From Desulfobacula sp. (GTDB lineage: Bacteria; Desulfobacterota; Desulfobacteria; Desulfobacterales; Desulfobacteraceae): a stretch of DNA of 64,000 bases. Where the stretch lies: the NCBI RefSeq assembly GCF_030145145.1, contig NZ_JAQYWD010000037.1, positions 1 through 64,000 of the forward strand, given 5' to 3'. Position 1 is the first letter of the stretch. Every line of letters starts with the position of its first letter. Below, in pieces: positions 1-64,000 of this stretch. The notes below the pieces were generated by a model, which was not told where the DNA came from, did not search any database, and saw only the letters and a program-made list of their open reading frames with translations. The position numbers and the translations under genes are program-made.

Positions 1-231
1 TAAAGAGGCTCAGCTTCTTCATATTTGCCCTGGGATCTGTAAAGCCCAGCCAGATTGTTCAGGGTGGTGGCTACAGAGGGATGATCAGGCCCCAGAACGG
101 TTTCTATTATTTTCAGTGCCCTGGTGTAAAGAGGCTCAGCTTCTTCATATTTGCCCTGGGATTCATATAGCCCAGCCAGATTGTTCAGGGTGGTGGCTAC
201 ATCGGGATGATCAGGCCCTTTTGAAATTTCT
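1..231 (-). repeat. Near-identical 126-bp TPR coding repeats
   Basis: The DNA from position 1 recurs from position 127, an offset of exactly 126 bp (42 codons). The first 36 bases are identical and the rest differ only by a few scattered changes up to about base 100. This is one TPR unit, duplicated recently or kept alike by gene conversion; more units probably lie beyond the left edge. Confidence 0.85.
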
Positions 232-1787
232 TCCCGCATTAAACAAACCCAGGCAATTGGCTCAGCTGTATAATATCTGCCTGCATTCTCAAGATATGAA
301 CTCAATTTAGAAAGTCTCCAAGCACTCGGGAACTCATCCTCTGGCTGATCTTTTCCAGACTGTTGGGCTATATGAAGAATGTGCGGGATTAGCGCATACC
401 CTTTGATATAATTTCCTGTTTTGTTTATCTCATCTACTTTGGAATTTATATGACCTAATACAGCTTCTCCCCATTTTATATCCTCATCTAAAAAGAAGAT
501 TGCCTGTTGAATAAGACGATGAATCCCGTATCCATTTGATGTTTTCTTCAAGATGGATAAATCGGTCAGGTGGGCCAGGATTGTATATATGTCTTTTTCT
601 GACATCTCCAAAACATCAGCCAGCAGATCAGGTACAATCGTTTCCGGATCAAGGTAAGCAATGGAACAAAGGACATCCCTTGTGCGTGGCTGCGTAAATT
701 GCTGACCGGCCAAGTTAAGGGATGCCAGAACGCTTGTACATTCTTTGTTACATGTCTCTCGCTCTTTTTGAATCAAGTTCTTTGGAAGATCTTTAACCAT
801 TTGTTTTAATGGGTATCCACGGGAAAGGCTTCCCAATATCTCCAAAGCCAGGGGCAGGTATCCCATCTTTAAACAGATGGCCTTTACAAAATCCATATCC
901 TTTTCGTTCATTTTGGAACGGTCCAGTTTTGCGTAGCCTAAAAAGATATCTATTGCAGTATCCGGGTCCGGCAATTCCATGTCTATCTGTTGAATGGCCA
1001 TGGCCTGGTTGCGTGTCGTCACAAGTTGGTGAGAGTCTTTAATTTCGGCAATATCATCCGGGATCTTATCTGATTCAAGGTTGTCAAGGATGATCAGTTT
1101 AAGGCCGTCGCTTTGAAGCTGTGATATTAAAATATGAACCAAGACTTGTTCATCAGCTTCTAACCATTCACCATGAGTCAATCGCTGCCTGTCTGTCATT
1201 TTTAAAAAAGCGGATGCAGCCCCTAAAAGGCCGTTCTCCATACCTAACCAGAATACACCGCCAGGGTAATCGCCTGCATGTCTGTGCGCATACTCAATGG
1301 CCATGGCAGTTTTTCCGATTCCGCCCTGGCCAACAGCTGCTGCCTGGCAAACGGCTGCTTGATACTCTGTTGTGAATTTGTCTTTTATTTTATTTGTCCA
1401 GATATCCCCATTTTTAAGAAAGGAGTTTTTAGGATATGGGACAAGGAATATCGATGTGTCAGGGTGGTGGAGTTCATTTGAAAAGACAGCCCCAAAATTT
1501 TTATCAAAATGCTCTATTATTTCTTTTTTTGATTCGGTTGTATGCTCATTAACCTCTTTTGCAGTTTTCTCAATGTCTTCTTTTGTTGAAGGATCAGGCT
1601 TTTGCGTATTAAGATAGGCTTTAATTAAATGGGCAATAGTAAGGATAAAGCTGAGTATGAAAATATAAAATATAATTTGCGAATTCGTATTTCCTGCCAT
1701 TGCTTTTTGATAATTAAATCCAATGACAATAAAGGACAGAACTATTATAAAAACGTCTACCAGAAATATTTTCAGATTCAAGATCAT
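1..1787 (-). CDS. Membrane-anchored STAND (NB-ARC-like) NTPase with TPRs, C-terminus cut by window edge
   Basis: An open frame without stop runs from an ATG at 1787 (AGGAG seven bases upstream) to the left edge. Seen: two hydrophobic segments at residues about 7-25 and 38-56, a P-loop GQGGIGKT at about 153-160, a Walker B LIILDN, a winged-helix-like region, then 42-residue repeats with the pattern TLNNLAGLY..QGKYEEAEPLY, typical of kinesin-light-chain TPR (TPR_10/TPR_12). Such tripartite NTPases act as ligand-triggered switches; several bacterial relatives are antiphage sensors. No enzymatic effector is seen before the NTPase, so the membrane segments may be the effector or an anchor. The defence role is an inference; family assignment is fairly secure. 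Confidence 0.8.
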   Translation of the reverse strand, partial: MILNLKIFLVDVFIIVLSFIVIGFNYQKAMAGNTNSQIIFYIFILSFILTIAHLIKAYLNTQKPDPSTKEDIEKTAKEVNEHTTESKKEIIEHFDKNFGAVFSNELHHPDTSIFLVPYPKNSFLKNGDIWTNKIKDKFTTEYQAAVCQAAAVGQGGIGKTAMAIEYAHRHAGDYPGGVFWLGMENGLLGAASAFLKMTDRQRLTHGEWLEADEQVLVHILISQLQSDGLKLIILDNLESDKIPDDIAEIKDSHQLVTTRNQAMAIQQIDMELPDPDTAIDIFLGYAKLDRSKMNEKDMDFVKAICLKMGYLPLALEILGSLSRGYPLKQMVKDLPKNLIQKERETCNKECTSVLASLNLAGQQFTQPRTRDVLCSIAYLDPETIVPDLLADVLEMSEKDIYTILAHLTDLSILKKTSNGYGIHRLIQQAIFFLDEDIKWGEAVLGHINSKVDEINKTGNYIKGYALIPHILHIAQQSGKDQPEDEFPSAWRLSKLSSYLENAGRYYTAEPIAWVCLMREEISKGPDHPDVATTLNNLAGLYESQGKYEEAEPLYTRALKIIETVLGPDHPSVATTLNNLAGLYRSQGKYEEAEPL

Positions 1788-2192
1788 ATGAACTCCTATT
1801 GATAAACAATTTTTTGTTCTTCAAACGAATTCGGCAGTCTGATAAATACGAGTTTAGAGCTTATTTAAGGTCTTTTCAGATATCTGTTGAACAGTCAAGG
1901 AATAATGACATGCAAGCCGCAATGATTTGCTTTCTATCGCATAAAAAACAAAAAAGAGGACGTGCTTTCTGTTGATGTTATCTTACAACGGTAAAGGCAT
2001 TTCAATTAATCAATTATGGTGGAAATATAATTGATTCTTATAAAAGAAACCAAAATAACCTTTATTGGAGACCAAGTTGATTTTGTCCATCAAATTCGAT
2101 TCCCTCAGAGTGTTCCCTTGCCTTACCCCAACCTATCCAATTGTAATAATCAATTTCGTTACTTCCATCTTCGCCCAAAGTGCGGGGGACCA
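1788..2192. other. Intergenic stretch without a convincing gene
   Basis: About 400 AT-rich bases between two minus-strand genes. The only structure seen is one copy of the TCTCCAATAA repeat (2062-2082). A 75-codon open frame from 2031 lacks a ribosome site and overlaps the downstream gene, so it is not called. Confidence 0.5.
2062..2082 (-). repeat. TCTCCAATAA intergenic repeat, copy A
   Basis: Read on the minus strand, this 21-base block containing ACTTGGTCTCCAATAA is identical to the block at 9901-9921 (plus) and similar to the block at 8857-8877 (plus). It lies about 110 bases past the stop of the 211-residue gene and in the same orientation as that gene. Confidence 0.7.
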
Positions 2193-2828
2193 TTAATCAT
2201 TTCCTATTTTATACCCGGCTTCTTCCCACGCCTTTCTCATTACTTCATTTTTCTTTAAATATTCATCAACCACTTCTTTTGAGACCCGATTAAAAATACA
2301 AGAAAAATTAACGCATTTTGAACAGGTATTTCTTCCTAATATTACAAAAAACACAATCGTTCCAAGTGCGGTAAGTCCTGCCCATAAGTATTGCTCCCCA
2401 ATTATGGAAAAGTATATGGGATAACCAAAAAGAATGCTAAAGCCTATTACAAGTTGAAACTTCTCCCACCTGTTTATAGGTGCCGGATTATATTTCCAGA
2501 ATTTAGGACACCCGGCATTCGCATGGCATTCCAGTAAAAAGCCCTCTTTGGCATAGTAGGGACAATGACTGCATAAAATTTTAATCTCCCAGAAACCAAA
2601 AAAAAATATCCAGAAAACAAACATCCATGCAATCTGGTTAGAGTAACCTCCACGATTCATCCCTATTAATCCGGGTACCAAAAATACGGAAAACAATAGA
2701 ATAAATTTTAACCAATCAAAAACACTAAATCTACATTTTAATTTACCTGAGATAGTACACCCTGTACAGTTCGACTCTTGGCCGGCAGTACAAATACCAT
2801 TGGGATTATCATGACCAACCGGATTCAT
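2193..2828 (-). CDS. Cysteine-rich polytopic membrane protein, unknown
   Basis: 211 residues; the ATG at 2828 has AGGAG seven bases upstream. Four hydrophobic helices are visible (around residues 40-56, 66-80, 128-142 and 148-162). Cysteine clusters occur before the first helix (C..C.GC..S..LKC), after the second (CSHCPYY...LECHANAGCPKFW) and near the C-terminus (CSKCVNFSC). The CxxC pattern suggests metal or Fe-S binding at the membrane surface. No family was recognised. It stands alone, between the STAND NTPase and the FtsZ-like gene. Confidence 0.7.
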   Translation of the reverse strand: MNPVGHDNPNGICTAGQESNCTGCTISGKLKCRFSVFDWLKFILLFSVFLVPGLIGMNRGGYSNQIAWMFVFWIFFFGFWEIKILCSHCPYYAKEGFLLECHANAGCPKFWKYNPAPINRWEKFQLVIGFSILFGYPIYFSIIGEQYLWAGLTALGTIVFFVILGRNTCSKCVNFSCIFNRVSKEVVDEYLKKNEVMRKAWEEAGYKIGND

Positions 2829-2963
2829 TATCGGTCTCCTTCAATCATGCTACGACTAAAAAGTTTGATCTGTAAATCAGTATCAGTGTTTCAAATTTGT
2901 GTAAAGAAACATTCAATTATATGGAAGGATAATAAGCAAATTAATCAAGATGCCATTAAGGTA

Positions 2964-2974
2964 TATTGGAGATA
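2964..2974 (-). repeat. Possible degenerate copy D of the TCTCCAATAA repeat
   Basis: Read on the minus strand the sequence ACTTTTTATCTCCAATATACC resembles copy B at 8857-8877 over its core TATCTCCAATA. It sits about 40-50 bases downstream of the FtsZ-like gene in the same orientation. The match is short and could be chance. Confidence 0.3.
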
Positions 2975-3015
2975 AAAAGTAGGAGTAGACCGACTCTGAT
3001 ATGGTGCGGACCGGA

Positions 3016-3990
3016 CTATGTTGGGTGCAAAGTTTTTAAATTGTCGGTTTCCCTTTTGGCCAGACTCATATCATCAATTAAATTATTATCGTTCATAGAT
3101 ATGAAAAGGGTGGCTCGAAAGTCTGCATCAAGTTTTAAACACTCCGTCAATCCCCATACGATATCTGCATCAGAGTGGCAACAGTTATGGACTTCCCCGG
3201 AAATGTTGGAAAGATCACGCAGCGTAAAATCAATATTGTCATTATATATGATATTAAGCAGGAGGCCGCTCGAATTTTTTATATGGGCTTTGTAAGTATC
3301 TATGGTTTGTTTAAAGGCGTTGAAACTGTCCTTATAAGAACTTACCGTATGAACCATAACTCCGCTTTTTCCTGAAACATTACTTTTTACATCTGCAAAA
3401 TCAAGGCCGACGCGGCTGGGGATCATAAGCATGGAAAAAAGGCTGTGGATCGTTAAAATCGCTTGGTGTTCATAATGTTTCTCATGAATAAAGACACAGG
3501 CTTCTTGTTCGTTCACCGGAAAATTCTGCGCAGCCAGAAGGGGGTTCTCGTCTTCAATGGCTATTGTGAATGACAGGAAAAGATCGTGACAATTGATGAG
3601 TTCTCTTGCGATCCAAAAGTCCCTATCTTTCATAGACCCTATGAGAAAGACGATTTGACCTTCAGAAATGAATCCATCTATCTGATTGTTATTGGGGCTG
3701 AAGTGCTGAATTATAGCAGGCTTGCCAGCCAGAACGTCAATCGGTTTCGGTCCAGATTGTAATACCTTAGCAATCTTAAATCCTTTATTTCCAACAGTAA
3801 TGAAGAGAATTTTTATAATATTTTCTGGAAGTGTAAAACCATTTGGTTCAGATAACGGTGATTGCCGTTTGCCCTGGATATTTAACTGGGATGGAAAAAA
3901 GGATAGAGCATCATGAGTGTTTCCTGTTGCAGCTAATATGGTACACAAACCGATGCTCTTTATAAATTTTCGTCTTGATACATTGGACAT
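3016..3990 (-). CDS. FtsZ/tubulin-like protein with Tat signal and degenerate GTP-binding loops
   Basis: 324 residues from the ATG at 3990 (AGGA six bases upstream); an upstream ATG at 4014 is less likely. Residues 5-11 read SRRKFIK, a canonical twin-arginine motif, followed by a short hydrophobic stretch. From residue 60 the order of FtsZ elements can be followed: beta1, IVFLIGS in place of MVFITAG, GLDFADVK at 195-202 (FtsZ NLDFADV), then an FtsZ-C-like domain with LLLNI, FTLRDLSN, DADIVWG and ATLFIS. The tubulin signature GGGTGTG is replaced by SMKDRD and the first glycine loop by VGNKGFK, so GTP binding is probably lost. It follows the DnaB-like gene by 128 bp. The homology is inferred by eye from ordered motifs; export by Tat is inferred. 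Confidence 0.65.
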   Translation of the reverse strand: MSNVSRRKFIKSIGLCTILAATGNTHDALSFFPSQLNIQGKRQSPLSEPNGFTLPENIIKILFITVGNKGFKIAKVLQSGPKPIDVLAGKPAIIQHFSPNNNQIDGFISEGQIVFLIGSMKDRDFWIARELINCHDLFLSFTIAIEDENPLLAAQNFPVNEQEACVFIHEKHYEHQAILTIHSLFSMLMIPSRVGLDFADVKSNVSGKSGVMVHTVSSYKDSFNAFKQTIDTYKAHIKNSSGLLLNIIYNDNIDFTLRDLSNISGEVHNCCHSDADIVWGLTECLKLDADFRATLFISMNDNNLIDDMSLAKRETDNLKTLHPT

Positions 3991-4022
3991 GATAGATCCT
4001 TTTCGAATATTCATTCCTTAAC

Positions 4023-4098
4023 TTTCGGCTGACCGAAAAATCTGTTATAAGGGTTGCTCTAAAATTCCGGTTACAATCGCATCTTTTATTCTTGTAAC
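4023..4098. promoter_or_regulatory. Two inverted repeats between the DnaB-like and FtsZ-like genes
   Basis: TTTCGG CTGA CCGAAA (4023-4038) is a perfect 6-bp stem with a 4-base loop. GTTACAA (4070-4076) pairs with TTGTAAC (4092-4098). Neither is followed by a clear T run in the minus direction, so they may be operators or RNA hairpins modulating expression of the FtsZ-like gene rather than terminators. Confidence 0.35.
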
Positions 4099-4118
4099 TG
4101 TATTTTGTTTTTTTAAAT

Positions 4119-5003
4119 TTATTGCTCAAATTTAGCATATTGACGCAAAAAGCTCAGACACGCGGTTCCAATATTGCCATAACGATTTTTAGCGACAATT
4201 ACCTTAACAATTTCTTTTTCATGACAACTTGTCATTTGATTCGTAACATCATCCCGATGAATAAATGCCATGATATCTGCATGCTGAAACAACCCACAGG
4301 TTTCAGTGGAAGTCTTCAACATTGAAGTCCAATCGCAGCAGATATCATCAATAAGACCACTCATCTGAGATACGACGATTACAGGAATATTCAGTTCCCT
4401 GGCAAGAGTCTTAAAAAAAATTGCCATCCGTGTTATTTGCCGTTCGACTGAACAATCATCCGTTGTAATAAGCAACTGGATATAATCAATAATCAGTAAC
4501 CCAATCCCCAATGATTTTTTCAGATATTTCGCTTTCCTGTGAATCCCTTTTAATGAAAAATCTAATTTATCTTCGATAAAAAGGGGTTTGCCTTCTAATC
4601 GAGTGGCAGCATCAGTGAGTTTTCGCCACTCTTTAGGTCTAGGTCGTGTATGAATCAATTGATTCAGATCTATATTGGCTTCTGAAAGCAATAGACGCAT
4701 TGCTAACTGTTCCGCTGTCATTTTAAAAGAAAAAAAAGCAACTGGAGTGTGCTCTTCAATGGCCACATTTCGGGCAATACCAAGTGCCAAAGAAGATTTC
4801 CCCATTTGTGAACCTGAAGCAAGCACGATGAGATTTGAATCTTCTAACCCCAAGAATATGCGATCAAGTTCTGAGAACCCTGTGGAAAGCCCTAAAAGTT
4901 CATCTGGATTATTGTGGATTTGCTCAATTTTATCCACATTCATTTCAATGTATTCATCTATTCCAAAAAAATGGTTATGGTTTTTAATTTTTCGGTTTGT
5001 CAT
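4119..5003 (-). CDS. Stand-alone DnaB-C (RecA-fold) ATPase-like protein
   Basis: 294 residues from the ATG at 5003; a TTG 24 bases upstream is an alternative. The whole protein matches the C-terminal core of replicative helicase DnaB: LSTGFSELDRI, Walker A GSQMGKSS (64-71), Walker B LLIIDYIQLL (169-178), LARELNIPVIVVSQ, and a final AKNRYGNIGT. The N-terminal DnaG-binding domain is absent. The catalytic glutamate of the DnaB motif (SLEM..EQL) is lysine here (SFKMTAEQL), so hydrolysis may be impaired. A palindrome shared with the WYL regulator lies 57-71 bases upstream. It probably forms a unit with the FtsZ-like gene that follows. Role unknown. Confidence 0.75.
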   Translation of the reverse strand: MTNRKIKNHNHFFGIDEYIEMNVDKIEQIHNNPDELLGLSTGFSELDRIFLGLEDSNLIVLASGSQMGKSSLALGIARNVAIEEHTPVAFFSFKMTAEQLAMRLLLSEANIDLNQLIHTRPRPKEWRKLTDAATRLEGKPLFIEDKLDFSLKGIHRKAKYLKKSLGIGLLIIDYIQLLITTDDCSVERQITRMAIFFKTLARELNIPVIVVSQMSGLIDDICCDWTSMLKTSTETCGLFQHADIMAFIHRDDVTNQMTSCHEKEIVKVIVAKNRYGNIGTACLSFLRQYAKFEQ

Positions 5004-5059
5004 TTTAATCAATACTCCATGTTCCAAATCTCATTTTATTTGACATTACCATGACAATA

Positions 5060-5074
5060 TTCCATTTTATGGAA
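5060..5074. promoter_or_regulatory. Palindromic operator, copy 1 (TTCCAT-N3-ATGGAA)
   Basis: TTCCATTTTATGGAA is a perfect inverted repeat with a 3-base spacer, flanked as A-site-CGA. The same arrangement, including the CGA flank, occurs at 5826-5840 in front of the WYL regulator. It lies upstream of the minus-strand DnaB-like gene, where binding would repress transcription. Confidence 0.75.
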
Positions 5075-5194
5075 CGATACTCTGCTTTTTTATGAAAGAA
5101 TTGGCAATTTTAAATTCAGTATACACTTAATTGGCGGGCGTTTCGAGCATTATTATCATTTTATTTTGGAATTGGCCTTCCACGGGATTTGCTG

Positions 5195-5776
5195 CTACAT
5201 GGGAACGTCATCGTCATCATCATTAATATCATTATCAAAATCTTCTTCTTCAATTTCATCCAGGGTGTCCCGGGCGGCCTGGGATACATTAATGTCTGGA
5301 TCTTTAATTAATTTTTTGAGAATGAAGCCAGGTGTCTCATCGGTGCTTCCCAATCCAAACCTTATGGTGGGATCTGCTTGTTGATAAAGTTTTTCACATA
5401 ACCAGTCCCTCTCACAGAGTTCATATACTTCCGTTAAATCAGAGATATTATCCACGATTTCAGTTAAAATCTCAGAATCACCAGTGTTTATAAATCGTTC
5501 GATATCATCTTTGCCCATTTGTGATAGAAATTTATCCTGGTTAATCATAGATCGCATAACCTCTATTTGAGAATCAGGTAAAAGAAGTCTAACAGTTTTT
5601 GCATGAAGATAATTTTTAGATACAATATTTGACCTTGTCTCGGCTGAAGGCGATTGAGCCAATTCGTGGTAGATATTTTTGGTCCTTTTACAATCATCCA
5701 AAGCATAGGCTATTTCGTTTAATTCTCTATGCCCGAGCTCTAATCTGACGTTGTTAATAATAAGTTCTGCGGTCAT
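5195..5776 (-). CDS. HEAT-like repeat protein with acidic tail, paralogue 1
   Basis: 193 residues; AGGAGG stands eight bases before the ATG at 5776. The sequence consists of short helical pairs with the patterns AQSPSAETRSNIVSK and LLLPDSQIEVM, resembling HEAT or LRV solenoids that act as binding scaffolds. The last 20 residues are almost all Asp and Glu. It is a clear paralogue of the gene at 12112-12651: shared features are the start INNV...G..EL, the ELA.S.S.E.R motif, a PDS/QDS turn and a PLIRF/PTIRF motif near the end. It is divergent from the WYL regulator, with the operator between them. Exact function unknown. Confidence 0.75.
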   Translation of the reverse strand: MTAELIINNVRLELGHRELNEIAYALDDCKRTKNIYHELAQSPSAETRSNIVSKNYLHAKTVRLLLPDSQIEVMRSMINQDKFLSQMGKDDIERFINTGDSEILTEIVDNISDLTEVYELCERDWLCEKLYQQADPTIRFGLGSTDETPGFILKKLIKDPDINVSQAARDTLDEIEEEDFDNDINDDDDDVPM

Positions 5777-5796
5777 GTTTTATCCTCCTTGTTTTT

Positions 5797-5802
5797 ATTA
5801 TA
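5797..5802 (-). promoter_or_regulatory. Probable -10 box of the HEAT-like gene promoter
   Basis: Minus-strand TATAAT lies about 20 bases before the start codon at 5776. GCGACA, 16 bases further upstream (5819-5824), is a plausible -35 element and directly abuts the palindromic operator at 5826-5840, which fits repression. Confidence 0.5.
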
Positions 5803-5825
5803 TGGTTAATAGTATCATTGTCGCA

Positions 5826-5840
5826 TTCCATGGGATGGAA
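5826..5840. promoter_or_regulatory. Palindromic operator, copy 2 (TTCCAT-N3-ATGGAA)
   Basis: TTCCATGGGATGGAA, a perfect inverted repeat with the same half-sites, spacing and CGA flank as the site at 5060-5074. It lies between the divergent HEAT-like gene and the WYL regulator, next to the -35 of the former and just after a possible TTGTTT-N18-TATCAT promoter of the latter. Confidence 0.75.
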
Positions 5841-5871
5841 CGACTATTCACTTATTTTAAATGGGATCATC

Positions 5872-6879
5872 ATGACTAAAAAAATCAAGCCTGATAAAGA
5901 CCATGGACAAAAGGTTATAGAGTTATTTTTCAAATTATTCTTCTCCCCATATGAATATTCACTGACTGAGCTTTCAAGGGAATTGGAGTGTTCAAAACAA
6001 ACAATAGGCCGCATTGTCGATAAAATAAACAGTTCCACTGAAGGTATCAAAATTGAAGATTTCATTAAGGATAGAAGACGGTTCTTCAGGATCAAGAAAG
6101 AGAAAATTCCTGCTAAAGAAATAAATTTGACTCAGTCAGAATATGGTGTTTTGCAGATGTGCTGTTCTTTTACAAAACACCTGATTGGAAAAGAAATATT
6201 TGACCAGGCTTTGAATGCTCTTGGTAAAAGCCAGGCCTTGATAAAGAATAGGGAGACCGTGTCGGAAAAACATTTTGGTGCCTTTACCCCTGGGACAATA
6301 GATTATTCAGGTCACCAACGAATAATAAAGAACCTGATAACTGCCATGGAAAGCAGCAAGGTTTGTAAAATCACCTATAAATCCATCTGGAATCAAGAAC
6401 CCAAAATATTCTATATCAAACCATTAAAGCTCTTTTCCAAAGACGATACCATTTATTTACATGCTCAAATGGCCAAAGCTCCCGGCAAAGTTTATAAGGC
6501 ACCTAAGTTTGACCCTCTGCTGGTAATCCACCGGATTGTGGAACTTGAAATCACCGAGATATCTTTTAAATTTCCTGATAATTTTGATTTTGAAAAGTCG
6601 TTTAATCAAACTTTTGGTGTTATGAAAGAAGATTCTTTTCAGGCAAAAGTTGAGTTTTCCGGATACGCTGCCAAGCATGTGAAAGAACGGATCTGGAGTC
6701 ATGACCAAATTATAAAAGAAAAGAAAGACGATAAGATTGAATTAACATTTACTGCGACATCTTACATTGAAACGGTTTCCTGGATACTTTCATATGGCCA
6801 TGAGGCCCGAATTCTTGAACCAGACTGGTTCGTGGAGGATATGCAGGCAGAAATCAAAAAAATGCATGAATTATATTGA
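5872..6879 (+). CDS. WYL-domain transcriptional regulator
   Basis: 335 residues from the ATG at 5872; earlier in-frame starts would place the operator inside the gene. An N-terminal winged HTH (about residues 10-65, with LTELSRELECSKQTIGRIVDKI) is followed by a WYL domain (core YIKPLKLFSKDDTIYLHA) and a C-terminal WCX-like extension ending in the ILEPDWFVEDM region. WYL proteins such as CapW and BrxR repress defence operons until a ligand relieves them. The palindromes at 5060 and 5826 are the natural candidates for its operators, which would make it control itself, the HEAT-like gene and the DnaB-like/FtsZ-like pair. The family call is secure, the regulon is inferred. Confidence 0.85.
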   Translation: MTKKIKPDKDHGQKVIELFFKLFFSPYEYSLTELSRELECSKQTIGRIVDKINSSTEGIKIEDFIKDRRRFFRIKKEKIPAKEINLTQSEYGVLQMCCSFTKHLIGKEIFDQALNALGKSQALIKNRETVSEKHFGAFTPGTIDYSGHQRIIKNLITAMESSKVCKITYKSIWNQEPKIFYIKPLKLFSKDDTIYLHAQMAKAPGKVYKAPKFDPLLVIHRIVELEITEISFKFPDNFDFEKSFNQTFGVMKEDSFQAKVEFSGYAAKHVKERIWSHDQIIKEKKDDKIELTFTATSYIETVSWILSYGHEARILEPDWFVEDMQAEIKKMHELY

Positions 6880-6960
6880 TCTCTTTGTGACTTTGACAAT
6901 TCAAGTATTAATTTTCAAAAAAGTAAAAATGAATTATAGAATCATGAGGAGGCAGACAAT

Positions 6961-7542
6961 TTAATTTACAAAGCCCTCTTTTTGGAAATACTTTTTATAA
7001 CGTGGCAAAATATCATCTGTAAAATTTATACAAGTCTTCTGGATATTAGCCTTAAAATCTTCAGAATTTTTCAGTTTACCAATGTTAATAATATGTCTTA
7101 AAGAATAATTGAGGACTGTGATCTCATCTTTATATTCTTCCTCCTTTTTAAAGATTCCCATACATTTTTGAAAATCAGCCATTTTTTCTTTTCTATTTTT
7201 GCCTTTCGGTTCTAAATAAAGATTAAAGGCGGGATATACATCCACGGATTTATCAGTTAGATCTTCCCAATCTATAAAATCATATTGAAAATAAAGCCCA
7301 ACATCTTTATCAATATCATATGATCTATCATCGTACCAATAAACACAGTCGCCATCAGTTTCGATTACCAAATTATGATCTTTTTGAAAAGGATGCTGTA
7401 ATTCTAAAATACTTTTTGTTACCAGGTTGTTCACGATTTCTGGTATTTTGATTTGTGCTCTTTTATAGATTTCGTTTAATGCTTCGATATCATCAATGTT
7501 ATCAATGATAAAATTCAAGTGTTTATCGGTTGTAAAAATCAT
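6961..7542 (-). CDS. Hypothetical protein, partner of the PD-(D/E)XK gene
   Basis: 193 residues, with AGGAAG seven bases before the ATG at 7542 and only 18 bases after the upstream nuclease gene, so the two form an operon. The protein is soluble and rich in Lys, Asp, Tyr and aromatic residues, with an acidic middle (WYDDRSYDIDKDVG). No domain was recognised. Operon position suggests it works with, or neutralises, the nuclease. Confidence 0.65.
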   Translation of the reverse strand: MIFTTDKHLNFIIDNIDDIEALNEIYKRAQIKIPEIVNNLVTKSILELQHPFQKDHNLVIETDGDCVYWYDDRSYDIDKDVGLYFQYDFIDWEDLTDKSVDVYPAFNLYLEPKGKNRKEKMADFQKCMGIFKKEEEYKDEITVLNYSLRHIINIGKLKNSEDFKANIQKTCINFTDDILPRYKKYFQKEGFVN

Positions 7543-7560
7543 AATTCATCTTCCTATAAA

Positions 7561-8310
7561 TTAAAACCAATTATAATAATTCAAGAAACATTCAATATTA
7601 GTTATCGTATCTGAATTAGTTGCTCTATGCTCAGAATTGACTATTGCCTTCTTAATGGCCATTACCACTTTTGAAACAGACATGGGGATAAAATTATTTT
7701 CAAGAGGATATTTATCCTCCTCAGGAGAAAGAAAAATTCCAAGTAGATATTGTTCTTTTATTCCTTTCATTTTGCCCATTTTTAAAAGTTTTTTCCATTG
7801 CCGTTCTGTTTGTGGGGCAGTTGAATACGTTTCACTACCACCCCTGATTTTGTTTTCAATGAAAATAATGAATTTGTCAGAAATAATAGCAATGTCTGGG
7901 ATAGTATCCCCCAAATGATACTCTCTAATAATCTGAACCTCGGCTGAATCAAGAGTTGATATAATAGCAGATACATTTTTATGTCTGTTTTCAATCGTTG
8001 ATAGAACATTTCTTAAGGGCTCTATTCCTAATTTGTGAGCGGATTTAGGATTTAATAGAGAGGCTAAGGCATCACTTAATTGGTTTTCTGTTGGAGTAAG
8101 ACCTGCAATACGAAACAAATCATAGTGATGAAGTTTTTTTTCATTGAAAATTTTAAGTACTTTTTTAGCACTGTGAACTTTTTCATCAAGATGCTGTCGA
8201 TAAATTTCAATAAAATCTTTTAATGATTTCTCAGCACGATATAGTATTGAATTTTGTAAATCCCTAAAATCTATAAGAAGCCGTTCTATCTGAACAAGAT
8301 CAAATTCCAT
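7561..8310 (-). CDS. PD-(D/E)XK superfamily nuclease-like protein
   Basis: 249 residues; GAGG precedes the ATG at 8310. An N-terminal helical half (1-65) is followed by the order expected of the nuclease fold: Glu75 in TPTENQLSDALASLLNP, Asp139 in IPDIAI, and Glu152-x-Lys154 in FIENKI. This resembles the PDDEXK_4 type often found in restriction and abortive-infection loci. It heads a two-gene operon divergent from an XRE regulator; paired repeats in the shared spacer suggest direct control. The nuclease fold is well supported, the target unknown. Confidence 0.7.
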   Translation of the reverse strand: MEFDLVQIERLLIDFRDLQNSILYRAEKSLKDFIEIYRQHLDEKVHSAKKVLKIFNEKKLHHYDLFRIAGLTPTENQLSDALASLLNPKSAHKLGIEPLRNVLSTIENRHKNVSAIISTLDSAEVQIIREYHLGDTIPDIAIISDKFIIFIENKIRGGSETYSTAPQTERQWKKLLKMGKMKGIKEQYLLGIFLSPEEDKYPLENNFIPMSVSKVVMAIKKAIVNSEHRATNSDTITNIECFLNYYNWF

Positions 8311-8319
8311 GACATCCTC

Positions 8320-8368
8320 ATTGAAGTATTTTCAATACGGATACCACCTAAAAGATGTATTTTCAATA
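8320..8368. promoter_or_regulatory. Putative XRE operator region with repeated half-sites
   Basis: GTATTTTCAATA occurs at 8326-8337 and again at 8357-8368, 31 bp apart (about three helical turns). The first copy is part of a perfect inverted repeat ATTGAA-N5-TTCAAT (8320-8336). The spacer lies between the divergent nuclease operon and the XRE gene, the usual place for autoregulatory operators. Confidence 0.6.
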
Positions 8369-8435
8369 ATAATATTACTTATGAGTGCCTGTAGTTGATT
8401 CTCTTTTTGACATATAAAATGAAAGGAGAATTGCT

Positions 8436-8771
8436 ATGGACATTGATCAAATAAAAACAAAACTTGGTTTCCGGTTAAAGGCACTACGGCTTGATAAGGA
8501 ATTGAAGCAGGAAGATCTTGAAAACTTCAATTTTTCCTACAGGCATTATGGCAAAATTGAAAGGGGCCAGGTCAACCCAACATTAGGGACACTAGCCCGG
8601 CTGTGTGAATTGTTTGATGTCTCTTTATCTGAATTGTTCTTTTTTATGGATGATAAAGGGTCAACCTCAGATATACAACAGGAAGTTGCAGCCAAAATCA
8701 GAGGTGTTTTAAAAGAGAATGATGAAGCCAAACTATCCAAATTAAAAATCTTTCTGAATGAAATTTTGTAA
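8436..8771 (+). CDS. XRE-family HTH transcriptional regulator
   Basis: 111 residues, with GGAG seven bases before the ATG. Residues 8-68 form a Cro/CI-type HTH (LRLDKELKQEDLE, YRHYGKIERGQVNPTLGTLARLCELFDVSLSEL). The C-terminal 40 residues form a helix likely used for dimerisation. It is divergently placed to the nuclease operon and probably represses it and itself through the repeats in the 125-bp spacer. Confidence 0.85.
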   Translation: MDIDQIKTKLGFRLKALRLDKELKQEDLENFNFSYRHYGKIERGQVNPTLGTLARLCELFDVSLSELFFFMDDKGSTSDIQQEVAAKIRGVLKENDEAKLSKLKIFLNEIL

Positions 8772-8856
8772 ATTAAAAATCCCTTTGATCCATTAGCTTT
8801 TAGTATAAATAATTGCTATTGTACGTTCTTGAAAAAATTTCTGTGGATTTGAACAG

Positions 8857-8877
8857 GATCTACTTTATCTCCAATAA
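8857..8877 (+). repeat. TCTCCAATAA intergenic repeat, copy B
   Basis: Contains CTACTTTATCTCCAATAA. Together with copy C (9901-9921) it shows weaker similarity over roughly 75 bases, from a GAAAAA-rich block through TTGAAC to TTGAA. It lies about 85 bases past the XRE stop codon, in the gene's direction. Confidence 0.6.
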
Positions 8878-9033
8878 AATTGAAAATTCCATTTTGATTC
8901 CCATTATGTCTATTTTCTGTAAAGTTGAATCAAGGATAGGATAAGGTTATTCCTGTTGCGATAATTAAAATTCTATTATAGGTATAAATCAAACCTAAGA
9001 ATTAGGCATGTTTTTCAACCGCAGGGAGCTGCC

Positions 9034-9702
9034 ATGAATTTACTTAATCGGGTTATACTAACATCAATAATATTTCTTTCTTCATGTAGCACTCAAACAG
9101 GGAATTATGTAAAAGCAGAGGATTATGTACAAACTGAGGATTCTATTAAAATAGAGAATTTAACGAAAAAAGAGGAATATTTACAACCAGAGGAGGAGCA
9201 TTTAGCAGCCTTTGGTGATTGGACAGTAAACATAGTTTGGTTTCCTGAATTTAATCCATTATATAATATATTTGGAAATAATCCAGTTGCCCAAGTAGAA
9301 ACCACAAATAAATATGGTTATACTCTTGGTATAATGTGTTCTGGTGAAAATAAAGGAACATGTGTACCGTACGTGAATCTTAGTCAGCCCTGCGAAGAGT
9401 TAGAATACTATAATGCATTAGTCTATGACGATTCTGGAGTTAACTGCGTTTCATTAGAATGTATTCCAATAACTCCAGTCTATTATTTGTTTTTACTCCC
9501 TGAAGATCATATGGATTATATATTGTCAGGTAATAAATATGGAATTGCATATGGGACAAAGGACGGTTTATTTAGGGCAGCATATTTTAGTTTAAATGGT
9601 TCTACAAAAGCTTTTCTCGAAGGACAGAGATTGTTCAATCGGTTTCAGCCACCAAAAACTGAAGAAAATAAAAAATCAGAACATAAAGATACAGTTCTTT
9701 AA
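9034..9702 (+). CDS. Lipoprotein with repeat-rich N-terminus, unknown
   Basis: 222 residues; GGGAG lies before the ATG. A signal sequence ends in a lipobox LSSC, so Cys18 is probably lipidated. Residues 24-56 are a string of degenerate 6-8-residue repeats (YVKAED, YVQTED, SIKIEN, LTKKEE, YLQPEE) forming an acidic linker. The globular rest has four cysteines that could form disulfides. No family recognised. It lies alone between two repeat copies, in a region lower in GC than the core genome. Confidence 0.65.
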   Translation: MNLLNRVILTSIIFLSSCSTQTGNYVKAEDYVQTEDSIKIENLTKKEEYLQPEEEHLAAFGDWTVNIVWFPEFNPLYNIFGNNPVAQVETTNKYGYTLGIMCSGENKGTCVPYVNLSQPCEELEYYNALVYDDSGVNCVSLECIPITPVYYLFLLPEDHMDYILSGNKYGIAYGTKDGLFRAAYFSLNGSTKAFLEGQRLFNRFQPPKTEENKKSEHKDTVL

Positions 9703-10045
9703 ATCTGATGTATCCTCAGTTATAAGGTGTTTTTTGGATATTAAAAACATCCTCTTCAAAGACCTGAATTTTGAATTTCTGATTCAACTTTATAACCCTT
9801 CAATACTTTTACAACTGACTTTTCCATATTCAAGTTGATAAAGTATATATCAAAAACATTTTGGCAGCGTATGGAAAAATATTTTCCAGGCTTGAACCAG
9901 AATCAACTTGGTCTCCAATAAGGTTGAATATCAGATTAAAAGCTTGACTCACATTATATATTGGTATCTATCCTTGCTTTTTAATGAGCCTCGTAATAAT
10001 TTGGTATTTAATTTTCTAAGCTTAACAATCTAAAGGAGTTCAATT
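9703..10045. other. Intergenic stretch with repeat copy C
   Basis: About 340 AT-rich bases. Apart from the repeat copy at 9901-9921 and the AAAGGAG ribosome site of the next gene, nothing coding is seen. Confidence 0.5.
9901..9921 (+). repeat. TCTCCAATAA intergenic repeat, copy C
   Basis: A 21-base block containing ACTTGGTCTCCAATAA, identical to the minus-strand block at 2062-2082. It is about 200 bases downstream of the lipoprotein gene and in the same direction. Confidence 0.7.
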
Positions 10046-10255
10046 ATGGTCGAATGTCAGTATTATCAGGCCGGAGTCAATGTGCAAAGACCAGAAGAAA
10101 ATCTCCCACAATGGTACTGGTGTGACCATAAGCATAGCAAACATAGTAAAGAAGATATGAATTCAAGGAATACTTCAAACCCCATAAATATGCCCCCTTG
10201 TGGAGGAGCTTTGCCTTTATGCACCTTGAGTGCTGAAGAACTTAAGGATGCATAG
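10046..10255 (+). CDS. Small cysteine/histidine-rich protein
   Basis: 69 residues with a strong ribosome site (AAAGGAG eight bases before the ATG) and a hairpin terminator after it, so probably a true single gene. Cys4, the WYWCDHKHSKHS block, and CGGALPLC near the end give four cysteines and several histidines, suggesting metal binding. Family unknown. It may be a cofactor-binding or regulatory peptide of the adjacent AlbA_2 gene, but a terminator separates them. Confidence 0.6.
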   Translation: MVECQYYQAGVNVQRPEENLPQWYWCDHKHSKHSKEDMNSRNTSNPINMPPCGGALPLCTLSAEELKDA

Positions 10256-10280
10256 GATTTAAAATATAATTTAAAAATTC

Positions 10281-10307
10281 TTCGTCTTTAATTTTAAAGA
10301 CGAATTT
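10281..10307 (+). terminator. Hairpin terminator after the small Cys/His protein
   Basis: TTCGTCTTTAA (10281-10291) pairs perfectly with TTAAAGACGAA (10294-10304) around a 2-base centre and is followed by TTTG. The opposite strand has a run of five T after the stem, so it could act in both directions. Confidence 0.65.
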
Positions 10308-10354
10308 GTCATATTTTAAAATTTCCTTTATGTATTAATATAGGACAGAATGCT

Positions 10355-11536
10355 ATGATTTTCTCTCGTCATCCCAAACTACTTAGCGATTCAGAGCTTA
10401 GCACATGGCTTAATTCGCTAATTGAAAGAAAAGTACCAGAGTCTGATTTTTTGGATTACAAAGAATCAATCTCAATCAATTCACCAAAAGAAAAAATGGA
10501 ACTTTGTAAGGATGTAACTTCCTTCGCTAATGAAAATGGTGGTGCATTAATTTATGGTGTTCCAGAAACAGTTCAAAATGGAATACCCTTGCCAAAAGAC
10601 ATTTCTGAATGCGGCATAGAATTCCCAAGTGATTCAATTATTAATATCGAAAATATATTATTAGATGTTATAGCACCTCCGCTGCCAGAACTTTTTATCA
10701 AGGTTATTAGCATAGATGTTACTCCGTCTAAATCAGTGCTATTGATTTACCATCCAGGAAGCTGGAATAAACCTCATATGGTAGAAGGATATAAACAAGG
10801 ACGTTATTATCGGAGAGGAAATTTTCGTTCTATATTAATGAATGAAAAACAAATTGAAGAGGCTTATTTAAAAAGAAAAGTATCAAGTGATTTTGCGCAA
10901 GCATTTTTTGAAAACACAAATTTTCGAAAACCTCCTCAAAAAGTAACTTTTCTTAGGGCAATCGCATGTCCCCACTATTCCTTATACAGACGGGAGGAGA
11001 TGGCTGAAAAAACCTTTAAAGATTGGCTTGATAGAAATCCTCCGGGTGGTCGAAGAGGAGAATGGGTTCCATTTATTGATGGATGGTGTTTTCGAGGGTA
11101 TCCAGAAGGCAATTTTTATGGCAAACAATATGAAATACGTTTTTTTCACAATGGAGCCATTTGTTTAGATATTGATTTATCAACTGAAATAAATAATGCG
11201 CTACTCAAATTAAAATGGATTGAAGACTATGTTTTTGCTGAACTATTCCTTCCCTACTCAGCAAAGGTATTAGAAGCACATAAAATAAGTGGTCCGGTTT
11301 CTTTCAAATTTCATTTGTTCAATGCAAAAGGTTTATCTGCTGAATTTAAATCCGGTAGTTGGTATTCTAACCCCACAATAGGAGCAACCCCAATTGAGAC
11401 CGACTCTTTAAGCTTTATTGAAGACTCATCGGTTAATGAATTAAACCTATCTCAATCAAATTTGTTGAAAAGATTGGTTGATAGATTTTCTTCCGCATTT
11501 GGTCTATGGAGAAATTCAAGAACATCCGAGTTATAA
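10355..11536 (+). CDS. AlbA_2 (Schlafen-type) domain protein
   Basis: 393 residues. Residues 30-160 show the AlbA_2 pattern: ESDFLDYKESI, LCKDVTSFANENGGALIYGV, and the YRRGNF motif near 150. This fold is shared with Schlafen nucleases and occurs in bacterial regulators and defence proteins; the E-x-D-x-K positions near 33-38 are those linked to catalysis or divalent ions. The C-terminal 230 residues are not recognised and are rich in aromatic residues. It is a single gene with its own promoter region. A defence role is plausible from its setting but not shown. Confidence 0.7.
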   Translation: MIFSRHPKLLSDSELSTWLNSLIERKVPESDFLDYKESISINSPKEKMELCKDVTSFANENGGALIYGVPETVQNGIPLPKDISECGIEFPSDSIINIENILLDVIAPPLPELFIKVISIDVTPSKSVLLIYHPGSWNKPHMVEGYKQGRYYRRGNFRSILMNEKQIEEAYLKRKVSSDFAQAFFENTNFRKPPQKVTFLRAIACPHYSLYRREEMAEKTFKDWLDRNPPGGRRGEWVPFIDGWCFRGYPEGNFYGKQYEIRFFHNGAICLDIDLSTEINNALLKLKWIEDYVFAELFLPYSAKVLEAHKISGPVSFKFHLFNAKGLSAEFKSGSWYSNPTIGATPIETDSLSFIEDSSVNELNLSQSNLLKRLVDRFSSAFGLWRNSRTSEL

Positions 11537-11828
11537 CCCTGTTTGCTGCAGCGGACCGTTAAACTATATTTTTTGATAAATTTCATTTAAATTACTTCCC
11601 TGCAGTGTTTTTTATAAAATATATAAAAAATCATTTTAACAAAATCACCCGTTCATTTTTATAGGATAACAACTTTATTTTGAGAAAATGTTTTTGATGA
11701 TGTAAAAAAACTATGGGCAGGGCTTAAATGTTGATTCAGTTACCATTTATTATCACGAAATATCGTAGCCCCATAATTTTAGCGTACAGGTTAAGATGTT
11801 ATTCCTTCACTATCAATCTAAATCCAAA
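11537..11828. other. AT-rich intergenic stretch, nothing recognised
   Basis: About 290 bases between convergent genes. No hairpin with T run, repeat or credible small gene was found. Confidence 0.4.
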
Positions 11829-12029
11829 TTAAGTAACATCCACATAGTCCATGGTCACAGATAGCAGGTGGTCATAATCTCCTGCCATGGCTTCTTCCAT
11901 ATATTTTGAAGCATACTCTTTGTCAGCACCGGCTTTAAGAAGTGCTTTTTTTACATGACCTATAATTACGAATGCATTACCATCATTACCAATGAGATTT
12001 ACGGTTGGTTTAATTTTTGGTTCTATCAT
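11829..12029 (-). CDS. Small mobile-element-associated protein (66 residues)
   Basis: The ATG at 12029 (GGAG eight bases upstream) is preferred over a longer frame from 12122 that would overlap the neighbouring gene. The pattern NLIGNDGNAFVIIGHVKKAL..AG...EY...YMEEAMAGDYDHLL is one I associate with small proteins of phages and conjugative elements. Function unknown. It is last in the minus-strand row headed by the J-domain gene. Confidence 0.6.
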   Translation of the reverse strand: MIEPKIKPTVNLIGNDGNAFVIIGHVKKALLKAGADKEYASKYMEEAMAGDYDHLLSVTMDYVDVT

Positions 12030-12111
12030 AATTTTATCTCCATATTTTATGAAATTTATAAAAGGAATGAATGAGAAACGCCGGGGGAATTTTATGGTTA
12101 ATAACTTGGAA

Positions 12112-12651
12112 TTAAAAATCACAGTCTAAATCGATTAATGCCTGTTGTGCCTCCAAGACAACTGATTTGTCTGGGTCAGTGGCAAGAATTTTTAAATAGC
12201 AGAGTGGAATATCACATCCTGCACCAGCAAGTTCAAAGCGAATTAATGGGTCTTGGTGCTGGACTAGCAGATCCGCTAAATACTGTATATCGCAACAATC
12301 AAATTCGTTTACGATGTCGTCGAGCTCCATTATCATCGTCTTTAATAGTCTGACCGATCCAAGTTCAATCAACCTGGTTAATTCGGATTTGTTGAGACAT
12401 GTTTTCCCGATATCGGTTTTTAGAATTTGACAAAGAACCATAATTGAAGAATCTTGAATAAGAAGTTCCGCTGTCTCAGCCATTAGGTGTACTTTACAAG
12501 CCACAGCGGTACGAACCTCTGATGATTTCGACAGCGCAAGCTCATGAAAGATCAGAGCATTCTCTTGGCAGTCTGGAAGTATGTCCGCGATTACCTCCAG
12601 TTCTTTAAATCCTATCGAAGCTGAAACGTTATTTATTTTTAGTTTGGTCAT
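12112..12651 (-). CDS. HEAT-like repeat protein, paralogue 2
   Basis: 179 residues; GAGGAG lies eight bases before the ATG at 12651. The ATG overlaps the stop of the preceding peptidase gene (TAATG), implying translational coupling. It parallels the gene at 5195-5776 throughout (KINNV start, LALSKSSEVRTAV, LLIQDSSIMVL, DPLIRFELA), but lacks that gene's long acidic tail. Solenoid proteins usually bind partners. Coupling points to the C39-like peptidase as partner or substrate carrier. Confidence 0.75.
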   Translation of the reverse strand: MTKLKINNVSASIGFKELEVIADILPDCQENALIFHELALSKSSEVRTAVACKVHLMAETAELLIQDSSIMVLCQILKTDIGKTCLNKSELTRLIELGSVRLLKTMIMELDDIVNEFDCCDIQYLADLLVQHQDPLIRFELAGAGCDIPLCYLKILATDPDKSVVLEAQQALIDLDCDF

Positions 12652-13223
12652 TATGTTTTCTCCTCATAAGTTTTAGAAATGATAAATGTGTCTGTTGTAG
12701 ACAGTCTATATGGCCTTTTTCTTGAATATTCTTTATTCCACAAATCGCATCTTTGCAGTTGTATCCTTGAGTTCCCTCTGTCAGAGTCAAATGTTACCAA
12801 ACTCTTTTCGGTGATTTTTTTAATGATAGTCCAATGGCTGTAATATCCGTTATCATCTTCAAGTCCGTGCTCATATCCGAGAATTATGGCTGAATCCTGG
12901 GAGTTTAGAGCATTCCTTATCTTATTTAAAAACTCGTCTATACTGGTAGCCTTCTTTGACCACCAGGGCCGGTAAACGGTTAATGGTAGGCCCAATTCAA
13001 TGATTACATTACACAATATTTTATTTACCCTGTCCCTGTATATTCCATACAAAACACCTTCTGCGTCTCCGTATGTTTCGATGTAATAATCCCATATTGA
13101 TTCAAAAACTTTATTTTTATTTATGTTTGGAAATAGTAATGACATGACATTCCCAATCGCATAAAAGCCACATTGGCTGCTAAAATCCCCTTGTAGTGCT
13201 GGTTTTACCGGGTTTTTAGCCAT
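12651..13223 (-). CDS. C39-like (papain-fold) cysteine peptidase
   Basis: 190 residues from the ATG at 13223; a GTG at 13271 with GGGG just upstream is an alternative start. The catalytic order of C39-like peptidases is visible: Cys18 in SSQCGFYAIGN, His130 in YYSHWTIIKK, and Asp146 or Asp148 in VTFDSD. No signal peptide is evident, so it should act in the cytoplasm. The stop codon overlaps the start of HEAT paralogue 2. With the GHKL ATPase upstream (gap about 140 bp) it may form a peptidase-based effector set; that role is inferred. Confidence 0.65.
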   Translation of the reverse strand: MAKNPVKPALQGDFSSQCGFYAIGNVMSLLFPNINKNKVFESIWDYYIETYGDAEGVLYGIYRDRVNKILCNVIIELGLPLTVYRPWWSKKATSIDEFLNKIRNALNSQDSAIILGYEHGLEDDNGYYSHWTIIKKITEKSLVTFDSDRGNSRIQLQRCDLWNKEYSRKRPYRLSTTDTFIISKTYEEKT

Positions 13224-13366
13224 TGATATTGATTCTTGTTTGAAATGTGGTTTGTATGGCGGGAAATACACTTTTCCCCGTCGTTACAGCATTTTTTGAT
13301 ATCATTGTATGCATGATGGTAAAATGATGATGAACATGACTTATATAATCAAACATCTATGGTCTT

Positions 13367-14929
13367 CTATTTAATGCAGTTACCATTGAGATCCGTTTTG
13401 ACAGCTTTTGATTTAAGCTTTACTAAATCGTTGACACGGGCGCGGTTTGCCAAAGCTTTGGTTAGCAGAGTAGTGTATTTATTTTTGAAAGACTCATTGT
13501 GATATTCATAGCCGAGCATATGAGTTAGTTCTTCAGCAGCAGAAAATATCATATCAAAAACTGATTCCTCCCATGATGCTTCATAATAAGGGAAAGGATT
13601 GAAAGATATATAACCGTGCCTGTATTCAGCCCGTCTGGATAGATCCTCACTCATCAACAATCCATACCCATATCTTTTATTGATGTCAGCACATTCCGCG
13701 ACTTCGTCTAACACCTCCTTCCATAACCAGGCCAGTTTTATCGTGGTTTGATCATAAAGAAGATAAGTCAAGTCACTGTTAATTTTCATATCAGTGACTA
13801 CGATGAATCCAGAGTTAAAATGATTTCGATACCATGTAAGGCATTCATCAAATTTTTTGGTGTTGTAGATGCTTTTAGCCGACTTCATGGCAGAACGAAT
13901 CTGATTTTCATTTTCTTTGTCAATTATTGATTCTTGAACTAAAAATTTTCCATCAAGCATTTCGGTAATATCATCAACAGTAAGTTCGGTAATGTCCTTA
14001 TCTATCTGCTCAGCAAACAATTTGACAGTTTCAAGACTTTCTTCATTTAATTCATTGGTAAAAGCGGTGGCATAGCTTGAAATGTTTTCTAACTTTTTAA
14101 CCTGAATAATGCTTTCTTTCCTGAGACAGGTGCTTTCAGAATCGATAGCTACTTTTCCAACCATTTTCGTGAATTTATCCTGCCACTCTCCAATGAAAGA
14201 ATCTCGGTTGGATGTCAGGCAGTCATAGGATGACATTGAAATATTAAAGACATAGCATTTATCCAGAACAGAATGTAAAGAGAACATGAACAACCCGTGT
14301 GCCTGAACAATTATCATGTTTTTAGATTCATATTGTTGATCATCTATCAGATAAAGTGACCCAAGATCATCTATGACAAAAGCCTTTTTCCCGTGTTTAA
14401 GCCAATCAGATTCAACCTTTTCCCCATTATATTTTACAACTATTCCCCTGCTTTGAAAATTACACATACCGATGTAGTGTTTAATTTTGGTTTCAATATT
14501 TCTAACTTTATCTTTAATGAATATTCTGCTTATGGTTCCATGGATGGGATCACATTTTTGTATTTCATAGTTTGCCCCATTGCCAATAATCATGGAATTT
14601 TGAGAACGGATTCCCCATTGAGGCCATGCAAAATAAAGAATCTCTTTTGCTTTACCGATACCGCCAATGGAACACTTTTTCTTGTATGAACCACCCAATG
14701 TTAATAATGCGGTTTCAATGGTGGTTAATGACATACCAACGCCGTCATCTGTTATTTTCAGCCATTCACCATCAAAATTTAATTCAATATTTTTAGCGTC
14801 AGCATCAACACTGTTTTGGATAAATTCTCTTATGAGAGCTGATTCCCAGTTATAATAGTCCTTCAAGGCCATTCTAAAGAAATAATCAGAAGGGATTGAT
14901 ACCTGTTTTTTCACTATAATGTCTCCCAT
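13367..14929 (-). CDS. GHKL (Hsp90-like) ATPase with zincin-like C-terminus
   Basis: 520 residues from the ATG at 14929, which overlaps the end of the upstream gene by 16 bases. The ATP-binding fold is clear: N-box LIREFIQNSVDA (33-44), G1 DDGVGM (61-66), G2 region LGG...SIGGIGKAKE (78-95). The middle is unrecognised. Near the C-terminus, AAEELTHMLGYEYHNESF (464-481) imitates a zincin HExxH...H...F pattern, but with Glu in place of the first His. Hsp90-like ATPases paired with nucleases or peptidases occur in several antiphage systems; this one precedes a C39-like peptidase. Confidence 0.75.
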   Translation of the reverse strand: MGDIIVKKQVSIPSDYFFRMALKDYYNWESALIREFIQNSVDADAKNIELNFDGEWLKITDDGVGMSLTTIETALLTLGGSYKKKCSIGGIGKAKEILYFAWPQWGIRSQNSMIIGNGANYEIQKCDPIHGTISRIFIKDKVRNIETKIKHYIGMCNFQSRGIVVKYNGEKVESDWLKHGKKAFVIDDLGSLYLIDDQQYESKNMIIVQAHGLFMFSLHSVLDKCYVFNISMSSYDCLTSNRDSFIGEWQDKFTKMVGKVAIDSESTCLRKESIIQVKKLENISSYATAFTNELNEESLETVKLFAEQIDKDITELTVDDITEMLDGKFLVQESIIDKENENQIRSAMKSAKSIYNTKKFDECLTWYRNHFNSGFIVVTDMKINSDLTYLLYDQTTIKLAWLWKEVLDEVAECADINKRYGYGLLMSEDLSRRAEYRHGYISFNPFPYYEASWEESVFDMIFSAAEELTHMLGYEYHNESFKNKYTTLLTKALANRARVNDLVKLKSKAVKTDLNGNCIK

Positions 14930-15171
14930 GGTTTTTTTGTTAATGTTGAAATTATTGATTTGGAGCTGTGTAAACTTCTTCTCGGTGAAAACGTACAATG
15001 CATGCAAAAGGACTTATCTTTACAAGCTTCACAAATTTTGTTTTTATCTAAGGTTGTTACAAGGTGATTGAATATATCATTCATGGTTTTGGTCATTGGC
15101 ATTTTACATGCCCAGGCTATTCGTCTTAGAACAGCACTTTGAGTCTGATTGAGTTCTGGTGTATAAGCCAT
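14914..15171 (-). CDS. Small cysteine-containing hypothetical protein
   Basis: 85 residues from the ATG at 15171, five bases after the stop of the DUF2958 gene and with no ribosome site of its own, so probably translated by reinitiation. The C-terminal half carries CEAC...FCMHC, a possible zinc site. The end overlaps the start of the GHKL ATPase gene. Looks like an anti-repressor- or DNA-binding-size protein, but no family was recognised. Confidence 0.55.
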   Translation of the reverse strand: MAYTPELNQTQSAVLRRIAWACKMPMTKTMNDIFNHLVTTLDKNKICEACKDKSFCMHCTFSPRRSLHSSKSIISTLTKKPWETL

Positions 15172-15176
15172 AATTA

Positions 15177-15506
15177 TCAAAGTATTCCATTACGGCATTG
15201 AACAATTCGTTCAATTTCTGATGCTCTTTTGATTTGCCAATATAGGTCACAATCGATTTCCACATATCCGATGCGAATAGATTTCAAGTCATTAAAGGAA
15301 AAGTATCCCCATTCAGCCATTTCAAAATCATCATTTAAAATGACAAAGCCAAAGAATTGGTCATCGCCGTCATATTCAGCGACATACCAGTCACACCCGC
15401 CTATGAAAAAATGAAGAAATATTTTCTTATGTTTGATAGGGATAAAGTCTGTTGTATAAATTTTAGGGATCTTATCTAATTGGTCTTTAGTCGGTGTGTT
15501 CCACAT
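15177..15506 (-). CDS. DUF2958 domain protein
   Basis: 109 residues; AAGGAG seven bases before the ATG. The characteristic stretches PKIYTTDFIPIKHK, LHFFIGGCDWYVAEYDG, FFGFVILN, WGYFSFNDL and EIDCDLYW match the DUF2958 family, common on conjugative elements and plasmids. Role unknown. Part of the minus-strand row with the J-domain and GHKL genes. Confidence 0.85.
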   Translation of the reverse strand: MWNTPTKDQLDKIPKIYTTDFIPIKHKKIFLHFFIGGCDWYVAEYDGDDQFFGFVILNDDFEMAEWGYFSFNDLKSIRIGYVEIDCDLYWQIKRASEIERIVQCRNGIL

Positions 15507-15519
15507 AATATTCTCCTTT

Positions 15520-16017
15520 TTATGCTACCAGTGATTTATTGTTTTCGGTCTTGATTTCTTCCGAACCATGCAGATTTCTTATATCAGTCATGCTAAATTT
15601 CTTTTTTCCTCTTTTGCGATATACGTCCTCATGATAATACCAAGCCTTTTTATTGCCTGAAAACTTCATCTTGAGATCCCTTAAAATCGTTTTATGGTCG
15701 TATGTGTTACCAGATACCCAAAGCCAGGAGCCAATGATTTCAATTTTAATCCCTGGAATGGTTTTGATTTTATCAATCATTGCCTGAATAGTCTCAGTTA
15801 ATGGGGTCTGCTTTTGTGCTGTCCTTGCCTGTTCGCCAGTCCACCAAGATTCACAATTTTTCAAAAAGTCATAAGCAATATTAACAAGTTTCATTACCTC
15901 AACATCACCATTTTTATCCGGGTGATGTTTCAAACATGCTGCCCGGTATGCTGTCTTTAGTCCGGCTTCTGTTTTTTCCGATGGACTTAGTATTGAAAGT
16001 GCTTGTATAATGTTCAT
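15520..16017 (-). CDS. Mobile-element J-domain protein
   Basis: 165 residues from the ATG at 16017 (AAAGGA upstream). The N-terminus is a J-domain with the HPDKN signature (residues about 5-55), followed by a linker and a C-terminal region with WLWVSGNTYDHK and W(Y)YHEDVYRKR. This two-part layout is that of small DnaJ-like proteins on integrative elements, distinct from the chromosomal dnaJ at 42597. It may recruit the host DnaK for element functions. Confidence 0.8.
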   Translation of the reverse strand: MNIIQALSILSPSEKTEAGLKTAYRAACLKHHPDKNGDVEVMKLVNIAYDFLKNCESWWTGEQARTAQKQTPLTETIQAMIDKIKTIPGIKIEIIGSWLWVSGNTYDHKTILRDLKMKFSGNKKAWYYHEDVYRKRGKKKFSMTDIRNLHGSEEIKTENNKSLVA

Positions 16018-16088
16018 GTAAGTTCCTTTCAGCCCTGCTAAATTACCGTTTAACGGGGGCATTTTGTGCCAGGCTTTCAGCGAGGTTG

Positions 16089-16262
16089 TTAATATCCACA
16101 TAGTGTGCAGATGATCCTAAATTTCTTCCCATTGTAAATAATGATGTTGTTACCAAGGTTGGTACCAAAAGTGACCTTGTGGCCACAATCAAGTGTGAAT
16201 CTTTTCCCTTTTAAAGAAATAAGAAAATCCCCTAATTTGTCCGTTTCTTTGTACCCCTTCAT
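16089..16262 (-). CDS. 57-residue zinc-finger-like protein
   Basis: A short frame with a very strong ribosome site (AGGAGG seven bases before the ATG at 16262). It encodes RFTLDCGHKVTFGTNLGNNIII and ends KFRIICTLCGY: Cys-x-x-His and Cys-x-x-Cys pairs that look like one zinc ribbon. It lies just upstream of the J-domain gene and in the same direction. Small ribbons of this kind are common on phages and conjugative elements. Function unknown. Confidence 0.65.
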   Translation of the reverse strand: MKGYKETDKLGDFLISLKGKRFTLDCGHKVTFGTNLGNNIIIYNGKKFRIICTLCGY

Positions 16263-16349
16263 AACTTGCCCTCCTCTTTAAAATACAAAACCTTCGAAAG
16301 ACTATCTCTCAAAGGCATTTGGTGAGTTGTAATACTGACAAATTCGGTA

Positions 16350-17042
16350 TTACCAAAAATTGGAAAGTTGTTTTTGAATATCCTCCTTACTTACATCTGC
16401 ATAAATTTGTGTTGTCTGAATACTTGCATGGCCAAGCTGTTTCTGTACGGCTCTCAGGTCTTTTTCCTGCTTGTAAAGCTGAACTGCATAGCTGTGTCTG
16501 AGTGCATGGACTGATTTGTTGTGTTCGTAAAGATTAAGAAATTTCAGGTACTTTTTAACGATTTGTTGTACAGCTTGGGAGGTCCAGGGGCCTCTCTGGC
16601 CTATAAAGACATGATCATCGTAACCCACCGGCTCACATCTGTCTTTTTTCCACTTGATGAAGCTATTAAAGTGCGACTTCAGGCTTTTGGGGATTTGTAT
16701 GGTCCGGCTTTTCGACCCCTTGCCATCTCTGATGAACAATTCACATTGAGCATAACCTGTCTTTATATCACCACAGCGTATATCGGCTGCTTCACTGACT
16801 CGAACACCAGTTAACGTGAGAATATCAATGACCAGCCACTCTCGAAGTCCAGTGACCTGATTCTTCTTGCCATCTAAGATAGCCTTGTCCTTAACTGTCT
16901 TCCTGATGAGCTTGATTTGCATCGTATTAAAGTATTTAATGGTGTCCATAGATTTTACATTTCCACGGGTCTTGAACCTGTTGCTGTGCCGTGGTGGTGT
17001 ATGCGATTGCAATTTTTCTGGGAACTTGAGCACTGCTTCCAT
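16350..17042 (-). CDS. Short tyrosine recombinase (phage-integrase family)
   Basis: 230 residues; AGGAGG eight bases before the ATG at 17042. The catalytic residues are all present: Arg in TGVRVSEA, Lys in DGKGSKSR, His-x-x-Arg in HALRHS, His in LGHAS and Tyr in TQIYADV. Only about 50 residues precede the catalytic domain, so the usual SAM-like core-binding domain is reduced or missing. It may be the recombinase of this island or of a nested element; no flanking attachment repeats were identified. Confidence 0.9.
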   Translation of the reverse strand: MEAVLKFPEKLQSHTPPRHSNRFKTRGNVKSMDTIKYFNTMQIKLIRKTVKDKAILDGKKNQVTGLREWLVIDILTLTGVRVSEAADIRCGDIKTGYAQCELFIRDGKGSKSRTIQIPKSLKSHFNSFIKWKKDRCEPVGYDDHVFIGQRGPWTSQAVQQIVKKYLKFLNLYEHNKSVHALRHSYAVQLYKQEKDLRAVQKQLGHASIQTTQIYADVSKEDIQKQLSNFW

Positions 17043-18075
17043 TGATATGACCTCCTTTAGTATTAATGATGATGATGATTAATTGTACAACATGACAATA
17101 TTATAGCAGATTTTGGCGAAAAAGTCAATAAGTACCTGAAATCATTGACTAATCGGATCATTTAGCGATATTTCGTGTTACTAATGTGATATGAAATAGT
17201 AGGGGCAGAAGTTCTGAAAAAAACTGAAAAAAGCTTATAAAAATGAGTTTTGAAACCGAATTAACCGCTTAAAGAACCTATTTACTGGGGTTAGACAATT
17301 TGTGCATACAATTTGAAATATAAAATGGCGGAAAACACTGATAGCAGGGCTTATTACGTTAATGGTGGGACCAAACATAGCAATAAATCAGGGGACACGG
17401 TGTTATGGCTGGGCATAGCTAAATGAGTCCATGATGTAACCCCTGAAAAAACGACAAATTTGACGGTTTTTCTAATAGCTCCTTTCCAAAGATGGATTAT
17501 CGGGTTTGATACCACTTAAAAACCAGGGGTTAAAATTCCACAGTTTTTAATTCTGCAAAAATGTGCTTTGTACCCTCCCTTCCTTCTGAGATCAATTTTT
17601 ATATAAAGGAATAAAAGCCGAAATTATTGATCAGGCATTAAGTGCAGGCATACAAAAAAGGATTATCGGTGGTAACATAAGATGAGGATGGATCATCACA
17701 TTTCAAAGTTTATAGTAAACCGCAAAATCAGCAACCCGGTGTTTAAGTGTACAGATAGACCTCCCAAACCTTTCAAATGGGTGTTTTGAACAAAAGTTAC
17801 CTCTTTTTTAATCACAACTATGGGTGTATACGGTGTAGTATGTACAGTGTAGATACTCGGTACGGCAGAGGGCGGAGCAGGCTGTAGGGCTGCGGTGGTA
17901 TGTAGGTATTGGACTATAGTGTATATATATATATCAGTATTGTATATGCATAGTACTATTAACTACTTCTATTATATCTTTAACTATAATAAATAAGGGT
18001 AAGAGATCATCATCATCGTCAATTCATTATGGTATTCGTATAGCCTTCTATTCATAGAATGGAGCGGATATAATT
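17043..18075. other. Kilobase non-coding region with low-complexity tracts
   Basis: No credible gene. Contents: a GAT triplet run within ATTAAT flanks (17064-17082), one copy of the CGACAAATTTGACGG palindrome (17452-17466), a short open remnant reading AEIIDQALSAGIQKRIIGG on the plus strand near 17613-17680, a GT/GGTGTA-rich degenerate tract (17820-17910) and a TA dinucleotide run (17922-17935). Placed between a recombinase and a polymerase-like gene, it is a candidate for a replication or recombination site. Confidence 0.45.
17452..17466. repeat. CGACAAATTTGACGG near-palindrome, copy 1
   Basis: The block CGACAAATTTGACGG followed by TTTTT is repeated at 20827-20841 in the same orientation; the shared stretch extends several A and T on both sides. 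The core CG-CAAATTTG-CG is self-complementary except for one symmetrical pair. Confidence 0.65.
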
Positions 18076-19791
18076 TTAGCTTGTACTATTTCTTTGAGGC
18101 CTTACTTTCTTTTTTTTTTTGGTTTTGATCTTGATGTAATTTAGTCTCTCTTCAAACTCAGAATCACTGCATATTTGTTTAATCACAATATCTGCTTCTT
18201 TGAAACCGGATTCAATTCTGGCTGTTTCTATGATTTTTGGAGGTATCTTTTTTCCAGTGATAATACCATCATGTTCATTCCTGTAGACGGGGATATTGGA
18301 TTTTGAGCAGAGAACAGTTAAGCGGTGTATGAAAAGGGCTTCCTGGCCTTGTAGCATGAATGCGGCTAATTTTCTCTTGCAGTTTGCATAGTGATCATTG
18401 CTTTTCTTGCCAGTATCATTAACCAAAGAGTTTTCAGGGTCTTCTTTTTTACCTATAGAATAATCCCTAAATATCATCCCACAGGCATTCTTCCATCTCA
18501 AGCAGTCGTTATACATGCTAATGTGTTGTTTGATGGGGTCTGAGAATAAAGTCTCTCTCCATTCTCTAGTGGCTTTCCTGAGGTCTGCTGTGACTGAAAG
18601 AAACCGCTTGTGAATTACATTTGCCCTGATTCTATCAATGCCTAACTGTGACGCTATTGTTTTGTAAATAGCACCTTTTTTGTTTGGTGCTTCAGCCCCC
18701 ATTATTAATGCGTAAAAACATTCTTTCCATAGGTCTACTGTGATACCTGTTTTATCGGCATATATATTTTTAGCATCTTTTCTTTCTAAATATTTCTGCA
18801 ACCAACCGCACTTAATGCGATACTTTTCCATTTCCTGCTTTAGAATGAAGCCCTGAGAGCTCTTTATATCATAATTGTATACCGGTATATTTACAATACT
18901 CACATACTTCATGGCCCTCGAAGCGCTTTGAAACCCCCCTCCTATTTCAAATAATCTTCCGCTTTTCTGAGATCTGTAAGAAGCTTTTACCAAATAAATT
19001 GGATGGCCATTTTTCTTGATTTTGCCTGTTTTAGTTGGGGTGTTAGCTAATATGGTTGTGAGGCTGGACAGATCACTATAATATCTACCCCTATGTGTTT
19101 TGAACTCTTTTAGGTGTTTTTTATAGCATCTGCCTGATTTACATTTTTTAGTTCTTTTTTCAAATAGATCCTTTTCATGATCGTATTTCCTTTTCATCCT
19201 CTTGACCCATTTTTTGGCGTTTTGAAGGTCAATCGGGCCTGGTTGTATGGACTTAATACTTTCTTTTATTATTGATGGAATATTGAAATTTTTGGTGCCA
19301 TGAGATAATTGATAACGGTTTGATTTTGTCTCAACTTTTTTCCCTGTCATGAGATTTACAAAATCAAGGCCTTCTACAGAAGTATTCGGGTCCAATATAC
19401 AATCCATTTTTTTAACAAAGGAATCGAATATGTTATTTGGGATGCGAAATTCCCGGCTTACATGATTCTTGATGCTGTGGGGCAAAATTTCTAATAATTT
19501 ATGTTTTTTTAATATATTCCAGTTAAAATCCCGTCCAAAATTCTTATCAATTAATCTGCTGTAGATAGGCACAAAATAATCTTTTTCAGGGTTTTTAATT
19601 AACTCTTTGCTATTGAGATACATATTCGCCAAAATGTGAGATATGAATTTGTGGTACTTTCTACGCTTCTTCTGATCTTTAGCGCCCTTCGTGAGGGACC
19701 AGACATAATCGTAAACTATTTTTGGGGCCTTGTATATTTTCAGGATGTATCCTTTGCCATGGTAGGGCTTTGTTTTTTCTTCGATCGACAT
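18076..19791 (-). CDS. Divergent family-A-like nucleic-acid polymerase
   Basis: 571 residues from the ATG at 19791 (GGAGG seven bases upstream). Residues 234-238 read RGRYY. Palm motifs can be placed in the order of PolA/T7-type polymerases: motif A with Asp308 in YNYDIKSSQGF; motif B KECFYALIMG, with Lys356 and the Gly nine residues on (spacing of the O-helix K...YG); a Q-helix-like LAAFMLQGQEALFIHRL (PolA AxxMPxQGTAAD); and motif C EHDGIIT with His507-Asp508. Two carboxylates are therefore in place. No exonuclease domain is seen and the N-terminal 230 residues are basic and unrecognised. It may replicate a mobile element. The assignment is by eye only. Confidence 0.5.
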   Translation of the reverse strand: MSIEEKTKPYHGKGYILKIYKAPKIVYDYVWSLTKGAKDQKKRRKYHKFISHILANMYLNSKELIKNPEKDYFVPIYSRLIDKNFGRDFNWNILKKHKLLEILPHSIKNHVSREFRIPNNIFDSFVKKMDCILDPNTSVEGLDFVNLMTGKKVETKSNRYQLSHGTKNFNIPSIIKESIKSIQPGPIDLQNAKKWVKRMKRKYDHEKDLFEKRTKKCKSGRCYKKHLKEFKTHRGRYYSDLSSLTTILANTPTKTGKIKKNGHPIYLVKASYRSQKSGRLFEIGGGFQSASRAMKYVSIVNIPVYNYDIKSSQGFILKQEMEKYRIKCGWLQKYLERKDAKNIYADKTGITVDLWKECFYALIMGAEAPNKKGAIYKTIASQLGIDRIRANVIHKRFLSVTADLRKATREWRETLFSDPIKQHISMYNDCLRWKNACGMIFRDYSIGKKEDPENSLVNDTGKKSNDHYANCKRKLAAFMLQGQEALFIHRLTVLCSKSNIPVYRNEHDGIITGKKIPPKIIETARIESGFKEADIVIKQICSDSEFEERLNYIKIKTKKKKKVRPQRNSTS

Positions 19792-19866
19792 ATTATTTCC
19801 TCCACGAATGATTAATTGTTGATTACATTTTTTCAGCAGAAAGATACCAGTTGATATGTTTAAAGT

Positions 19867-19908
19867 GAAAAGTCCAAATTTTAGATATGTCCAAATTTTG
19901 GACTTTTC
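19867..19908. promoter_or_regulatory. Inverted repeat upstream of the polymerase-like gene
   Basis: GAAAAGTCCAAA (19867-19878) pairs perfectly with TTTGGACTTTTC (19897-19908). GTCCAAATTTT also occurs twice as a direct repeat (19872-19882, 19889-19899). The element lies 75-115 bases before the minus-strand start at 19791 and just past the DUF5131 stop, so it may be an operator, an attenuator or a terminator. Confidence 0.55.
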
Positions 19909-19971
19909 ATTTGTCATGGTATTACTTGGGCTTCATTCATTCAATTTAACAACCGGGATACTTGGACTGAT

Positions 19972-20700
19972 TTACCCAAACAACCGTAAATCGTCATTTA
20001 TCTCCGGCATTTGGTCCCATATTTTCCCCCGCAATAGACGTCCTGCCTTTTTCTTGTTTGTGCCACCCCATTGTTTGAAGAAAAAAGGGATATCATGCTT
20101 CACACACTGATTTTTAATATTTATTACCCACTTTTCTTCCATCGGTCTGGCACCGGGGCCGGACTCGCCACCAACGATAACCCAATCAATACCGGATAAA
20201 TCCATTTTCCGCATTGGCCCTAATAGTGGTTCAATTGAAAGGAATCTGATAATGGCTGGGACTTCTCTCAATCTGTCAATCCTCTTAATGAGATTATTGT
20301 TTTCAACAGATACACCAACCCAGATGTTGTCAGTCCATTTAAGGCGATCCTTGAGTTTGAGCAGTCGTTTTGATCTTTTGGTTAGGACTTGAAATGTGTG
20401 CCAATGGGCTTTGTTCATAATGGTAAAAACAGATTTAATGAAAGACTCAGGTACATCTTTGTGGAAAAGGTCACCCATAGAACAAACAAATATCGTTTTA
20501 GGTTTTTTCCATTTTAATGGCATGTTTAATAGGTCGGAGTGGCAGGTCACTTCAAAACCATTTTTATACCTTTTTTGTTTTTCCATGGTTTTTAATCTCA
20601 ATGCCATTCTTTCCGCGTAGCAGTTATCACAACCGGAGCTAAGTTTGGTGCAGCCAGTGACTGGATTCCATGTAATACCTGTCCATTCAATTTTGCTCAT
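19972..20700 (-). CDS. DUF5131 (phage Gp37/Gp68 family) protein
   Basis: 242 residues from the ATG at 20700, eight bases after AGGAG; the ATG six bases earlier is too close to it. Typical features: KIEWTG.TWNPVTGC, the cysteine motif GC..C...CYAERMA, FVCSMGDLFH, LTKRS.R, GVSVEN, LSIEPLLGP, IDWVIVGGESGPGARPM and FFFKQWGG. The three cysteines resemble a radical-SAM-like Fe-S site. Members occur on phages and islands, often with DNA-modifying neighbours. Biochemical role not established. Confidence 0.9.
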   Translation of the reverse strand: MSKIEWTGITWNPVTGCTKLSSGCDNCYAERMALRLKTMEKQKRYKNGFEVTCHSDLLNMPLKWKKPKTIFVCSMGDLFHKDVPESFIKSVFTIMNKAHWHTFQVLTKRSKRLLKLKDRLKWTDNIWVGVSVENNNLIKRIDRLREVPAIIRFLSIEPLLGPMRKMDLSGIDWVIVGGESGPGARPMEEKWVINIKNQCVKHDIPFFFKQWGGTNKKKAGRLLRGKIWDQMPEINDDLRLFG

Positions 20701-20826
20701 GTTCATTCTCCTATATAAATATTGCAGCAGATAAAATTTGACTTTACTGGTTAAACGATATTATTTATTTGAACTATGAGGGGTGGGACACCTACCGGAC
20801 GAAGGCACCCCACTCCACAAAATAAA

Positions 20827-20841
20827 CGACAAATTTGACGG
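20827..20841. repeat. CGACAAATTTGACGG near-palindrome, copy 2
   Basis: Same block and orientation as 17452-17466, followed by TTTTTT. It lies between the DUF5131 and DUF3102-like genes, near a GC-rich hairpin (GGGGTG...CACCCC, about 20779-20811). The two copies bracket the polymerase-like and DUF5131 genes. Confidence 0.65.
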
Positions 20842-20846
20842 TTTTT

Positions 20847-21695
20847 TCAAACGTCATTTTCACCTGGTAGATCGTGATCCCGTGCGAACTCATTTTTATA
20901 AATCGTCTTGAGTTGTTTCAAATGTGCAAAAAGGTTTTTGATTGTTTCGTAATCTAAATCACCAAAATCATTTAATTCAATAATCTTGTGTTTTTTATTC
21001 AAAATAAAATCTAAGTTCTTCACAAGTTTTTTTGCAGCACGATTTGTTGAACTAACCAAGTCGTCAGAATTAATTTTTCCTTCCTTTTTCAATGCTTTTT
21101 TATTCAGACGCTGCATACTCCGTTGTACCTTTCTTTTTTCTTTCATTTGCCTTTCCTCTTTTGAAATTTTAACATCGTCGTCGTACCAACCAGAGGTTGA
21201 TTTAGCTAGTCCCTTTATTATTTCTTTAAAAACTTTTTTAAAGTTGCTGATTAACACACCACTAGTTAGAATCATCTCAAATTCTGGTGCGCTACTCAAT
21301 TCTTTGAGTGTATCCTTGATGGAAACTTCTGCTGTTTTACAAAAACCAATAAAATCTTCTAAATCAGTTATGGGTATTAATGATAAAGCAGGGAATTCTT
21401 TCATGTCGATCTTCAGGGCAAGCCTCATATAACGTTGAGCTGTTCTTTCATCTATGTAGGGAAAATTAGTACGTCGATATTTCCCCCATTTTCCCCCAAG
21501 TTTTTTCTTTAATTTTTTTAACTGATTTAAAGTATCTCCCAATTTCCAAGCATACTTTGTTGAAGTCGACAATGATTCTTCATGCTTTAAATAAAAAGGT
21601 TCAATTTTCTTTTTAATGGTTTTCATTTCTTTTCTAATCTTTTTTGCTTCATCCGTTGTTAATTTTGCTTTTTGCTTTTTTTTTTTGCTGGCCAT
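20847..21695 (-). CDS. DUF3102-like mobile-element protein
   Basis: 282 residues; AAAGGAG seven bases before the ATG at 21695. Very basic N-terminus, then AWKLGDTLNQLKKLKKKLGGKWGKYRRTNFPYIDERTAQRYMRLAL-type sequence (about residues 49-93), which follows the DUF3102 pattern found in phage and element proteins. The remaining helical part is rich in Lys and Glu. Possibly DNA-binding. Its 5' end overlaps the preceding small gene by 47 bases. Confidence 0.6.
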   Translation of the reverse strand: MASKKKKQKAKLTTDEAKKIRKEMKTIKKKIEPFYLKHEESLSTSTKYAWKLGDTLNQLKKLKKKLGGKWGKYRRTNFPYIDERTAQRYMRLALKIDMKEFPALSLIPITDLEDFIGFCKTAEVSIKDTLKELSSAPEFEMILTSGVLISNFKKVFKEIIKGLAKSTSGWYDDDVKISKEERQMKEKRKVQRSMQRLNKKALKKEGKINSDDLVSSTNRAAKKLVKNLDFILNKKHKIIELNDFGDLDYETIKNLFAHLKQLKTIYKNEFARDHDLPGENDV

Positions 21696-21894
21696 GATTT
21701 TGCTCCTTTGTTAATAATGTATTGTTTTGTACTAACGGATATTCATCTTTGATTGGTCTCTTGGTGTTTTGTTGTTTCGATTTGGTCTTTTTAATATAAT
21801 TGAAAGAATCAACCCAAAGTTTATACCTGGTTTCTTTTTCGCTCTTTGGTAGCGGTAAAAAATTTACCCGAATTTTCCAATTATATTTTTTCAT
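21649..21894 (-). CDS. Small basic hypothetical protein
   Basis: 81 residues, with a weak AAGAGA ribosome site before the ATG at 21894 and a 3' end overlapping the DUF3102-like gene. The start KYNWKIRVNFLPLPKSEKETRYKLWVDSF resembles small proteins of integrative elements; the C-terminal half is low-complexity Lys/Gln/Asn. The overlap suggests coupled expression. Function unknown. Confidence 0.5.
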   Translation of the reverse strand: MKKYNWKIRVNFLPLPKSEKETRYKLWVDSFNYIKKTKSKQQNTKRPIKDEYPLVQNNTLLTKEQNHGQQKKKAKSKINNG

Positions 21895-22143
21895 TTAAAT
21901 CTCTTTTAAGTTTGTGTTGAACTTAATAAGGATGTTTTGCAGATGGCATGCCAAAAGATTTTAAATAGATAAAAATACAACAAATTACTGAAATTAAAGA
22001 GTTTTTAAATATTTGAAATTTTTTATTTGCTTGAAAATATTTAAAATATGTACTATTTAGTTTAGGTACATGTATTAAATAATTCATTTTTTTTGGGGAA
22101 TATTAAAATTGAACTTAAGAGTTAGGTTAATGGGGAGGGGAGT

Positions 22144-23763
22144 ATGAATATTGAAAAAGGTAATATATTGAATGAAAGTGATTTTGTATTTTTCACAAAA
22201 TGCATGACAAAAGCCAAAGATTGTAAATTAGATGAATATAGCAGTTTTTTATCTGAAGTTTTAAAAAATTACGATGTATTTAATTGCCCGTTGGAGGACT
22301 TTCTTGAGAAGACTGATGATAAGGAATCTATCTCCATTCCTGCTGTTTTAGCTTTAAAAAAAATGTTTAAAAATATAATTAATAACAAAGAAATTAAACA
22401 CAATGATTCAATTTATGGAGAGTATATTTTGTATCTTGAAAATCAAGGCAAAAGGTTTTCAGAATACTTTAAAAGCCTCGGTTCCAAAGAAGAACAATAT
22501 AACATGCGAGAAGCGGGAATAATTGTTTATACAGATTTATTATCTATATACACTCTTCAGAAAGATAATATAAATTTTTCAAGGGTTTTTAAAACTATTT
22601 GTTTTCAAACCAGAAAAGTTAAATCAGCTGTTAAAAAAAACAAAATAACAATATCCGATGAATCTATTTTGGATAATTCGATTTCATCTTTAACAAAGTA
22701 CATTGTTCAAAATATCAATATGTATGTTAACAACCCCTTGTTACAGAAAAGTATTGAAAAAGCTGTTATGTATGCAGATGACAGTGATCCTTGCCTTTTA
22801 ATTGGTGCAACAGGAACGGGAAAGGAGTTACTCGTTCGTTTAATAAAAGAGTTTAGTCCTTCATATGGGCAATCTTTCAGAGCGGTTAACTGTGCGGGAA
22901 TAACTGAAAGTTTGTTTGATTCGGAGATTAATGGTGCGGTGAGAGGGGCGGGAAGCAATTCATCAGAAAGATTAGGTGTTTTTTTATCAGCATGCTCAAA
23001 CAATAGAGATAGTAAAGTCGGATATGGTATTAGTAAAACTGGAAAAATCATTTTTGAAAGCGGAAGACAAGACAATAAACCACCTACAAAAGAAGACTTA
23101 AAAGAAGCCCGTGGGATAGTTTTCTTGGATGAAATTAATTCGTTACCTTTGTATCAGCAGGCTAAAATTTTAAGAATCATACAGGAAAAAGAGGTTGAAG
23201 TCGTTGGGGCAGATCAACCCATAAAAGTTGATGTGAAAATAATTTGTGCGGCTAACGAAATTAATGATATTAGAAATCCAGGCAAGTTTCGACCTGATCT
23301 ATTTTATCGAATTAGTGTTGGCATAATTGAACTTCCAACTTTAGTTGATATGAAAGATTCAATATTAGATTTTGCAGAATATAAAATTGAGGAAATTTGC
23401 ATTAAGTTGGGATATAAAAAAAAATTTACACTTTCAGACAAAGCTAAGAAAAAATTAAAAAAGCATAATTGGCCTGGGAATCATAGAGAATTGGAAAATG
23501 TTCTTTCCCGTGCCATTAAAGATGTAAAATTTAAAGGTGAGAAAACGATCAAAATTCAAAATTTAGATTTTTTTCATTCTCCTTCAAAGAAGAGGGATTT
23601 AGGAAGTATCTTTTTTGAAGGCAAAACCTTTAAGGATGTTGAAAACGAATATTATTTATATCTAAAACGTAAATCAAAAGGGAATAAATCAAAAATGCAA
23701 CAAATAGGAGGATACTCCTGTCGTACACCGGTTTATACACTAATTCAAAAATATGATTCTTAA
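22144..23763 (+). CDS. AAA+ protein related to sigma-54 activators, with altered GAFTGA loop
   Basis: 539 residues; GGGGAGGGGAG directly precedes the ATG. Residues 1-190 are an unrecognised helical region. The AAA+ core has Walker A GATGTGKE (221-228), Walker B GIVFLDEI (324-331), arginine-finger region FRPDLFYRISV and sensor-2 WPGNHRELENV. The sigma-54 contact loop GAFTGA is GAGSNS here, and about 35 extra residues are inserted between this loop and Walker B. A C-terminal Fis-like HTH is only vaguely visible. It therefore may not open sigma-54 promoters. It faces the XRE gene convergently and is flanked by very AT-rich DNA. Confidence 0.75.
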   Translation: MNIEKGNILNESDFVFFTKCMTKAKDCKLDEYSSFLSEVLKNYDVFNCPLEDFLEKTDDKESISIPAVLALKKMFKNIINNKEIKHNDSIYGEYILYLENQGKRFSEYFKSLGSKEEQYNMREAGIIVYTDLLSIYTLQKDNINFSRVFKTICFQTRKVKSAVKKNKITISDESILDNSISSLTKYIVQNINMYVNNPLLQKSIEKAVMYADDSDPCLLIGATGTGKELLVRLIKEFSPSYGQSFRAVNCAGITESLFDSEINGAVRGAGSNSSERLGVFLSACSNNRDSKVGYGISKTGKIIFESGRQDNKPPTKEDLKEARGIVFLDEINSLPLYQQAKILRIIQEKEVEVVGADQPIKVDVKIICAANEINDIRNPGKFRPDLFYRISVGIIELPTLVDMKDSILDFAEYKIEEICIKLGYKKKFTLSDKAKKKLKKHNWPGNHRELENVLSRAIKDVKFKGEKTIKIQNLDFFHSPSKKRDLGSIFFEGKTFKDVENEYYLYLKRKSKGNKSKMQQIGGYSCRTPVYTLIQKYDS

Positions 23764-23773
23764 TTTTTTTAAG

Positions 23774-24280
23774 CTATTTGTCATTTTTTTTTAGCCAAGC
23801 ATTAACTCTATCCTTATACTCAGGTATTGGCTTGGCTTCCATACGTTCCCATTTACCGATAGAAGCGGGGTCAACTTTAAGTTTATCTGCCAGTTGTGGT
23901 ATGGTTAAAAAACTCTGCATCCTTGCAGCCCGTAACCTATCACCAAAAGTATTCTGTTGTTTAGGATACGACGGGTTGTTCTGAAAAAATAATTTCCACA
24001 GATCTTCTTCCGATATTAAGCCATTAATATGGGGTTTTAAAAATTCCGATAACCTTTTCAAAAAGGGAGTTTTGGGTTGGCTTCTTCCAACTTCCCAGTT
24101 GGTGATGCTACACTCATCGACACCCAGTTCTTTGCCTAGTTGTTTAACCTCCAAATTCAAATCTATCCTGGTTTTTCTGATCAAATCACCCAGAGAATTG
24201 ATCTCAGCGGGATAACTTGGTTTGTAAACATTCCTTGGAATTTCTTTTGTAATCTGGTAGTTAGGGTAGTATGTTATCAT
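23774..24280 (-). CDS. Double XRE-type HTH regulator at the island edge
   Basis: 168 residues from the ATG at 24280; no ribosome site is visible and the upstream sequence is already the comM remnant read backwards. Two Cro/CI-type HTH units are present: LGDLIRKTRIDLNLEVKQLGKEL...ITNWEVGRSQP, and FGDRLRAARMQSFLTIPQLADKL...IGKWERMEAKP. Such tandem HTH proteins are usual in element control regions. Its 5' region may have been cut at the island junction, so its start and promoter are uncertain. Confidence 0.7.
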   Translation of the reverse strand: MITYYPNYQITKEIPRNVYKPSYPAEINSLGDLIRKTRIDLNLEVKQLGKELGVDECSITNWEVGRSQPKTPFLKRLSEFLKPHINGLISEEDLWKLFFQNNPSYPKQQNTFGDRLRAARMQSFLTIPQLADKLKVDPASIGKWERMEAKPIPEYKDRVNAWLKKNDK

Positions 24281-24300
24281 TGATGAAAAGTTGCGATTGT

Positions 24301-24798
24301 GTACCACAGGCTTGTCCCTGCGGATATTTATCCGACCCAGGGGGACGGTGCACCTGCACCCGGCCCCAGGTACAGAAATACAGATCAAAAATATCCGGGC
24401 CGCTCCTGGACAGAATTGATATCCAGATTGAAGTGCCCAGGGTTGAGTATAAAGATCTTGCCGCCGGAACCAGGGGTGAACCCTCTTTGTGTATAAAAAA
24501 AAGGGTCAATAAGGCCCGAAAGATTCAGGAAAAAAGATTGAAAAAAACCGCTTTGTTCAGCAATGCGAGATTGCACAGCCGCCACTTGAAAGTGTTTTGT
24601 CAACTGGATGGTCCATGTGAGAAACTCCTTGAACAAGCCGTTGACGTGCTTGGGTTCTCTGCCCGGGCCTGCCATTCCGTCATACGGGTGGGAAGGACCA
24701 TTGCAGACCTGGAAAATGGTTCCAAAATCCAACGGCACCATCTGGCTGAAGCCATTCAGTTCAGAAGTTTTGACAGGGGCTTTGCACAATCGTGTTAA
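24301..24798 (+). pseudogene. comM: comM (yifB) 3' remnant, Mg-chelatase-like ATPase
   Basis: The frame encodes only the last 165 or so residues of a protein normally about 500 long: ACPCGYLSDPGGRCTCT, the ISGPLLDRIDIQIEVP motif, SARACHSVIRVGRTIADLE and HHLAEAIQFRS. The P-loop half is missing, and similarity to ComM stops at about 24300, where the AT-rich island begins. ComM remodels DNA during natural transformation. The 5' part may lie at the other end of the island, outside this window. comM is a known target for genomic islands in Acinetobacter. Confidence 0.85.
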
Positions 24799-24884
24799 AA
24801 AAAGGATCGAAAGATGACCGGTTATTTTTGGCAGCAGTGTTTACATTCAGCATCTACTATTTATAATACCCAGTTAAAGGGATG

Positions 24885-25040
24885 TAATTAACTCAACTTT
24901 TGGACGTTAGTTTTAATCGACGGGGTCAGGCTTTTTTTATTGTACTTTTTATCACGATTTCATAACCAGACGGGTAAAAAGTGCCATAAGGAAAGCCTGA
25001 CCCCATGTAAAAATGACCAACTCCGAAAGTTGAGTAATTA
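24885..25040. repeat. Long palindromic intergenic repeat, copy 1
   Basis: GGGGTCAGGCTTT (24922-24934) pairs with AAAGCCTGACCCC (24992-25004). Outside these, ACTCAACTTT...GGA and TCC..AAAGTTGAGT extend the symmetry to about 155 bases. The 83-base inner part recurs with some substitutions at 48207-48289. It resembles REP/MITE-type elements mobilised by RAYT-like transposases; no transposase is in the window. Confidence 0.75.
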
Positions 25041-25083
25041 AGATTTGTTCAGAATAATCTCCAGGGTAAAAGAAGATTAAATT

Positions 25084-26010
25084 ATGATTAAAAAAGATAT
25101 TTTTAATAAAAATGTCAAAGCGCAGTTTCAAGCGTCGGCAAAAGACAGGATATACCGGTTTATCATGGCGGATGGAACCATCCGGGGGGCGGTTGTTCAT
25201 ACCACCCGGATGGTGAATGAAATGAGGGCCAATCATAACTTGGGTCCCCTGGAAACACTGGTGCTGGGTCAGGCCTATATTGCAGCCAGCCTTCTGTGTG
25301 CAAGCCTGAAAGATAAAAATGACAGGATCAGTATCCACATCCAGTGTTCAGGGCCGATGAAAGGACTGGATGTTGAATCCAATTCCTTTGGGGAAGTCAG
25401 GGGATACCTTAAAACAAAATCGATCCAGGTCACCTCTCCTGAACAGATCAACTATTTGTCAACGCTTTTTGGTGCCGGTTTTCTTACGGTAACAAAATAT
25501 CTTGAAAATGCACCCACCCCTTATTCCGGTCAGGTGGCCCTTGAGCATGGCAGCATTGCCGAGGATCTGGCCAATTATTTTCTTGTCTCTGAACAGATCC
25601 CCACCGGGTTCAAGTTAAGTGTGTATTTTGATGATCAAGAACGGGTTAAAGGGGCCGGGGGTATTTTCCTCCAGGCACTTCCGGGAGCAGATGCATCCCA
25701 TCTGGCTGAAGCAGAAAAAAAGATTCAGCGCATCAATTCTTTGGGGGAATTGTTTGCCAAAGGGGAGTCACCCGAAGAGATTATTCGCAAGGAATTTTCA
25801 AGTCTTGCACCCCAATTCTTAAGCAGCAGCAGGGTGGAATTTTTTTGCAGATGTTCAAAAGAGAGAATGGAGGGGTATTTAAAAAATCTGTCCAAAACCG
25901 AAAAAAAGGATATGATGGCAAATGGCCCCTTTCCTGTTGTGGTAAACTGTCATCATTGTAATTCAGTATATCATTTCAGTAAAGATGAGTTGGCAATGCT
26001 TGAACAATAA
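25084..26010 (+). CDS. hslO: Hsp33 redox-regulated chaperone
   Basis: 308 residues, usual length. Hsp33 is a cytosolic holdase activated by oxidation. Seen: DRIYRFIMADGTIRGAVVHTT, GPMKGLDVE, GQVALEHGSIAEDLANYFLVSEQIPT, and the zinc site CRC (FFCRCSKERM) plus CHHC (NCHHCNSVYHF) at the C-terminus. This is the first intact core gene right of the island edge and follows the palindromic repeat. Confidence 0.95.
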   Translation: MIKKDIFNKNVKAQFQASAKDRIYRFIMADGTIRGAVVHTTRMVNEMRANHNLGPLETLVLGQAYIAASLLCASLKDKNDRISIHIQCSGPMKGLDVESNSFGEVRGYLKTKSIQVTSPEQINYLSTLFGAGFLTVTKYLENAPTPYSGQVALEHGSIAEDLANYFLVSEQIPTGFKLSVYFDDQERVKGAGGIFLQALPGADASHLAEAEKKIQRINSLGELFAKGESPEEIIRKEFSSLAPQFLSSSRVEFFCRCSKERMEGYLKNLSKTEKKDMMANGPFPVVVNCHHCNSVYHFSKDELAMLEQ

Positions 26011-26094
26011 GTGCGATTAAAAAAGGCGGGCATACCCAAACCGTCTTGACCTTTTTGACAATAAATTAAAATAATAGAATAAAAGGGGGTCATC

Positions 26095-26394
26095 ATGTGT
26101 AATCATTGTAGTGATCATACTCACTCGCATCATCCGGAGATTGTTCAGCTGATGTCGGTTCAGAAAAACCTGTATGCGGTCTATCATACAACGGAAGCCC
26201 TTGACTTTGCTGTTGAAACAGGGAAAGGCAATATCAGCCTGATCCCGGTGCTGTTTATGGGGCTGATCAGACACGGGGAAAAAACCATGGTGGAGGGGTT
26301 TTTTGCCTCCACTTCCATTAACTCATGCGAAGACGTTGACGGGTTTAAAGGATATGCCGCATCCCTTGAAGATGCTGAAAAGTTATATGCTTAA
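26095..26394 (+). CDS. Small hypothetical protein with Cys/His-rich start
   Basis: 99 residues; GGGGG lies before the ATG. The N-terminus CNHCSDHTHSHHPE is a likely metal-binding peptide. The rest is a compact alpha/beta-looking domain (YAVYHTTEALDFAVETGKGN, LIRHGEKTMVEGFFAS). No family recognised. It lies between hslO and the iorA remnant. Confidence 0.6.
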   Translation: MCNHCSDHTHSHHPEIVQLMSVQKNLYAVYHTTEALDFAVETGKGNISLIPVLFMGLIRHGEKTMVEGFFASTSINSCEDVDGFKGYAASLEDAEKLYA

Positions 26395-26429
26395 ATAATG
26401 GTGAACCACGCTTCCCTTGAGGAGAGCCG

Positions 26430-26537
26430 ATGCATAAAATATTGAATGATAAATCCGGTGTAAAAATCATGCTCCCGGGAAACGAAGCCATTGAAAGGGG
26501 TGCCAGGCGGCACAAAACCAATGACACAAAATATTAA
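26430..26537 (+). pseudogene. iorA start fragment (indolepyruvate:ferredoxin oxidoreductase alpha)
   Basis: GAGGAG five bases before an ATG opens a 35-codon frame reading HKILNDKSGVKIMLPGNEAIERGA, which is the characteristic IorA start (LLxGNEAIARGA). After about 25 codons similarity ends (RRHKTNDTKY) and the frame stops inside aroQ. The ribosome site and start of iorA were kept while the rest was lost. It now acts, at most, as a leader peptide whose stop overlaps the aroQ start. Confidence 0.6.
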
Positions 26538-26976
26538 AAAAATTCAAGTGATGAATGGTCCCAATTTGAATATGCTGGGTAAACGGGAACCGGCAATCTA
26601 TGGCTCCCTGACCCTTGATCAGATCAATACGGATCTTGCCCGACAGGCGGTGCCATTGGGAATGGCACTTGGGTTTTTCCAGTCCAACCATGAAGGGGCA
26701 ATGGTGGATAAAATTCATGACATGTTCGAGGAAGAAATTGCCGGTATTATCATTAATCCGGGAGCATTAACCCACACCAGCGTTGCATTGAGAGATGCCC
26801 TGCTGTTAATGTCCTGCCCGATTATTGAGATTCACTTGTCCAATATTTACAAGAGAGAAGCCTTCCGGCACACATCATTACTGGCGGATATTGTTGCCGG
26901 CCAGATTACCGGGTTTGGTCATTATGGGTATACCATGGCTGTAATGGCCATGGCAGTAATGATCAATGACGACTGA
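26521..26976 (+). CDS. aroQ: Type II 3-dehydroquinate dehydratase
   Basis: 151 residues from the ATG at 26521, which lies inside the iorA remnant. It carries out step 3 of the shikimate pathway. Motifs: MNGPNLNMLGKREPAIYG, FFQSNHEGAMVDKIH, IINPGALTHTSVALRDAL, EIHLSNIYKREAFRH. The ribosome site is poor, so translation may be coupled to the remnant frame upstream. Confidence 0.95.
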   Translation: MTQNIKKIQVMNGPNLNMLGKREPAIYGSLTLDQINTDLARQAVPLGMALGFFQSNHEGAMVDKIHDMFEEEIAGIIINPGALTHTSVALRDALLLMSCPIIEIHLSNIYKREAFRHTSLLADIVAGQITGFGHYGYTMAVMAMAVMINDD

Positions 26977-27151
26977 CCTTCTCATTTTGTGTGCCACACC
27001 CGGTGAGGCCGCTCAATTCCTGGATTGATGTTCGGTCTGCATCCAATTTTGTGGGAGAAAGGGATATGGCAAAATGGGATATGGATCGGGCAACAGCCTC
27101 TTTGGGCTTGATATGTGCCTGGATTTAACCCCTTGGTGGATTGGAGATTGA

Positions 27152-27949
27152 ATGCAATTTATTGATTCCCATTGCCATCTGCATGATTCAAGGATTCTTT
27201 CCGGTATCCCCGGGATTTTGGATCGCGCAAACAAAGCAAATGTCCGGTACATGGTGTCCTGTGCCACTAAAGAAACCAATTTTGAATTAACGGCAACCCT
27301 GTCCCGGCAATATCCTTCCATTCTGCCCTGTTTCGGGGTCCATCCCTGGTGTGTGGACTCCCTGTCCGAACACTGGAAAGAGCAATTGGAGCACTATCTT
27401 TTGACCTATCCATCCGGTATCGGTGAAACCGGGTTGGATTTTACGGATAAAACCGCTGACCGGGATCTGCAGATCAAGGTGTTTGAGCATCATCTTGTTC
27501 TGGCAAGAGAATTGGAACGTCCCATTAACATCCATATCCGGAACGCCTGGGACACCTTTATCCATGTTCTTAAAAAATATGGAACGTTCAAGGTACCGGG
27601 AATAATCCATTCGTATTCCGGATCAGCGGATATGGTTCCGATTTTTGAAAAAAAGGGACTGTATGTCTCTTTTTCAGGGTCTGTGACAAATCCCGGGGCC
27701 AAACGAGTCATCAATGCCTTGAAACGGGTGTCTAAAGATCGGTTTGTTCTGGAAACAGATGCGCCGGATATCTATCCCTGTCTGGCGGTGCCGACGGTTT
27801 CCCGGCTCAATGAACCCGGGAATTTACCGGCCATCGCCCGGATAGCCGCCAGCAGGATCGGCAGGGAGTATGAAGCGTTTTCCCGGCATGCATATGAGAA
27901 CAGTTTGACGTTATTTCATCCCCTGGTGCAGGGGAAAAAGGACGGGTAA
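27152..27949 (+). CDS. TatD-family metal-dependent hydrolase
   Basis: 265 residues; GGAG five bases before the ATG. Metal ligands are visible: FIDSHCHL (HxH), GIGETGLDF (Glu), ARELERPINIHIRNA (His), IIHSYSG (His) and ETDAPDI (Asp). TatD enzymes are DNases or D-aminoacyl hydrolases. The stop overlaps the tcdA start by one base (TAATG), so the two are co-translated. Confidence 0.9.
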   Translation: MQFIDSHCHLHDSRILSGIPGILDRANKANVRYMVSCATKETNFELTATLSRQYPSILPCFGVHPWCVDSLSEHWKEQLEHYLLTYPSGIGETGLDFTDKTADRDLQIKVFEHHLVLARELERPINIHIRNAWDTFIHVLKKYGTFKVPGIIHSYSGSADMVPIFEKKGLYVSFSGSVTNPGAKRVINALKRVSKDRFVLETDAPDIYPCLAVPTVSRLNEPGNLPAIARIAASRIGREYEAFSRHAYENSLTLFHPLVQGKKDG

Positions 27950-28713
27950 TGGATCAGTTCGTTCGAACAGAACAGCTCCTCGGAGCACAGAACATGGAAA
28001 AAATAAAAAACGCATCTGTGGCAGTTTTTGGCCTGGGAGCCGTGGGGTCATTTGCACTGGAAGCCCTCGCCCGAACAGGAATTGGAAATTTAAGGCTAAT
28101 TGATTTTGATACGGTGGATGTATCCAATATCAACCGGCAGCTGCTGGCATACCATTCTACCATTGGCAGAGAAAAAGCAGTGCTTGCCTATGAACGGGTG
28201 AAGGACATCAATCCGTCCTGCAAGGTAGAGATCCATAGTTCATTTGTAAATGCCCAGAGCCTTGAGGATCTTTTGTCCGAAGATAGTGATGTGGTGGTAG
28301 ATGCCATAGATGGCCTTAATTCAAAGATAAATCTACTGGTGGGCGCAAAGCAACTGAACCTTTCCGTGGTTTCCAGTATGGGGGCTGGCGGAAAAACGGA
28401 TATTTCCATGATACGAACCGGAGATATCAGTGAGACGTGCGTGTGTCCCCTGGCAAGGGTGGTCCGGCAGCGGCTTCACCGGCGAGGACTTTACCAGGGG
28501 ATCAGAGCCGTCTATTCCATTGAAAAACCCTTAAACAAACAAGCCTTTCGACCTGAAGATGCAGTAGCTGCCCTACCGGACCATGGCCGGCCAAGACCCC
28601 CCATTGGAACTGTCTCCTGGGTGCCGGGAGTGTTTGGCCTGACCATTGCCAGCGAGGTGATCCATATGATTATTCAGCGCCCTCAACCGCCTCATCCCGG
28701 AGAACCCGTCTAA
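27949..28713 (+). CDS. tcdA: tRNA threonylcarbamoyladenosine dehydratase
   Basis: 254 residues of the ThiF/E1 superfamily; it cyclises t6A37 in tRNA using ATP. Seen: VFGLGAVGSFALEALARTGIG (nucleotide site), IDFDTVDVSNINRQLLA, SMGAGGKTD and CPLARVVRQRLHRRG. Start coupled to tatD. The last 44 bases overlap the convergent acyl-CoA ligase gene. Confidence 0.9.
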   Translation: MDQFVRTEQLLGAQNMEKIKNASVAVFGLGAVGSFALEALARTGIGNLRLIDFDTVDVSNINRQLLAYHSTIGREKAVLAYERVKDINPSCKVEIHSSFVNAQSLEDLLSEDSDVVVDAIDGLNSKINLLVGAKQLNLSVVSSMGAGGKTDISMIRTGDISETCVCPLARVVRQRLHRRGLYQGIRAVYSIEKPLNKQAFRPEDAVAALPDHGRPRPPIGTVSWVPGVFGLTIASEVIHMIIQRPQPPHPGEPV

Positions 28714-30409
28714 GGACCTTTCCCACATTGGAAACAGGGATTTCATCTCTGAACTCAATGATTTTCGGTCGCTTATACCCGGCCATGTTTTCTTTGCAAA
28801 AAGCGGCCATTGATTCTTCTGTAGCTGTTTCTCCTTCTTTCAATTTGATAAAGGCCTTTACTTTTTCTCCGCTTTTTTCATCAGGCACTCCCACCACAGC
28901 GGTCAGCTCAACCTTGGGATGGGTGTACAGAATATCTTCCACTTCCCTGGGATAGACATTGAAACCGCCGACAATGATCATGTCTTTTTTCCGGTCGGTG
29001 ATGGTGATATATCCATTTGGATCAATATTGCCAATATCCCCTGTAAGAAAATAACGGTTGCCGTCAATGTGGACAAAGACCTCCTCATTGGCATCCGGTC
29101 TTTTCCAATACCCTTTCATTACCTGGGGACCGCAAATGGCTACCTCACCTTCTTCACCCTGGGGCACTTCCCTTGAGGGATCTTCAATATCAAGGATTTT
29201 TATATCGGTACCGGGCAAGGGGAATCCAATGGAACCGATTTTCCGGGTCTGCTTGAACGTGGGGTTTACACTGGCCACAGGGGCGGTTTCCGTTAATCCA
29301 TAGCCTTCAAAAATAATGGACCCTGTCTTGTCCTCAAATTGTTTGCAGACTTCAGGGGGAAGGGGGGCACCACCTGAAAAACAGCCGATGAGTGAAGACA
29401 AGTCATATTGATTGATCAGCGCATGATTGGTAAATGCAACAAAGATGGTGGGAACCGCCGGCATAAAGGTGGGTTTGTATTTTTGCACCGCTTTGAGGAC
29501 CTCGGTAAAAGGCGGTTTGCCGGCCCGGGGATCTGGGATACAGATCAATTTGGCGGCCAGCTTGGAAGACAGCAGCAGGGCCACCGTAATACCAAAACTA
29601 TGGTACCAGGGCAACACCCCCAGAAAAGAGTGAAACCCCTCCTGATACATACTTTCCGCGGTCTTGCCTTCCCCATGAACAAATCGGGCATATTCAATGA
29701 TGGCCATGACATCATAGGTGAAATTGGTATGGGTCAGTTCCGCACCCTTGGGCAAACCGGTTGTTCCACCGGTATACAGCATGACCGCGGTATCTTCTTC
29801 CGGGTTTATGGTGATGGAAGGGGGGGTGGGCCGGGAGGCGGCAACAATGTCGTCAAACATTAAATGGGCAGGGGCAATGTTGTCAGCCCGGGGGATTTTG
29901 CCCAGCAGTCCACCTAAAAAGGCCTTGAATTTCGGCAGATAGGATTTAATATTGCACACGATAACCGTATCAACTGCCGTTCCTTCAATGGCTTTTACCG
30001 TGCTGGGATAGAACACGGGATGATCCATGCAGAACACCATCTTTGACTGGGAATCGGTTAATTGCTGGTTGAGCTCGGAAGCGGTGTAAACCGGATTACA
30101 GTTGACGGCAACCGCACCCGCCTTTAGAATGCCGAAAAGAATTTCAGGGAACTGGGGCAGGTTGGGAAGAAATATGGCGACCTTATCTCCTTTTCCAATG
30201 CCTTTGCCTGCCAGAAAATTGGCAATCCTGTCAGCGGTATCTTTTACCTGGGCAAAGGTTTTTGAAGCACCATTAAATATGGTGTAGGGAAGATTGGGAT
30301 AATTTTTGGCAGAATCATCCAGAAATTTAAACACAGGGAACTTGTAATCCGTGCACGTATGCCCTACGCCTTCCGGCCAAAAAGGGGTCTTCCATACCGA
30401 GTCTGTCAT
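28670..30409 (-). CDS. fadD: Long-chain fatty acid--CoA ligase (AMP-binding)
   Basis: 579 residues; AAGGAG eight bases before the ATG at 30409. It activates fatty acids to acyl-CoA via acyl-AMP. Motifs: LYTGGTTGLPKGAELTH (P-loop), EGYGLTETAP, FLTGDIGNIDPNGYITITDRKKDMII, and the C-terminal GKVLRR lysine. A single gene; its 3' end overlaps tcdA convergently. Exact chain length unknown. Confidence 0.9.
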   Translation of the reverse strand: MTDSVWKTPFWPEGVGHTCTDYKFPVFKFLDDSAKNYPNLPYTIFNGASKTFAQVKDTADRIANFLAGKGIGKGDKVAIFLPNLPQFPEILFGILKAGAVAVNCNPVYTASELNQQLTDSQSKMVFCMDHPVFYPSTVKAIEGTAVDTVIVCNIKSYLPKFKAFLGGLLGKIPRADNIAPAHLMFDDIVAASRPTPPSITINPEEDTAVMLYTGGTTGLPKGAELTHTNFTYDVMAIIEYARFVHGEGKTAESMYQEGFHSFLGVLPWYHSFGITVALLLSSKLAAKLICIPDPRAGKPPFTEVLKAVQKYKPTFMPAVPTIFVAFTNHALINQYDLSSLIGCFSGGAPLPPEVCKQFEDKTGSIIFEGYGLTETAPVASVNPTFKQTRKIGSIGFPLPGTDIKILDIEDPSREVPQGEEGEVAICGPQVMKGYWKRPDANEEVFVHIDGNRYFLTGDIGNIDPNGYITITDRKKDMIIVGGFNVYPREVEDILYTHPKVELTAVVGVPDEKSGEKVKAFIKLKEGETATEESMAAFCKENMAGYKRPKIIEFRDEIPVSNVGKVLRRVLRDEAVEGAE

Positions 30410-30634
30410 TGTTGCTTCTCCTTTTGTTTAAGGTGTCCTGTCAAAAATGAGTCCGGTGTAGCTGAAGTCTTGTATTAACCGATTAAACCACGTAAACATA
30501 GTTATACATAACTCTATTCAAGATTGGAAAGCTTTTTTTTGTTTGATATGGGATATGAAATCAATGGCTTATTTTTAAACAGCAGGGATGTCATCCCCAT
30601 CCTGGGGACCGTCAGAAGAAAAAGCGAGGGGCGT

Positions 30635-31096
30635 ATGCAGATTCAATGGATCTCAAAACCATTCAGCCGGCTGGGTGTGGGGGAACTGTATGAGGTTTTA
30701 AAACTCCGGGTAGATGTGTTTGTGGTGGAACAGAATTGCCCTTATCCTGAGCTTGACGGCAAAGACAGTCATCCCCAGACCCTTCATTTCATGGGCTGGA
30801 ACAAGGCAGATGGGACACTTGCCGCCTACCTGAGAATTCTGCCGCCGGGACTAAAATTTAAACAGGTGACCATTGGCCGGTTTGTTGTGGCAAAAGCATT
30901 CCGAAGACAGAGAATCGGAAATAGCATGCTTGAGCGGGCGCTTGACCGGATAAAGGATGCCTGGCCCAGTGAAACTGTCAAGATAAGCGCCCAGGTGTAT
31001 TTGAAAAATTTTTATGAATCTCATGGATTTGAGGCCATATCCGAGCGCTATGTTGAGGATGGCATCCCGCACATCGATATGATCCTTTTGAAATGA
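30635..31096 (+). CDS. ElaA-type GNAT N-acetyltransferase
   Basis: 153 residues from the ATG at 30635 (GAGG five bases upstream); the longer frame from 30524 has no ribosome site. Pattern LYEVLKLRVDVFVVEQNCPYPELDGKD, LAAYLRILPPG, IGRFVVAKAFRRQRIGNSML (acetyl-CoA loop) and FYESHGFEAISERYVEDGIPHIDM matches ElaA-type acetyltransferases. Substrate unknown. Confidence 0.85.
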   Translation: MQIQWISKPFSRLGVGELYEVLKLRVDVFVVEQNCPYPELDGKDSHPQTLHFMGWNKADGTLAAYLRILPPGLKFKQVTIGRFVVAKAFRRQRIGNSMLERALDRIKDAWPSETVKISAQVYLKNFYESHGFEAISERYVEDGIPHIDMILLK

Positions 31097-31242
31097 TACA
31101 GTTCCCAGTTCCGGGGACACCATATTAAATTCCAACAAACCAACCGCACGGATCAAGCCACTGATTTTAGTGTTCTTTTTATGCAGCGGAAAAAGAAAAA
31201 AATGAAACCACCTGAATTCTATAAAATGAGAGTTGCTGGGGC

Positions 31243-32124
31243 TCATAGAAAAAGCTGACGGTCTGATTCAAAGGTCACCTGTTTAGCGGATAGGGGATCC
31301 CGGAATTGGATTTTTCTGGCCAGGAGTTGAAGCGGTGCTAAGAAATTTCTTTTTTCCTCGGGTAAAAGCCGTGGGTAATATCTGTCGTTGAGGATGGGAA
31401 ATCCCAGTTCACTGAGATGCAGTCGCAGTTGATGTTTTTTGCCGGTGACCGGAGATAGTTGAAAAAGCGCCCTGTTTCCCTTTGATCCCAGAAGACATAT
31501 ATTTGAAACAGCATTGGGTTTGCCTGGCACTGTTTTCATCCTGAACCACGGCTCCCCCCGGACAATCCTGTTTTCAACCGTCCATGCGGTTTTCTCCTGG
31601 ACCCGGGGATATTTTGTCACAGCGGTATAGTTTTTTTTTACCTCTCCGTTCATGAACAATTCCTGGTAACGGCCCCTGGTTTTTGGGTTCATTGAAAATA
31701 AAACAAGTCCTGCCGTTTCCCGGTCGATCCTGTTGATGGGCGAAAGGTTTCTGTTGCCGGTTCTTTTTTTTAAACGGTGAAGCAGACACTCGTTCACATA
31801 AGGTCCCCCCGGGGTCACCGGTAGAAAATGCGGCTTGCAGGCCACCAGCAGCTCCTCATTACAGAAGATGATTTTTTCCGTAAAGGGAATGATGCATTCT
31901 GCTGTCACTTCTCGGAAATAATGGAGTTTTATCAGGGGAACATAGGCCGTGTCCGGAAAGATCCGCTGGCCTTTCTCGTTCAGGACTTTTCCGGAGCAGA
32001 GCCTGGCTTTCCAGATGTCCCTGTCAATGCGGGGGAACCGTTGGGCTAAGAAATCCAGGATCGAGGGATAGGGCTTTTCCATCTTCGGCAGGACGACGGT
32101 AGAGTGATATTCAGACATTCCCAT
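31243..32124 (-). CDS. RluA-family pseudouridine synthase
   Basis: 293 residues; AAAGGA eight bases before the ATG at 32124. The catalytic Asp lies in SPINRIDRETAGLVLFS, and the second signature is PVTGKKHQLRLHLSELGFPILND. An S4-like N-terminal segment (FLAQRFPRIDRDIWKARLCSGKVLNEKG) binds RNA. Closest to the RluA branch acting on rRNA or tRNA; the target cannot be told. Confidence 0.88.
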   Translation of the reverse strand: MGMSEYHSTVVLPKMEKPYPSILDFLAQRFPRIDRDIWKARLCSGKVLNEKGQRIFPDTAYVPLIKLHYFREVTAECIIPFTEKIIFCNEELLVACKPHFLPVTPGGPYVNECLLHRLKKRTGNRNLSPINRIDRETAGLVLFSMNPKTRGRYQELFMNGEVKKNYTAVTKYPRVQEKTAWTVENRIVRGEPWFRMKTVPGKPNAVSNICLLGSKGNRALFQLSPVTGKKHQLRLHLSELGFPILNDRYYPRLLPEEKRNFLAPLQLLARKIQFRDPLSAKQVTFESDRQLFL

Positions 32125-32455
32125 TGTTGAAATCCTTTCGCCAAAAAAATTCGTTTCCCATGTAAGGACCGCAAATTTTGCTCACCTTATTTCATCTGCG
32201 GTCCTAAGCTTCGGTGGAAATCATACCAAACCCCGGGCCTGATGCCAACCTGATAAACTTCTCATTTTGTTGTTGACACACAAACCCGATCCCATATAGA
32301 TTGGCTCAAGGAAATGAATTTCTTATCTCTCCCCCAAATTGACGTGACGCTGGAAAAAAACAGTCATCCCTGACGATTCGCTGGTCCCCATTAACCCTGA
32401 GCTTTCGGAAAAAAAGCAGTTTATTATTTCAATGATCTTTCGTGAGGATTTTGCC
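32125..32455. other. Divergent spacer with inverted repeat
   Basis: About 330 bases between the pseudouridine synthase (minus) and the cyclase (plus). AGGACCGCA (32165-32173) pairs with TGCGGTCCT (32197-32205) across 23 bases; it could be a binding site or RNA hairpin. Nothing else was recognised. Confidence 0.4.
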
Positions 32456-34714
32456 ATGTCTCTTTTTCCCAAGGCAACGATTACAGGCCTGCTGACAGGT
32501 GTTTTGGGATTGATATTCAGCATCTTGCCCGTGGGGATTGGCCTTGAGGAAAATATTGGTTTAGACCTGTTGTTCAAGCTCAGGGGGGTAAGAAAAGCCC
32601 CCCCTGACGTTCTGATCGTTGCCATGGACAATTTGTCTGTCAAAACCCTCCACTTGCCGTTTCAACTCCATAAGTGGCCGCGTTCTTTACATACCGGCCT
32701 AACCGAATATTTGAGCAAAGAGGGTGCAGCAGTGATTGTGTTTGATATCAATTTCAGTGAGCCGCTTTCAAACAAAACGGATCAATTGTTTGCCAACGCC
32801 ATTCAAAACGCTCGAAATGTTGTTTTGTGCGAATACCTTAAAAAAGAGATCATTTCCCTGACGGACGAAAAGGGCGCCTCAAAAGGACATCTGAATATAG
32901 AGAAACGGGTACCACCGATTGACCTGCTTGCCCGATCCGCGGTTGCCCTGGCACCATTTCCCTTACCCAAAGTCCCCATAAGGGTAAGCCAGTACTGGAC
33001 GTTCAAGACCAGTGCCGGAGAGATGCCGACATTGCCGGTTGTGGGGTTTCAAATTTTTGCATTGGATGTGTATCGTGAATTTATCCAACTTTTAGAAACC
33101 GTTGTTCCCGTCAAAGCCCGGGAACTGCCTTATGATAAAAATCAGATCATTACGGATAAAAAGATGGAAATCCTCATTCAGTCGCTGAGGGATATTTTCA
33201 AGGCGGACCCATCCATTGCACCCCAAATGCTGGCAGCAGCCCAGACCGCAAAACCGGCATCGAATATCATTGAAAAAAATCAAGTTCTCAAATCCCTCAT
33301 AAAAATGTATCAAGGCCCTGACAGTCGCTATTTGAATTTTTATGGTCCCCCCGGAACCATTCCCACGGTTTCCTATTGCCGGGTACTGCAGGATCAAACC
33401 CAATCGTCACCCCGTCAAAAGAAAATTGATTTTAACGGTAAAGCCGTGTTTGTGGGGTATTCGGAATGCTTGATGCCCGTGCATAAAGATGGGTTTCACA
33501 CGTCTTTTTCCCAATCCAGCGGCATGGATATCAGTGGGGTTGAAATAACGGCCACGGCGTTTGCTAACCTGTTGGAAGATATGCCGGTGGTCCCCCTCCA
33601 TTTTGCTGTGCAAAGTGTTTTTATTGTATTCTGGGGGGTGCTGCTGGGGATTGTTTGCTGTTTTTTTGCCACCCCTTTTTCCGCATTGGGGATGATGGGG
33701 GGAGGCATTGTTTACCTGGGGTATGCCCTGTATCAGTTTAGATCCAATGGTATCTGGTATCCATTGATGGTGCCCGTGTTCCTGCAACCCGCCATTGCTT
33801 TTTACAGTGCTGTTTTATGGAAGGTTGCGGATACAAATAAGGATCGTCAAAACATTAGAAAGGCATTTGGATATTATCTGCCCGATAAGGTGGTTGATCT
33901 AATGGTGAAAAACATCGCCAGGAAAGAGACCATCAATCAGATCGTTTATGGGACCTGCTTGTGTACCGATGCCGGACAATATACCGGTTTGTCTGAAACC
34001 ATGGCCCCGGAGGATCTCCGGCAGGTCATGCATCAATATTATAAGGCCCTTTTTGAACCGGTAAAACAAAATGGGGGAATTGTCATAAACATTGTTGGTG
34101 ATTCCATGCTGGCACTATGGGGAAAAGCACATCCTGATGTCGGTCTCAGGAGCAACGCCTGCCTGGCAGCCCTGGAGATCACTCATGCGGTAAATCGATT
34201 CAACCAATCCATTGAAAAAATACGACTTCCCACCCGTATGGGGTTGCATTATGGCGATATGACACTGGGGAATGTTGGCGCCATGGGCCATTATGAGTAT
34301 CGACCCACAGGTGACATTGTGAACACAGCATCAAGGATGGAAGGGCTTAATAAATATCTGGACACCGAGATATTGGTGACAGGAGATGTCATGGATCAAT
34401 TAAAGGGGTTCCTTACAAGGGATCTGGGGCAATTTCTTTTGTCGGGAAAATCAAAGCCGGTTACAGTCTATGAACTCGTATGCCGCGGAGATGACGCCAG
34501 TGAGCAGCAACAAAACTTTTGCAGGCTTTTTTCCAAGGCCCTGAAGGCCTACAGGGAGCAATCCTGGGAAAAAGCCATGGATTTTTTCTATCAGACGATC
34601 AGGGCCCATAAACAGGACGGACCGTCACTCTTTTATATAAAGCGTGTTAACGCTTATATCGCCTCCCCCCCTGGTGATATGTGGGATGGCATTGTCCGCA
34701 TGGATAAAAAATAA
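32456..34714 (+). CDS. CHASE2-sensor class III adenylate/guanylate cyclase
   Basis: 752 residues from the ATG at 32456 (GAGG upstream). An N-terminal TM helix is followed by an extracytoplasmic CHASE2 domain (to about 370), three TM helices (about 385-455), then a class III cyclase domain with metal Asp in CTDAGQYTG and GDSMLALWG, and RPTGDIVNTASRMEGL. A short C-terminal helical TPR-like tail follows. It makes cyclic nucleotide in response to periplasmic signals. The next gene begins 15 bases later, so the pair forms an operon. Confidence 0.92.
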   Translation: MSLFPKATITGLLTGVLGLIFSILPVGIGLEENIGLDLLFKLRGVRKAPPDVLIVAMDNLSVKTLHLPFQLHKWPRSLHTGLTEYLSKEGAAVIVFDINFSEPLSNKTDQLFANAIQNARNVVLCEYLKKEIISLTDEKGASKGHLNIEKRVPPIDLLARSAVALAPFPLPKVPIRVSQYWTFKTSAGEMPTLPVVGFQIFALDVYREFIQLLETVVPVKARELPYDKNQIITDKKMEILIQSLRDIFKADPSIAPQMLAAAQTAKPASNIIEKNQVLKSLIKMYQGPDSRYLNFYGPPGTIPTVSYCRVLQDQTQSSPRQKKIDFNGKAVFVGYSECLMPVHKDGFHTSFSQSSGMDISGVEITATAFANLLEDMPVVPLHFAVQSVFIVFWGVLLGIVCCFFATPFSALGMMGGGIVYLGYALYQFRSNGIWYPLMVPVFLQPAIAFYSAVLWKVADTNKDRQNIRKAFGYYLPDKVVDLMVKNIARKETINQIVYGTCLCTDAGQYTGLSETMAPEDLRQVMHQYYKALFEPVKQNGGIVINIVGDSMLALWGKAHPDVGLRSNACLAALEITHAVNRFNQSIEKIRLPTRMGLHYGDMTLGNVGAMGHYEYRPTGDIVNTASRMEGLNKYLDTEILVTGDVMDQLKGFLTRDLGQFLLSGKSKPVTVYELVCRGDDASEQQQNFCRLFSKALKAYREQSWEKAMDFFYQTIRAHKQDGPSLFYIKRVNAYIASPPGDMWDGIVRMDKK

Positions 34715-34729
34715 AGCAAGGAGGGTAAA

Positions 34730-37700
34730 ATGAAACAACTCCGGGTTTGTTTATTGATGTGGGTAATATTGGTGAATATGGCAGCGGTTGTTTTAATTTC
34801 AAGTGCTGGTGCGTCAGAAATCTGTGAGGACTGGGTGACCAAAGTTGTCTCTGTTCAGGGGACGGTTGAAGCCAGGAGGGCAGATCAAAAGGTCTGGTTG
34901 CCGGTTCGATTGAACGATATCTTTTGTCCGGGTGACATGATTCGAACCCAGGAACGAAGCCGGGCTGCCATCGTACTTTTCAACGAATCAATCCTCCGTC
35001 TTGATGAGAGGACCACAATCATGATCAGCGGGTTGAAAAAAAAAGACCTTCCCCTGATTGATCTCATCAGGGGGGCGGTGCACTTCTTCAGCCGGATACG
35101 CCGGGGATTGAAAGTGACTACACCGTTTGTTAACGGGTTTGTGGAAGGCACTGAATTTTATGTGCGGGTCGAAACGGACCATACCTTTATTTCAATATTT
35201 GAAGGTCATGTCGCCACCGTCAATGATGCAGGACGTCTCTCCCTGTCAAAGGGACAATCCGCCATAGCCCGGTCAGGGACAGCACCAGCCCTTAGGATGG
35301 TTGCACAGCCGAGGGATGCGGTCCAATGGGCATTGTATTATCCTCCCATACTGGCATATCGTGCCATTGATTTCCCCGGCGGTTCAGCAGGCCATTGGCA
35401 GGCAATGGTTCGACACTCCCTGGCGTTTTACTGGAAAGGTGATCTGACCAGGGCATTTTTAAGCCTGGAATCAGCACCCGAGGGGATCCGTGATCCTCAT
35501 TTTTTTATCTATCGGGCTGGATTACTGCTTTCCGTTGGACGGTTTGATGAAGCAGAGCTGGATATCGAAAAGGCTGCGAACCTTGATCCTGGAAACAGTC
35601 ACATTTTTTCATTGACATCCATTATCGCTTTAACCCGGCATCAAAAACGCCAGGCCCGTGATCTGGCACAAAAAGCGGTTGAATTGGATGCTGAATCTGC
35701 AACGGCAAGAATTGCCTTGTCCTATGCCCAGCAGGCCGGTTTTGACCTCCAGGGTGCCTTGAGCAGCCTTCAAATCGCTGTGGCCCTGGATTCTGAAAAT
35801 GCCTTGGCCTGGGCAAGACTGGCTGAACTGTTTTTGTCTGTGGGAGATCTGGATAAGGCTGTTGCATCCGCGCAAAAGGCGGTGGCCCTGAACCCCTTTC
35901 TGGAACGGACCCAAACGATTCTGGGGTTTGCGTATATATCCCGGATAAACACTGAAAAGGCAAAACAGGCGTTTAACAAGGCCATTGAACTTGACCCGGC
36001 AGCGCCGCTGCCCAGGTTAGGGCTTGGCCTGGCCATTATCCGGGAGGGAGATGTAAAGAAAGGCCGGGGTGAGATTGAAGTGGCCGCCAGCCTGGATCCC
36101 GGTAACGCCCTGATTCGCAGTTATCTGGGCAAGGCCTATTTTGAAGAAAAACGGGATGCCCTGGTCAGCGATCAGTTCGCCACCGCCAAAGCATTGGACC
36201 CGGATGACCCCACACCCTGGTATTATGATGCTATTTTTAAACAAACAGTGAACCGCCCGGTTGAAGCATTGCATGACCTTCAGACCTCCATTGAATTAAA
36301 CGATAATCGTGCGGTATACCGCTCCCGTCTGTTGCTTGATGAGGATCTGGCCGCCCGCAGTGCCAGTCTCAGTCGAATATACAGCGATCTTAACTTCCAG
36401 CACCTGGCACTTGTTGAGGGATACAAATCCCTTCATACAGACCCGGCCAATTATTCTGCCCATCGATTTCTGGCAGATTCTTATTCTATTGTGCCCCGGC
36501 ATGACATTGCCAGGGCCAGTGAATTGCTGCAATCTCAGCTGTTGCAGCCCGTTAACATCCTGCCGGTCAAGCCGGATCTGGCTGAGGGCAGTTTGTTTGT
36601 CATGGAAGAATCTGGTTCAGCAAATCCCTCCTTTAACGAGTTCAGCCAGATGTTTAATCGCAATCGCATGACCCTGAACGCCAGCAGTGTTGTGGGCGGG
36701 AACAGCACGTGGGCAGAGGAAATCGTGCCTTCCGGGGTGTGGGACAAGCTGTCGTTCAGCCTGGGACAATTCCATTATGAAACCAGGGGATTTCGGGAAA
36801 ACAATGATCAGGATCAAAATATCTATAACGCATTTGCCCAGGTCAGCCTATCTCCCAAAACAAGCGTCCAGGCGGAATATCGATATACAGACCAGGAAAA
36901 TGGGGACCTGTCCCTGCGCTTTGATCCTGATTTTTATTTAGCAACTCAAAGGAGAAACGAACAGACAGAGTCGATACGGCTGGGCTATCATCATGCGTTT
37001 ACCCCCCAATCTCATTTTATCACCTCTTTAATATACCAGAACAAAGAAGAGGAAATGGTGATCCCGGAATTTTGGGTTGATATTTCAGAAGAGGAGGATG
37101 GTTTCATGGGGGAGATTCAGCATTTGTTTCGATCAGAACGATTCAATATTATCAATGGTGTTGGTTATTTCAGTGCCGATCGAAAAACCATAACCCCCCC
37201 TGAGATTACGGAAACCGATATCTATCATACAAATTTTTATACCTACTCATATCTCAATTATCCGGACCGTTTCACCTGGATCATCGGCGGCAGTGGGGAT
37301 TTGCTTGAAGGTGCGATTGTGGATAACGATCAGTTTAATCCGAAATTCGGGATCATATGGAACCCTTCTCCGGCAACTACCTTTCGTGCAGCAGGATTCA
37401 GGACCTTGCAAAGAACATTGATATCCAGTCAGACGCTTGAACCCACTCAGGTGGCAGGTTTTAATCAGTTTTTCAATGATGGGGAGGGTACTGAAGCCTG
37501 GCGTTACGGTATGGCTGCCGATCAAAAATTCTATAGAGATCTCTATGGGGGTGCGGAACTGTCCCGGCGGGATATGACAGTGCCGTTTAACTATTATGCA
37601 CCTTTTGCCGTTACCCCGGAAGTTCGAAAAGTAGACTGGAAAGAAAAACTGCTGCGTACGTATCTTTACTGGACACCGAAAAAATGGCTGGCCTTAAGTG

Positions 37701-38077
37701 CTGAATATCTTTACGAGAAACTTGAAAGGAAACTCGAGTTTTCTGGTGATGCTTATTTTACAGAGATCAAGAGCCATCGATTGCCCTTGGGGATAAGTTT
37801 TTTTCACCCCGCGGGTTTCAGCTTTTGGTTGAAAACAACCTATGTTTATCAGGACGGTCAGTTTCTTGATTTTTTTAACACCATTGTGCCGGGAGATGAT
37901 CAATTCTGGATAGTGGATGCCGGAATCAGTTATCGTCTTCCCAAACGATCCGGTCTTATTACCCTAGAGGTAAAAAATTTGTTGGACAAAACATTTAACT
38001 TTGAAGACACAGACCCTTCAAATCAAAAATATAGTCCGGATCGCCTTATTGTAGCTAAAATAACAGTGTCATTTTAA
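34730..38077 (+). CDS. FecR-TPR-TonB-receptor-like outer-membrane fusion
   Basis: 1115 residues; AAGGAGG six bases before the ATG. Signal peptide (1-29), FecR domain (about 40-185, with GTVEARRAD, LNDIFCPGDMIRTQE, VEGTEFYVRV), about ten TPRs (220-600, e.g. AVELDAESATARIALSYAQQAG), then a C-terminal beta-barrel (about 650-1115) ending in ...ITVSF, an aromatic terminal residue typical of outer-membrane proteins. The TonB-dependent receptor plug domain is not seen. Coupled to the CHASE2 cyclase. Possibly an export porin or surface sensor. Confidence 0.8.
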   Translation: MKQLRVCLLMWVILVNMAAVVLISSAGASEICEDWVTKVVSVQGTVEARRADQKVWLPVRLNDIFCPGDMIRTQERSRAAIVLFNESILRLDERTTIMISGLKKKDLPLIDLIRGAVHFFSRIRRGLKVTTPFVNGFVEGTEFYVRVETDHTFISIFEGHVATVNDAGRLSLSKGQSAIARSGTAPALRMVAQPRDAVQWALYYPPILAYRAIDFPGGSAGHWQAMVRHSLAFYWKGDLTRAFLSLESAPEGIRDPHFFIYRAGLLLSVGRFDEAELDIEKAANLDPGNSHIFSLTSIIALTRHQKRQARDLAQKAVELDAESATARIALSYAQQAGFDLQGALSSLQIAVALDSENALAWARLAELFLSVGDLDKAVASAQKAVALNPFLERTQTILGFAYISRINTEKAKQAFNKAIELDPAAPLPRLGLGLAIIREGDVKKGRGEIEVAASLDPGNALIRSYLGKAYFEEKRDALVSDQFATAKALDPDDPTPWYYDAIFKQTVNRPVEALHDLQTSIELNDNRAVYRSRLLLDEDLAARSASLSRIYSDLNFQHLALVEGYKSLHTDPANYSAHRFLADSYSIVPRHDIARASELLQSQLLQPVNILPVKPDLAEGSLFVMEESGSANPSFNEFSQMFNRNRMTLNASSVVGGNSTWAEEIVPSGVWDKLSFSLGQFHYETRGFRENNDQDQNIYNAFAQVSLSPKTSVQAEYRYTDQENGDLSLRFDPDFYLATQRRNEQTESIRLGYHHAFTPQSHFITSLIYQNKEEEMVIPEFWVDISEEEDGFMGEIQHLFRSERFNIINGVGYFSADRKTITPPEITETDIYHTNFYTYSYLNYPDRFTWIIGGSGDLLEGAIVDNDQFNPKFGIIWNPSPATTFRAAGFRTLQRTLISSQTLEPTQVAGFNQFFNDGEGTEAWRYGMAADQKFYRDLYGGAELSRRDMTVPFNYYAPFAVTPEVRKVDWKEKLLRTYLYWTPKKWLALSAEYLYEKLERKLEFSGDAYFTEIKSHRLPLGISFFHPAGFSFWLKTTYVYQDGQFLDFFNTIVPGDDQFWIVDAGISYRLPKRSGLITLEVKNLLDKTFNFEDTDPSNQKYSPDRLIVAKITVSF

Positions 38078-38213
38078 GAATTTTTTAGAATGATTTATAA
38101 AAAGAAGGGGGGGTGATTGATATGGTATCAATGTCAAGGTGAACAATTAAAATAGAAAAACAGGCAAACCCGTTTAAACAACAGGTAAATTTTTATATCA
38201 AGAGGGGGTAGAC

Positions 38214-38477
38214 ATGGAAGAAGACCTGCAGGAAGAATATGTAGCTATTGTCATGGGAGTAAGGGATGGGGAATTTAAAGGTATATTCGAGTTTGATGGG
38301 ATAGTTCGAATTGGTTCAGAAATCAAAGAGATTGAAAAAGAAGCGCTTCTTGAGAAACTTCCTTCTTTGGGGAATGTAAAGAAAATAGAGAACTTTATAA
38401 CTTTTTATTCTCACTCAAGTCCGTTTTGTATCAGTTTTTATTTTAATGGAAGGTGGTATCAAAAATGTATAGCATAG
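38214..38477 (+). CDS. Small hypothetical protein
   Basis: 87 residues with GGGGGT before the ATG. Acidic N-terminus, no signal peptide, two cysteines near the C-terminus. No family recognised. It follows the barrel gene by 136 bases and may be a separate unit. Confidence 0.5.
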   Translation: MEEDLQEEYVAIVMGVRDGEFKGIFEFDGIVRIGSEIKEIEKEALLEKLPSLGNVKKIENFITFYSHSSPFCISFYFNGRWYQKCIA

Positions 38478-38591
38478 AACTCTGTTTATTATTATAAGCC
38501 TTGACCTGGGGATCAGGGCAGGCAAAATTTTATATTGAAGCATCTCCTTGAGATTGGCCATTATGGTGGATAACAGGGGGGCTTTAGAAGA

Positions 38592-40025
38592 TCAGCCCTT
38601 GACCACGGCCAGGGGCCGAAGGCGTGCCACAATTTTGGACAGGCCGGCGCCATGGACAATATCCACCACCTGGGAAATGTCCTTGTACGCGTCCGGCATT
38701 TCCTCGGCCAGTGTGGACCTGCCGGTCCATTTTACCAGAATCCCCCGGTCTTCCAGTTCTTGTTGAATGGAGCGGCCTTGGCTGGCCTTTCTGGCAGCCA
38801 TGCGGCTCATGACCCGTCCGGCACCGTGACAGGTGGACCCAAAGGTTTCGTCCATGGCCCTTTGGGTCCCTGCCAGCACATAGGAGGCAGTGCCCATGTC
38901 ACCCGGTATCAGGATGGGTTGTCCCACTTTCCGGTATTCTGGGCAAAGGGACGGGTGTCCCGGACCAAAGGATCGGGTGGCGCCCTTGCGGTGAACGCAA
39001 ACGGTCTGGGTTTTTCCGTCAATGGTATGGGATTCTTTTTTGGCAATGTTATGGCACAGGTCATAGACCAGGCTCATGCCTAAGTTTCCGGGGCTGATGC
39101 CCAGCACGTCCATAAAGACAAGACTGGCCCTGTGCATGAGGATCTGACGGTTGGCCCAGGCATAATTGGCCGCACAGGCCATGGCGCTCAGGTAGTGTTG
39201 GCCCGGACCTGATTGAATCCTGGCCCAGGCAAGCTGCCGGTCCGGCAGGGTCAGTCCCCGTTTGTTCACCTGTTGGGTCATCATTGCCAGATGGTCGTCG
39301 CAGACCTGGTAACCCAATCCCCTTGAGCCGGTATGGAGCATCACCGTGACCTGGCCCTGGAACAAACCGTATGCCTTTGCTGCTTTGGGTTCAAAAATTT
39401 TTTCCACCACCCCCACTTCCAGGAAATGGTTTCCAGACCCCAGGGTGCCCAATTGCTTTTTCCCCCGTTCCAGGGCCCGCTTGCTCAAGTCTTTTGGGTC
39501 TGCCCCGGGCATGCACCCGCCCTCCTCGGTGTGTTCAATGTCTGAGGCCTGACCGAATCCCTGCTGCACCGCCCACAGGCTGCCTTTTTTCAGCACCTTT
39601 TTCTCGTCCGAATAGGAAAGGTTTAATGATCCTGTGGATCCGATACCCGAGGGAATTTCCCGGAACAGGGCGGAGATCAGTCGCCTGAGATGTGGTCGAA
39701 CCTCTTTTTCTTCAAGAAACGTACGGGCCAGGCGCACCCCACAATTGATGTCATATCCAACGCCGCCGGGTGAAACGATACCGGTTTCCCAGTCAAATGC
39801 CGCAACACCGCCAATGGGGAACCCATAGCCCCCGTGAAAATCCGGCATGGCCATGGAGGCTTTTATAATCCCGGGCAGACATGCCACATTGCAAACCTGT
39901 TTAAAGGCCGCATCCTTGTTAATGTCCCCCAGTCCGGATTCGCTGGTATAGATGATTCCCGGTACGCGCATGGAACCGGTTCGGGGCAATAGCCATCGAA
40001 AATCGTCTATTTTTTTTAAGGACAT
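38592..40025 (-). CDS. rtcB: RtcB 3'-phosphate RNA ligase
   Basis: 477 residues, full length. It joins 2',3'-cyclic phosphate or 3'-phosphate ends to 5'-OH RNA with GTP and Mn. Motifs: MAMPDFHGGYGFPIGGVAA, GVGYDINCGVRL (metal Cys), LGTLGSGNHFLEV, LHTGSRGLG and the guanylylated His in STCHGAGR. No archease gene is adjacent. It may serve tRNA or rRNA repair. Confidence 0.95.
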   Translation of the reverse strand: MSLKKIDDFRWLLPRTGSMRVPGIIYTSESGLGDINKDAAFKQVCNVACLPGIIKASMAMPDFHGGYGFPIGGVAAFDWETGIVSPGGVGYDINCGVRLARTFLEEKEVRPHLRRLISALFREIPSGIGSTGSLNLSYSDEKKVLKKGSLWAVQQGFGQASDIEHTEEGGCMPGADPKDLSKRALERGKKQLGTLGSGNHFLEVGVVEKIFEPKAAKAYGLFQGQVTVMLHTGSRGLGYQVCDDHLAMMTQQVNKRGLTLPDRQLAWARIQSGPGQHYLSAMACAANYAWANRQILMHRASLVFMDVLGISPGNLGMSLVYDLCHNIAKKESHTIDGKTQTVCVHRKGATRSFGPGHPSLCPEYRKVGQPILIPGDMGTASYVLAGTQRAMDETFGSTCHGAGRVMSRMAARKASQGRSIQQELEDRGILVKWTGRSTLAEEMPDAYKDISQVVDIVHGAGLSKIVARLRPLAVVKG

Positions 40026-40500
40026 GGCAGCCTCTTTTTTCAGGGGTGCCTGCAGTCAATCCTCAAAGATTGTCCTGCAGGGTGGGCGGTCAACTATCAA
40101 ATATGATCCGGGCATTAATCTGCGGTGTGATCAACCCATTCGTATTGAACCCTTTTTTTTGTATTCCACCCGCACTTATAATTACAGATCAATTTTAATC
40201 AACCCGGCCATCACCTGAATGTTTCTTAAAGATTCGGTACGGTTGTCGTCTGTAAAAGCAGGCCAATTGTAAAATTTGACATAAACTATAAGATAGGAAA
40301 GGCGGTTGTGTCAAGTGATTCCGGGGCCTTGGATGTGCCTTCGGTTGCCGGCTGTTTTTTTCGTCTATGGCTGTCTGCCATGCACTGTTGATATGTAAAA
40401 AAGCACTTGGGACTCCCCTGTTTCAGGAAAATATTGGGCTTTTCATCTGATCTCTATTCATATATAATCATTTTTTTAATTACCATAAAAAGGAAGATGG
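40026..40500. other. Intergenic stretch with a hairpin before rtcB
   Basis: About 475 bases between divergent genes. CTGCAG-T-CAATC CTCAAA GATTG-TC-CTGCAG (40050-40080) forms a hairpin in the rtcB leader, 25 bases before its start. The rest holds no visible gene. Confidence 0.4.
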
Positions 40501-40947
40501 ATGCGCAGAATCATTGTCTTTATGTTCATGGCGGTTTTGATAATGCTGCCTTGCCAGGGGATTGGTGCGGTCATAGACTGGAAACAATTCAATGAGGGTA
40601 TCCGGTTGGCACAGAAACAAGATAAAAAAATATTTTTACATTTCAGAACAGACTGGTGCGGCTATTGCGGCCAAATGGAACGTGTATCGTTTAAAGACAG
40701 CGCGGTCGTAAGGTTTTTAAATGAGAATTTTGTTTCTATCAAAGTGGATGGCGATAAGGAAAAATTCATTGCTGAAGCGTATAAGGTGACCGGATATCCG
40801 GATAACCGGTTTTTGGATGAAAAAAAGGAAGAGGCCTATCGGTTGCCTGGATTTGTTGATCCCATGACCCTCCTGTTTTTTCTGGAATATATACAAAGTG
40901 ACAGCTTCAAAACAATGGATCCGATGCAGTATTATAAAACCAGATAA
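40501..40947 (+). CDS. Periplasmic thioredoxin-fold protein
   Basis: 148 residues with a signal peptide (1-22). The active site WCGYC lies in FRTDWCGYCGQMERVSF and a proline follows in VTGYPDNRFLD, as in thioredoxin-like reductases of the thioredoxin_7 type. Probably reduces or isomerises disulfides in the envelope, possibly of cytochrome c apoproteins. The partner is unknown. Confidence 0.8.
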   Translation: MRRIIVFMFMAVLIMLPCQGIGAVIDWKQFNEGIRLAQKQDKKIFLHFRTDWCGYCGQMERVSFKDSAVVRFLNENFVSIKVDGDKEKFIAEAYKVTGYPDNRFLDEKKEEAYRLPGFVDPMTLLFFLEYIQSDSFKTMDPMQYYKTR

Positions 40948-41030
40948 TCAATCATATTGATGTTGACAGGACGCAGTGATATGGGGATGAAATTCAAAAA
41001 TATCAAAATAAAAAAGGAAATGGTGTTTGG

Positions 41031-41648
41031 ATGAAAAAAAAATATCAATACGGGCTGATCCTGTCGTTATGGATGGTGTTGTTTTTTATCGGCACGTCAT
41101 TTGCTGAAGATATCTATGTGACCGGGATTACAAAAATTACCATGCGGACCGGCCCTGGTGTGAACCACAAAGTGATTGCCATGCTGAAATCCGGTACCAA
41201 ACTTGCCATTATTCAATACCAGAAGGACTGGTCCCAGGTCAGCACTGACGAAGGAAAAACCGGCTGGGTGTTATCACGGTTCTTAACCCAGAAAGTACCG
41301 GATGCCCTTCTGGTTGAAACGCTGAAGAACGATAATCAGACCCTGATGTCAAAGTTAGAAACCATCCAAGCGAGAAACAAACAACTGACAATCAAAAATA
41401 CTGCATTGATCCAGATAGAAGAAAAATATCAAAAACTGAAACAGGCATCTGCTGATTTTTTAAAGCTTGATGCAAAGTATAAAGAAATGATGCAGCAGTA
41501 TGACACCCAGAAAGATCATATCAAGACCCTGGAGGATGAATTGAACAATGAGCCTAAACTTTGGTTTCTCATTGGGCCGGGTGTTTTTATTGTGGGCTTG
41601 TTTTTTGGTTTGAGTACGCGCAAAAAGAAAAGAAGCCGGCTGTTATGA
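41031..41648 (+). CDS. SH3-domain protein with coiled coil and C-terminal anchor
   Basis: 205 residues: signal peptide (1-25), bacterial SH3 domain (28-90, [23 protein letters not shown]), coiled coil (95-175), TM helix (about 180-196) with a basic tail. This is the TIGR04211/YgiM layout. Likely binds peptidoglycan. Its stop overlaps the start of the nadB remnant (ATGA). Confidence 0.85.
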
Positions 41649-41791
41649 TTAAAAAAACAGATTTTTTAGTGATCGGCAGTGGCATTGCCGGCTTAAGTTA
41701 TGCTTTGAAAGTGGCTGAATTTGGCAAGGTCACCGTCATTACCAAAAAAAATTCATAAAACCAATACCGCTCTGGCCCAGGGGGGCCGATA
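41645..41791 (+). pseudogene. nadB: nadB start fragment (L-aspartate oxidase)
   Basis: The ATG at 41645 overlaps the preceding stop and opens [33 protein letters not shown], the FAD-binding start of NadB. At an A8 run (41754 region) the frame shifts and stops; the next frame continues as NTALAQGGRYYG, matching NadB's N-Y-AQGGIA. The rest of the gene is missing, replaced by the convergent ubiE. Confidence 0.75.
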
Positions 41792-42493
41792 TTATGGCTT
41801 GGTACCGACAAACAGGGTCACAATTCCAAAGGTCATTTGTTTGAACCGGACGTTCTCAAATCCAGCCTGCTGCATGAGTTTCGAAAAGTCAACAGGCGAG
41901 GGAAAGTTTAGCACAGAGTCGGGTAAATACGTGTAGGCCTTAAGGTCTTTTGAAAAAAAGGAACCGATTATCGGCAGAATCTTTTGAAAATAGAGAAGAT
42001 ATAAAGAACGGAAAATCCCTTTTTCCGGTGTGGTCAATTCAAGGACAGCCAGACGACCTCCCCCCTTTAAAACCGTCAGGAATGCAGTAAGGGCCCGTTG
42101 CCGATTCATGATATTCCGGATGCCGAAAGCAATAAAGACAGCATCAAATAAGTGCTGTTGGAACGGCAGATGCAATGCATCTGCCGTTAAAAGGGCAATA
42201 TTTTTCCGGCGCTTGTGTAGGAGTTTATGTTTTCCAAGTTTCAGCATACCAAAAGAGAAATCAAGCCCAAAAATATGGGCCTGTTCGTTTAACTGAGAAC
42301 TGATTTCCAACGCCACATCACAGGTTCCACAGGCCACATCCAGAACCCGGCTGCCGTTTTGAAGGGTCGCGGCCTTTACCATCTGGGTTCGCCAGACCGT
42401 ATCCTGCCGCAGGCTCAAAAGGCGGTTCAAAAAATCGTATTTCGGTGCAATACGGTCAAACATGTCTTTGACAAAATCAAGTTCGTTATTCAT
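41792..42493 (-). CDS. ubiE: Demethylmenaquinone methyltransferase (UbiE/MenG)
   Basis: 233 residues from the ATG at 42493. SAM motif I is VLDVACGTCDVAL, followed by IFGLDFSFGMLKLG, DALHLPF and the UbiE stretch FIAFGIRNI(M)NR. It methylates demethylmenaquinone; menaquinone is the expected quinone of sulfate reducers and a likely acceptor for the Hmc region proteins. Confidence 0.9.
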   Translation of the reverse strand: MNNELDFVKDMFDRIAPKYDFLNRLLSLRQDTVWRTQMVKAATLQNGSRVLDVACGTCDVALEISSQLNEQAHIFGLDFSFGMLKLGKHKLLHKRRKNIALLTADALHLPFQQHLFDAVFIAFGIRNIMNRQRALTAFLTVLKGGGRLAVLELTTPEKGIFRSLYLLYFQKILPIIGSFFSKDLKAYTYLPDSVLNFPSPVDFSKLMQQAGFENVRFKQMTFGIVTLFVGTKP

Positions 42494-42596
42494 TGTTGAC
42501 AACCTGGATTTCTGATTTATTTTATCTGCTTGCCAGGGCAGGTAAAAAAAAATATCACAATAAAGAGAAGATTACAACAGAACGGTTGGGACCCAT

Positions 42597-43697
42597 ATGA
42601 CAGAAAAACGTGATTATTATGAAATACTTGGTGTTGCCAAGGATGTTTCAAAGCAGGAATTGAAGAAAGCATACCGTAAGCTTGCCATACAATATCATCC
42701 GGATAAGAATCCGGATGATAGTGTGTCCGAAGATAAATTTAAAGAAGCGTCTGAGGCTTATGAAGTTTTAAGTGATGACAGCAAGCGCCAGATTTATGAT
42801 CAATTCGGACACAGGGGACTTGAGGGTGCCGGTCACTCCGGTCCGAACGGGTTTGAGGATATTTTTTCGAGCTTTGGTGATATTTTTGAAGATTTCTTTG
42901 GCTTTGGTTCGGGAGGCGGCCGGGGAAGCAGGGTTCAGAGAGGGTCTGACCTCAGGTACAACATGACCATAGATTTTATGGAGGCGGCCTTTGGTACTGA
43001 AAAAACCATTTCCATTCCAAAACTGGAAACCTGTAAGGCGTGCCATGGCTCAGGATGTGAGCAAGGGACAAGCCCGGAGACCTGCTCCCAGTGTCATGGA
43101 TCAGGACAGTTTATTCAGAGCCAGGGTTTTTTTAAGGTAAAAACCACCTGTCCGTATTGTAAGGGCAAAGGAACCATTATTTCGAATCCCTGTGGAAAAT
43201 GCCGGGGGGCCGGTAGGGTTGAGATCACCCGGAAGGTTCAGGTGAAGATTCCGGCAGGGGTGGATGTCGGATCAAAACTTCGACTGTCCGGTGAGGGCGA
43301 GGCACCGCCTTCGCCTGAAGGAACTTCCGGCGATCTGTATGTGGTGATCAATGTCAAACCCCATAAATTTTTTCAACGGGATAACACCGATATTATTTGT
43401 GCCATTGACATTTCATTTATTCAGGCGGCCCTTGGAGATGAGATCAGCATTCCCACCCTGGTGGGGGAAGAAAAATTTAAAATTCCGAAAGGCACCCAGT
43501 ATGGGGATGTTTTCCGGTTGAAAGGTGAGGGAATTGCCTCATTAAGAACCGGCCAGAGGGGTGACCAGATCATTAAGGTCATTATTAAAACACCGACTAA
43601 GCTGAATCAAAAACAAATTGCATTGTTAAAACAATTTGACAAACTTGATTCCAATAAAATATCCAACAAACTGAAAAATCTTTTTAAGAACTTTTAA
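42597..43697 (+). CDS. dnaJ: DnaJ co-chaperone
   Basis: 366 residues: J-domain with HPDKN (about 5-70), Gly/Phe region, four zinc-binding CxxCxGxG repeats ([32 protein letters not shown]), and the substrate-binding C-terminus. Full-length class A DnaJ, the partner of DnaK in protein folding. No dnaK is adjacent. Confidence 0.95.
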
Positions 43698-43718
43698 GGC
43701 ACTTAAAGAACGGAGTAT

Positions 43719-44108
43719 ATGTTTGAACTTAAGGTGAAAACGCGTTTTGCAGGGGCCCATCAATTGACCATGGTGGGACAAAAATGTGAAAGCCTGCATG
43801 GACATAACTGGCATGTAGAAGTTTGCGTTACAGGGGAAAAATTGAATTCAGCAGGCGTGCTGGCCGATTTCGGGGATATAAAAAAAGCGGTTCGCCAGGT
43901 TGTTGAAGGGGAGCTGGATCATAAATTTTTAAATGAACTTGACATATTTGAGGGCATGCAGCCGACATCCGAACGGATTGCCGTATACATCGCTCAAAGA
44001 GTTCAGGTTCTTTTGGATCAGCGCTTAGACAAAACTGTGCGGGTATCAAAAGTCATGGCCTGGGAATCGGACAATGCATGTGCCACGTACTTTACAGAAC
44101 CTGAGTGA
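43719..44108 (+). CDS. queD: 6-carboxytetrahydropterin synthase
   Basis: 129 residues. Zinc ligands are His in FAGAHQL, LHGHNWH (HxH), and the catalytic cysteine in KCESLHGH. LADFGDIKKAV and LDHKFLN also fit. It makes the queuosine precursor from dihydroneopterin triphosphate. Lies 21 bases after dnaJ. Confidence 0.93.
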   Translation: MFELKVKTRFAGAHQLTMVGQKCESLHGHNWHVEVCVTGEKLNSAGVLADFGDIKKAVRQVVEGELDHKFLNELDIFEGMQPTSERIAVYIAQRVQVLLDQRLDKTVRVSKVMAWESDNACATYFTEPE

Positions 44109-44164
44109 GCGTTGAGAAGCGCAGGGTGAGAAACAACCGTGTATGGTTTGACGTCCCCTGCTGA

Positions 44165-45550
44165 TTACCCGTTACAATCCATTTCAAGAATCCGTTTGGC
44201 CGGGATGAGCCCGGTTGCTGCAGCAGATACAATGTTGCCTGCCACGCCAGGTCCGTCACCTGCCACATACATTCCCTGAATAGCTGTCTCAAGATTGTTG
44301 TTTGTTTCCACCTGTGTGGCAAAAAATTTGATTTCAGGTGCATACAAAAGGGTCTCATCGTTGGAGACGCCCGGTAAAACATGATTTAAAGAATTAAGGC
44401 CTTCAATCAAGTTTGTCAGAATCCGTTCGGGAAGGGCCATGGCAATATCACCACACACCACATTGGTCATGGTCGGTTCTATATATCCTTTCCTGATCCT
44501 GTTCCAGGTTGAACGACGTCCCCGCTTTAAATCTCCAAACCGTTGTAAAATAGGCTTTCCACCACCGATAATGGTGGCCAGTTTTCCAATGGATTCCCCA
44601 TAGGCCTGGTTATCGGTAACCGGCTCAGTGAGAACGACCTTTGACAGAAAGGCAAAATTTGTGTTGTTTGATTTTTTATCTGAATAGGCGTGACCGTTCA
44701 CACACACAAAATCATTGTAGTTTTCCAGGGAAATAAACCCGCCCTGGTTGGTGCAGAAAGTCCGGGTCTGGTCATCATAAGTGGGGGTTTGAATAAAAAA
44801 AGTGGGATCATAAATCACATTGCAAAGATCGTCCATGATGTCATTGTGGACTTCAACCCGGATGCCGACCTCAATCCCTCTCTGGAATAGACTGATGCCG
44901 TGTTTTTTTGCAATTGAGGCCATCCAGTTTGCACCGATTCTTCCGGGGGCAAGAATAACATTGGCGGCTGCATATTCTCCCTTGTCTGTTATAACGCCCT
45001 GAACGCGGCCGTTTTTTTCAAGGATATCCATTACATTTTCCCGGGTTTTGATGTCCAGTCCTTTGGATTGGATATAGTTCGCCATCCCGGCAATATAGCC
45101 TGGCAGGTTATCAGAGCCTAAATGTTTCTGTTTGATCAGCAAAAGGTCAATTCCAAACCGTTTTGCATCTTTTCGGATTTGTTTTGCGTCTTCCATGTTG
45201 GTGGGAAACACAGGACCATCCATTTTGAAGCGGGTGAAAATTTGTTCTGTTTCATCAATCAGGTTCTGGGCAGAATTCAACGGCATAAACTGGGTTAAAT
45301 CCGTTTTTCCGAGCCGAGGGATAAAATTGAGCTTACCATCCGAATAAAGGCCGGCCCCACCGATACCAGACAGAATATTGCAGGGATCACAGTGGCTGCA
45401 TTTTTGAAGATGATGATTGGGGCACTTTCTTTTTAAAGGACTTTTGCCTTTTTCAATTAACAGGACGGTTAAATTTGAGTGTTCTTTCAAGTGATAGGCG
45501 GCAAAAAGTCCGGCAGGCCCACCCCCTACAATAATAACGTCATACACCAT
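44165..45550 (-). CDS. FAD-dependent dehydrogenase (COG2509-type)
   Basis: 461 residues. FAD motif DVIIVGGGPAGLFAAYHL, then a cysteine-rich loop KCPNHHLQKCSHCDPC and GGAGLYSDGKLNF, typical of uncharacterised COG2509 oxidoreductases. C-terminal GMYVAGDGPGVAGNIVSAAATG completes the FAD site. Substrate unknown; the cysteines could bind a metal or cluster. Confidence 0.88.
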   Translation of the reverse strand: MVYDVIIVGGGPAGLFAAYHLKEHSNLTVLLIEKGKSPLKRKCPNHHLQKCSHCDPCNILSGIGGAGLYSDGKLNFIPRLGKTDLTQFMPLNSAQNLIDETEQIFTRFKMDGPVFPTNMEDAKQIRKDAKRFGIDLLLIKQKHLGSDNLPGYIAGMANYIQSKGLDIKTRENVMDILEKNGRVQGVITDKGEYAAANVILAPGRIGANWMASIAKKHGISLFQRGIEVGIRVEVHNDIMDDLCNVIYDPTFFIQTPTYDDQTRTFCTNQGGFISLENYNDFVCVNGHAYSDKKSNNTNFAFLSKVVLTEPVTDNQAYGESIGKLATIIGGGKPILQRFGDLKRGRRSTWNRIRKGYIEPTMTNVVCGDIAMALPERILTNLIEGLNSLNHVLPGVSNDETLLYAPEIKFFATQVETNNNLETAIQGMYVAGDGPGVAGNIVSAAATGLIPAKRILEMDCNG

Positions 45551-45871
45551 ATGCCACCTTCATAAAGATTATACCCTTCCTTTAATAAACCGACTTGATA
45601 TGGATAGCAAGTTTTATTAAAATGTAACCTTCAACCTGTCAAAAATTTTTACAGGTTGTTAAATTAAAGGTCCCTATCAGCGCGGTTTTGTTAGTGCCTT
45701 TATAATTTTTTATCTTATAATCCCAGCGGGTTAGACTGTTTTGCTTCGATGGTTACACCTGGCATGCATATTGAATTACATTTGAAACAGTGATCAATAG
45801 CCGATACAGCAAAAAAATAATTTGTTGTCAGGTAATATGCGTTAACCATCTTAAAGGGAAGGATAAACATC
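45551..45871. other. Intergenic stretch, nothing recognised
   Basis: About 320 bases between divergent genes. Apart from the AAGGGAAGGA ribosome site of the next gene, no repeat, hairpin terminator or small gene was seen. Confidence 0.4.
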
Positions 45872-46681
45872 ATGAAAAAAGCGATTGGTATGGCAGGGGT
45901 GGTCGTCATCAGTTTGTGGGTGTTGTGGGCCGTTGTGCCGCCAGCTATGGCAACGGCGGCAGGCCAGGGACTGCAATACAGCTGTTCAGCACAGGTCTAT
46001 GAGGCGTTTGAGGGGGCACGGTTGAAAGCGTTTACAGAGGAAACCGGCATTCCCATTGAATTGTTTGTGTCATCATCAAATTCATGTGTATATCGCGTGA
46101 TGCAGGACATGACCGATATCGCCAGCAGTACGAGGGCGATATACCAACGCCACAAGGATCATGGATTATTGGAGATTCCTTTTTGCAAGGATCCGCTGGC
46201 CATCATAACCCATAACGCCTGTACCGTGGATAATTTAAGTACAGAGCAACTCCGGCAAATATTTTCCGGCGGCATTACCAATTGGCGAGAAGTGGGCGGG
46301 GCTGATCTTCCGATGATTCTTGTCGTCCCGGGCAATGACACGGGTGCCTATAAAAATTTTATGCGGCAGGTCATGAAACACAAAGAAATTAAATATGATT
46401 ATTTAACCTATAAATCTACCCGTGTTCTGGAAGCAATTGAGGGCCTGCCCGTAGGGGCCATCTCTTTCATCTCCCGGGGAGCCCAGATTTCCCATCTGAA
46501 TATAAAGGCCTTGACCATAGACGGCAAAAAACCAGGAGATGCAAATTATCCTTATTACCAGATATTTTACCTGGTTTCAAAAGGAGAACCCAAGGGATCC
46601 ATTAAAGCGTTTGCCGACTTTATTACCTCTGAAAAGGGAAAGTCCATAATCCTGGAAAAAGGGATGCTGCCCATCAACTGA
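45872..46681 (+). CDS. PstS-like periplasmic substrate-binding protein
   Basis: 269 residues with a signal peptide (1-30). Pattern of the PBP-like/PstS family: DIASSTRAIYQ, LAIITHNACTVDNLSTEQLRQIFSGGITNWREVGG, VVPGNDTGAYKNFMRQV, GAISFIS. Two N-terminal cysteines after cleavage (YSCSAQ and SNSCVYR) are unusual. No permease or ATPase genes follow, so it may be an orphan phosphate or oxyanion binder. Confidence 0.8.
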   Translation: MKKAIGMAGVVVISLWVLWAVVPPAMATAAGQGLQYSCSAQVYEAFEGARLKAFTEETGIPIELFVSSSNSCVYRVMQDMTDIASSTRAIYQRHKDHGLLEIPFCKDPLAIITHNACTVDNLSTEQLRQIFSGGITNWREVGGADLPMILVVPGNDTGAYKNFMRQVMKHKEIKYDYLTYKSTRVLEAIEGLPVGAISFISRGAQISHLNIKALTIDGKKPGDANYPYYQIFYLVSKGEPKGSIKAFADFITSEKGKSIILEKGMLPIN

Positions 46682-46726
46682 TTAATGGAAAATATCCAGT
46701 CAGTCATCGTCCAAATAGCGATTAAA

Positions 46727-46762
46727 TGTCATCCTCCTTTCATTCATAAAAGGGGGATGACA
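46727..46762 (+). terminator. Hairpin after the PstS-like gene
   Basis: TGTCATCCTCCTTT pairs with AAAGGGGGATGACA (one T-G pair) around an 8-base loop; CTTTTT follows about ten bases later. It is the probable terminator of the PstS-like gene, but the offset T run leaves some doubt. Confidence 0.6.
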
Positions 46763-46866
46763 GATCTGGCTTTTTAAGGTTGACACTTGTCAAGCGCCTT
46801 GTATGTTGTTATAAAAGCTGCGTTGAATTAATGGATGAATATGAAAGAAACGCATAGGATTAAACA

Positions 46867-47505
46867 TTGGGGCATAAAACAAACGGTAGATTTATCGTGT
46901 TTGAAGGTATTGACGGGTCCGGGAAAAGCACACAGATAAAAAAAATATCAAATCGGCTGGCGGCCTGGGATTATTCCCCTTATTTGACATTTGAACCCAC
47001 TGACGGACCTGTGGGATCCCTCATCCGGCAGATGCTTTCAGGAAAGGTTACAACCGATCAACGGACCATTGCCTCTCTTTTTGCTGCGGACCGGACAGAT
47101 CATCTTGTAAACAGAGAAAATGGCCTTCGTCATAAAGTCGATCAGGGTGAAATCGTATTATGTGACAGATACTATTTTTCATCCTATGCCTATCATGCCC
47201 AGTACATTGATATGGAATGGGTAATTCATTTAAATTCCCTCAACGCTGAGATCTTGAGGCCGGATGTGACCCTTTTTATTGATGTTGATCCGGATACCTG
47301 TTTTGAAAGAATCAAAAACAGCCGCAATCATTTTGAAATGTATGAAAAAAGAGAGATCTTAAAAAAGGTCCGAACCAACTATTTTAAAGCCTTTGATGCA
47401 TTGAGCAGTCTGGAAAAAATTGTTATCATTGATGGAAATAACACTATGGAACGAGTTGAACAGGCGATTTTTCATGAGGTCAAAAAGGCCCTGGAGATTG
47501 GGTGA
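46867..47505 (+). CDS. tmk: Thymidylate kinase, TTG start
   Basis: 212 residues. dTMP kinase: P-loop VFEGIDGSGKSTQ, LTFEPTDGP, DRYYFSSYAYH, and VTLFIDVDPD. No in-frame ATG exists: a stop lies just upstream and the only usable start is TTG at 46867, seven bases after AGGA. A weak start could keep expression low. Confidence 0.93.
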   Translation: MGHKTNGRFIVFEGIDGSGKSTQIKKISNRLAAWDYSPYLTFEPTDGPVGSLIRQMLSGKVTTDQRTIASLFAADRTDHLVNRENGLRHKVDQGEIVLCDRYYFSSYAYHAQYIDMEWVIHLNSLNAEILRPDVTLFIDVDPDTCFERIKNSRNHFEMYEKREILKKVRTNYFKAFDALSSLEKIVIIDGNNTMERVEQAIFHEVKKALEIG

Positions 47506-47534
47506 AATATAATTAGCTAAAGGCAATATCAGAT

Positions 47535-47960
47535 ATGGTAATGATCACCAGGAAAAAAGTATGTGTTATAGATGGCCAGGGGGGGGGCATCGGGTCTGCT
47601 GTGATTAAAAAACTTAGAGAGCGATTCGAAGAACGCATAGAAGTCATTGCCCTGGGAACCAATGCCATTGCCACAGCCCAGATGCTGAAAGCACGGGCAA
47701 ACAAGGGGGCTTCCGGCAGTAATGCCATTGTTCAAACCGTAAAAAAAGCAGATATCATTATCGGGCCTGTGGGGATTATCATGCCCCAGGCAATGATGGG
47801 GGAGGTGACGCCTTTGATGGCAGAAGCCATATGCACGGCCGATGCAAAAAAATTCCTTCTGCCCTTGACCCAGGAAAACCTGGAAATTGTTGGTGTAAGC
47901 GGTCTGCCCCTGCCCCAACTGGTGGATGAACTATTGGATAAACATTTATATTTTTTGTAA
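47535..47960 (+). CDS. DUF3842 protein
   Basis: 141 residues. Pattern KVCVIDGQGGGIGSAVIKKLRE, IEVIALGTNAIATAQMLKA, ASGSNAIVQ, IIIGPVGIIMPQAMMGEVTP is that of DUF3842, a Rossmann-like family of anaerobes. It precedes a CooT-family gene by 21 bases, a pair also seen in other anaerobes as I recall. Function unknown; ATG at 47535 or 47541. Confidence 0.85.
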   Translation: MVMITRKKVCVIDGQGGGIGSAVIKKLRERFEERIEVIALGTNAIATAQMLKARANKGASGSNAIVQTVKKADIIIGPVGIIMPQAMMGEVTPLMAEAICTADAKKFLLPLTQENLEIVGVSGLPLPQLVDELLDKHLYFL

Positions 47961-47981
47961 TATACGAGGAGTGATGGGGTT

Positions 47982-48176
47982 ATGTGTGAAGCAAATGCAT
48001 ATTTACTTGAAAAGGATGGCGAGCCCGGTGAAACACTGCTGATGGAAGCAGTTGACAAGGTGGAACCGGATGAAGACGGTATCCGTCTGGTGTCTATTTT
48101 TGGTGAGCAAAAATTTATTAAAGGCCATGTCCATTCATTATCACTGGTGGACCATAAAATTTATATCAAACCATAA
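47982..48176 (+). CDS. CooT-family small nickel-binding-type protein
   Basis: 64 residues: starts MCEANAYLL and ends IFGEQKFIKGHVHSLSLVDHKI, the CooT signature. CooT binds nickel through its Cys2 region for carbon monoxide dehydrogenase; Cys2 is present here. No cooCJ or cooS genes are near, so the role in this organism is open. Confidence 0.85.
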   Translation: MCEANAYLLEKDGEPGETLLMEAVDKVEPDEDGIRLVSIFGEQKFIKGHVHSLSLVDHKIYIKP

Positions 48177-48206
48177 TTCAGCTTTCAATCTTCAGCTTTA
48201 ATGGAA

Positions 48207-48289
48207 GGGGGCAGGCTTTTTTTGTGGTGCTTTTTATCCCTGTTTCATGACCCGCCAGGTAAACAGTGCCATAAAGAAAGCCTGACCCC
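48207..48289. repeat. Long palindromic intergenic repeat, copy 2
   Basis: Begins GGGGGCAGGCTTT and ends AAAGCCTGACCCC (48277-48289); the interior (CTTTTTATC, TTTCAT.ACC, GTAAA.AGTGCCATAA) matches 24922-25004 with scattered changes. Here the outer ACTCAACTTT arms are absent. Confidence 0.75.
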
Positions 48290-48317
48290 GAGCATATGAG
48301 AAATGGATATGGAAAAA

Positions 48318-48351
48318 GACTAACCATTGAAACAGTTTCCAATGGTTAGTC
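48318..48351 (-). terminator. Rho-independent terminator of the nfn operon
   Basis: GACTAACCATTG (48318-48329) pairs perfectly with CAATGGTTAGTC (48340-48351). Read on the minus strand the stem is followed at once by TTTTT, 25 bases after the nfnB stop. Confidence 0.85.
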
Positions 48352-48375
48352 TGTCGATTTGCTATATCTTATGGA

Positions 48376-49779
48376 TTACCACCCTAAGGTCAGGTAATCG
48401 TGTATTGAGTCGGCTGCCCCTCTTCCGGCACCCATGGCCAGGATGACGGTGGCGGCTCCGGTTACAATATCTCCCCCTGCCCACACGCCTTTCTTGGATG
48501 TTTTCCCGGTTACGGGATCACCCACAATATTTCCCCATCTGTTCAGAACAATATCAGGCGTCGACTTTGTCAGCAGTGGATTGGCATTGGACCCCACAGC
48601 GACAACGACCAGATCGCAGTCTAGTTTGAATTCTGAACCATCAATGGGTATGGGCCGTCTTCTTCCCGAGGCATCGGGTTCGCCCAATTCCATTTTAAGG
48701 CATTCCATTCCAGTCAGACGACCCTTTTCATTCCCAAAAAATTGAGTGGGATTGGTCAGAAGCACAAATTCAATTTTTTCCTGTTCTGCATGGTGAAGTT
48801 CTTCTTCCCTTGCCGGCATCTCTTCCCGGGATCTTCTGTAAACCACTTTTACCGATTCAGCTCCCAGACGCATGGCTGTCCTTGCCGAGTCCATGGCCAC
48901 ATTACCGGCGCCTAAGACAACCACATTTTTACCCCGGGCAATGGGGGTGTCATATTCCGGAAAGAGATAGCCTTTCATCAGGTTGGTACGGGTAAGGTAT
49001 TCATTGGCTGAATAGATGCCGATGAGGTTTTCACCCGGAAGGTTCATGAATCGAGGCAAACCGGCACCGACGCCAATATATGCCGCATCATATCCTTCTT
49101 CAAACAATTCATCAATGGTGACAGAGGCGCCGACCACGACATTACATTCAATGTCAGCCCCCATCTTTTTAAGGGCAGCCACTTCTGAAGCGACAATTTC
49201 TTTGGGAAGCCTGAATTCAGGAATACCATAGACCAATACCCCCCCGGGTTTATGAAAGGCTTCAAAGATAGTGACGTCATGCCCTTTGAGTAAAAGGTCA
49301 CCGGCAACCGTCAGGCCTGAAGGGCCTGAACCAATGATCGCTACTTTTTTTCCTGTTTTCTCCTCAACAACAGGGGCTTCACCGGAACCATTTTTTCGTT
49401 CATGGTCGGCGGCAAACCTTTCAAGATATCCAATGGCAACAGGGGAGCCTTTTTTGCCTAAAATACATTTTCCTTCACACTGTTCTTCCTGGGGGCAGAC
49501 CCGTCCACAAACAGCTGGCAGTGCATTGGTTTCCCATAACTTTTTTGCTGCTCCTGAAAAATCATTTTCAGCAATGAGTTTAATGAATTGGGGTATTTTA
49601 ACTGAAACCGGGCATCCTTCAACGCAAGCCGGATGTTTACACTGAAGACATCTTGAGGCCTCAGTCATGGCCATTTCCGGGGTGAGTCCCAGGGGGACCT
49701 CTTCAAAATTTCTTCTTCTTACATCCGGGTCCTGTTCGGGCATTTTGGCCCGGGGCACCTTTACTTTTTTATCTGCCAT
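48376..49779 (-). CDS. NfnB-type subunit (glutamate-synthase small-chain family)
   Basis: 467 residues; GGGAGG before the ATG at 49779. N-terminal Fe-S domain: ASRCLQCKHPACVEGCPV and VCGRVCPQEEQCEGKC. Then FAD and NADPH sites GSGPSGLTVAGDLL and VLGAGNVAMDSARTAMRLGA, and YRRSREEMPAR. The upstream gene encodes the matching FAD subunit, so this is more likely the large subunit of an NADH-dependent ferredoxin:NADP oxidoreductase (electron bifurcation) than glutamate synthase. Confidence 0.9.
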   Translation of the reverse strand: MADKKVKVPRAKMPEQDPDVRRRNFEEVPLGLTPEMAMTEASRCLQCKHPACVEGCPVSVKIPQFIKLIAENDFSGAAKKLWETNALPAVCGRVCPQEEQCEGKCILGKKGSPVAIGYLERFAADHERKNGSGEAPVVEEKTGKKVAIIGSGPSGLTVAGDLLLKGHDVTIFEAFHKPGGVLVYGIPEFRLPKEIVASEVAALKKMGADIECNVVVGASVTIDELFEEGYDAAYIGVGAGLPRFMNLPGENLIGIYSANEYLTRTNLMKGYLFPEYDTPIARGKNVVVLGAGNVAMDSARTAMRLGAESVKVVYRRSREEMPAREEELHHAEQEKIEFVLLTNPTQFFGNEKGRLTGMECLKMELGEPDASGRRRPIPIDGSEFKLDCDLVVVAVGSNANPLLTKSTPDIVLNRWGNIVGDPVTGKTSKKGVWAGGDIVTGAATVILAMGAGRGAADSIHDYLTLGW

Positions 49780-49814
49780 TTATTCCTCCCTATAACCAAC
49801 AGTGGTCGTATGGT

Positions 49815-50648
49815 TTATTGTAGTTTGCATTTTTCATAGCCGTCGAGGCTTACCTTCTCCTCGTCAAGGTAAGAAGCCAGGCGTTTGGCCAGTTCATCAA
49901 AGTCTACCTTGTGACCATCAAACTCTGGACCGTCCACGCAGGCAAATTTGGTCTCATTGCCGACAGATACGCGGCAGCAACCACACATGCCTGTCCCATC
50001 CACCATAATGGGGTTGAGACTGACAAAGGTTTTGACATTTTTTTCCTTGGTGATGAGGCTGCAGAATTTCATCATGGGAATGGGGCCGATGGCAACAACC
50101 AGGTCAATGTCTTGTTGTTCAAGGACATCTTTTAAGACGTTGGTCACAAATCCATGGTGTCCGTATGATCCGTCATCTGTGCAGACATGCAGGACCGTGG
50201 ATGCGGCTTTCATTTTCTCTTCCATAATCAACAGATCATGGGTTCTGGAACCCAATATGGTGGTCACTTCATTACCGGCTTCTTTAAGTGCCCGGGTGAT
50301 GGGATGAAGAACAGCAATTCCGGTTCCACCGCCGACACAGACAACTTTGCCGAAGTTTTCAATATGGGTGGGCTTCCCCAGAGGACCAATCAGGGCGAAA
50401 TAGTCATCCCCCACCTTTAACTCTTTAAATCGGGCAGTGGATTTTCCAACCACCATATATATAATCGTAATCGTACCTTTGTCTGGGTTGGTATCTGCCA
50501 TGGTCAAAGGGATACGCTCTCCTGTTTCATCAGCCTGAAGTATCACAAACTGACCGGGCTTGGCTTTTCGTGAGATTCGGGGCGCTTCGATTTCGTTAAG
50601 AATAATGGTTCCCTGAGCCATTTCTTCACGATTTACAATTTTTGCCAT
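49815..50648 (-). CDS. NfnA-type FAD/[2Fe-2S] subunit
   Basis: 277 residues; AGGAGG five bases before the ATG at 50648. Ferredoxin reductase-type: R-x-S/T region IPLTMAD, VCVGGGTGIAVLHPITRALKEAGN (NAD site) and the C-terminal [2Fe-2S] cysteines MVDGTGMCGCCRVSV...FACVDGPEFDGH. It is the small subunit of Nfn, first gene of the two-gene operon (35-base gap to nfnB), ending at the terminator at 48318. Confidence 0.9.
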   Translation of the reverse strand: MAKIVNREEMAQGTIILNEIEAPRISRKAKPGQFVILQADETGERIPLTMADTNPDKGTITIIYMVVGKSTARFKELKVGDDYFALIGPLGKPTHIENFGKVVCVGGGTGIAVLHPITRALKEAGNEVTTILGSRTHDLLIMEEKMKAASTVLHVCTDDGSYGHHGFVTNVLKDVLEQQDIDLVVAIGPIPMMKFCSLITKEKNVKTFVSLNPIMVDGTGMCGCCRVSVGNETKFACVDGPEFDGHKVDFDELAKRLASYLDEEKVSLDGYEKCKLQ

Positions 50649-50999
50649 TCTTTCCTCCTAATTTCTAAATATACTAATCAACATTCAGCTGAAAAATTTG
50701 CTTCAGTATATGGTTTTAAATAAAAAAGTTAATAATACTAAAATCCCATAAAATCAAGTGGCAAGACAATTAAACTCAGGGGAATGACCTTTTTACGGCC
50801 AATGAATGGTTGAAATAAACGGATGAAATTTGAATCTGGTGTATTGGTAATCTAATGAAATAATAAGATTTTTCAGAAATATACAGACCGCTATCATTTT
50901 TTAATTGACTTAATCATATAGAAATAGTAGGGATTAATCCTATCAATTTGGTTGGGTATGTTGGAGTTAGGTTTTAAAAATCAATCGGGGGATTGAACC
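50649..50999. promoter_or_regulatory. Divergent spacer between nfn and hmc operons
   Basis: About 350 bases. A TTGACT box at 50905-50910 could be a -35 but lacks a good -10 at 17 bases. A perfect 10-base palindrome GGATTAATCC sits at 50931-50940, 60 bases before hmcA, a possible regulator site. An assigned promoter is not possible by eye. Confidence 0.4.
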
Positions 51000-52565
51000 A
51001 TGTCAAAAGTTAAATCATTTCAGTTGATGATTTTTGTGATGATTGTCTTATCCGTTATGCTGCCCTTCCTAGGGCAAACCAGTACTGAAAAAAGCGATAA
51101 TGATCAAAGTCCGGATCGAATCACAATTGAGCTTGGGGCTGAATTAAGCAAAAATGAAATGCCGGGTGTTGGCTTTCTGCATGACCGTCACACCCAGGCA
51201 CTGGAGGACAAATGCACTGCCTGTCACAGTGAAAAAGATACGGTTGTTATCTTTAAATTCAAACGGACCAGTGAACCAGCATCCATGGAGTTGTATCATG
51301 ACCAGTGTATTGCCTGTCATATAGAAAAAAAAGCCGCCAATGAAATGGCCGGTCCGGTTACGGATGAATGCCGATCTTGTCATGTTGCCGGAGAACCTAA
51401 GGAATCTTCCTGGGAAAAAATCAATTTTGACAAATCACTGCATTTTATCCATGCGAGCGCGGAACCGATTAAGGCCATGGACCCATCCGATCAAGATAAT
51501 TGCAGCCGCTGCCATCATCAGTATAATGAAAAAACCAAAGAGACCTTTTACGTCAAAGGCGAGGAATCCTCTTGTTTTTACTGTCATAAATCCGTGAAAC
51601 AGGACGACATAAGGTCCATTCGGGAAGCATCCCATGACGCGTGTGTGACATGCCATCAGACCTTTAAAACGAAAAATATTGCTGCGGGACCTGTCAGCTG
51701 TGAGGGCTGCCACGACAAAGAAAAACAGCAACAGATAAAAAAGGTGACCGATATCCCCCGGCTCAAACGAAATCAGCCGGATGTGGTTGCCATTACCGGA
51801 TGGAAGACCGGCAGCAAGATCCAGAACACTTATATGAATGCGGTTGCCTTTGATCATAAATCCCATGAAACAACTGCCCAGAGCTGTAAGGTATGTCATC
51901 ATGAGACATTGAAAAGCTGTAATACGTGTCACGGGGCAGAAGGGGGAGACGTCCAGGGCGGATTTATCAGTCTTGGTCAGGCCATGCACAACCAGGACAG
52001 CACGAGGAGCTGTATGGGCTGTCACAAAGATATTAAAAAGAGTGCTGATTGTGCCGGTTGTCATACGTTGATGCCCACCGCCGCAAACAATTCAGAATCC
52101 TGTAAAACCTGCCACAGCGTTCAGCCATCACAACTGGCATCAGGGGAACCCGCCCAGGTTGTAAAAAAGGCATTAACAGACCTTTTATCTCAATACACGC
52201 CTGTTCAGGAAAAGAAAATTCCTGAAACCGTCGTCATTGATGGGTTGGCAAATGAGTATAAACCCAGTCAGTTCCCCCATGGAAAAGTGTTTCAGGCCAT
52301 TGCCCAGCGGGTTGAGAAAAGTGATATGGCAAAGGCCTTTCACACGGACCAAGCCGGACTGTGCATGGGCTGTCATCACAATAGTCCCAAGACACTTGAG
52401 CCTCCCAAGTGCGCCTCCTGCCACAGTAAAACCGGCCCGGCCCCGGATGGCAGACCGGGATTAAAGGGCGCATATCATGGCCAGTGCATTACCTGTCACC
52501 AGAAAATGGATGTTAAATCGGTGGCAGCCACAGACTGCGCAAAATGTCATGAAGAAAAGAAATGA
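51000..52565 (+). CDS. hmcA: HmcA-type 16-haem cytochrome c
   Basis: 521 residues with a signal peptide (1-29). Sixteen CxxCH motifs are present, the number known for HmcA of Desulfovibrio vulgaris (for example CTACH, CRSCH, CFYCH, CEGCH, CAGCH, CAKCH). It is a periplasmic electron carrier that takes electrons from hydrogenase or type I cytochrome c3 and passes them to the membrane Hmc complex. First gene of the hmc operon. Confidence 0.93.
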   Translation: MSKVKSFQLMIFVMIVLSVMLPFLGQTSTEKSDNDQSPDRITIELGAELSKNEMPGVGFLHDRHTQALEDKCTACHSEKDTVVIFKFKRTSEPASMELYHDQCIACHIEKKAANEMAGPVTDECRSCHVAGEPKESSWEKINFDKSLHFIHASAEPIKAMDPSDQDNCSRCHHQYNEKTKETFYVKGEESSCFYCHKSVKQDDIRSIREASHDACVTCHQTFKTKNIAAGPVSCEGCHDKEKQQQIKKVTDIPRLKRNQPDVVAITGWKTGSKIQNTYMNAVAFDHKSHETTAQSCKVCHHETLKSCNTCHGAEGGDVQGGFISLGQAMHNQDSTRSCMGCHKDIKKSADCAGCHTLMPTAANNSESCKTCHSVQPSQLASGEPAQVVKKALTDLLSQYTPVQEKKIPETVVIDGLANEYKPSQFPHGKVFQAIAQRVEKSDMAKAFHTDQAGLCMGCHHNSPKTLEPPKCASCHSKTGPAPDGRPGLKGAYHGQCITCHQKMDVKSVAATDCAKCHEEKK

Positions 52566-52599
52566 AAATTTCAAAGGATATAAATAAAAGGGTATAATT

Positions 52600-53727
52600 A
52601 TGGCTATTTCTCGTAGAAAGTTTTTGGGCTCCCTTGGGGCGGCCATCGGCGCCACGACCTCTGGTGTTCTGACAAAAGCTTATGGTGCCGCAAACAAAGA
52701 GTTTAAGGGATATCCGGGAAGTTCTGGCGTTCTGCATGACATCACCTTGTGTATCGGGTGCAGAAAATGCGAACAGGCCTGTAACAAGGTAAATGATTTG
52801 CCGCAACCTGAAAAACCGTTTGACGATCTAACGGTTCTCCAACAAAAAAGGCGCACCCAGGCGGATGAATATACGGTTGTCAATCAGTTTGGACCCCAGG
52901 GAAGCGTTTTTGTAAAAAAACAGTGCAATCATTGCCTTGAACCGGCATGTGCCTCGGCCTGTTTTGTTAAAGCGTTCAAGAAAACACCTGCCGGACCGGT
53001 TGTATATGATGCTGATTTGTGTGTGGGATGCCGGTACTGCATGGTGGCATGTTCCTTTGAGGTGCCTGCCTATGAGTATGATAAAGTTCTCACTCCCCGG
53101 GTGACCAAATGTACCATGTGTGCCCCCCGTTTAGCAGAAGGAAAGCTTCCGGGGTGTGTGGAAGCCTGTCCCAGGGAAGCTTTGATTTTTGGAGAAAGGG
53201 ACATGCTTTTAAAAATTGCGAAATCCAGGATACAGAAGCACCCTGACCACTATGTGGATCATGTGTACGGTGAACATGAAATGGGGGGGACCAGCTGGCT
53301 TTATCTGTCCGGACAGCCATTTGAAAGCATCGGCATGAGAGAAGATCTGGGAACCGCATCTGCACCGGAACTCACCTCTGGTGCGCTTTCAACGGTTCCC
53401 ATCATTGTCGGGCTCTGGCCGGTTTTACTCACCGGCGTATATGCCATTTCCAAGAGAAAAGATAAGATTGCCAAAGAAGAACAAGATCAGGCATTGCACA
53501 CAGCAAGCGTTCAGGCAACTGAAGAGATGAATCAGAAGATAGAGGCGCTTCGGGAGAAAATGGTCAAAGAAAAAACAGCGGCCATTAATTTTGAAGTCAA
53601 AAAAGCGCTTGAAGAAGCCGCCAAAGAAAAAGAGGCTGAAAAGCAGATTGAAATTCACGAAGAAAAGGATTCAACATCCACTGGCGAGCTTGAAGATTCT
53701 CAAGAAAATGGCAAACAGGAGGAATAA
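52600..53727 (+). CDS. hmcB: HmcB-type periplasmic iron-sulfur protein with long C-terminal tail
   Basis: 375 residues. Tat signal [15 protein letters not shown] (4-18); four [4Fe-4S] cysteine groups from C51-C54-C57-C61 to [24 protein letters not shown] single TM helix (about 270-288, [18 protein letters not shown]) is followed by about 85 mostly charged residues of coiled coil (AKEEQDQ...[11 protein letters not shown]), predicted on the cytoplasmic side. It transfers electrons from HmcA to HmcC. The tail could contact cytoplasmic HmcF. Confidence 0.9.
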
Positions 53728-54897
53728 ATGGATTCAGATAACAGGATTCCTGAAAATAAAAAATTAACGACATTTAATGTGGTAACAGGCATCATCCTTG
53801 CCGGAGGCGTTGTTTTAACCATTCTCAGGTTCACCATGGGCCTGGGTACGGTCACCAACCTTGATAACAATAATCCCTGGGGGATATGGATCGGGTTTGA
53901 CCTGCTGTGTGGTGTTGCCCTGGCAGCCGGCGGTTATGTCACATCAGCGACCTGCTATATTTTTGGCCTGAAACGATTTCATTCCGCTGTTCGACCGGCT
54001 ATTCTTACGGCTTTTTTAGGGTATGCACTGGTGGTTCTGGCCCTTCACTATGATGTGGGCCGCCCCTGGAGACTACCGTATCCGGTATTTTATTCTCCGG
54101 GAACATCGTCCCTCTTGTATGAGGTGGGACTTTGTGTGTTTCTCTATCTGACGGTATTGTTCATTGAATACAGTCCGGCTGCCATGGAATGGCTGGGGTT
54201 TAAAAAGTTACGCAACGTGGTGGTCAAGCTAACCTTGCTGTTGACGATTTTCGGTGTGGTCCTGTCAACGCTCCATCAGTCGTCTCTGGGGGCGCTGTTC
54301 CTGATTGTACCATCAAAACTTCATCCCCTGTGGTATTCATCCTATCTGCCGGTATACTTTTTCATTTCCAGTATGTTTGCCGGCATGTCCATGGTTATTT
54401 TTGAAGGCAGTCTGGCCCATCGACACCTTAAAGATAAAATGGATGAAACCCATTTAAGGGAAAATACCGGGGTTGTCCTGGGGTTTGGTAAGGCCGCATC
54501 ATTTATAATGATGGGGTATGTCGGTATTAAAATAATCGGCCTCTCCATAGACAACAACTGGCATTATCTCACCACTGGCTGGGGGCTCTGGTATCTTTTA
54601 GAACTCATTGGGTTTGTCCTTTTTCCTGGGATTCTGTACGCGGTGGGTTCAAGGGAAAAGAACCTTACCCTGATCCGGGTGGCATCCCTGTGGACGGTTC
54701 TGGGAATCGTACTGAACCGGCTCAATATTTCCGTTGTTGCCTTTAACTGGCACCTGCCTTCGGCCCAGCGATATTGTCCCAGTTTTATGGAGATTGCCAC
54801 ATCCGTTTTTATTGTCACCTTGGGAATTGTGATTTACCGGTTTATTGCAACCCGGATGCCCATTCTGCATGAGCACCCGGATTACAGGGCCCATTAG
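53728..54897 (+). CDS. hmcC: HmcC-type NrfD/PsrC integral membrane subunit
   Basis: 389 residues, starting directly after the hmcB stop with AGGAGG before the ATG. About ten TM helices; NrfD-family segments such as PWGIWIGFDLLCGVALAAGG and LHQSSLGALFLI. It probably holds the quinone site and carries charge across the membrane. Confidence 0.92.
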   Translation: MDSDNRIPENKKLTTFNVVTGIILAGGVVLTILRFTMGLGTVTNLDNNNPWGIWIGFDLLCGVALAAGGYVTSATCYIFGLKRFHSAVRPAILTAFLGYALVVLALHYDVGRPWRLPYPVFYSPGTSSLLYEVGLCVFLYLTVLFIEYSPAAMEWLGFKKLRNVVVKLTLLLTIFGVVLSTLHQSSLGALFLIVPSKLHPLWYSSYLPVYFFISSMFAGMSMVIFEGSLAHRHLKDKMDETHLRENTGVVLGFGKAASFIMMGYVGIKIIGLSIDNNWHYLTTGWGLWYLLELIGFVLFPGILYAVGSREKNLTLIRVASLWTVLGIVLNRLNISVVAFNWHLPSAQRYCPSFMEIATSVFIVTLGIVIYRFIATRMPILHEHPDYRAH

Positions 54898-54916
54898 ACG
54901 TTTAAAGGAGGATATC

Positions 54917-55048
54917 TTGGAAAACACTATTTTTACACTTCAGGATTTTATGACGTGTACCAAAGGCCTGACATATATCATCATGGGGGGCATCCTGGTT
55001 TTTATGCCGCTTTTCTGGAAATTTTTAACGGACAGAGAAGATGATTAA
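54917..55048 (+). CDS. hmcD: HmcD-type small membrane subunit, TTG start
   Basis: 43 residues: AAGGAGG stands five bases before a TTG at 54917, and no ATG fits. A single TM helix (about 17-36, LTYIIMGGILVFMPLFWKF) follows a short amphipathic start. Position and size match HmcD. Longer frames starting inside hmcC are not credible. Confidence 0.7.
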   Translation: MENTIFTLQDFMTCTKGLTYIIMGGILVFMPLFWKFLTDREDD

Positions 55049-55077
55049 AATCTATATATTATATGGAGGATTAAACA

Positions 55078-55755
55078 ATGCATGATCTGTTAACAGGCGT
55101 ATTCTTCTGGATTGCTCTGGGGGTCTGTTTGATTGGAATGCTTGCACGATTTATCATGTATTTCAGAGGCCTGAGCTGGCAGTTGGACCGAGTGGCGTAT
55201 ACCTCACATCCCGCGGCAGGGGTTAAAGGGGCTGTCCGGTCCATTTACAAATGGTTGATCCCTTTTGGAACCTATGGCTGGCGAACCCAGCCGTTTATTG
55301 CGGTGGCCTTCTTTGGATTCCATATCGGTGCGGTACTGCTGCCATTTTTTCTGCTGGGACACACCCTGTTCCTCAAGGAAAAACTGGGGATTTCGTTTAT
55401 TTCCTTAAACGCAACCGTTGCCGACGGTTTAGCCTGGGCTGCAGTGATCAGTGCATTTTTTCTTGTATTAAGACGTCTGGTCCTGCCTGAAGTCAGGATA
55501 ATGACCACGCTGCAGGATTATTTTATTTTACTGATATCCATTGCTCCCTTTGCTACAGGTCTTCTGGCCCGATATGAAATTGGAAATTATTCATTCTGGC
55601 TGAACATGCATATTTTTTGCGGGGAGCTCCTTTTGATTGCCATACCCTTTACCAAGCTGTCCCATGTGTTCTTGTTTTTTGCATCCCGTGCCCAGCTTGG
55701 AATGGATTTTGGAATTAAAAGGGGGGGAATGAAAGGGACAAAAATGGCTTGGTAA
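55078..55755 (+). CDS. hmcE: HmcE-type cytochrome b (NarI-like) subunit
   Basis: 225 residues; GGAGG eight bases before the ATG. Five TM helices; candidate haem b histidines in FFGFHIGAVLLPFFLLGH and LNMHIFCGELL...TKLSHVF. It resembles nitrate-reductase gamma chains and links the quinone pool to HmcF. Confidence 0.9.
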   Translation: MHDLLTGVFFWIALGVCLIGMLARFIMYFRGLSWQLDRVAYTSHPAAGVKGAVRSIYKWLIPFGTYGWRTQPFIAVAFFGFHIGAVLLPFFLLGHTLFLKEKLGISFISLNATVADGLAWAAVISAFFLVLRRLVLPEVRIMTTLQDYFILLISIAPFATGLLARYEIGNYSFWLNMHIFCGELLLIAIPFTKLSHVFLFFASRAQLGMDFGIKRGGMKGTKMAW

Positions 55756-55794
55756 GACACCCCATTTGCCTAAGCGATAAGGAGATATAGATCC

Positions 55795-57183
55795 ATGCCG
55801 GAAGGAAAATTTTGCAATAAGAAACCTGTTGATACCGCAGAAGGTATTACGCAGCTGCTGTCTGATACCAGTGGGAATACCTATTACAAGGAAATGAAGG
55901 AACTTACGGTTGATAGTGACCTTTTATGGAAAACGATACAGAATACCTGTAAATCCCGCATACGAACCTGGCTTGAAATCTGTGCCCATTGCGGAATGTG
56001 CGCAGAATCCTGTTTTTTATACCAGGTAAATGGCCGGGATCCAAAGCAGGTGCCCGCCTATAAGATTCAGTCCACTCTGGGCAAAATCATACAAAAAAAG
56101 GGAAAAGTGGATAATGCATTCATGCGGCATGCCATGGAGGTTGCCTGGTCACAATGCACCTGTTGCAACCGGTGCGGCATGTATTGTCCCCATGGGATTG
56201 ATACCGGTATTATGTTCGGATATCTTCGCGGGTTGTTGTACCAGCAGGGGTTTGTGCCCTGGGAGCTGAAAATCGGTGCGGGTATGCACCGGGTTTACAA
56301 TGCCCAGATGGATGTCACCGATGCAGACTTTGTGGACACCTTTGAATGGATGGTGGAAGAGTATGAAGAGGACTATCCCGGGCTCACCGTACCCGTGGAT
56401 AAGGAAGGTGCGGATATCATGTACACGGTCAATGCAAGGGAAGTAAAGCACTACCCCGAAGACCTAGCAGAAGCGGCCGTGTTGTTTCATATGGCAGGTG
56501 AAAACTGGACAGTTCCTTCTAAAGGATGGGAGGAGACAAGTCTTGCCATGTTTGCAGGAGACTGGGCTGCCTGTAAAATACAGGTGGAGTCCGTGTATGC
56601 TGCCATGGAAAGACTAAAGCCCAAACGCATGATCGGAACCGAATGCGGTCATGCCCACAGGGCAACCGTTATTGAGGGCCCCTATTGGGCAGGCCGCAAG
56701 GATGGGTTGCCGCCGGTGGAGTCCATTCATTATGTTGAATGGCTGGCTGAAGCCCTTAATACAGGAAAACTTAAAATTGATCCTTCTAAACGGATCAAAG
56801 AGCTTGTGACGCTTCAGGATTCCTGCAATTACATCAGGAATCAAGGCCTTAAGCAAGCCACCCGGGATATTATGAAGCATATTGTTGAACCCGGGTATTT
56901 TGTGGAAATGTCCCCCAACAAAGAGCACAATTACTGCTGCGGCGGCGGCGGGGGGTTCAATGGGATTGGCTTGTACAGAAAACAGAGAAACATTGCTTTG
57001 ATTAAAAAACGGGACCAGATCCTTGCAACCGGGGCAAAGTTAGTGTTAGCCCCCTGTCATAATTGCTGGGATGCCATACGGGACCTTGAAGAAGAATATG
57101 ACATCGGTATCCGGTGGTCCTTTTTAAAACCGGTTATCATTAAAATGTTGGATATTCCGGATCATTTAAAACCAGAAGAATAG
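55795..57183 (+). CDS. hmcF: HmcF-type HdrD-like iron-sulfur protein
   Basis: 462 residues; AAGGAG upstream. Two [4Fe-4S] motifs: C63-C66-C69-C73 and C121-C124-C127-C131. The C-terminal half has a CCG-type domain ([18 protein letters not shown]) as in HdrD. Cytoplasmic; probably reduces a disulfide-type acceptor or the DsrC pathway. Completes the hmc operon. Confidence 0.92.
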
Positions 57184-57221
57184 GGCCTTTTGATCATTTA
57201 ATCAAATGAGAGGGGTTTGAT

Positions 57222-58121
57222 ATGTTTAAAAAAATTTTATTTGCAACATCTGCCACTGCGGCAAGTGATCATGCCGCAAGAGTGGCCTTTAACATTGCCA
57301 GGAGTTACCAGTCTGCCTTGAACATTTTTCATGTTCTGGGGGTTCCCTCAAGGGGGTACAGCCAAGTCGTCGTGGACGTGAAGACCAAAGAACGCGTAGA
57401 TGTTGATGAAGACTATTTGGCCTGGGTCAATGAAGACATTAAAACGTATTATGCCAAATACCTGGATGAGCGTCTTCATTACACCATAGATGTTGCCGTT
57501 GGGCTGCCGGCCAGAGAGATATTAAGGCAGGCAAAAAAGCTGACACCGGATTTGATCGTCATTGGTGGCAGCACCGGGGATGAGGATGAGACGGTTTATA
57601 AAAAAAGTTCAGCAGGCACCACCCTTCAGAAGGTTGCCAAAGCGTCCCATTGTCCTGTCCTGGTGGTGAACAGACCGGCGGCCTCGTTTTGGGGGGGGCT
57701 GTCAAATATTGTCTTTGGTACGGATTTCTCAAAAACGTCAGAAAAAGCGTTTGATTTTGCAATGAAGGTGGCCAAAGCCCTTGATTGTGAGATGCATGTG
57801 TTTCATGCCCTGGATATTTCCCCTCTCCACGGTGGTAGAATGCTGAGTCAGGATGAAATTGAGCAGCAGATAAGAGAAGCCACACGCAAGATTCGGGCAT
57901 TGTATGGGGCCCGGTTAAAAGAGTTGAGCCATTACTCCATGGATGTCTGGGAAGGCATTCCCTATGTGGAGATTGTAAAATATGCCAGGGACAAACATGC
58001 AGACCTGCTCATTATGGCGCATCATTCACGAAAATTGCCGTCTCAGGATATACGCATGGGCGGAAATGTCGAACAGGTTATTGTCAGAGCGGGTTGTCCT
58101 GTCATAAGCATAAACAAATAA
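57222..58121 (+). CDS. Tandem universal stress protein (UspA)
   Basis: 299 residues with two Usp domains. The first contains ILFATSATAASDHAAR and ends VIGGSTGDED...SSAGTTLQKVAKASHCPVLVV; the second begins IVFGTDFSKTSEKAF and ends MGGNVEQVIVRAGCPVISI. ATP-binding G-x2-G-x9-G(S/T) is seen in both, with changes. It follows hmcF by 38 bases, so it is likely co-transcribed. Confidence 0.9.
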   Translation: MFKKILFATSATAASDHAARVAFNIARSYQSALNIFHVLGVPSRGYSQVVVDVKTKERVDVDEDYLAWVNEDIKTYYAKYLDERLHYTIDVAVGLPAREILRQAKKLTPDLIVIGGSTGDEDETVYKKSSAGTTLQKVAKASHCPVLVVNRPAASFWGGLSNIVFGTDFSKTSEKAFDFAMKVAKALDCEMHVFHALDISPLHGGRMLSQDEIEQQIREATRKIRALYGARLKELSHYSMDVWEGIPYVEIVKYARDKHADLLIMAHHSRKLPSQDIRMGGNVEQVIVRAGCPVISINK

Positions 58122-58136
58122 GTATCAGGGGGTATG

Positions 58137-58490
58137 ATGAAAAAGAAAATTCTGGTGATTGATGACGATTTGAATGTTAGAGATTATCTGGTTTCCCTGT
58201 TTAAAGATAATGGGTATGACGTTAGTATCGCCGGGGATGTAAAAGAAGGATTGACCGTGGCAAAGAAAAATATACCGGATCTGATTACATTGGACATTGA
58301 AATGCCGGGAGAATGGGGTCCCAGATTTTACCGACAGCTGGCACAAGACCCTGAGCTGAAAAATATTCCCGTTATTGTTATCAGCGGTCTTTCAGGTCAC
58401 CAATATGCTGTTGTCAAAGCCGTGGCATCCCTTTCAAAACCGTTTGACCGCGAGGAACTATTGAAAATTGTAAATGATACACTCAATTAA
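58137..58490 (+). CDS. Single-domain response regulator (Rrf1-like)
   Basis: 117 residues from the ATG at 58137; the ATG three bases earlier is too near GGGGG. Acid pocket VIDDD, phosphorylated Asp in ITLDIEMPG, Thr/Ser in VISGLS and Lys in SLSKPFD are intact. A receiver of this kind, rrf1, sits in the hmc operon of D. vulgaris. No output domain. Confidence 0.88.
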   Translation: MKKKILVIDDDLNVRDYLVSLFKDNGYDVSIAGDVKEGLTVAKKNIPDLITLDIEMPGEWGPRFYRQLAQDPELKNIPVIVISGLSGHQYAVVKAVASLSKPFDREELLKIVNDTLN

Positions 58491-58511
58491 TGTGACTATT
58501 TTTAACGGATT

Positions 58512-60005
58512 ATGACAAAGCAGATATTAATTATTGATAGTGATAATGAACATGCCGGGGCGTTGAAAACCTATATCGAGCACCAATTGTATGATGTCAC
58601 CATTGCCACCACTTTTGAAGAGGTGAGAATTCAGGTGGATAATAATACCTGGGATATTATCCTTGCCAATCCTTTTATCAGTGATGATATCGCATCATAT
58701 CTTCTGGCGTTGAAAAATGGGTGCCCCCTTGTTCAAATCCTTATCCTTGCACCAAAGGATAAACTTGATACGGCCATGGATTTTTTTGAATCCAACGTCA
58801 TCCATTATCTTGAGATACCCATCAATAGCAAAGCCCTTGACCTGGCACTGGTTGCCGCCCGGGAGAATATTTCACTGAATATGAAGATGGCCAGCTACAC
58901 GAAAAGTATTGCCGATCTTCATCATGCCCAGGATTTTTTAAACCAGCTGTTTGAAGCCGTTCCCTGCTATATTTCAGTTCAGGATAAAAATCTAAGGGTC
59001 ACTGCCGCCAATAAAAAACTCAAGCAGCATTTCGGCAGTCAGATCGGTGGATTTTGTTATGAAATATATAAGCATAGAACCTCACCCTGCACTGAATGTC
59101 CGGTTGTGGAAACCTTCCGGGATGGTAAATCCCATAGTACAGAAGAAGTGGTTACCTCAAAATTTGGCAAACAGTATAACGTCTTGACCCAGACGGCGCC
59201 CCTGAGAAATGAAAAAGGTGAGATTACCCAGGTGATTGAAATGTCGACCAATATCACCCAGATCCGGCAGCTGCAGAATCACCTCATTTCCCTGGGATTA
59301 ATGCTGGGGTCCATGTCCCATGGGGTGAAGGGCATGCTGACGGCTCTGGATGGCGGCATTTACCAGCTTGAAACCGGTCTCAGCCATAAGGATGATGAAC
59401 GGGTTTCCAAGGCATTTGGTCAGATTACACAAATGGCGGATAAAATAAAGAAAATGGTGCTGGAGATTTTATATTATGCCAAAGCAAGGGAACTTCAATA
59501 TGATGAGATGGATGTTGCGGTCCTTATCCAAAATGCTGCTGACACTGTGAGGCCGATGGCTGAAAAGTATGCTGTCACGTTTGATGTTTCTATTTCTGAA
59601 AACCTGGGGAAAATTGAAGTTGATTCCAAATGGATGGAGGCAGCCCTTGTTAATTTTCTTGAAAATGCTGTTGATGCATGTGTGTTTGACAGGGATAAAA
59701 CAGATCATTGTGTACAATTCGCGGTTGGCAAGAGATCTGAAGAGTCCATTTTTTTGACGATTTCAGACAATGGTGTCGGGATGGACACGGAAACAAAGAA
59801 CAAGATGTTTACCTTATTTTTTACGTCCAAGGGATCCCAGGGCACGGGGCTCGGGCTGTTTATCGCGCATCGGGTAATTCGATATCATGGTGGAACGGTT
59901 GAGGTTGAATCTGAACAGGGAAAGGGTAGTAAATTCAGTATCTGCCTGCCTTTTCGAAAGCCGGACAGTGCAAAAAATGTTGAATTTCCCAGAACGATTC
60001 GCTAG
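58512..60005 (+). CDS. PAS histidine kinase with degenerate N-terminal receiver
   Basis: 497 residues. Residues 1-120 are receiver-like (LIIDSDNEHAG), but the phosphorylation Asp position reads IILANPF, Asn instead of Asp. A PAS domain (about 140-255) contains CYEIYKHRTSPCTECPV, a cysteine cluster that could sense redox. Phosphoacceptor His is in GSMSHGVKGML (about 275). ATPase: NFLENAVDA, DNGVGMD, GSQGTGLGLF. Likely partner of the neighbouring receiver. Confidence 0.9.
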   Translation: MTKQILIIDSDNEHAGALKTYIEHQLYDVTIATTFEEVRIQVDNNTWDIILANPFISDDIASYLLALKNGCPLVQILILAPKDKLDTAMDFFESNVIHYLEIPINSKALDLALVAARENISLNMKMASYTKSIADLHHAQDFLNQLFEAVPCYISVQDKNLRVTAANKKLKQHFGSQIGGFCYEIYKHRTSPCTECPVVETFRDGKSHSTEEVVTSKFGKQYNVLTQTAPLRNEKGEITQVIEMSTNITQIRQLQNHLISLGLMLGSMSHGVKGMLTALDGGIYQLETGLSHKDDERVSKAFGQITQMADKIKKMVLEILYYAKARELQYDEMDVAVLIQNAADTVRPMAEKYAVTFDVSISENLGKIEVDSKWMEAALVNFLENAVDACVFDRDKTDHCVQFAVGKRSEESIFLTISDNGVGMDTETKNKMFTLFFTSKGSQGTGLGLFIAHRVIRYHGGTVEVESEQGKGSKFSICLPFRKPDSAKNVEFPRTIR

Positions 60006-60130
60006 CATTGCCCTTTTTTAAATCTATCCCGCTGACAATGATTATTGAAATATAGCAAAAATTAAATCATATGATGGAAAATCATAAAAAAGGCGGTCCA
60101 ATTGAATGTGAAAATGGATTGGGAAAAGTT

Positions 60131-60568
60131 ATGCGACTGACAACGAAAAGCAGGTATGGAACGCGACTCATTCTTGATATTGCCATTTATGGCAAGGAGA
60201 AGCCCGTTCCATTGAGCGATGTTTCCAGCCGCCAGAACATTTCAGTAAAATATCTAGAGCAGTTGACCAGTAAACTCAAGAAAGCAGGGATTATAACAAG
60301 CCATCGCGGTCCCTTTGGCGGACACAGGCTGGCTAAACCCCCGGAAGATATATCCATTGGCAGCATTGTCAGAATTCTTGAAGAATCCACCGCCATTACC
60401 GATTGTGCAGAGCAGGGAAAAAAGGTTTGCGGAATCTGTAACAGAGCCGGAGAATGTTTGTCCCGGTGGATTTGGGTGGAGGCCAGTCGCGCGATGTTTG
60501 ATCGGCTGGATCAAATCACCATTTCAAGTCTTCTGGAGATCAAGAATAAAGAGCTCAAAAAAGAATAA
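60131..60568 (+). CDS. Rrf2-family transcriptional regulator
   Basis: 145 residues from the ATG at 60131 (typical start MRLTTKSRYGTRLILDIA); the frame from 60071 is longer but non-homologous. Winged HTH (VSVKYLEQLTSKLKKAGIITSHRGPFGGHRLAKP) and cysteines DCAEQGKKVCGICNRAGEC, which can hold an Fe-S cluster. rrf2 represses hmc in D. vulgaris; here it closes the region and may do the same in response to redox state. Confidence 0.92.
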   Translation: MRLTTKSRYGTRLILDIAIYGKEKPVPLSDVSSRQNISVKYLEQLTSKLKKAGIITSHRGPFGGHRLAKPPEDISIGSIVRILEESTAITDCAEQGKKVCGICNRAGECLSRWIWVEASRAMFDRLDQITISSLLEIKNKELKKE

Positions 60569-60690
60569 ACGTTTCATTTTTTCAATTCTTCACGGCAGTG
60601 TTTCCGTTTCCAAATATTTTCCTTTCTAACGTGTCGTGTTTTATCTTAACCCATGGTCCAGTTTTAGGGACCACTATATCGTTTGATATA

Positions 60691-63102
60691 TCAGTAGGGA
60701 GAGACCCGTATTTTATATAACAGGGACTCACCAGCAGCCTCCGGGCTTTCTGGGAATTCTTTTATGCGGCACCGTGAAGAAGAATTTTTAAGGATTAAGG
60801 AAGAATTGGCGGTAAAAATCCTGGTTCCGGATTCGATTTTCCTGGTGATTGATATCTCGGGTAAGGGATTCTTTCTATCTGAGAACTCCAGTATTCTTTT
60901 TTTATCATCCAAAAGTTTTTTATTCAGGTCTTGAAAATGGATGATTTTATCTTTTTTCTGTGAAATAACCAGAGCAATTTCGTCCTGACGATCAAAAGTT
61001 TTATCAATGGATTTTTTTGCATTTGTTATAGTGTTCAGTATTTTCTGAAAGATTTCCAATGTCTTCTGACACGCTGTGATGTTTCCTGACGCTTTCATAT
61101 CTGCTTGTTTTTTTTTGAGATTTTTTAATTCCAGTTGAGATCGTTCTTGGATATAAGATTGTTTGGATATGTCGGTATGTAGTCGTTGGTTCTCTTTTTC
61201 AAGGTCTGAAAATTCAGAAACAAGTTCATTGATTCCATTGTTATGAATTGTCATTTTTGAATTAACGTCAGCCATCAGTCGGTTGACATGTTCATCCACT
61301 CCAACCGTAAGTTTTGAAGGTGTTGCGGATTGGGTTCCGATCCTGCCGGCCTGAATGCCCATTTTAGCGGATATTTCAGAATTGATAATGGCACCGTTTT
61401 TATTAATGCAGGCACCGCTAATGTAAATTTTTGAATCAACAATTTCTTTTTGAACAATCAAATCCCCAAAAGCATTGATCTTTGAGTTGTGAACATAATA
61501 CGCCTGAACAGATCCCTTTACATATATTAATTCTGTATCAACGATTCCCAAAGAAACGTTCAGATCACCGGTGATATCAATTTGCGCACCTTGAATTTCT
61601 CTGGCAGACAATGAGGCGCATTTGATTTTAAACCCTTGTTTTACACAGCCGTTAACAATAACATTACCGTCAAAATCGATATTTCCGGTTTCAAAGTCAA
61701 TATTTTTTTTAAAGTGAAGTTCAGGGCAGACGGATAAGTTTCCCATGACGTCAAGATGGGGCTGACCGACTTTGGTAGAATAAATTTTTAAACCATCTTC
61801 AGACAAGCGGGTACCAGGACCGGATGAAAATGTCAGGTCCTCAGGATTCTCCACAAAAAGTTCATTTCCAAAAACATCAACACCGTTCAAGCCAGCTTCA
61901 GGAGGAATTTTTTCTGCCAGAAGCACATTTTCCGCCACCTGTGGAATGTCTCCCCTGTCCATGTAATTGATACTGCCATCTGGATCGATTTTCCCGGCAT
62001 GAAGGAAATCCGTTGAAAAAAAATATTCGAGTTTTGAATTTTTAGGATATTTGGGATCTCTGCCCTGGGCGATACAAAAGGGGTCATCCTCTGGCGTGGC
62101 CTTAAAAAGCCATGCTTCAATCATCGGATCTTCCTTTAATCCGGTGATGATTTTATTTTTTTCAAGAAATTGTTTAACCTGAGAAAGCGTAATTTCATGG
62201 GCATCAATTGCTTTTAGTTTTATAAATGCCGTGGTTTTATTTTTTGAAAAGGTGAGTTCAAAATGGTCATCCAGTAGAGTTTCTTTAACATTGATAGAGG
62301 ATTCAACCTGGGAAGGTTCATTTTTGTCAAGAAGGATGTAGGCTAAAGATAATATTTTTTCTGCAACATTCTGGTGTTCAAATGTCGTAAACGTCCGGGT
62401 AACATTTTTAGGGTATGAAACGGGTTTTAAGGTCCTCTTCGCTGCAGTTTCAATCATTTGTTTGACCTGATCTTTGATTATTAAAAACTGCGTCCCAAAA
62501 CTTTCCGGTGAAAAAGGAATATTTCTCCTGATCAGGATATCCTTTAATTCGACCGGTTTAGCCAGACAATCAGCACCGTCGGCAGACCGGATTCGGGATT
62601 CCAATATGCGGATCTTTCTATCTTTATGTTCAATTTGAGAAAAATAGATGGCTTCTTTTTTCTTGAAATTGCCCGCAATTTGAAGCAACTGATTGTTTTG
62701 ACGGTTGGTGATTATTTTTAAGTTTTTCTGACTCAGGGTTTTTTCATACTGGGTGCAGCATTGTTTTACCTGGTTGAGGAGTTCCTCATCTCGAAAGGGA
62801 TGAATCAAACAGGCATGTACAACGGCCAGATTGACGGCGCTGACCAAGGTTTGAAATGCTTTAGCATCAACAATCAATACTCTTTGGGTAAGCGGTGCTA
62901 TTTTTTTTGCCGCTTTCAGGATTTCATCCCCCTTCATTTTGGGCATGGCATAGTTCGAAAGAATCAGGGTATAGGGGGAGACTTTAGATGTTTCAAGCGC
63001 CTCAAGAGCCTCTATAGAAACGTTAAAGCTGTCCACTATATAACCATTATCGGACAACAGGGCTTTTGTCCTGTTGTACAAGTCCATGGAATGTTCAATC
63101 AA
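60691..63102 (-). CDS. Degenerate receiver fused to FapA (DUF342) domain
   Basis: 803 residues from the best start seen (TTG at 63102, no ribosome site; no ATG in frame upstream). N-terminal receiver: the Asp is Asn (LILSNYAMPKMKG) and the acid pair is EH, so phosphorylation is unlikely. Middle (130-330) unrecognised. FapA-like beta-helix domain from about 355 to 625 (ETGNIDFDGNVIVNGCV, GDLNVSLGIVD), then a long coiled coil (645-745) and a basic tail. Convergent to rrf2, and follows the receiver gene at 63140. Confidence 0.75.
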   Translation of the reverse strand: MIEHSMDLYNRTKALLSDNGYIVDSFNVSIEALEALETSKVSPYTLILSNYAMPKMKGDEILKAAKKIAPLTQRVLIVDAKAFQTLVSAVNLAVVHACLIHPFRDEELLNQVKQCCTQYEKTLSQKNLKIITNRQNNQLLQIAGNFKKKEAIYFSQIEHKDRKIRILESRIRSADGADCLAKPVELKDILIRRNIPFSPESFGTQFLIIKDQVKQMIETAAKRTLKPVSYPKNVTRTFTTFEHQNVAEKILSLAYILLDKNEPSQVESSINVKETLLDDHFELTFSKNKTTAFIKLKAIDAHEITLSQVKQFLEKNKIITGLKEDPMIEAWLFKATPEDDPFCIAQGRDPKYPKNSKLEYFFSTDFLHAGKIDPDGSINYMDRGDIPQVAENVLLAEKIPPEAGLNGVDVFGNELFVENPEDLTFSSGPGTRLSEDGLKIYSTKVGQPHLDVMGNLSVCPELHFKKNIDFETGNIDFDGNVIVNGCVKQGFKIKCASLSAREIQGAQIDITGDLNVSLGIVDTELIYVKGSVQAYYVHNSKINAFGDLIVQKEIVDSKIYISGACINKNGAIINSEISAKMGIQAGRIGTQSATPSKLTVGVDEHVNRLMADVNSKMTIHNNGINELVSEFSDLEKENQRLHTDISKQSYIQERSQLELKNLKKKQADMKASGNITACQKTLEIFQKILNTITNAKKSIDKTFDRQDEIALVISQKKDKIIHFQDLNKKLLDDKKRILEFSDRKNPLPEISITRKIESGTRIFTANSSLILKNSSSRCRIKEFPESPEAAGESLLYKIRVSPY

Positions 63103-63139
63103 AAGTATTTTTTGTTTTTTTTCTTGGATTTCTATTTTT

Positions 63140-63874
63140 TTACCCCATTTCGTCTTCTATAATGGTTTTTGGCATTTCAAAATCATTAAGGGTGGCAATG
63201 TTCTGGAATTGTTTATACAGCTGAAAAATTACGGCCAGATAAAGCGAGTCAAGGTCTCCCTGATCAAGCAGCAGTCTTTCATTGAGAAGTGCTTCCATTT
63301 CATGGACACAATTTTTATTCTTTAATACGGTCTCAAGGAGGCTATTTAATTCGGAAATTTGTTTGCCTTTTTTGATGATTGTTTCCTTATGGGCGGCGGC
63401 ACGCTCTTTAAATTCCATGTTGAGGGTGTACAGTTTTTTAATTTGTTTTTTGGCAAGCGTATACAACCTGTGGTGTTCCATGACCCGTTCATATTGTTCA
63501 AGACCTTCTTTTACGGTTTCTGCCAAGCCCTTGTTATCCCATGGTTTTATGATATATCTATGGATGGCACCCTTGTTCACAGCATCTGTAATCGCATCCA
63601 ACGCTACATAGCCTGTTATAAGGAACCGGATCGTATCCGGTGAGATTTTTTTTGCTTTTTCCAGGAAAATAGAACCAGTCATCTCCGGCATGCGTTGATC
63701 GGAAAGAATTAATGAAAAAGGTTTAACAGCCGTTTCCATTATATCAAGAGCCGCTTGACCGGATTTTACATAAACACTTCTGGCTCCCAGGCTTTTCATC
63801 ATCCGGGTCAGTAATTTTCCAATCGGTTCTTCATCATCAACGATCAGTATCGTATGGTCAAAGTCATCTGGCAT
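63140..63874 (-). CDS. Response regulator with coiled-coil output
   Basis: 244 residues from the ATG at 63874 (AGGA eight bases upstream). Intact receiver (ILIVDDEEP, LILSDQRMPEMTG, FLITGY, IIKPWD), a linker coiled coil (about 135-180) and a C-terminal helical region. Such receivers resemble the first part of RpfG-like regulators but lack HD-GYP. It stops just upstream of the degenerate-receiver/FapA gene; the two may act together. Confidence 0.85.
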   Translation of the reverse strand: MPDDFDHTILIVDDEEPIGKLLTRMMKSLGARSVYVKSGQAALDIMETAVKPFSLILSDQRMPEMTGSIFLEKAKKISPDTIRFLITGYVALDAITDAVNKGAIHRYIIKPWDNKGLAETVKEGLEQYERVMEHHRLYTLAKKQIKKLYTLNMEFKERAAAHKETIIKKGKQISELNSLLETVLKNKNCVHEMEALLNERLLLDQGDLDSLYLAVIFQLYKQFQNIATLNDFEMPKTIIEDEMG

Positions 63875-64000
63875 TTGGGTGGTCCTGAAAATTTGATGGT
63901 GCAATCATATTCTGTTGTCCAGTCTTTTTATACCATTATTTTAATTCCAGAATAAAATTCCTATGACTTGATGTTCAAGTTTTTTAGGAAGAGTTGGAAG

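Follow-up and report, generated by a model that had tools for sequence, protein, structure and literature searches.

A family of FtsZ-fold proteins in Desulfobacteraceae and relatives that has lost the GTP-binding motif and conserves a twin-arginine signal

Proteins of the tubulin superfamily are generally viewed as polymers that work in the cytoplasm and are driven by nucleotide. One gene in a 64,000-nt stretch of Desulfobacula sp. DNA (the whole of which we call the window) raises the question of what an FtsZ-like protein could be doing with an export signal at its N-terminus and without the GTP signature of its superfamily, as an earlier note on this DNA had claimed. That note had called for structure prediction with a fold search, and for a profile search. 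The gene, which we refer to as pseudo-FtsZ, has the following parts.

3016..3990, minus strand: pseudo-FtsZ with a Tat-type signal, 324 aa (ORF list, NCBIfam, family alignment, fold model, profile-profile comparison)
3076..3453, minus strand: FtsZ C-terminal region of pseudo-FtsZ, residues 180–305 (TIGR00065, NCBIfam ftsZ, E = 2.7e-8)
3391..3408, minus strand: T7-like loop GLDFAD, residues 195–200 (D197 and D200 invariant in 7 of 7 alignment rows; model block with mean pLDDT 68)
3619..3639, minus strand: position of the FtsZ T4 motif GGGTGTG, now GSMKDRD, residues 118–124 (profile-profile and global alignment)
3781..3795, minus strand: remnant of the FtsZ T1 loop, VGNKG, residues 66–70 (opposite FtsZ GVGGAG in the global alignment)
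3889..3990, minus strand: Tat-type signal, residues 1–34, comprising SRRKFIK (residues 5–11) and a weakly hydrophobic stretch (RR motif; TIGR01409)

The start codon, ATG at 3990, has AAAAGGA upstream, and an alternative in-frame ATG at 4014 would lengthen the protein by eight residues.

The ORF translation contains GLDFADVK (residues 195–202), LLLNI, FTLRDLSN and DADIVWG, all present in the FtsZ order that the earlier note had described, and the profile-profile alignment pairs GLDFADVK with FtsZ NLDFADVK and DADIVWG with FtsZ DAEIIWG. The window protein scored 33.5 bits against TIGR00065, which is below the equivalog cut-off of 295.2 bits, while Pfam returned FtsZ_C at E = 0.039 and the top PDB sequence match was an FtsZ chain at E = 0.001. 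We also compared the family, profile to profile, with 44 canonical FtsZ sequences drawn from the retrieved loci, and obtained E = 9.5e-15; TIGR00065, run on the members, found all seven (E ≤ 10, best 1.5e-8). NCBIfam, TIGR00065 on the members and the profile-profile comparison together placed the protein with FtsZ. In the window's own genome, the sole match to PF00091 was the other FtsZ and not pseudo-FtsZ, whose gene lies away from that genome's ftsZ.

The model of the window protein, built from a seven-row family alignment, had a mean pLDDT of 73.7 and a pTM of 0.73. Between residues 61 and 300, 20 of the 24 ten-residue blocks reached a pLDDT of at least 80, the weaker ones being 81–90 (49), 191–200, which includes the T7 loop (68), 251–260 (78) and 281–290 (71); residues 15–57 had a pLDDT below 50. 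The structure prediction and fold search yielded a tubulin-type (FtsZ) fold, with a best E-value of 4.9e-12 for this model: all 50 matches listed by Foldseek against the PDB were FtsZ, with a probability of 1.00 for the best and 318 matches at E ≤ 0.001. TM-scores were modest at 0.52–0.65, with an rmsd of 5.3–7.7 Å, and one row stood at 0.34–0.36 and 20.9 Å. A second model, of the protein from genome G100 (about 20% identical to the window's), gave a pTM of 0.75 and a best Foldseek E-value of 6.7e-13, again with FtsZ for all 50 PDB matches listed (319 at E ≤ 0.001), and because the same seven sequences lie behind both models, the two are not fully independent. A fold unrelated to tubulin was ruled out by the fold searches with both models. 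Among viral proteins, the fold search reached E ≤ 0.001 seven times, with 2.8e-7 as the lowest value, and three of these matches bear the name tubulin, FtsZ or cell division protein.

Within this fold, the GTP-binding motif has been lost. GSMKDRD stands opposite GGGTGTG in the profile-profile alignment with the 44 FtsZ sequences, in agreement with the earlier note, which had named SMKDRD as the replacement. The same alignment shows 17 residues missing ahead of T7, and in the global alignment the T2–T3 part is about 30 residues shorter than in FtsZ; overall, the C-terminal part is better kept in the alignments than the nucleotide part. Judging from these changes, GTP binding itself has probably been lost as well.

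Tat signals combine an N-terminal motif of the S/T-R-R-x-F-L-K type with a weakly hydrophobic segment. The twin-arginine motif that had been noticed in the window protein, SRRKFIK at residues 5–11, recurs throughout the family: an RR motif fitting [STN]RRxF[IMVL][KSR] was present in 8 of 8 N-termini (six full-length proteins, a truncated copy and a relic), with its start between residues 3 and 5; the 20-residue segment after it had a Kyte-Doolittle mean of 0.40–0.88. Since the motif is common to all eight N-termini, down to 17–20% identity, it is not the accident of one gene. Eight sources, the window and seven loci, gave 222 mechanical ORFs no shorter than 100 aa; a Tat-type motif within residues 1–25 occurred in six of them, every one a family member, and none of the 44 canonical FtsZ sequences had one within the first 60 residues. 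The pattern overlooked one more Tat-like protein, a 174-aa neighbour in locus L037. Against the TIGR01409 Tat model, the window protein scored 12.3 bits (curated cut-off 16.7), and this model matched three of seven members at E ≤ 10 (best 1.3e-4), one of the seven being a fragment without its N-terminus, while PF10518 matched one of the seven (3.8e-4). The window model has a helix at residues 6–23, at low pLDDT, and TatC was found in all six genomes searched. The conserved motif suggests that pseudo-FtsZ may be exported via Tat.

Pseudo-FtsZ is thus a new family in Desulfobacteraceae and relatives, in which the FtsZ fold is accompanied by a lost GTP motif and a conserved twin-arginine signal. 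It comprises the window protein and five full-length relatives at 17–46% identity to it (G368, 46%; G026, 29%; G325, 28%; G100, 20%; G141, 17%), together with one fragment, one truncated copy and one fused relic. The second copy in G026 (188 aa, 26% identical to the window protein) ends at a contig end, the G078 copy is truncated (167 aa), and in the G384 relic a first part from the pseudo-FtsZ family is followed by the C-terminal half of an endonuclease of the non-specific type (positions 113–220 of the 223 in profile PF01223, 1e-17). One-sequence searches covered 58 and 389 genomes and profile searches 86, 395 and 389 genomes, in overlapping sets. In the profile search of the order sample (389 genomes), 12 genomes passed E ≤ 1e-19, five of which (G035, G255, G305, G321 and G339) were left out as ordinary FtsZ matched in the C-terminal part only, and 7 of the 389 hold members, the window's own genome and the truncated G078 copy included. 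Four genomes passed among the 395 (the window's own, G100, G141 and G078). Many matches across the genome searches were C-terminal regions of ordinary FtsZ and were not counted as members. A scan of genome contigs found no pseudo-FtsZ, and the companion LRV scan found four LRV loci. Chance or a single-genome artefact was ruled out by members or remnants in seven further genomes with like N-termini.

Between the window and G368 genes, dN was 0.43, dS was saturated and not computable, and 32 of 44 fourfold sites differed; this dN with saturated silent sites indicates that pseudo-FtsZ is under selection. Plasmid and phage records gave 19 plasmid and 14 phage matches at E ≤ 10, none covering more than 80% of the query, which ruled out a viral or plasmid home visible in the databases. 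Viral contigs searched with pseudo-FtsZ held no confirmed relative, except two stretches related to the G100 protein, and none was found there with the LRV alignment. In addition to pseudo-FtsZ, an FtsZ-type GTPase was matched in every one of the eight genomes searched. A second tubulin GTPase as an obligate partner was rejected, since only G141 has one and the other seven genomes have one PF00091 match each. The second FtsZ-type GTPase domain of G141 (L072 463–1053, minus strand; PF00091, 7.9e-26) has an intact GGGTGSG and lies near the pseudo-FtsZ gene; it ends beside a transposase-like ORF (by eye), with an AAA ATPase gene on the other side.

What surrounds pseudo-FtsZ in the window is a module of a WYL regulator and an LRV/HEAT-like protein, with a recurring palindrome.

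5872..6879, plus strand: WYL/WCX-domain transcription regulator, divergent (PF25583, 4.4e-15; PF13280, 3.3e-5; part from 5896)
5826..5840, no strand: operator-like palindrome TTCCAT-GGG-ATGGAA between the WYL and LRV genes (exact in 6 of 6 WYL-LRV loci)
5195..5776, minus strand: LRV/HEAT-like protein of the WYL module, 193 aa (repeat class by eye; homologues in five other WYL loci)
5060..5074, no strand: second exact palindrome copy, ahead of the DnaB_C gene, itself followed by pseudo-FtsZ (motif scan)
4119..5027, minus strand: co-cargo protein with a DnaB C-terminal domain only (PF03796, 9.3e-62)
2912..2926, no strand: one-mismatch palindrome copy, upstream of the 2193–2828 gene (motif scan)
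2193..2828, minus strand: Cys-rich, membrane-like 211-aa protein (by eye), tied to the module by the nearby palindrome alone

Six other loci encode counterparts of the window's WYL protein at 39–89% identity. The WYL gene is divergent from an LRV/HEAT-like gene in the window, L036, L037, L068, L083 and L085, and TTCCAT-N3-ATGGAA occurs exactly before the WYL gene in all six of these, against an expectation from 20 mononucleotide shuffles of 0.0 exact and 0.1 one-mismatch copies per 64 kb. In L068, a 159-aa gene lies between the WYL and LRV genes, and the palindrome is found between it and the WYL gene. The copy at 2912 is weaker because another one-mismatch copy sits far off at 63293. Pfam gave no match above cut-off for the 193-aa LRV/HEAT-like protein, and neither Pfam nor NCBIfam a meaningful family match for the 2193–2828 protein.

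A related WYL gene is divergent from pseudo-FtsZ, zero to two genes off, in four of the six full-length cases. The cargo after the LRV gene varies: it consists of DnaB_C and pseudo-FtsZ in the window, the same pair in reverse order in G368 (DnaB_C homologue at L036 9036–9902, 39% identity), a Tat-like protein and pseudo-FtsZ in G325, and an LRV-MraZ protein and the relic in G384, and L083 has other genes across the 3.7 kb after its LRV gene; the L085 sequence ends 0.8 kb past the LRV gene and says nothing on cargo. The Tat-like protein of G325 (L037 4461–4985, minus strand; 174 aa, lipobox-like by eye) lies between the LRV gene and pseudo-FtsZ and has no Pfam match. The LRV-MraZ protein, a fusion of an LRV-like and a MraZ-like domain (PF02381, 2.4e-9), is encoded at L068 8392–9426 (minus strand), flanked by the LRV gene and the relic. 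The G100 locus lacks an LRV gene: its WYL gene, 39% identical, and pseudo-FtsZ are immediate divergent neighbours with 7-nt inverted repeats between the two. The DNA around the copies in G026 (14 and 8 kb), G141 (4.3 kb) and G078 (12 kb) contains no WYL gene. Among the five largest repeat families per region, we found no convincing cassette-type repeat between cargo genes but the palindrome.

The setting of pseudo-FtsZ is partly mobile and defence-like. A tyrosine integrase is encoded within the window, the Gabija genes GajA and GajB adjoin the locus in G368, where type I restriction-like genes were recognized by eye, and D5-type and YqaJ-type genes lie at most about 7 kb from the G100 and G026 copies. 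No PADLOC family matched pseudo-FtsZ at E ≤ 0.01.

Further observations concern the surrounding DNA. A block shared with G368 (window 6961–8310 and 12112–15007, 32–73% identity), with genes for a PD-(D/E)XK protein, a 193-aa protein, a second LRV paralogue, a 206-aa protein and a GHKL-type ATPase, may be a further candidate defence module. Window 18076–19917 and L022 3520–5196 (both minus strand) encode related proteins of 558–613 aa at 35% identity, with polymerase-like motifs by eye and no Pfam match of weight, and a gene of this type begins 24 nt after the pseudo-FtsZ gene in G026. The C-terminal part of a comM-type gene is located at window 24271–24798 (plus strand, PF13335), and an N-terminal part (PF13541) at L087 1264–1950 (minus strand) on another contig, C76, of the same genome, beside a serine-recombinase-like ORF (by eye); these two separated pieces, candidate halves of one gene, suggest islands in comM.

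How, then, might the parts fit together? Starting from the family, the fold, the loss of the GTP motif, the conserved Tat motif, the WYL neighbourhood and the palindrome, all observed computationally, our best explanation, which we put forward tentatively and at a little under an even chance, is that pseudo-FtsZ is a Tat-exported, GTP-independent binding or scaffold protein with an FtsZ fold, carried as cargo of a WYL-controlled module. The regulation, partner and effect of the module would be as follows. The WYL protein, acting as a repressor, would keep the module off through TTCCAT-N3-ATGGAA until a stress or invasion signal lifted the repression. Pseudo-FtsZ would then be made and folded in the cytoplasm and moved by the Tat system to the periplasmic face of the inner membrane, where it would serve as a nucleotide-free binding or scaffold protein, with SufI/FtsP as its nearest working analogue.

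In this proposal, the Tat signal argues for the envelope and the T7 aspartates argue for an FtsZ-like partner. D197 and D200 are among only six invariant columns of 341 in the seven-row alignment, and they correspond in the alignment to D210 and D213 of SaFtsZ, which, in the part of the published study available (PMC8936486), position the catalytic water at the GTP of the adjacent subunit. Their retention suggests, short of proof, that pseudo-FtsZ touches the nucleotide face of a partner. Several points weigh against the proposal, however: the invariant aspartates are more easily explained by a meeting with GTP-bound, cytoplasmic FtsZ, the DnaB_C co-cargo is of a cytoplasmic type, the Tat models match few members (three of seven for TIGR01409, one of seven for PF10518), and residues 15–57 are the low-pLDDT segment of the window model. 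Also against it speak the lack of a PADLOC match at E ≤ 0.01, the other genes (3.7 kb) carried by the L083 module, and the absence of a WYL gene from the DNA around the G026, G141 and G078 copies.

In a bolder version, which we hold to be slightly less likely still, pseudo-FtsZ would be the first tubulin-superfamily protein to work beyond the cytoplasm: an FtsZ fold free of GTP, exported by Tat and deployed when needed by the WYL-controlled cargo modules of mobile elements against phages or rival elements at the envelope. If the protein is exported, this would be the first extracytoplasmic use of the tubulin fold, by a conserved family that dropped its nucleotide motif and gained an export signal.

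The same T7 aspartates could instead belong to a poison of host FtsZ, encoded by a mobile element or defence system, that caps the filament from the cytoplasm or while held at the inner membrane and stops division; this is the main rival, though we consider it unlikely. With its T7 face docked on the GTP site of the terminal FtsZ subunit, and with no such site of its own, the protein would leave the filament unable to grow. The rank of D197 and D200 among so few invariant columns would fit such a cap, as would their alignment with catalytic aspartates whose exchange in D210N and D213N suppresses SaFtsZ assembly (PMC8936486, part available), the better conservation of the C-terminal part than of the nucleotide part, and the FtsZ-type GTPase found in each of the eight genomes searched. 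FtsZ is moreover a phage target, and its complex with phage Gp0.4 is sensed by a defence protein as an immune trigger (PMC13423816, part available). However, the Tat motif in all eight N-termini points away from the cytoplasm, the N-terminal charge places the domain outside by the positive-inside rule, and the asparagine of the T7 N-x-D-x-x-D is gone in six of seven pseudo-FtsZ sequences, with G141 alone retaining it, while N208L by itself suppresses SaFtsZ assembly (PMC8936486, part available). If the protein is cytoplasmic, it would be a natural cap showing how a mobile element can halt FtsZ.

The published Gp0.4 trigger also lends something to a reading that we hold to be improbable, in which the module keeps pseudo-FtsZ as a decoy or sensor: resembling FtsZ, it would be bound by a phage inhibitor of FtsZ instead of the host protein or, as a signal, besides it. 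The defence-like neighbours in G368 and the WYL neighbourhood are in keeping with this; yet it leaves the Tat motif unexplained, and there is no toxin-like partner domain, the sole fused copy having no more of a nuclease family than its C-terminal half. Least probable of all is a decaying, functionless gene hitch-hiking on islands. Members are patchily distributed, in 7 of 389 genomes if the window's own and a truncated copy are counted, and truncated and fused copies occur; yet six open frames are full-length, those of the five relatives at 17–46% identity to the window protein, the Tat motif and the invariant residues are conserved, and the closest pair has a dN of 0.43 with saturated silent sites.

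We also compared pseudo-FtsZ with known systems. With FtsZ (TIGR00065), it shares the fold, the element order, the C-terminal domain and the T7 aspartates, but it lacks GGGTGTG, its T1 loop is reduced, its T2–T3 part and pre-T7 segment are shortened, and a Tat motif has been added. TubZ/RepX and PhuZ, the plasmid and phage tubulins that form GTP-driven cytoplasmic filaments, likewise place the tubulin fold on mobile elements, whereas pseudo-FtsZ has no GTP motif and carries a Tat motif. Among the papers listed in searches of the open-licence literature, no title or abstract opening names an exported or Tat-signal FtsZ.

FtsZl1 and FtsZl2 resemble pseudo-FtsZ as divergent FtsZ-superfamily proteins with gene neighbourhoods of their own. 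According to the available part of Makarova and Koonin 2010 (PMC2875224), the GTP loop GGGTG(S/T)G led to their discovery, and their C-terminal regions show no similarity to that of FtsZ; pseudo-FtsZ reverses this pattern, lacking the loop and keeping an FtsZ-like C-terminal region. That part also notes archaeal FtsZ paralogues without known motifs, as well as a Sulfolobus member of FtsZl1 with transmembrane helices at the N-terminus, its GTP motifs kept and its gene transposon-disrupted, and the term "twin-arginine" does not occur in it. With motif-less FtsZ paralogues and an FtsZ-like protein with transmembrane helices, each half of the oddity is thus partly precedented.

For the regulator, the comparison is with BrxR, a WYL regulator that is a repressor and about half of whose homologues adjoin defence systems (PMC9122601, part available). 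Both have a WYL regulator beside defence genes and inverted repeats as binding sites, putative ones here; the window differs in having another WYL protein, its own palindrome and an LRV-like partner. SufI/FtsP has a multicopper-oxidase fold unrelated to FtsZ. In the available part of PMC2661564, it is a Tat substrate in the septal ring, with the fold of an enzyme family but without metal cofactors, and a proposed scaffold; it thus indicates that a Tat substrate with a cofactor-less, enzyme-like fold can be a septal scaffold.
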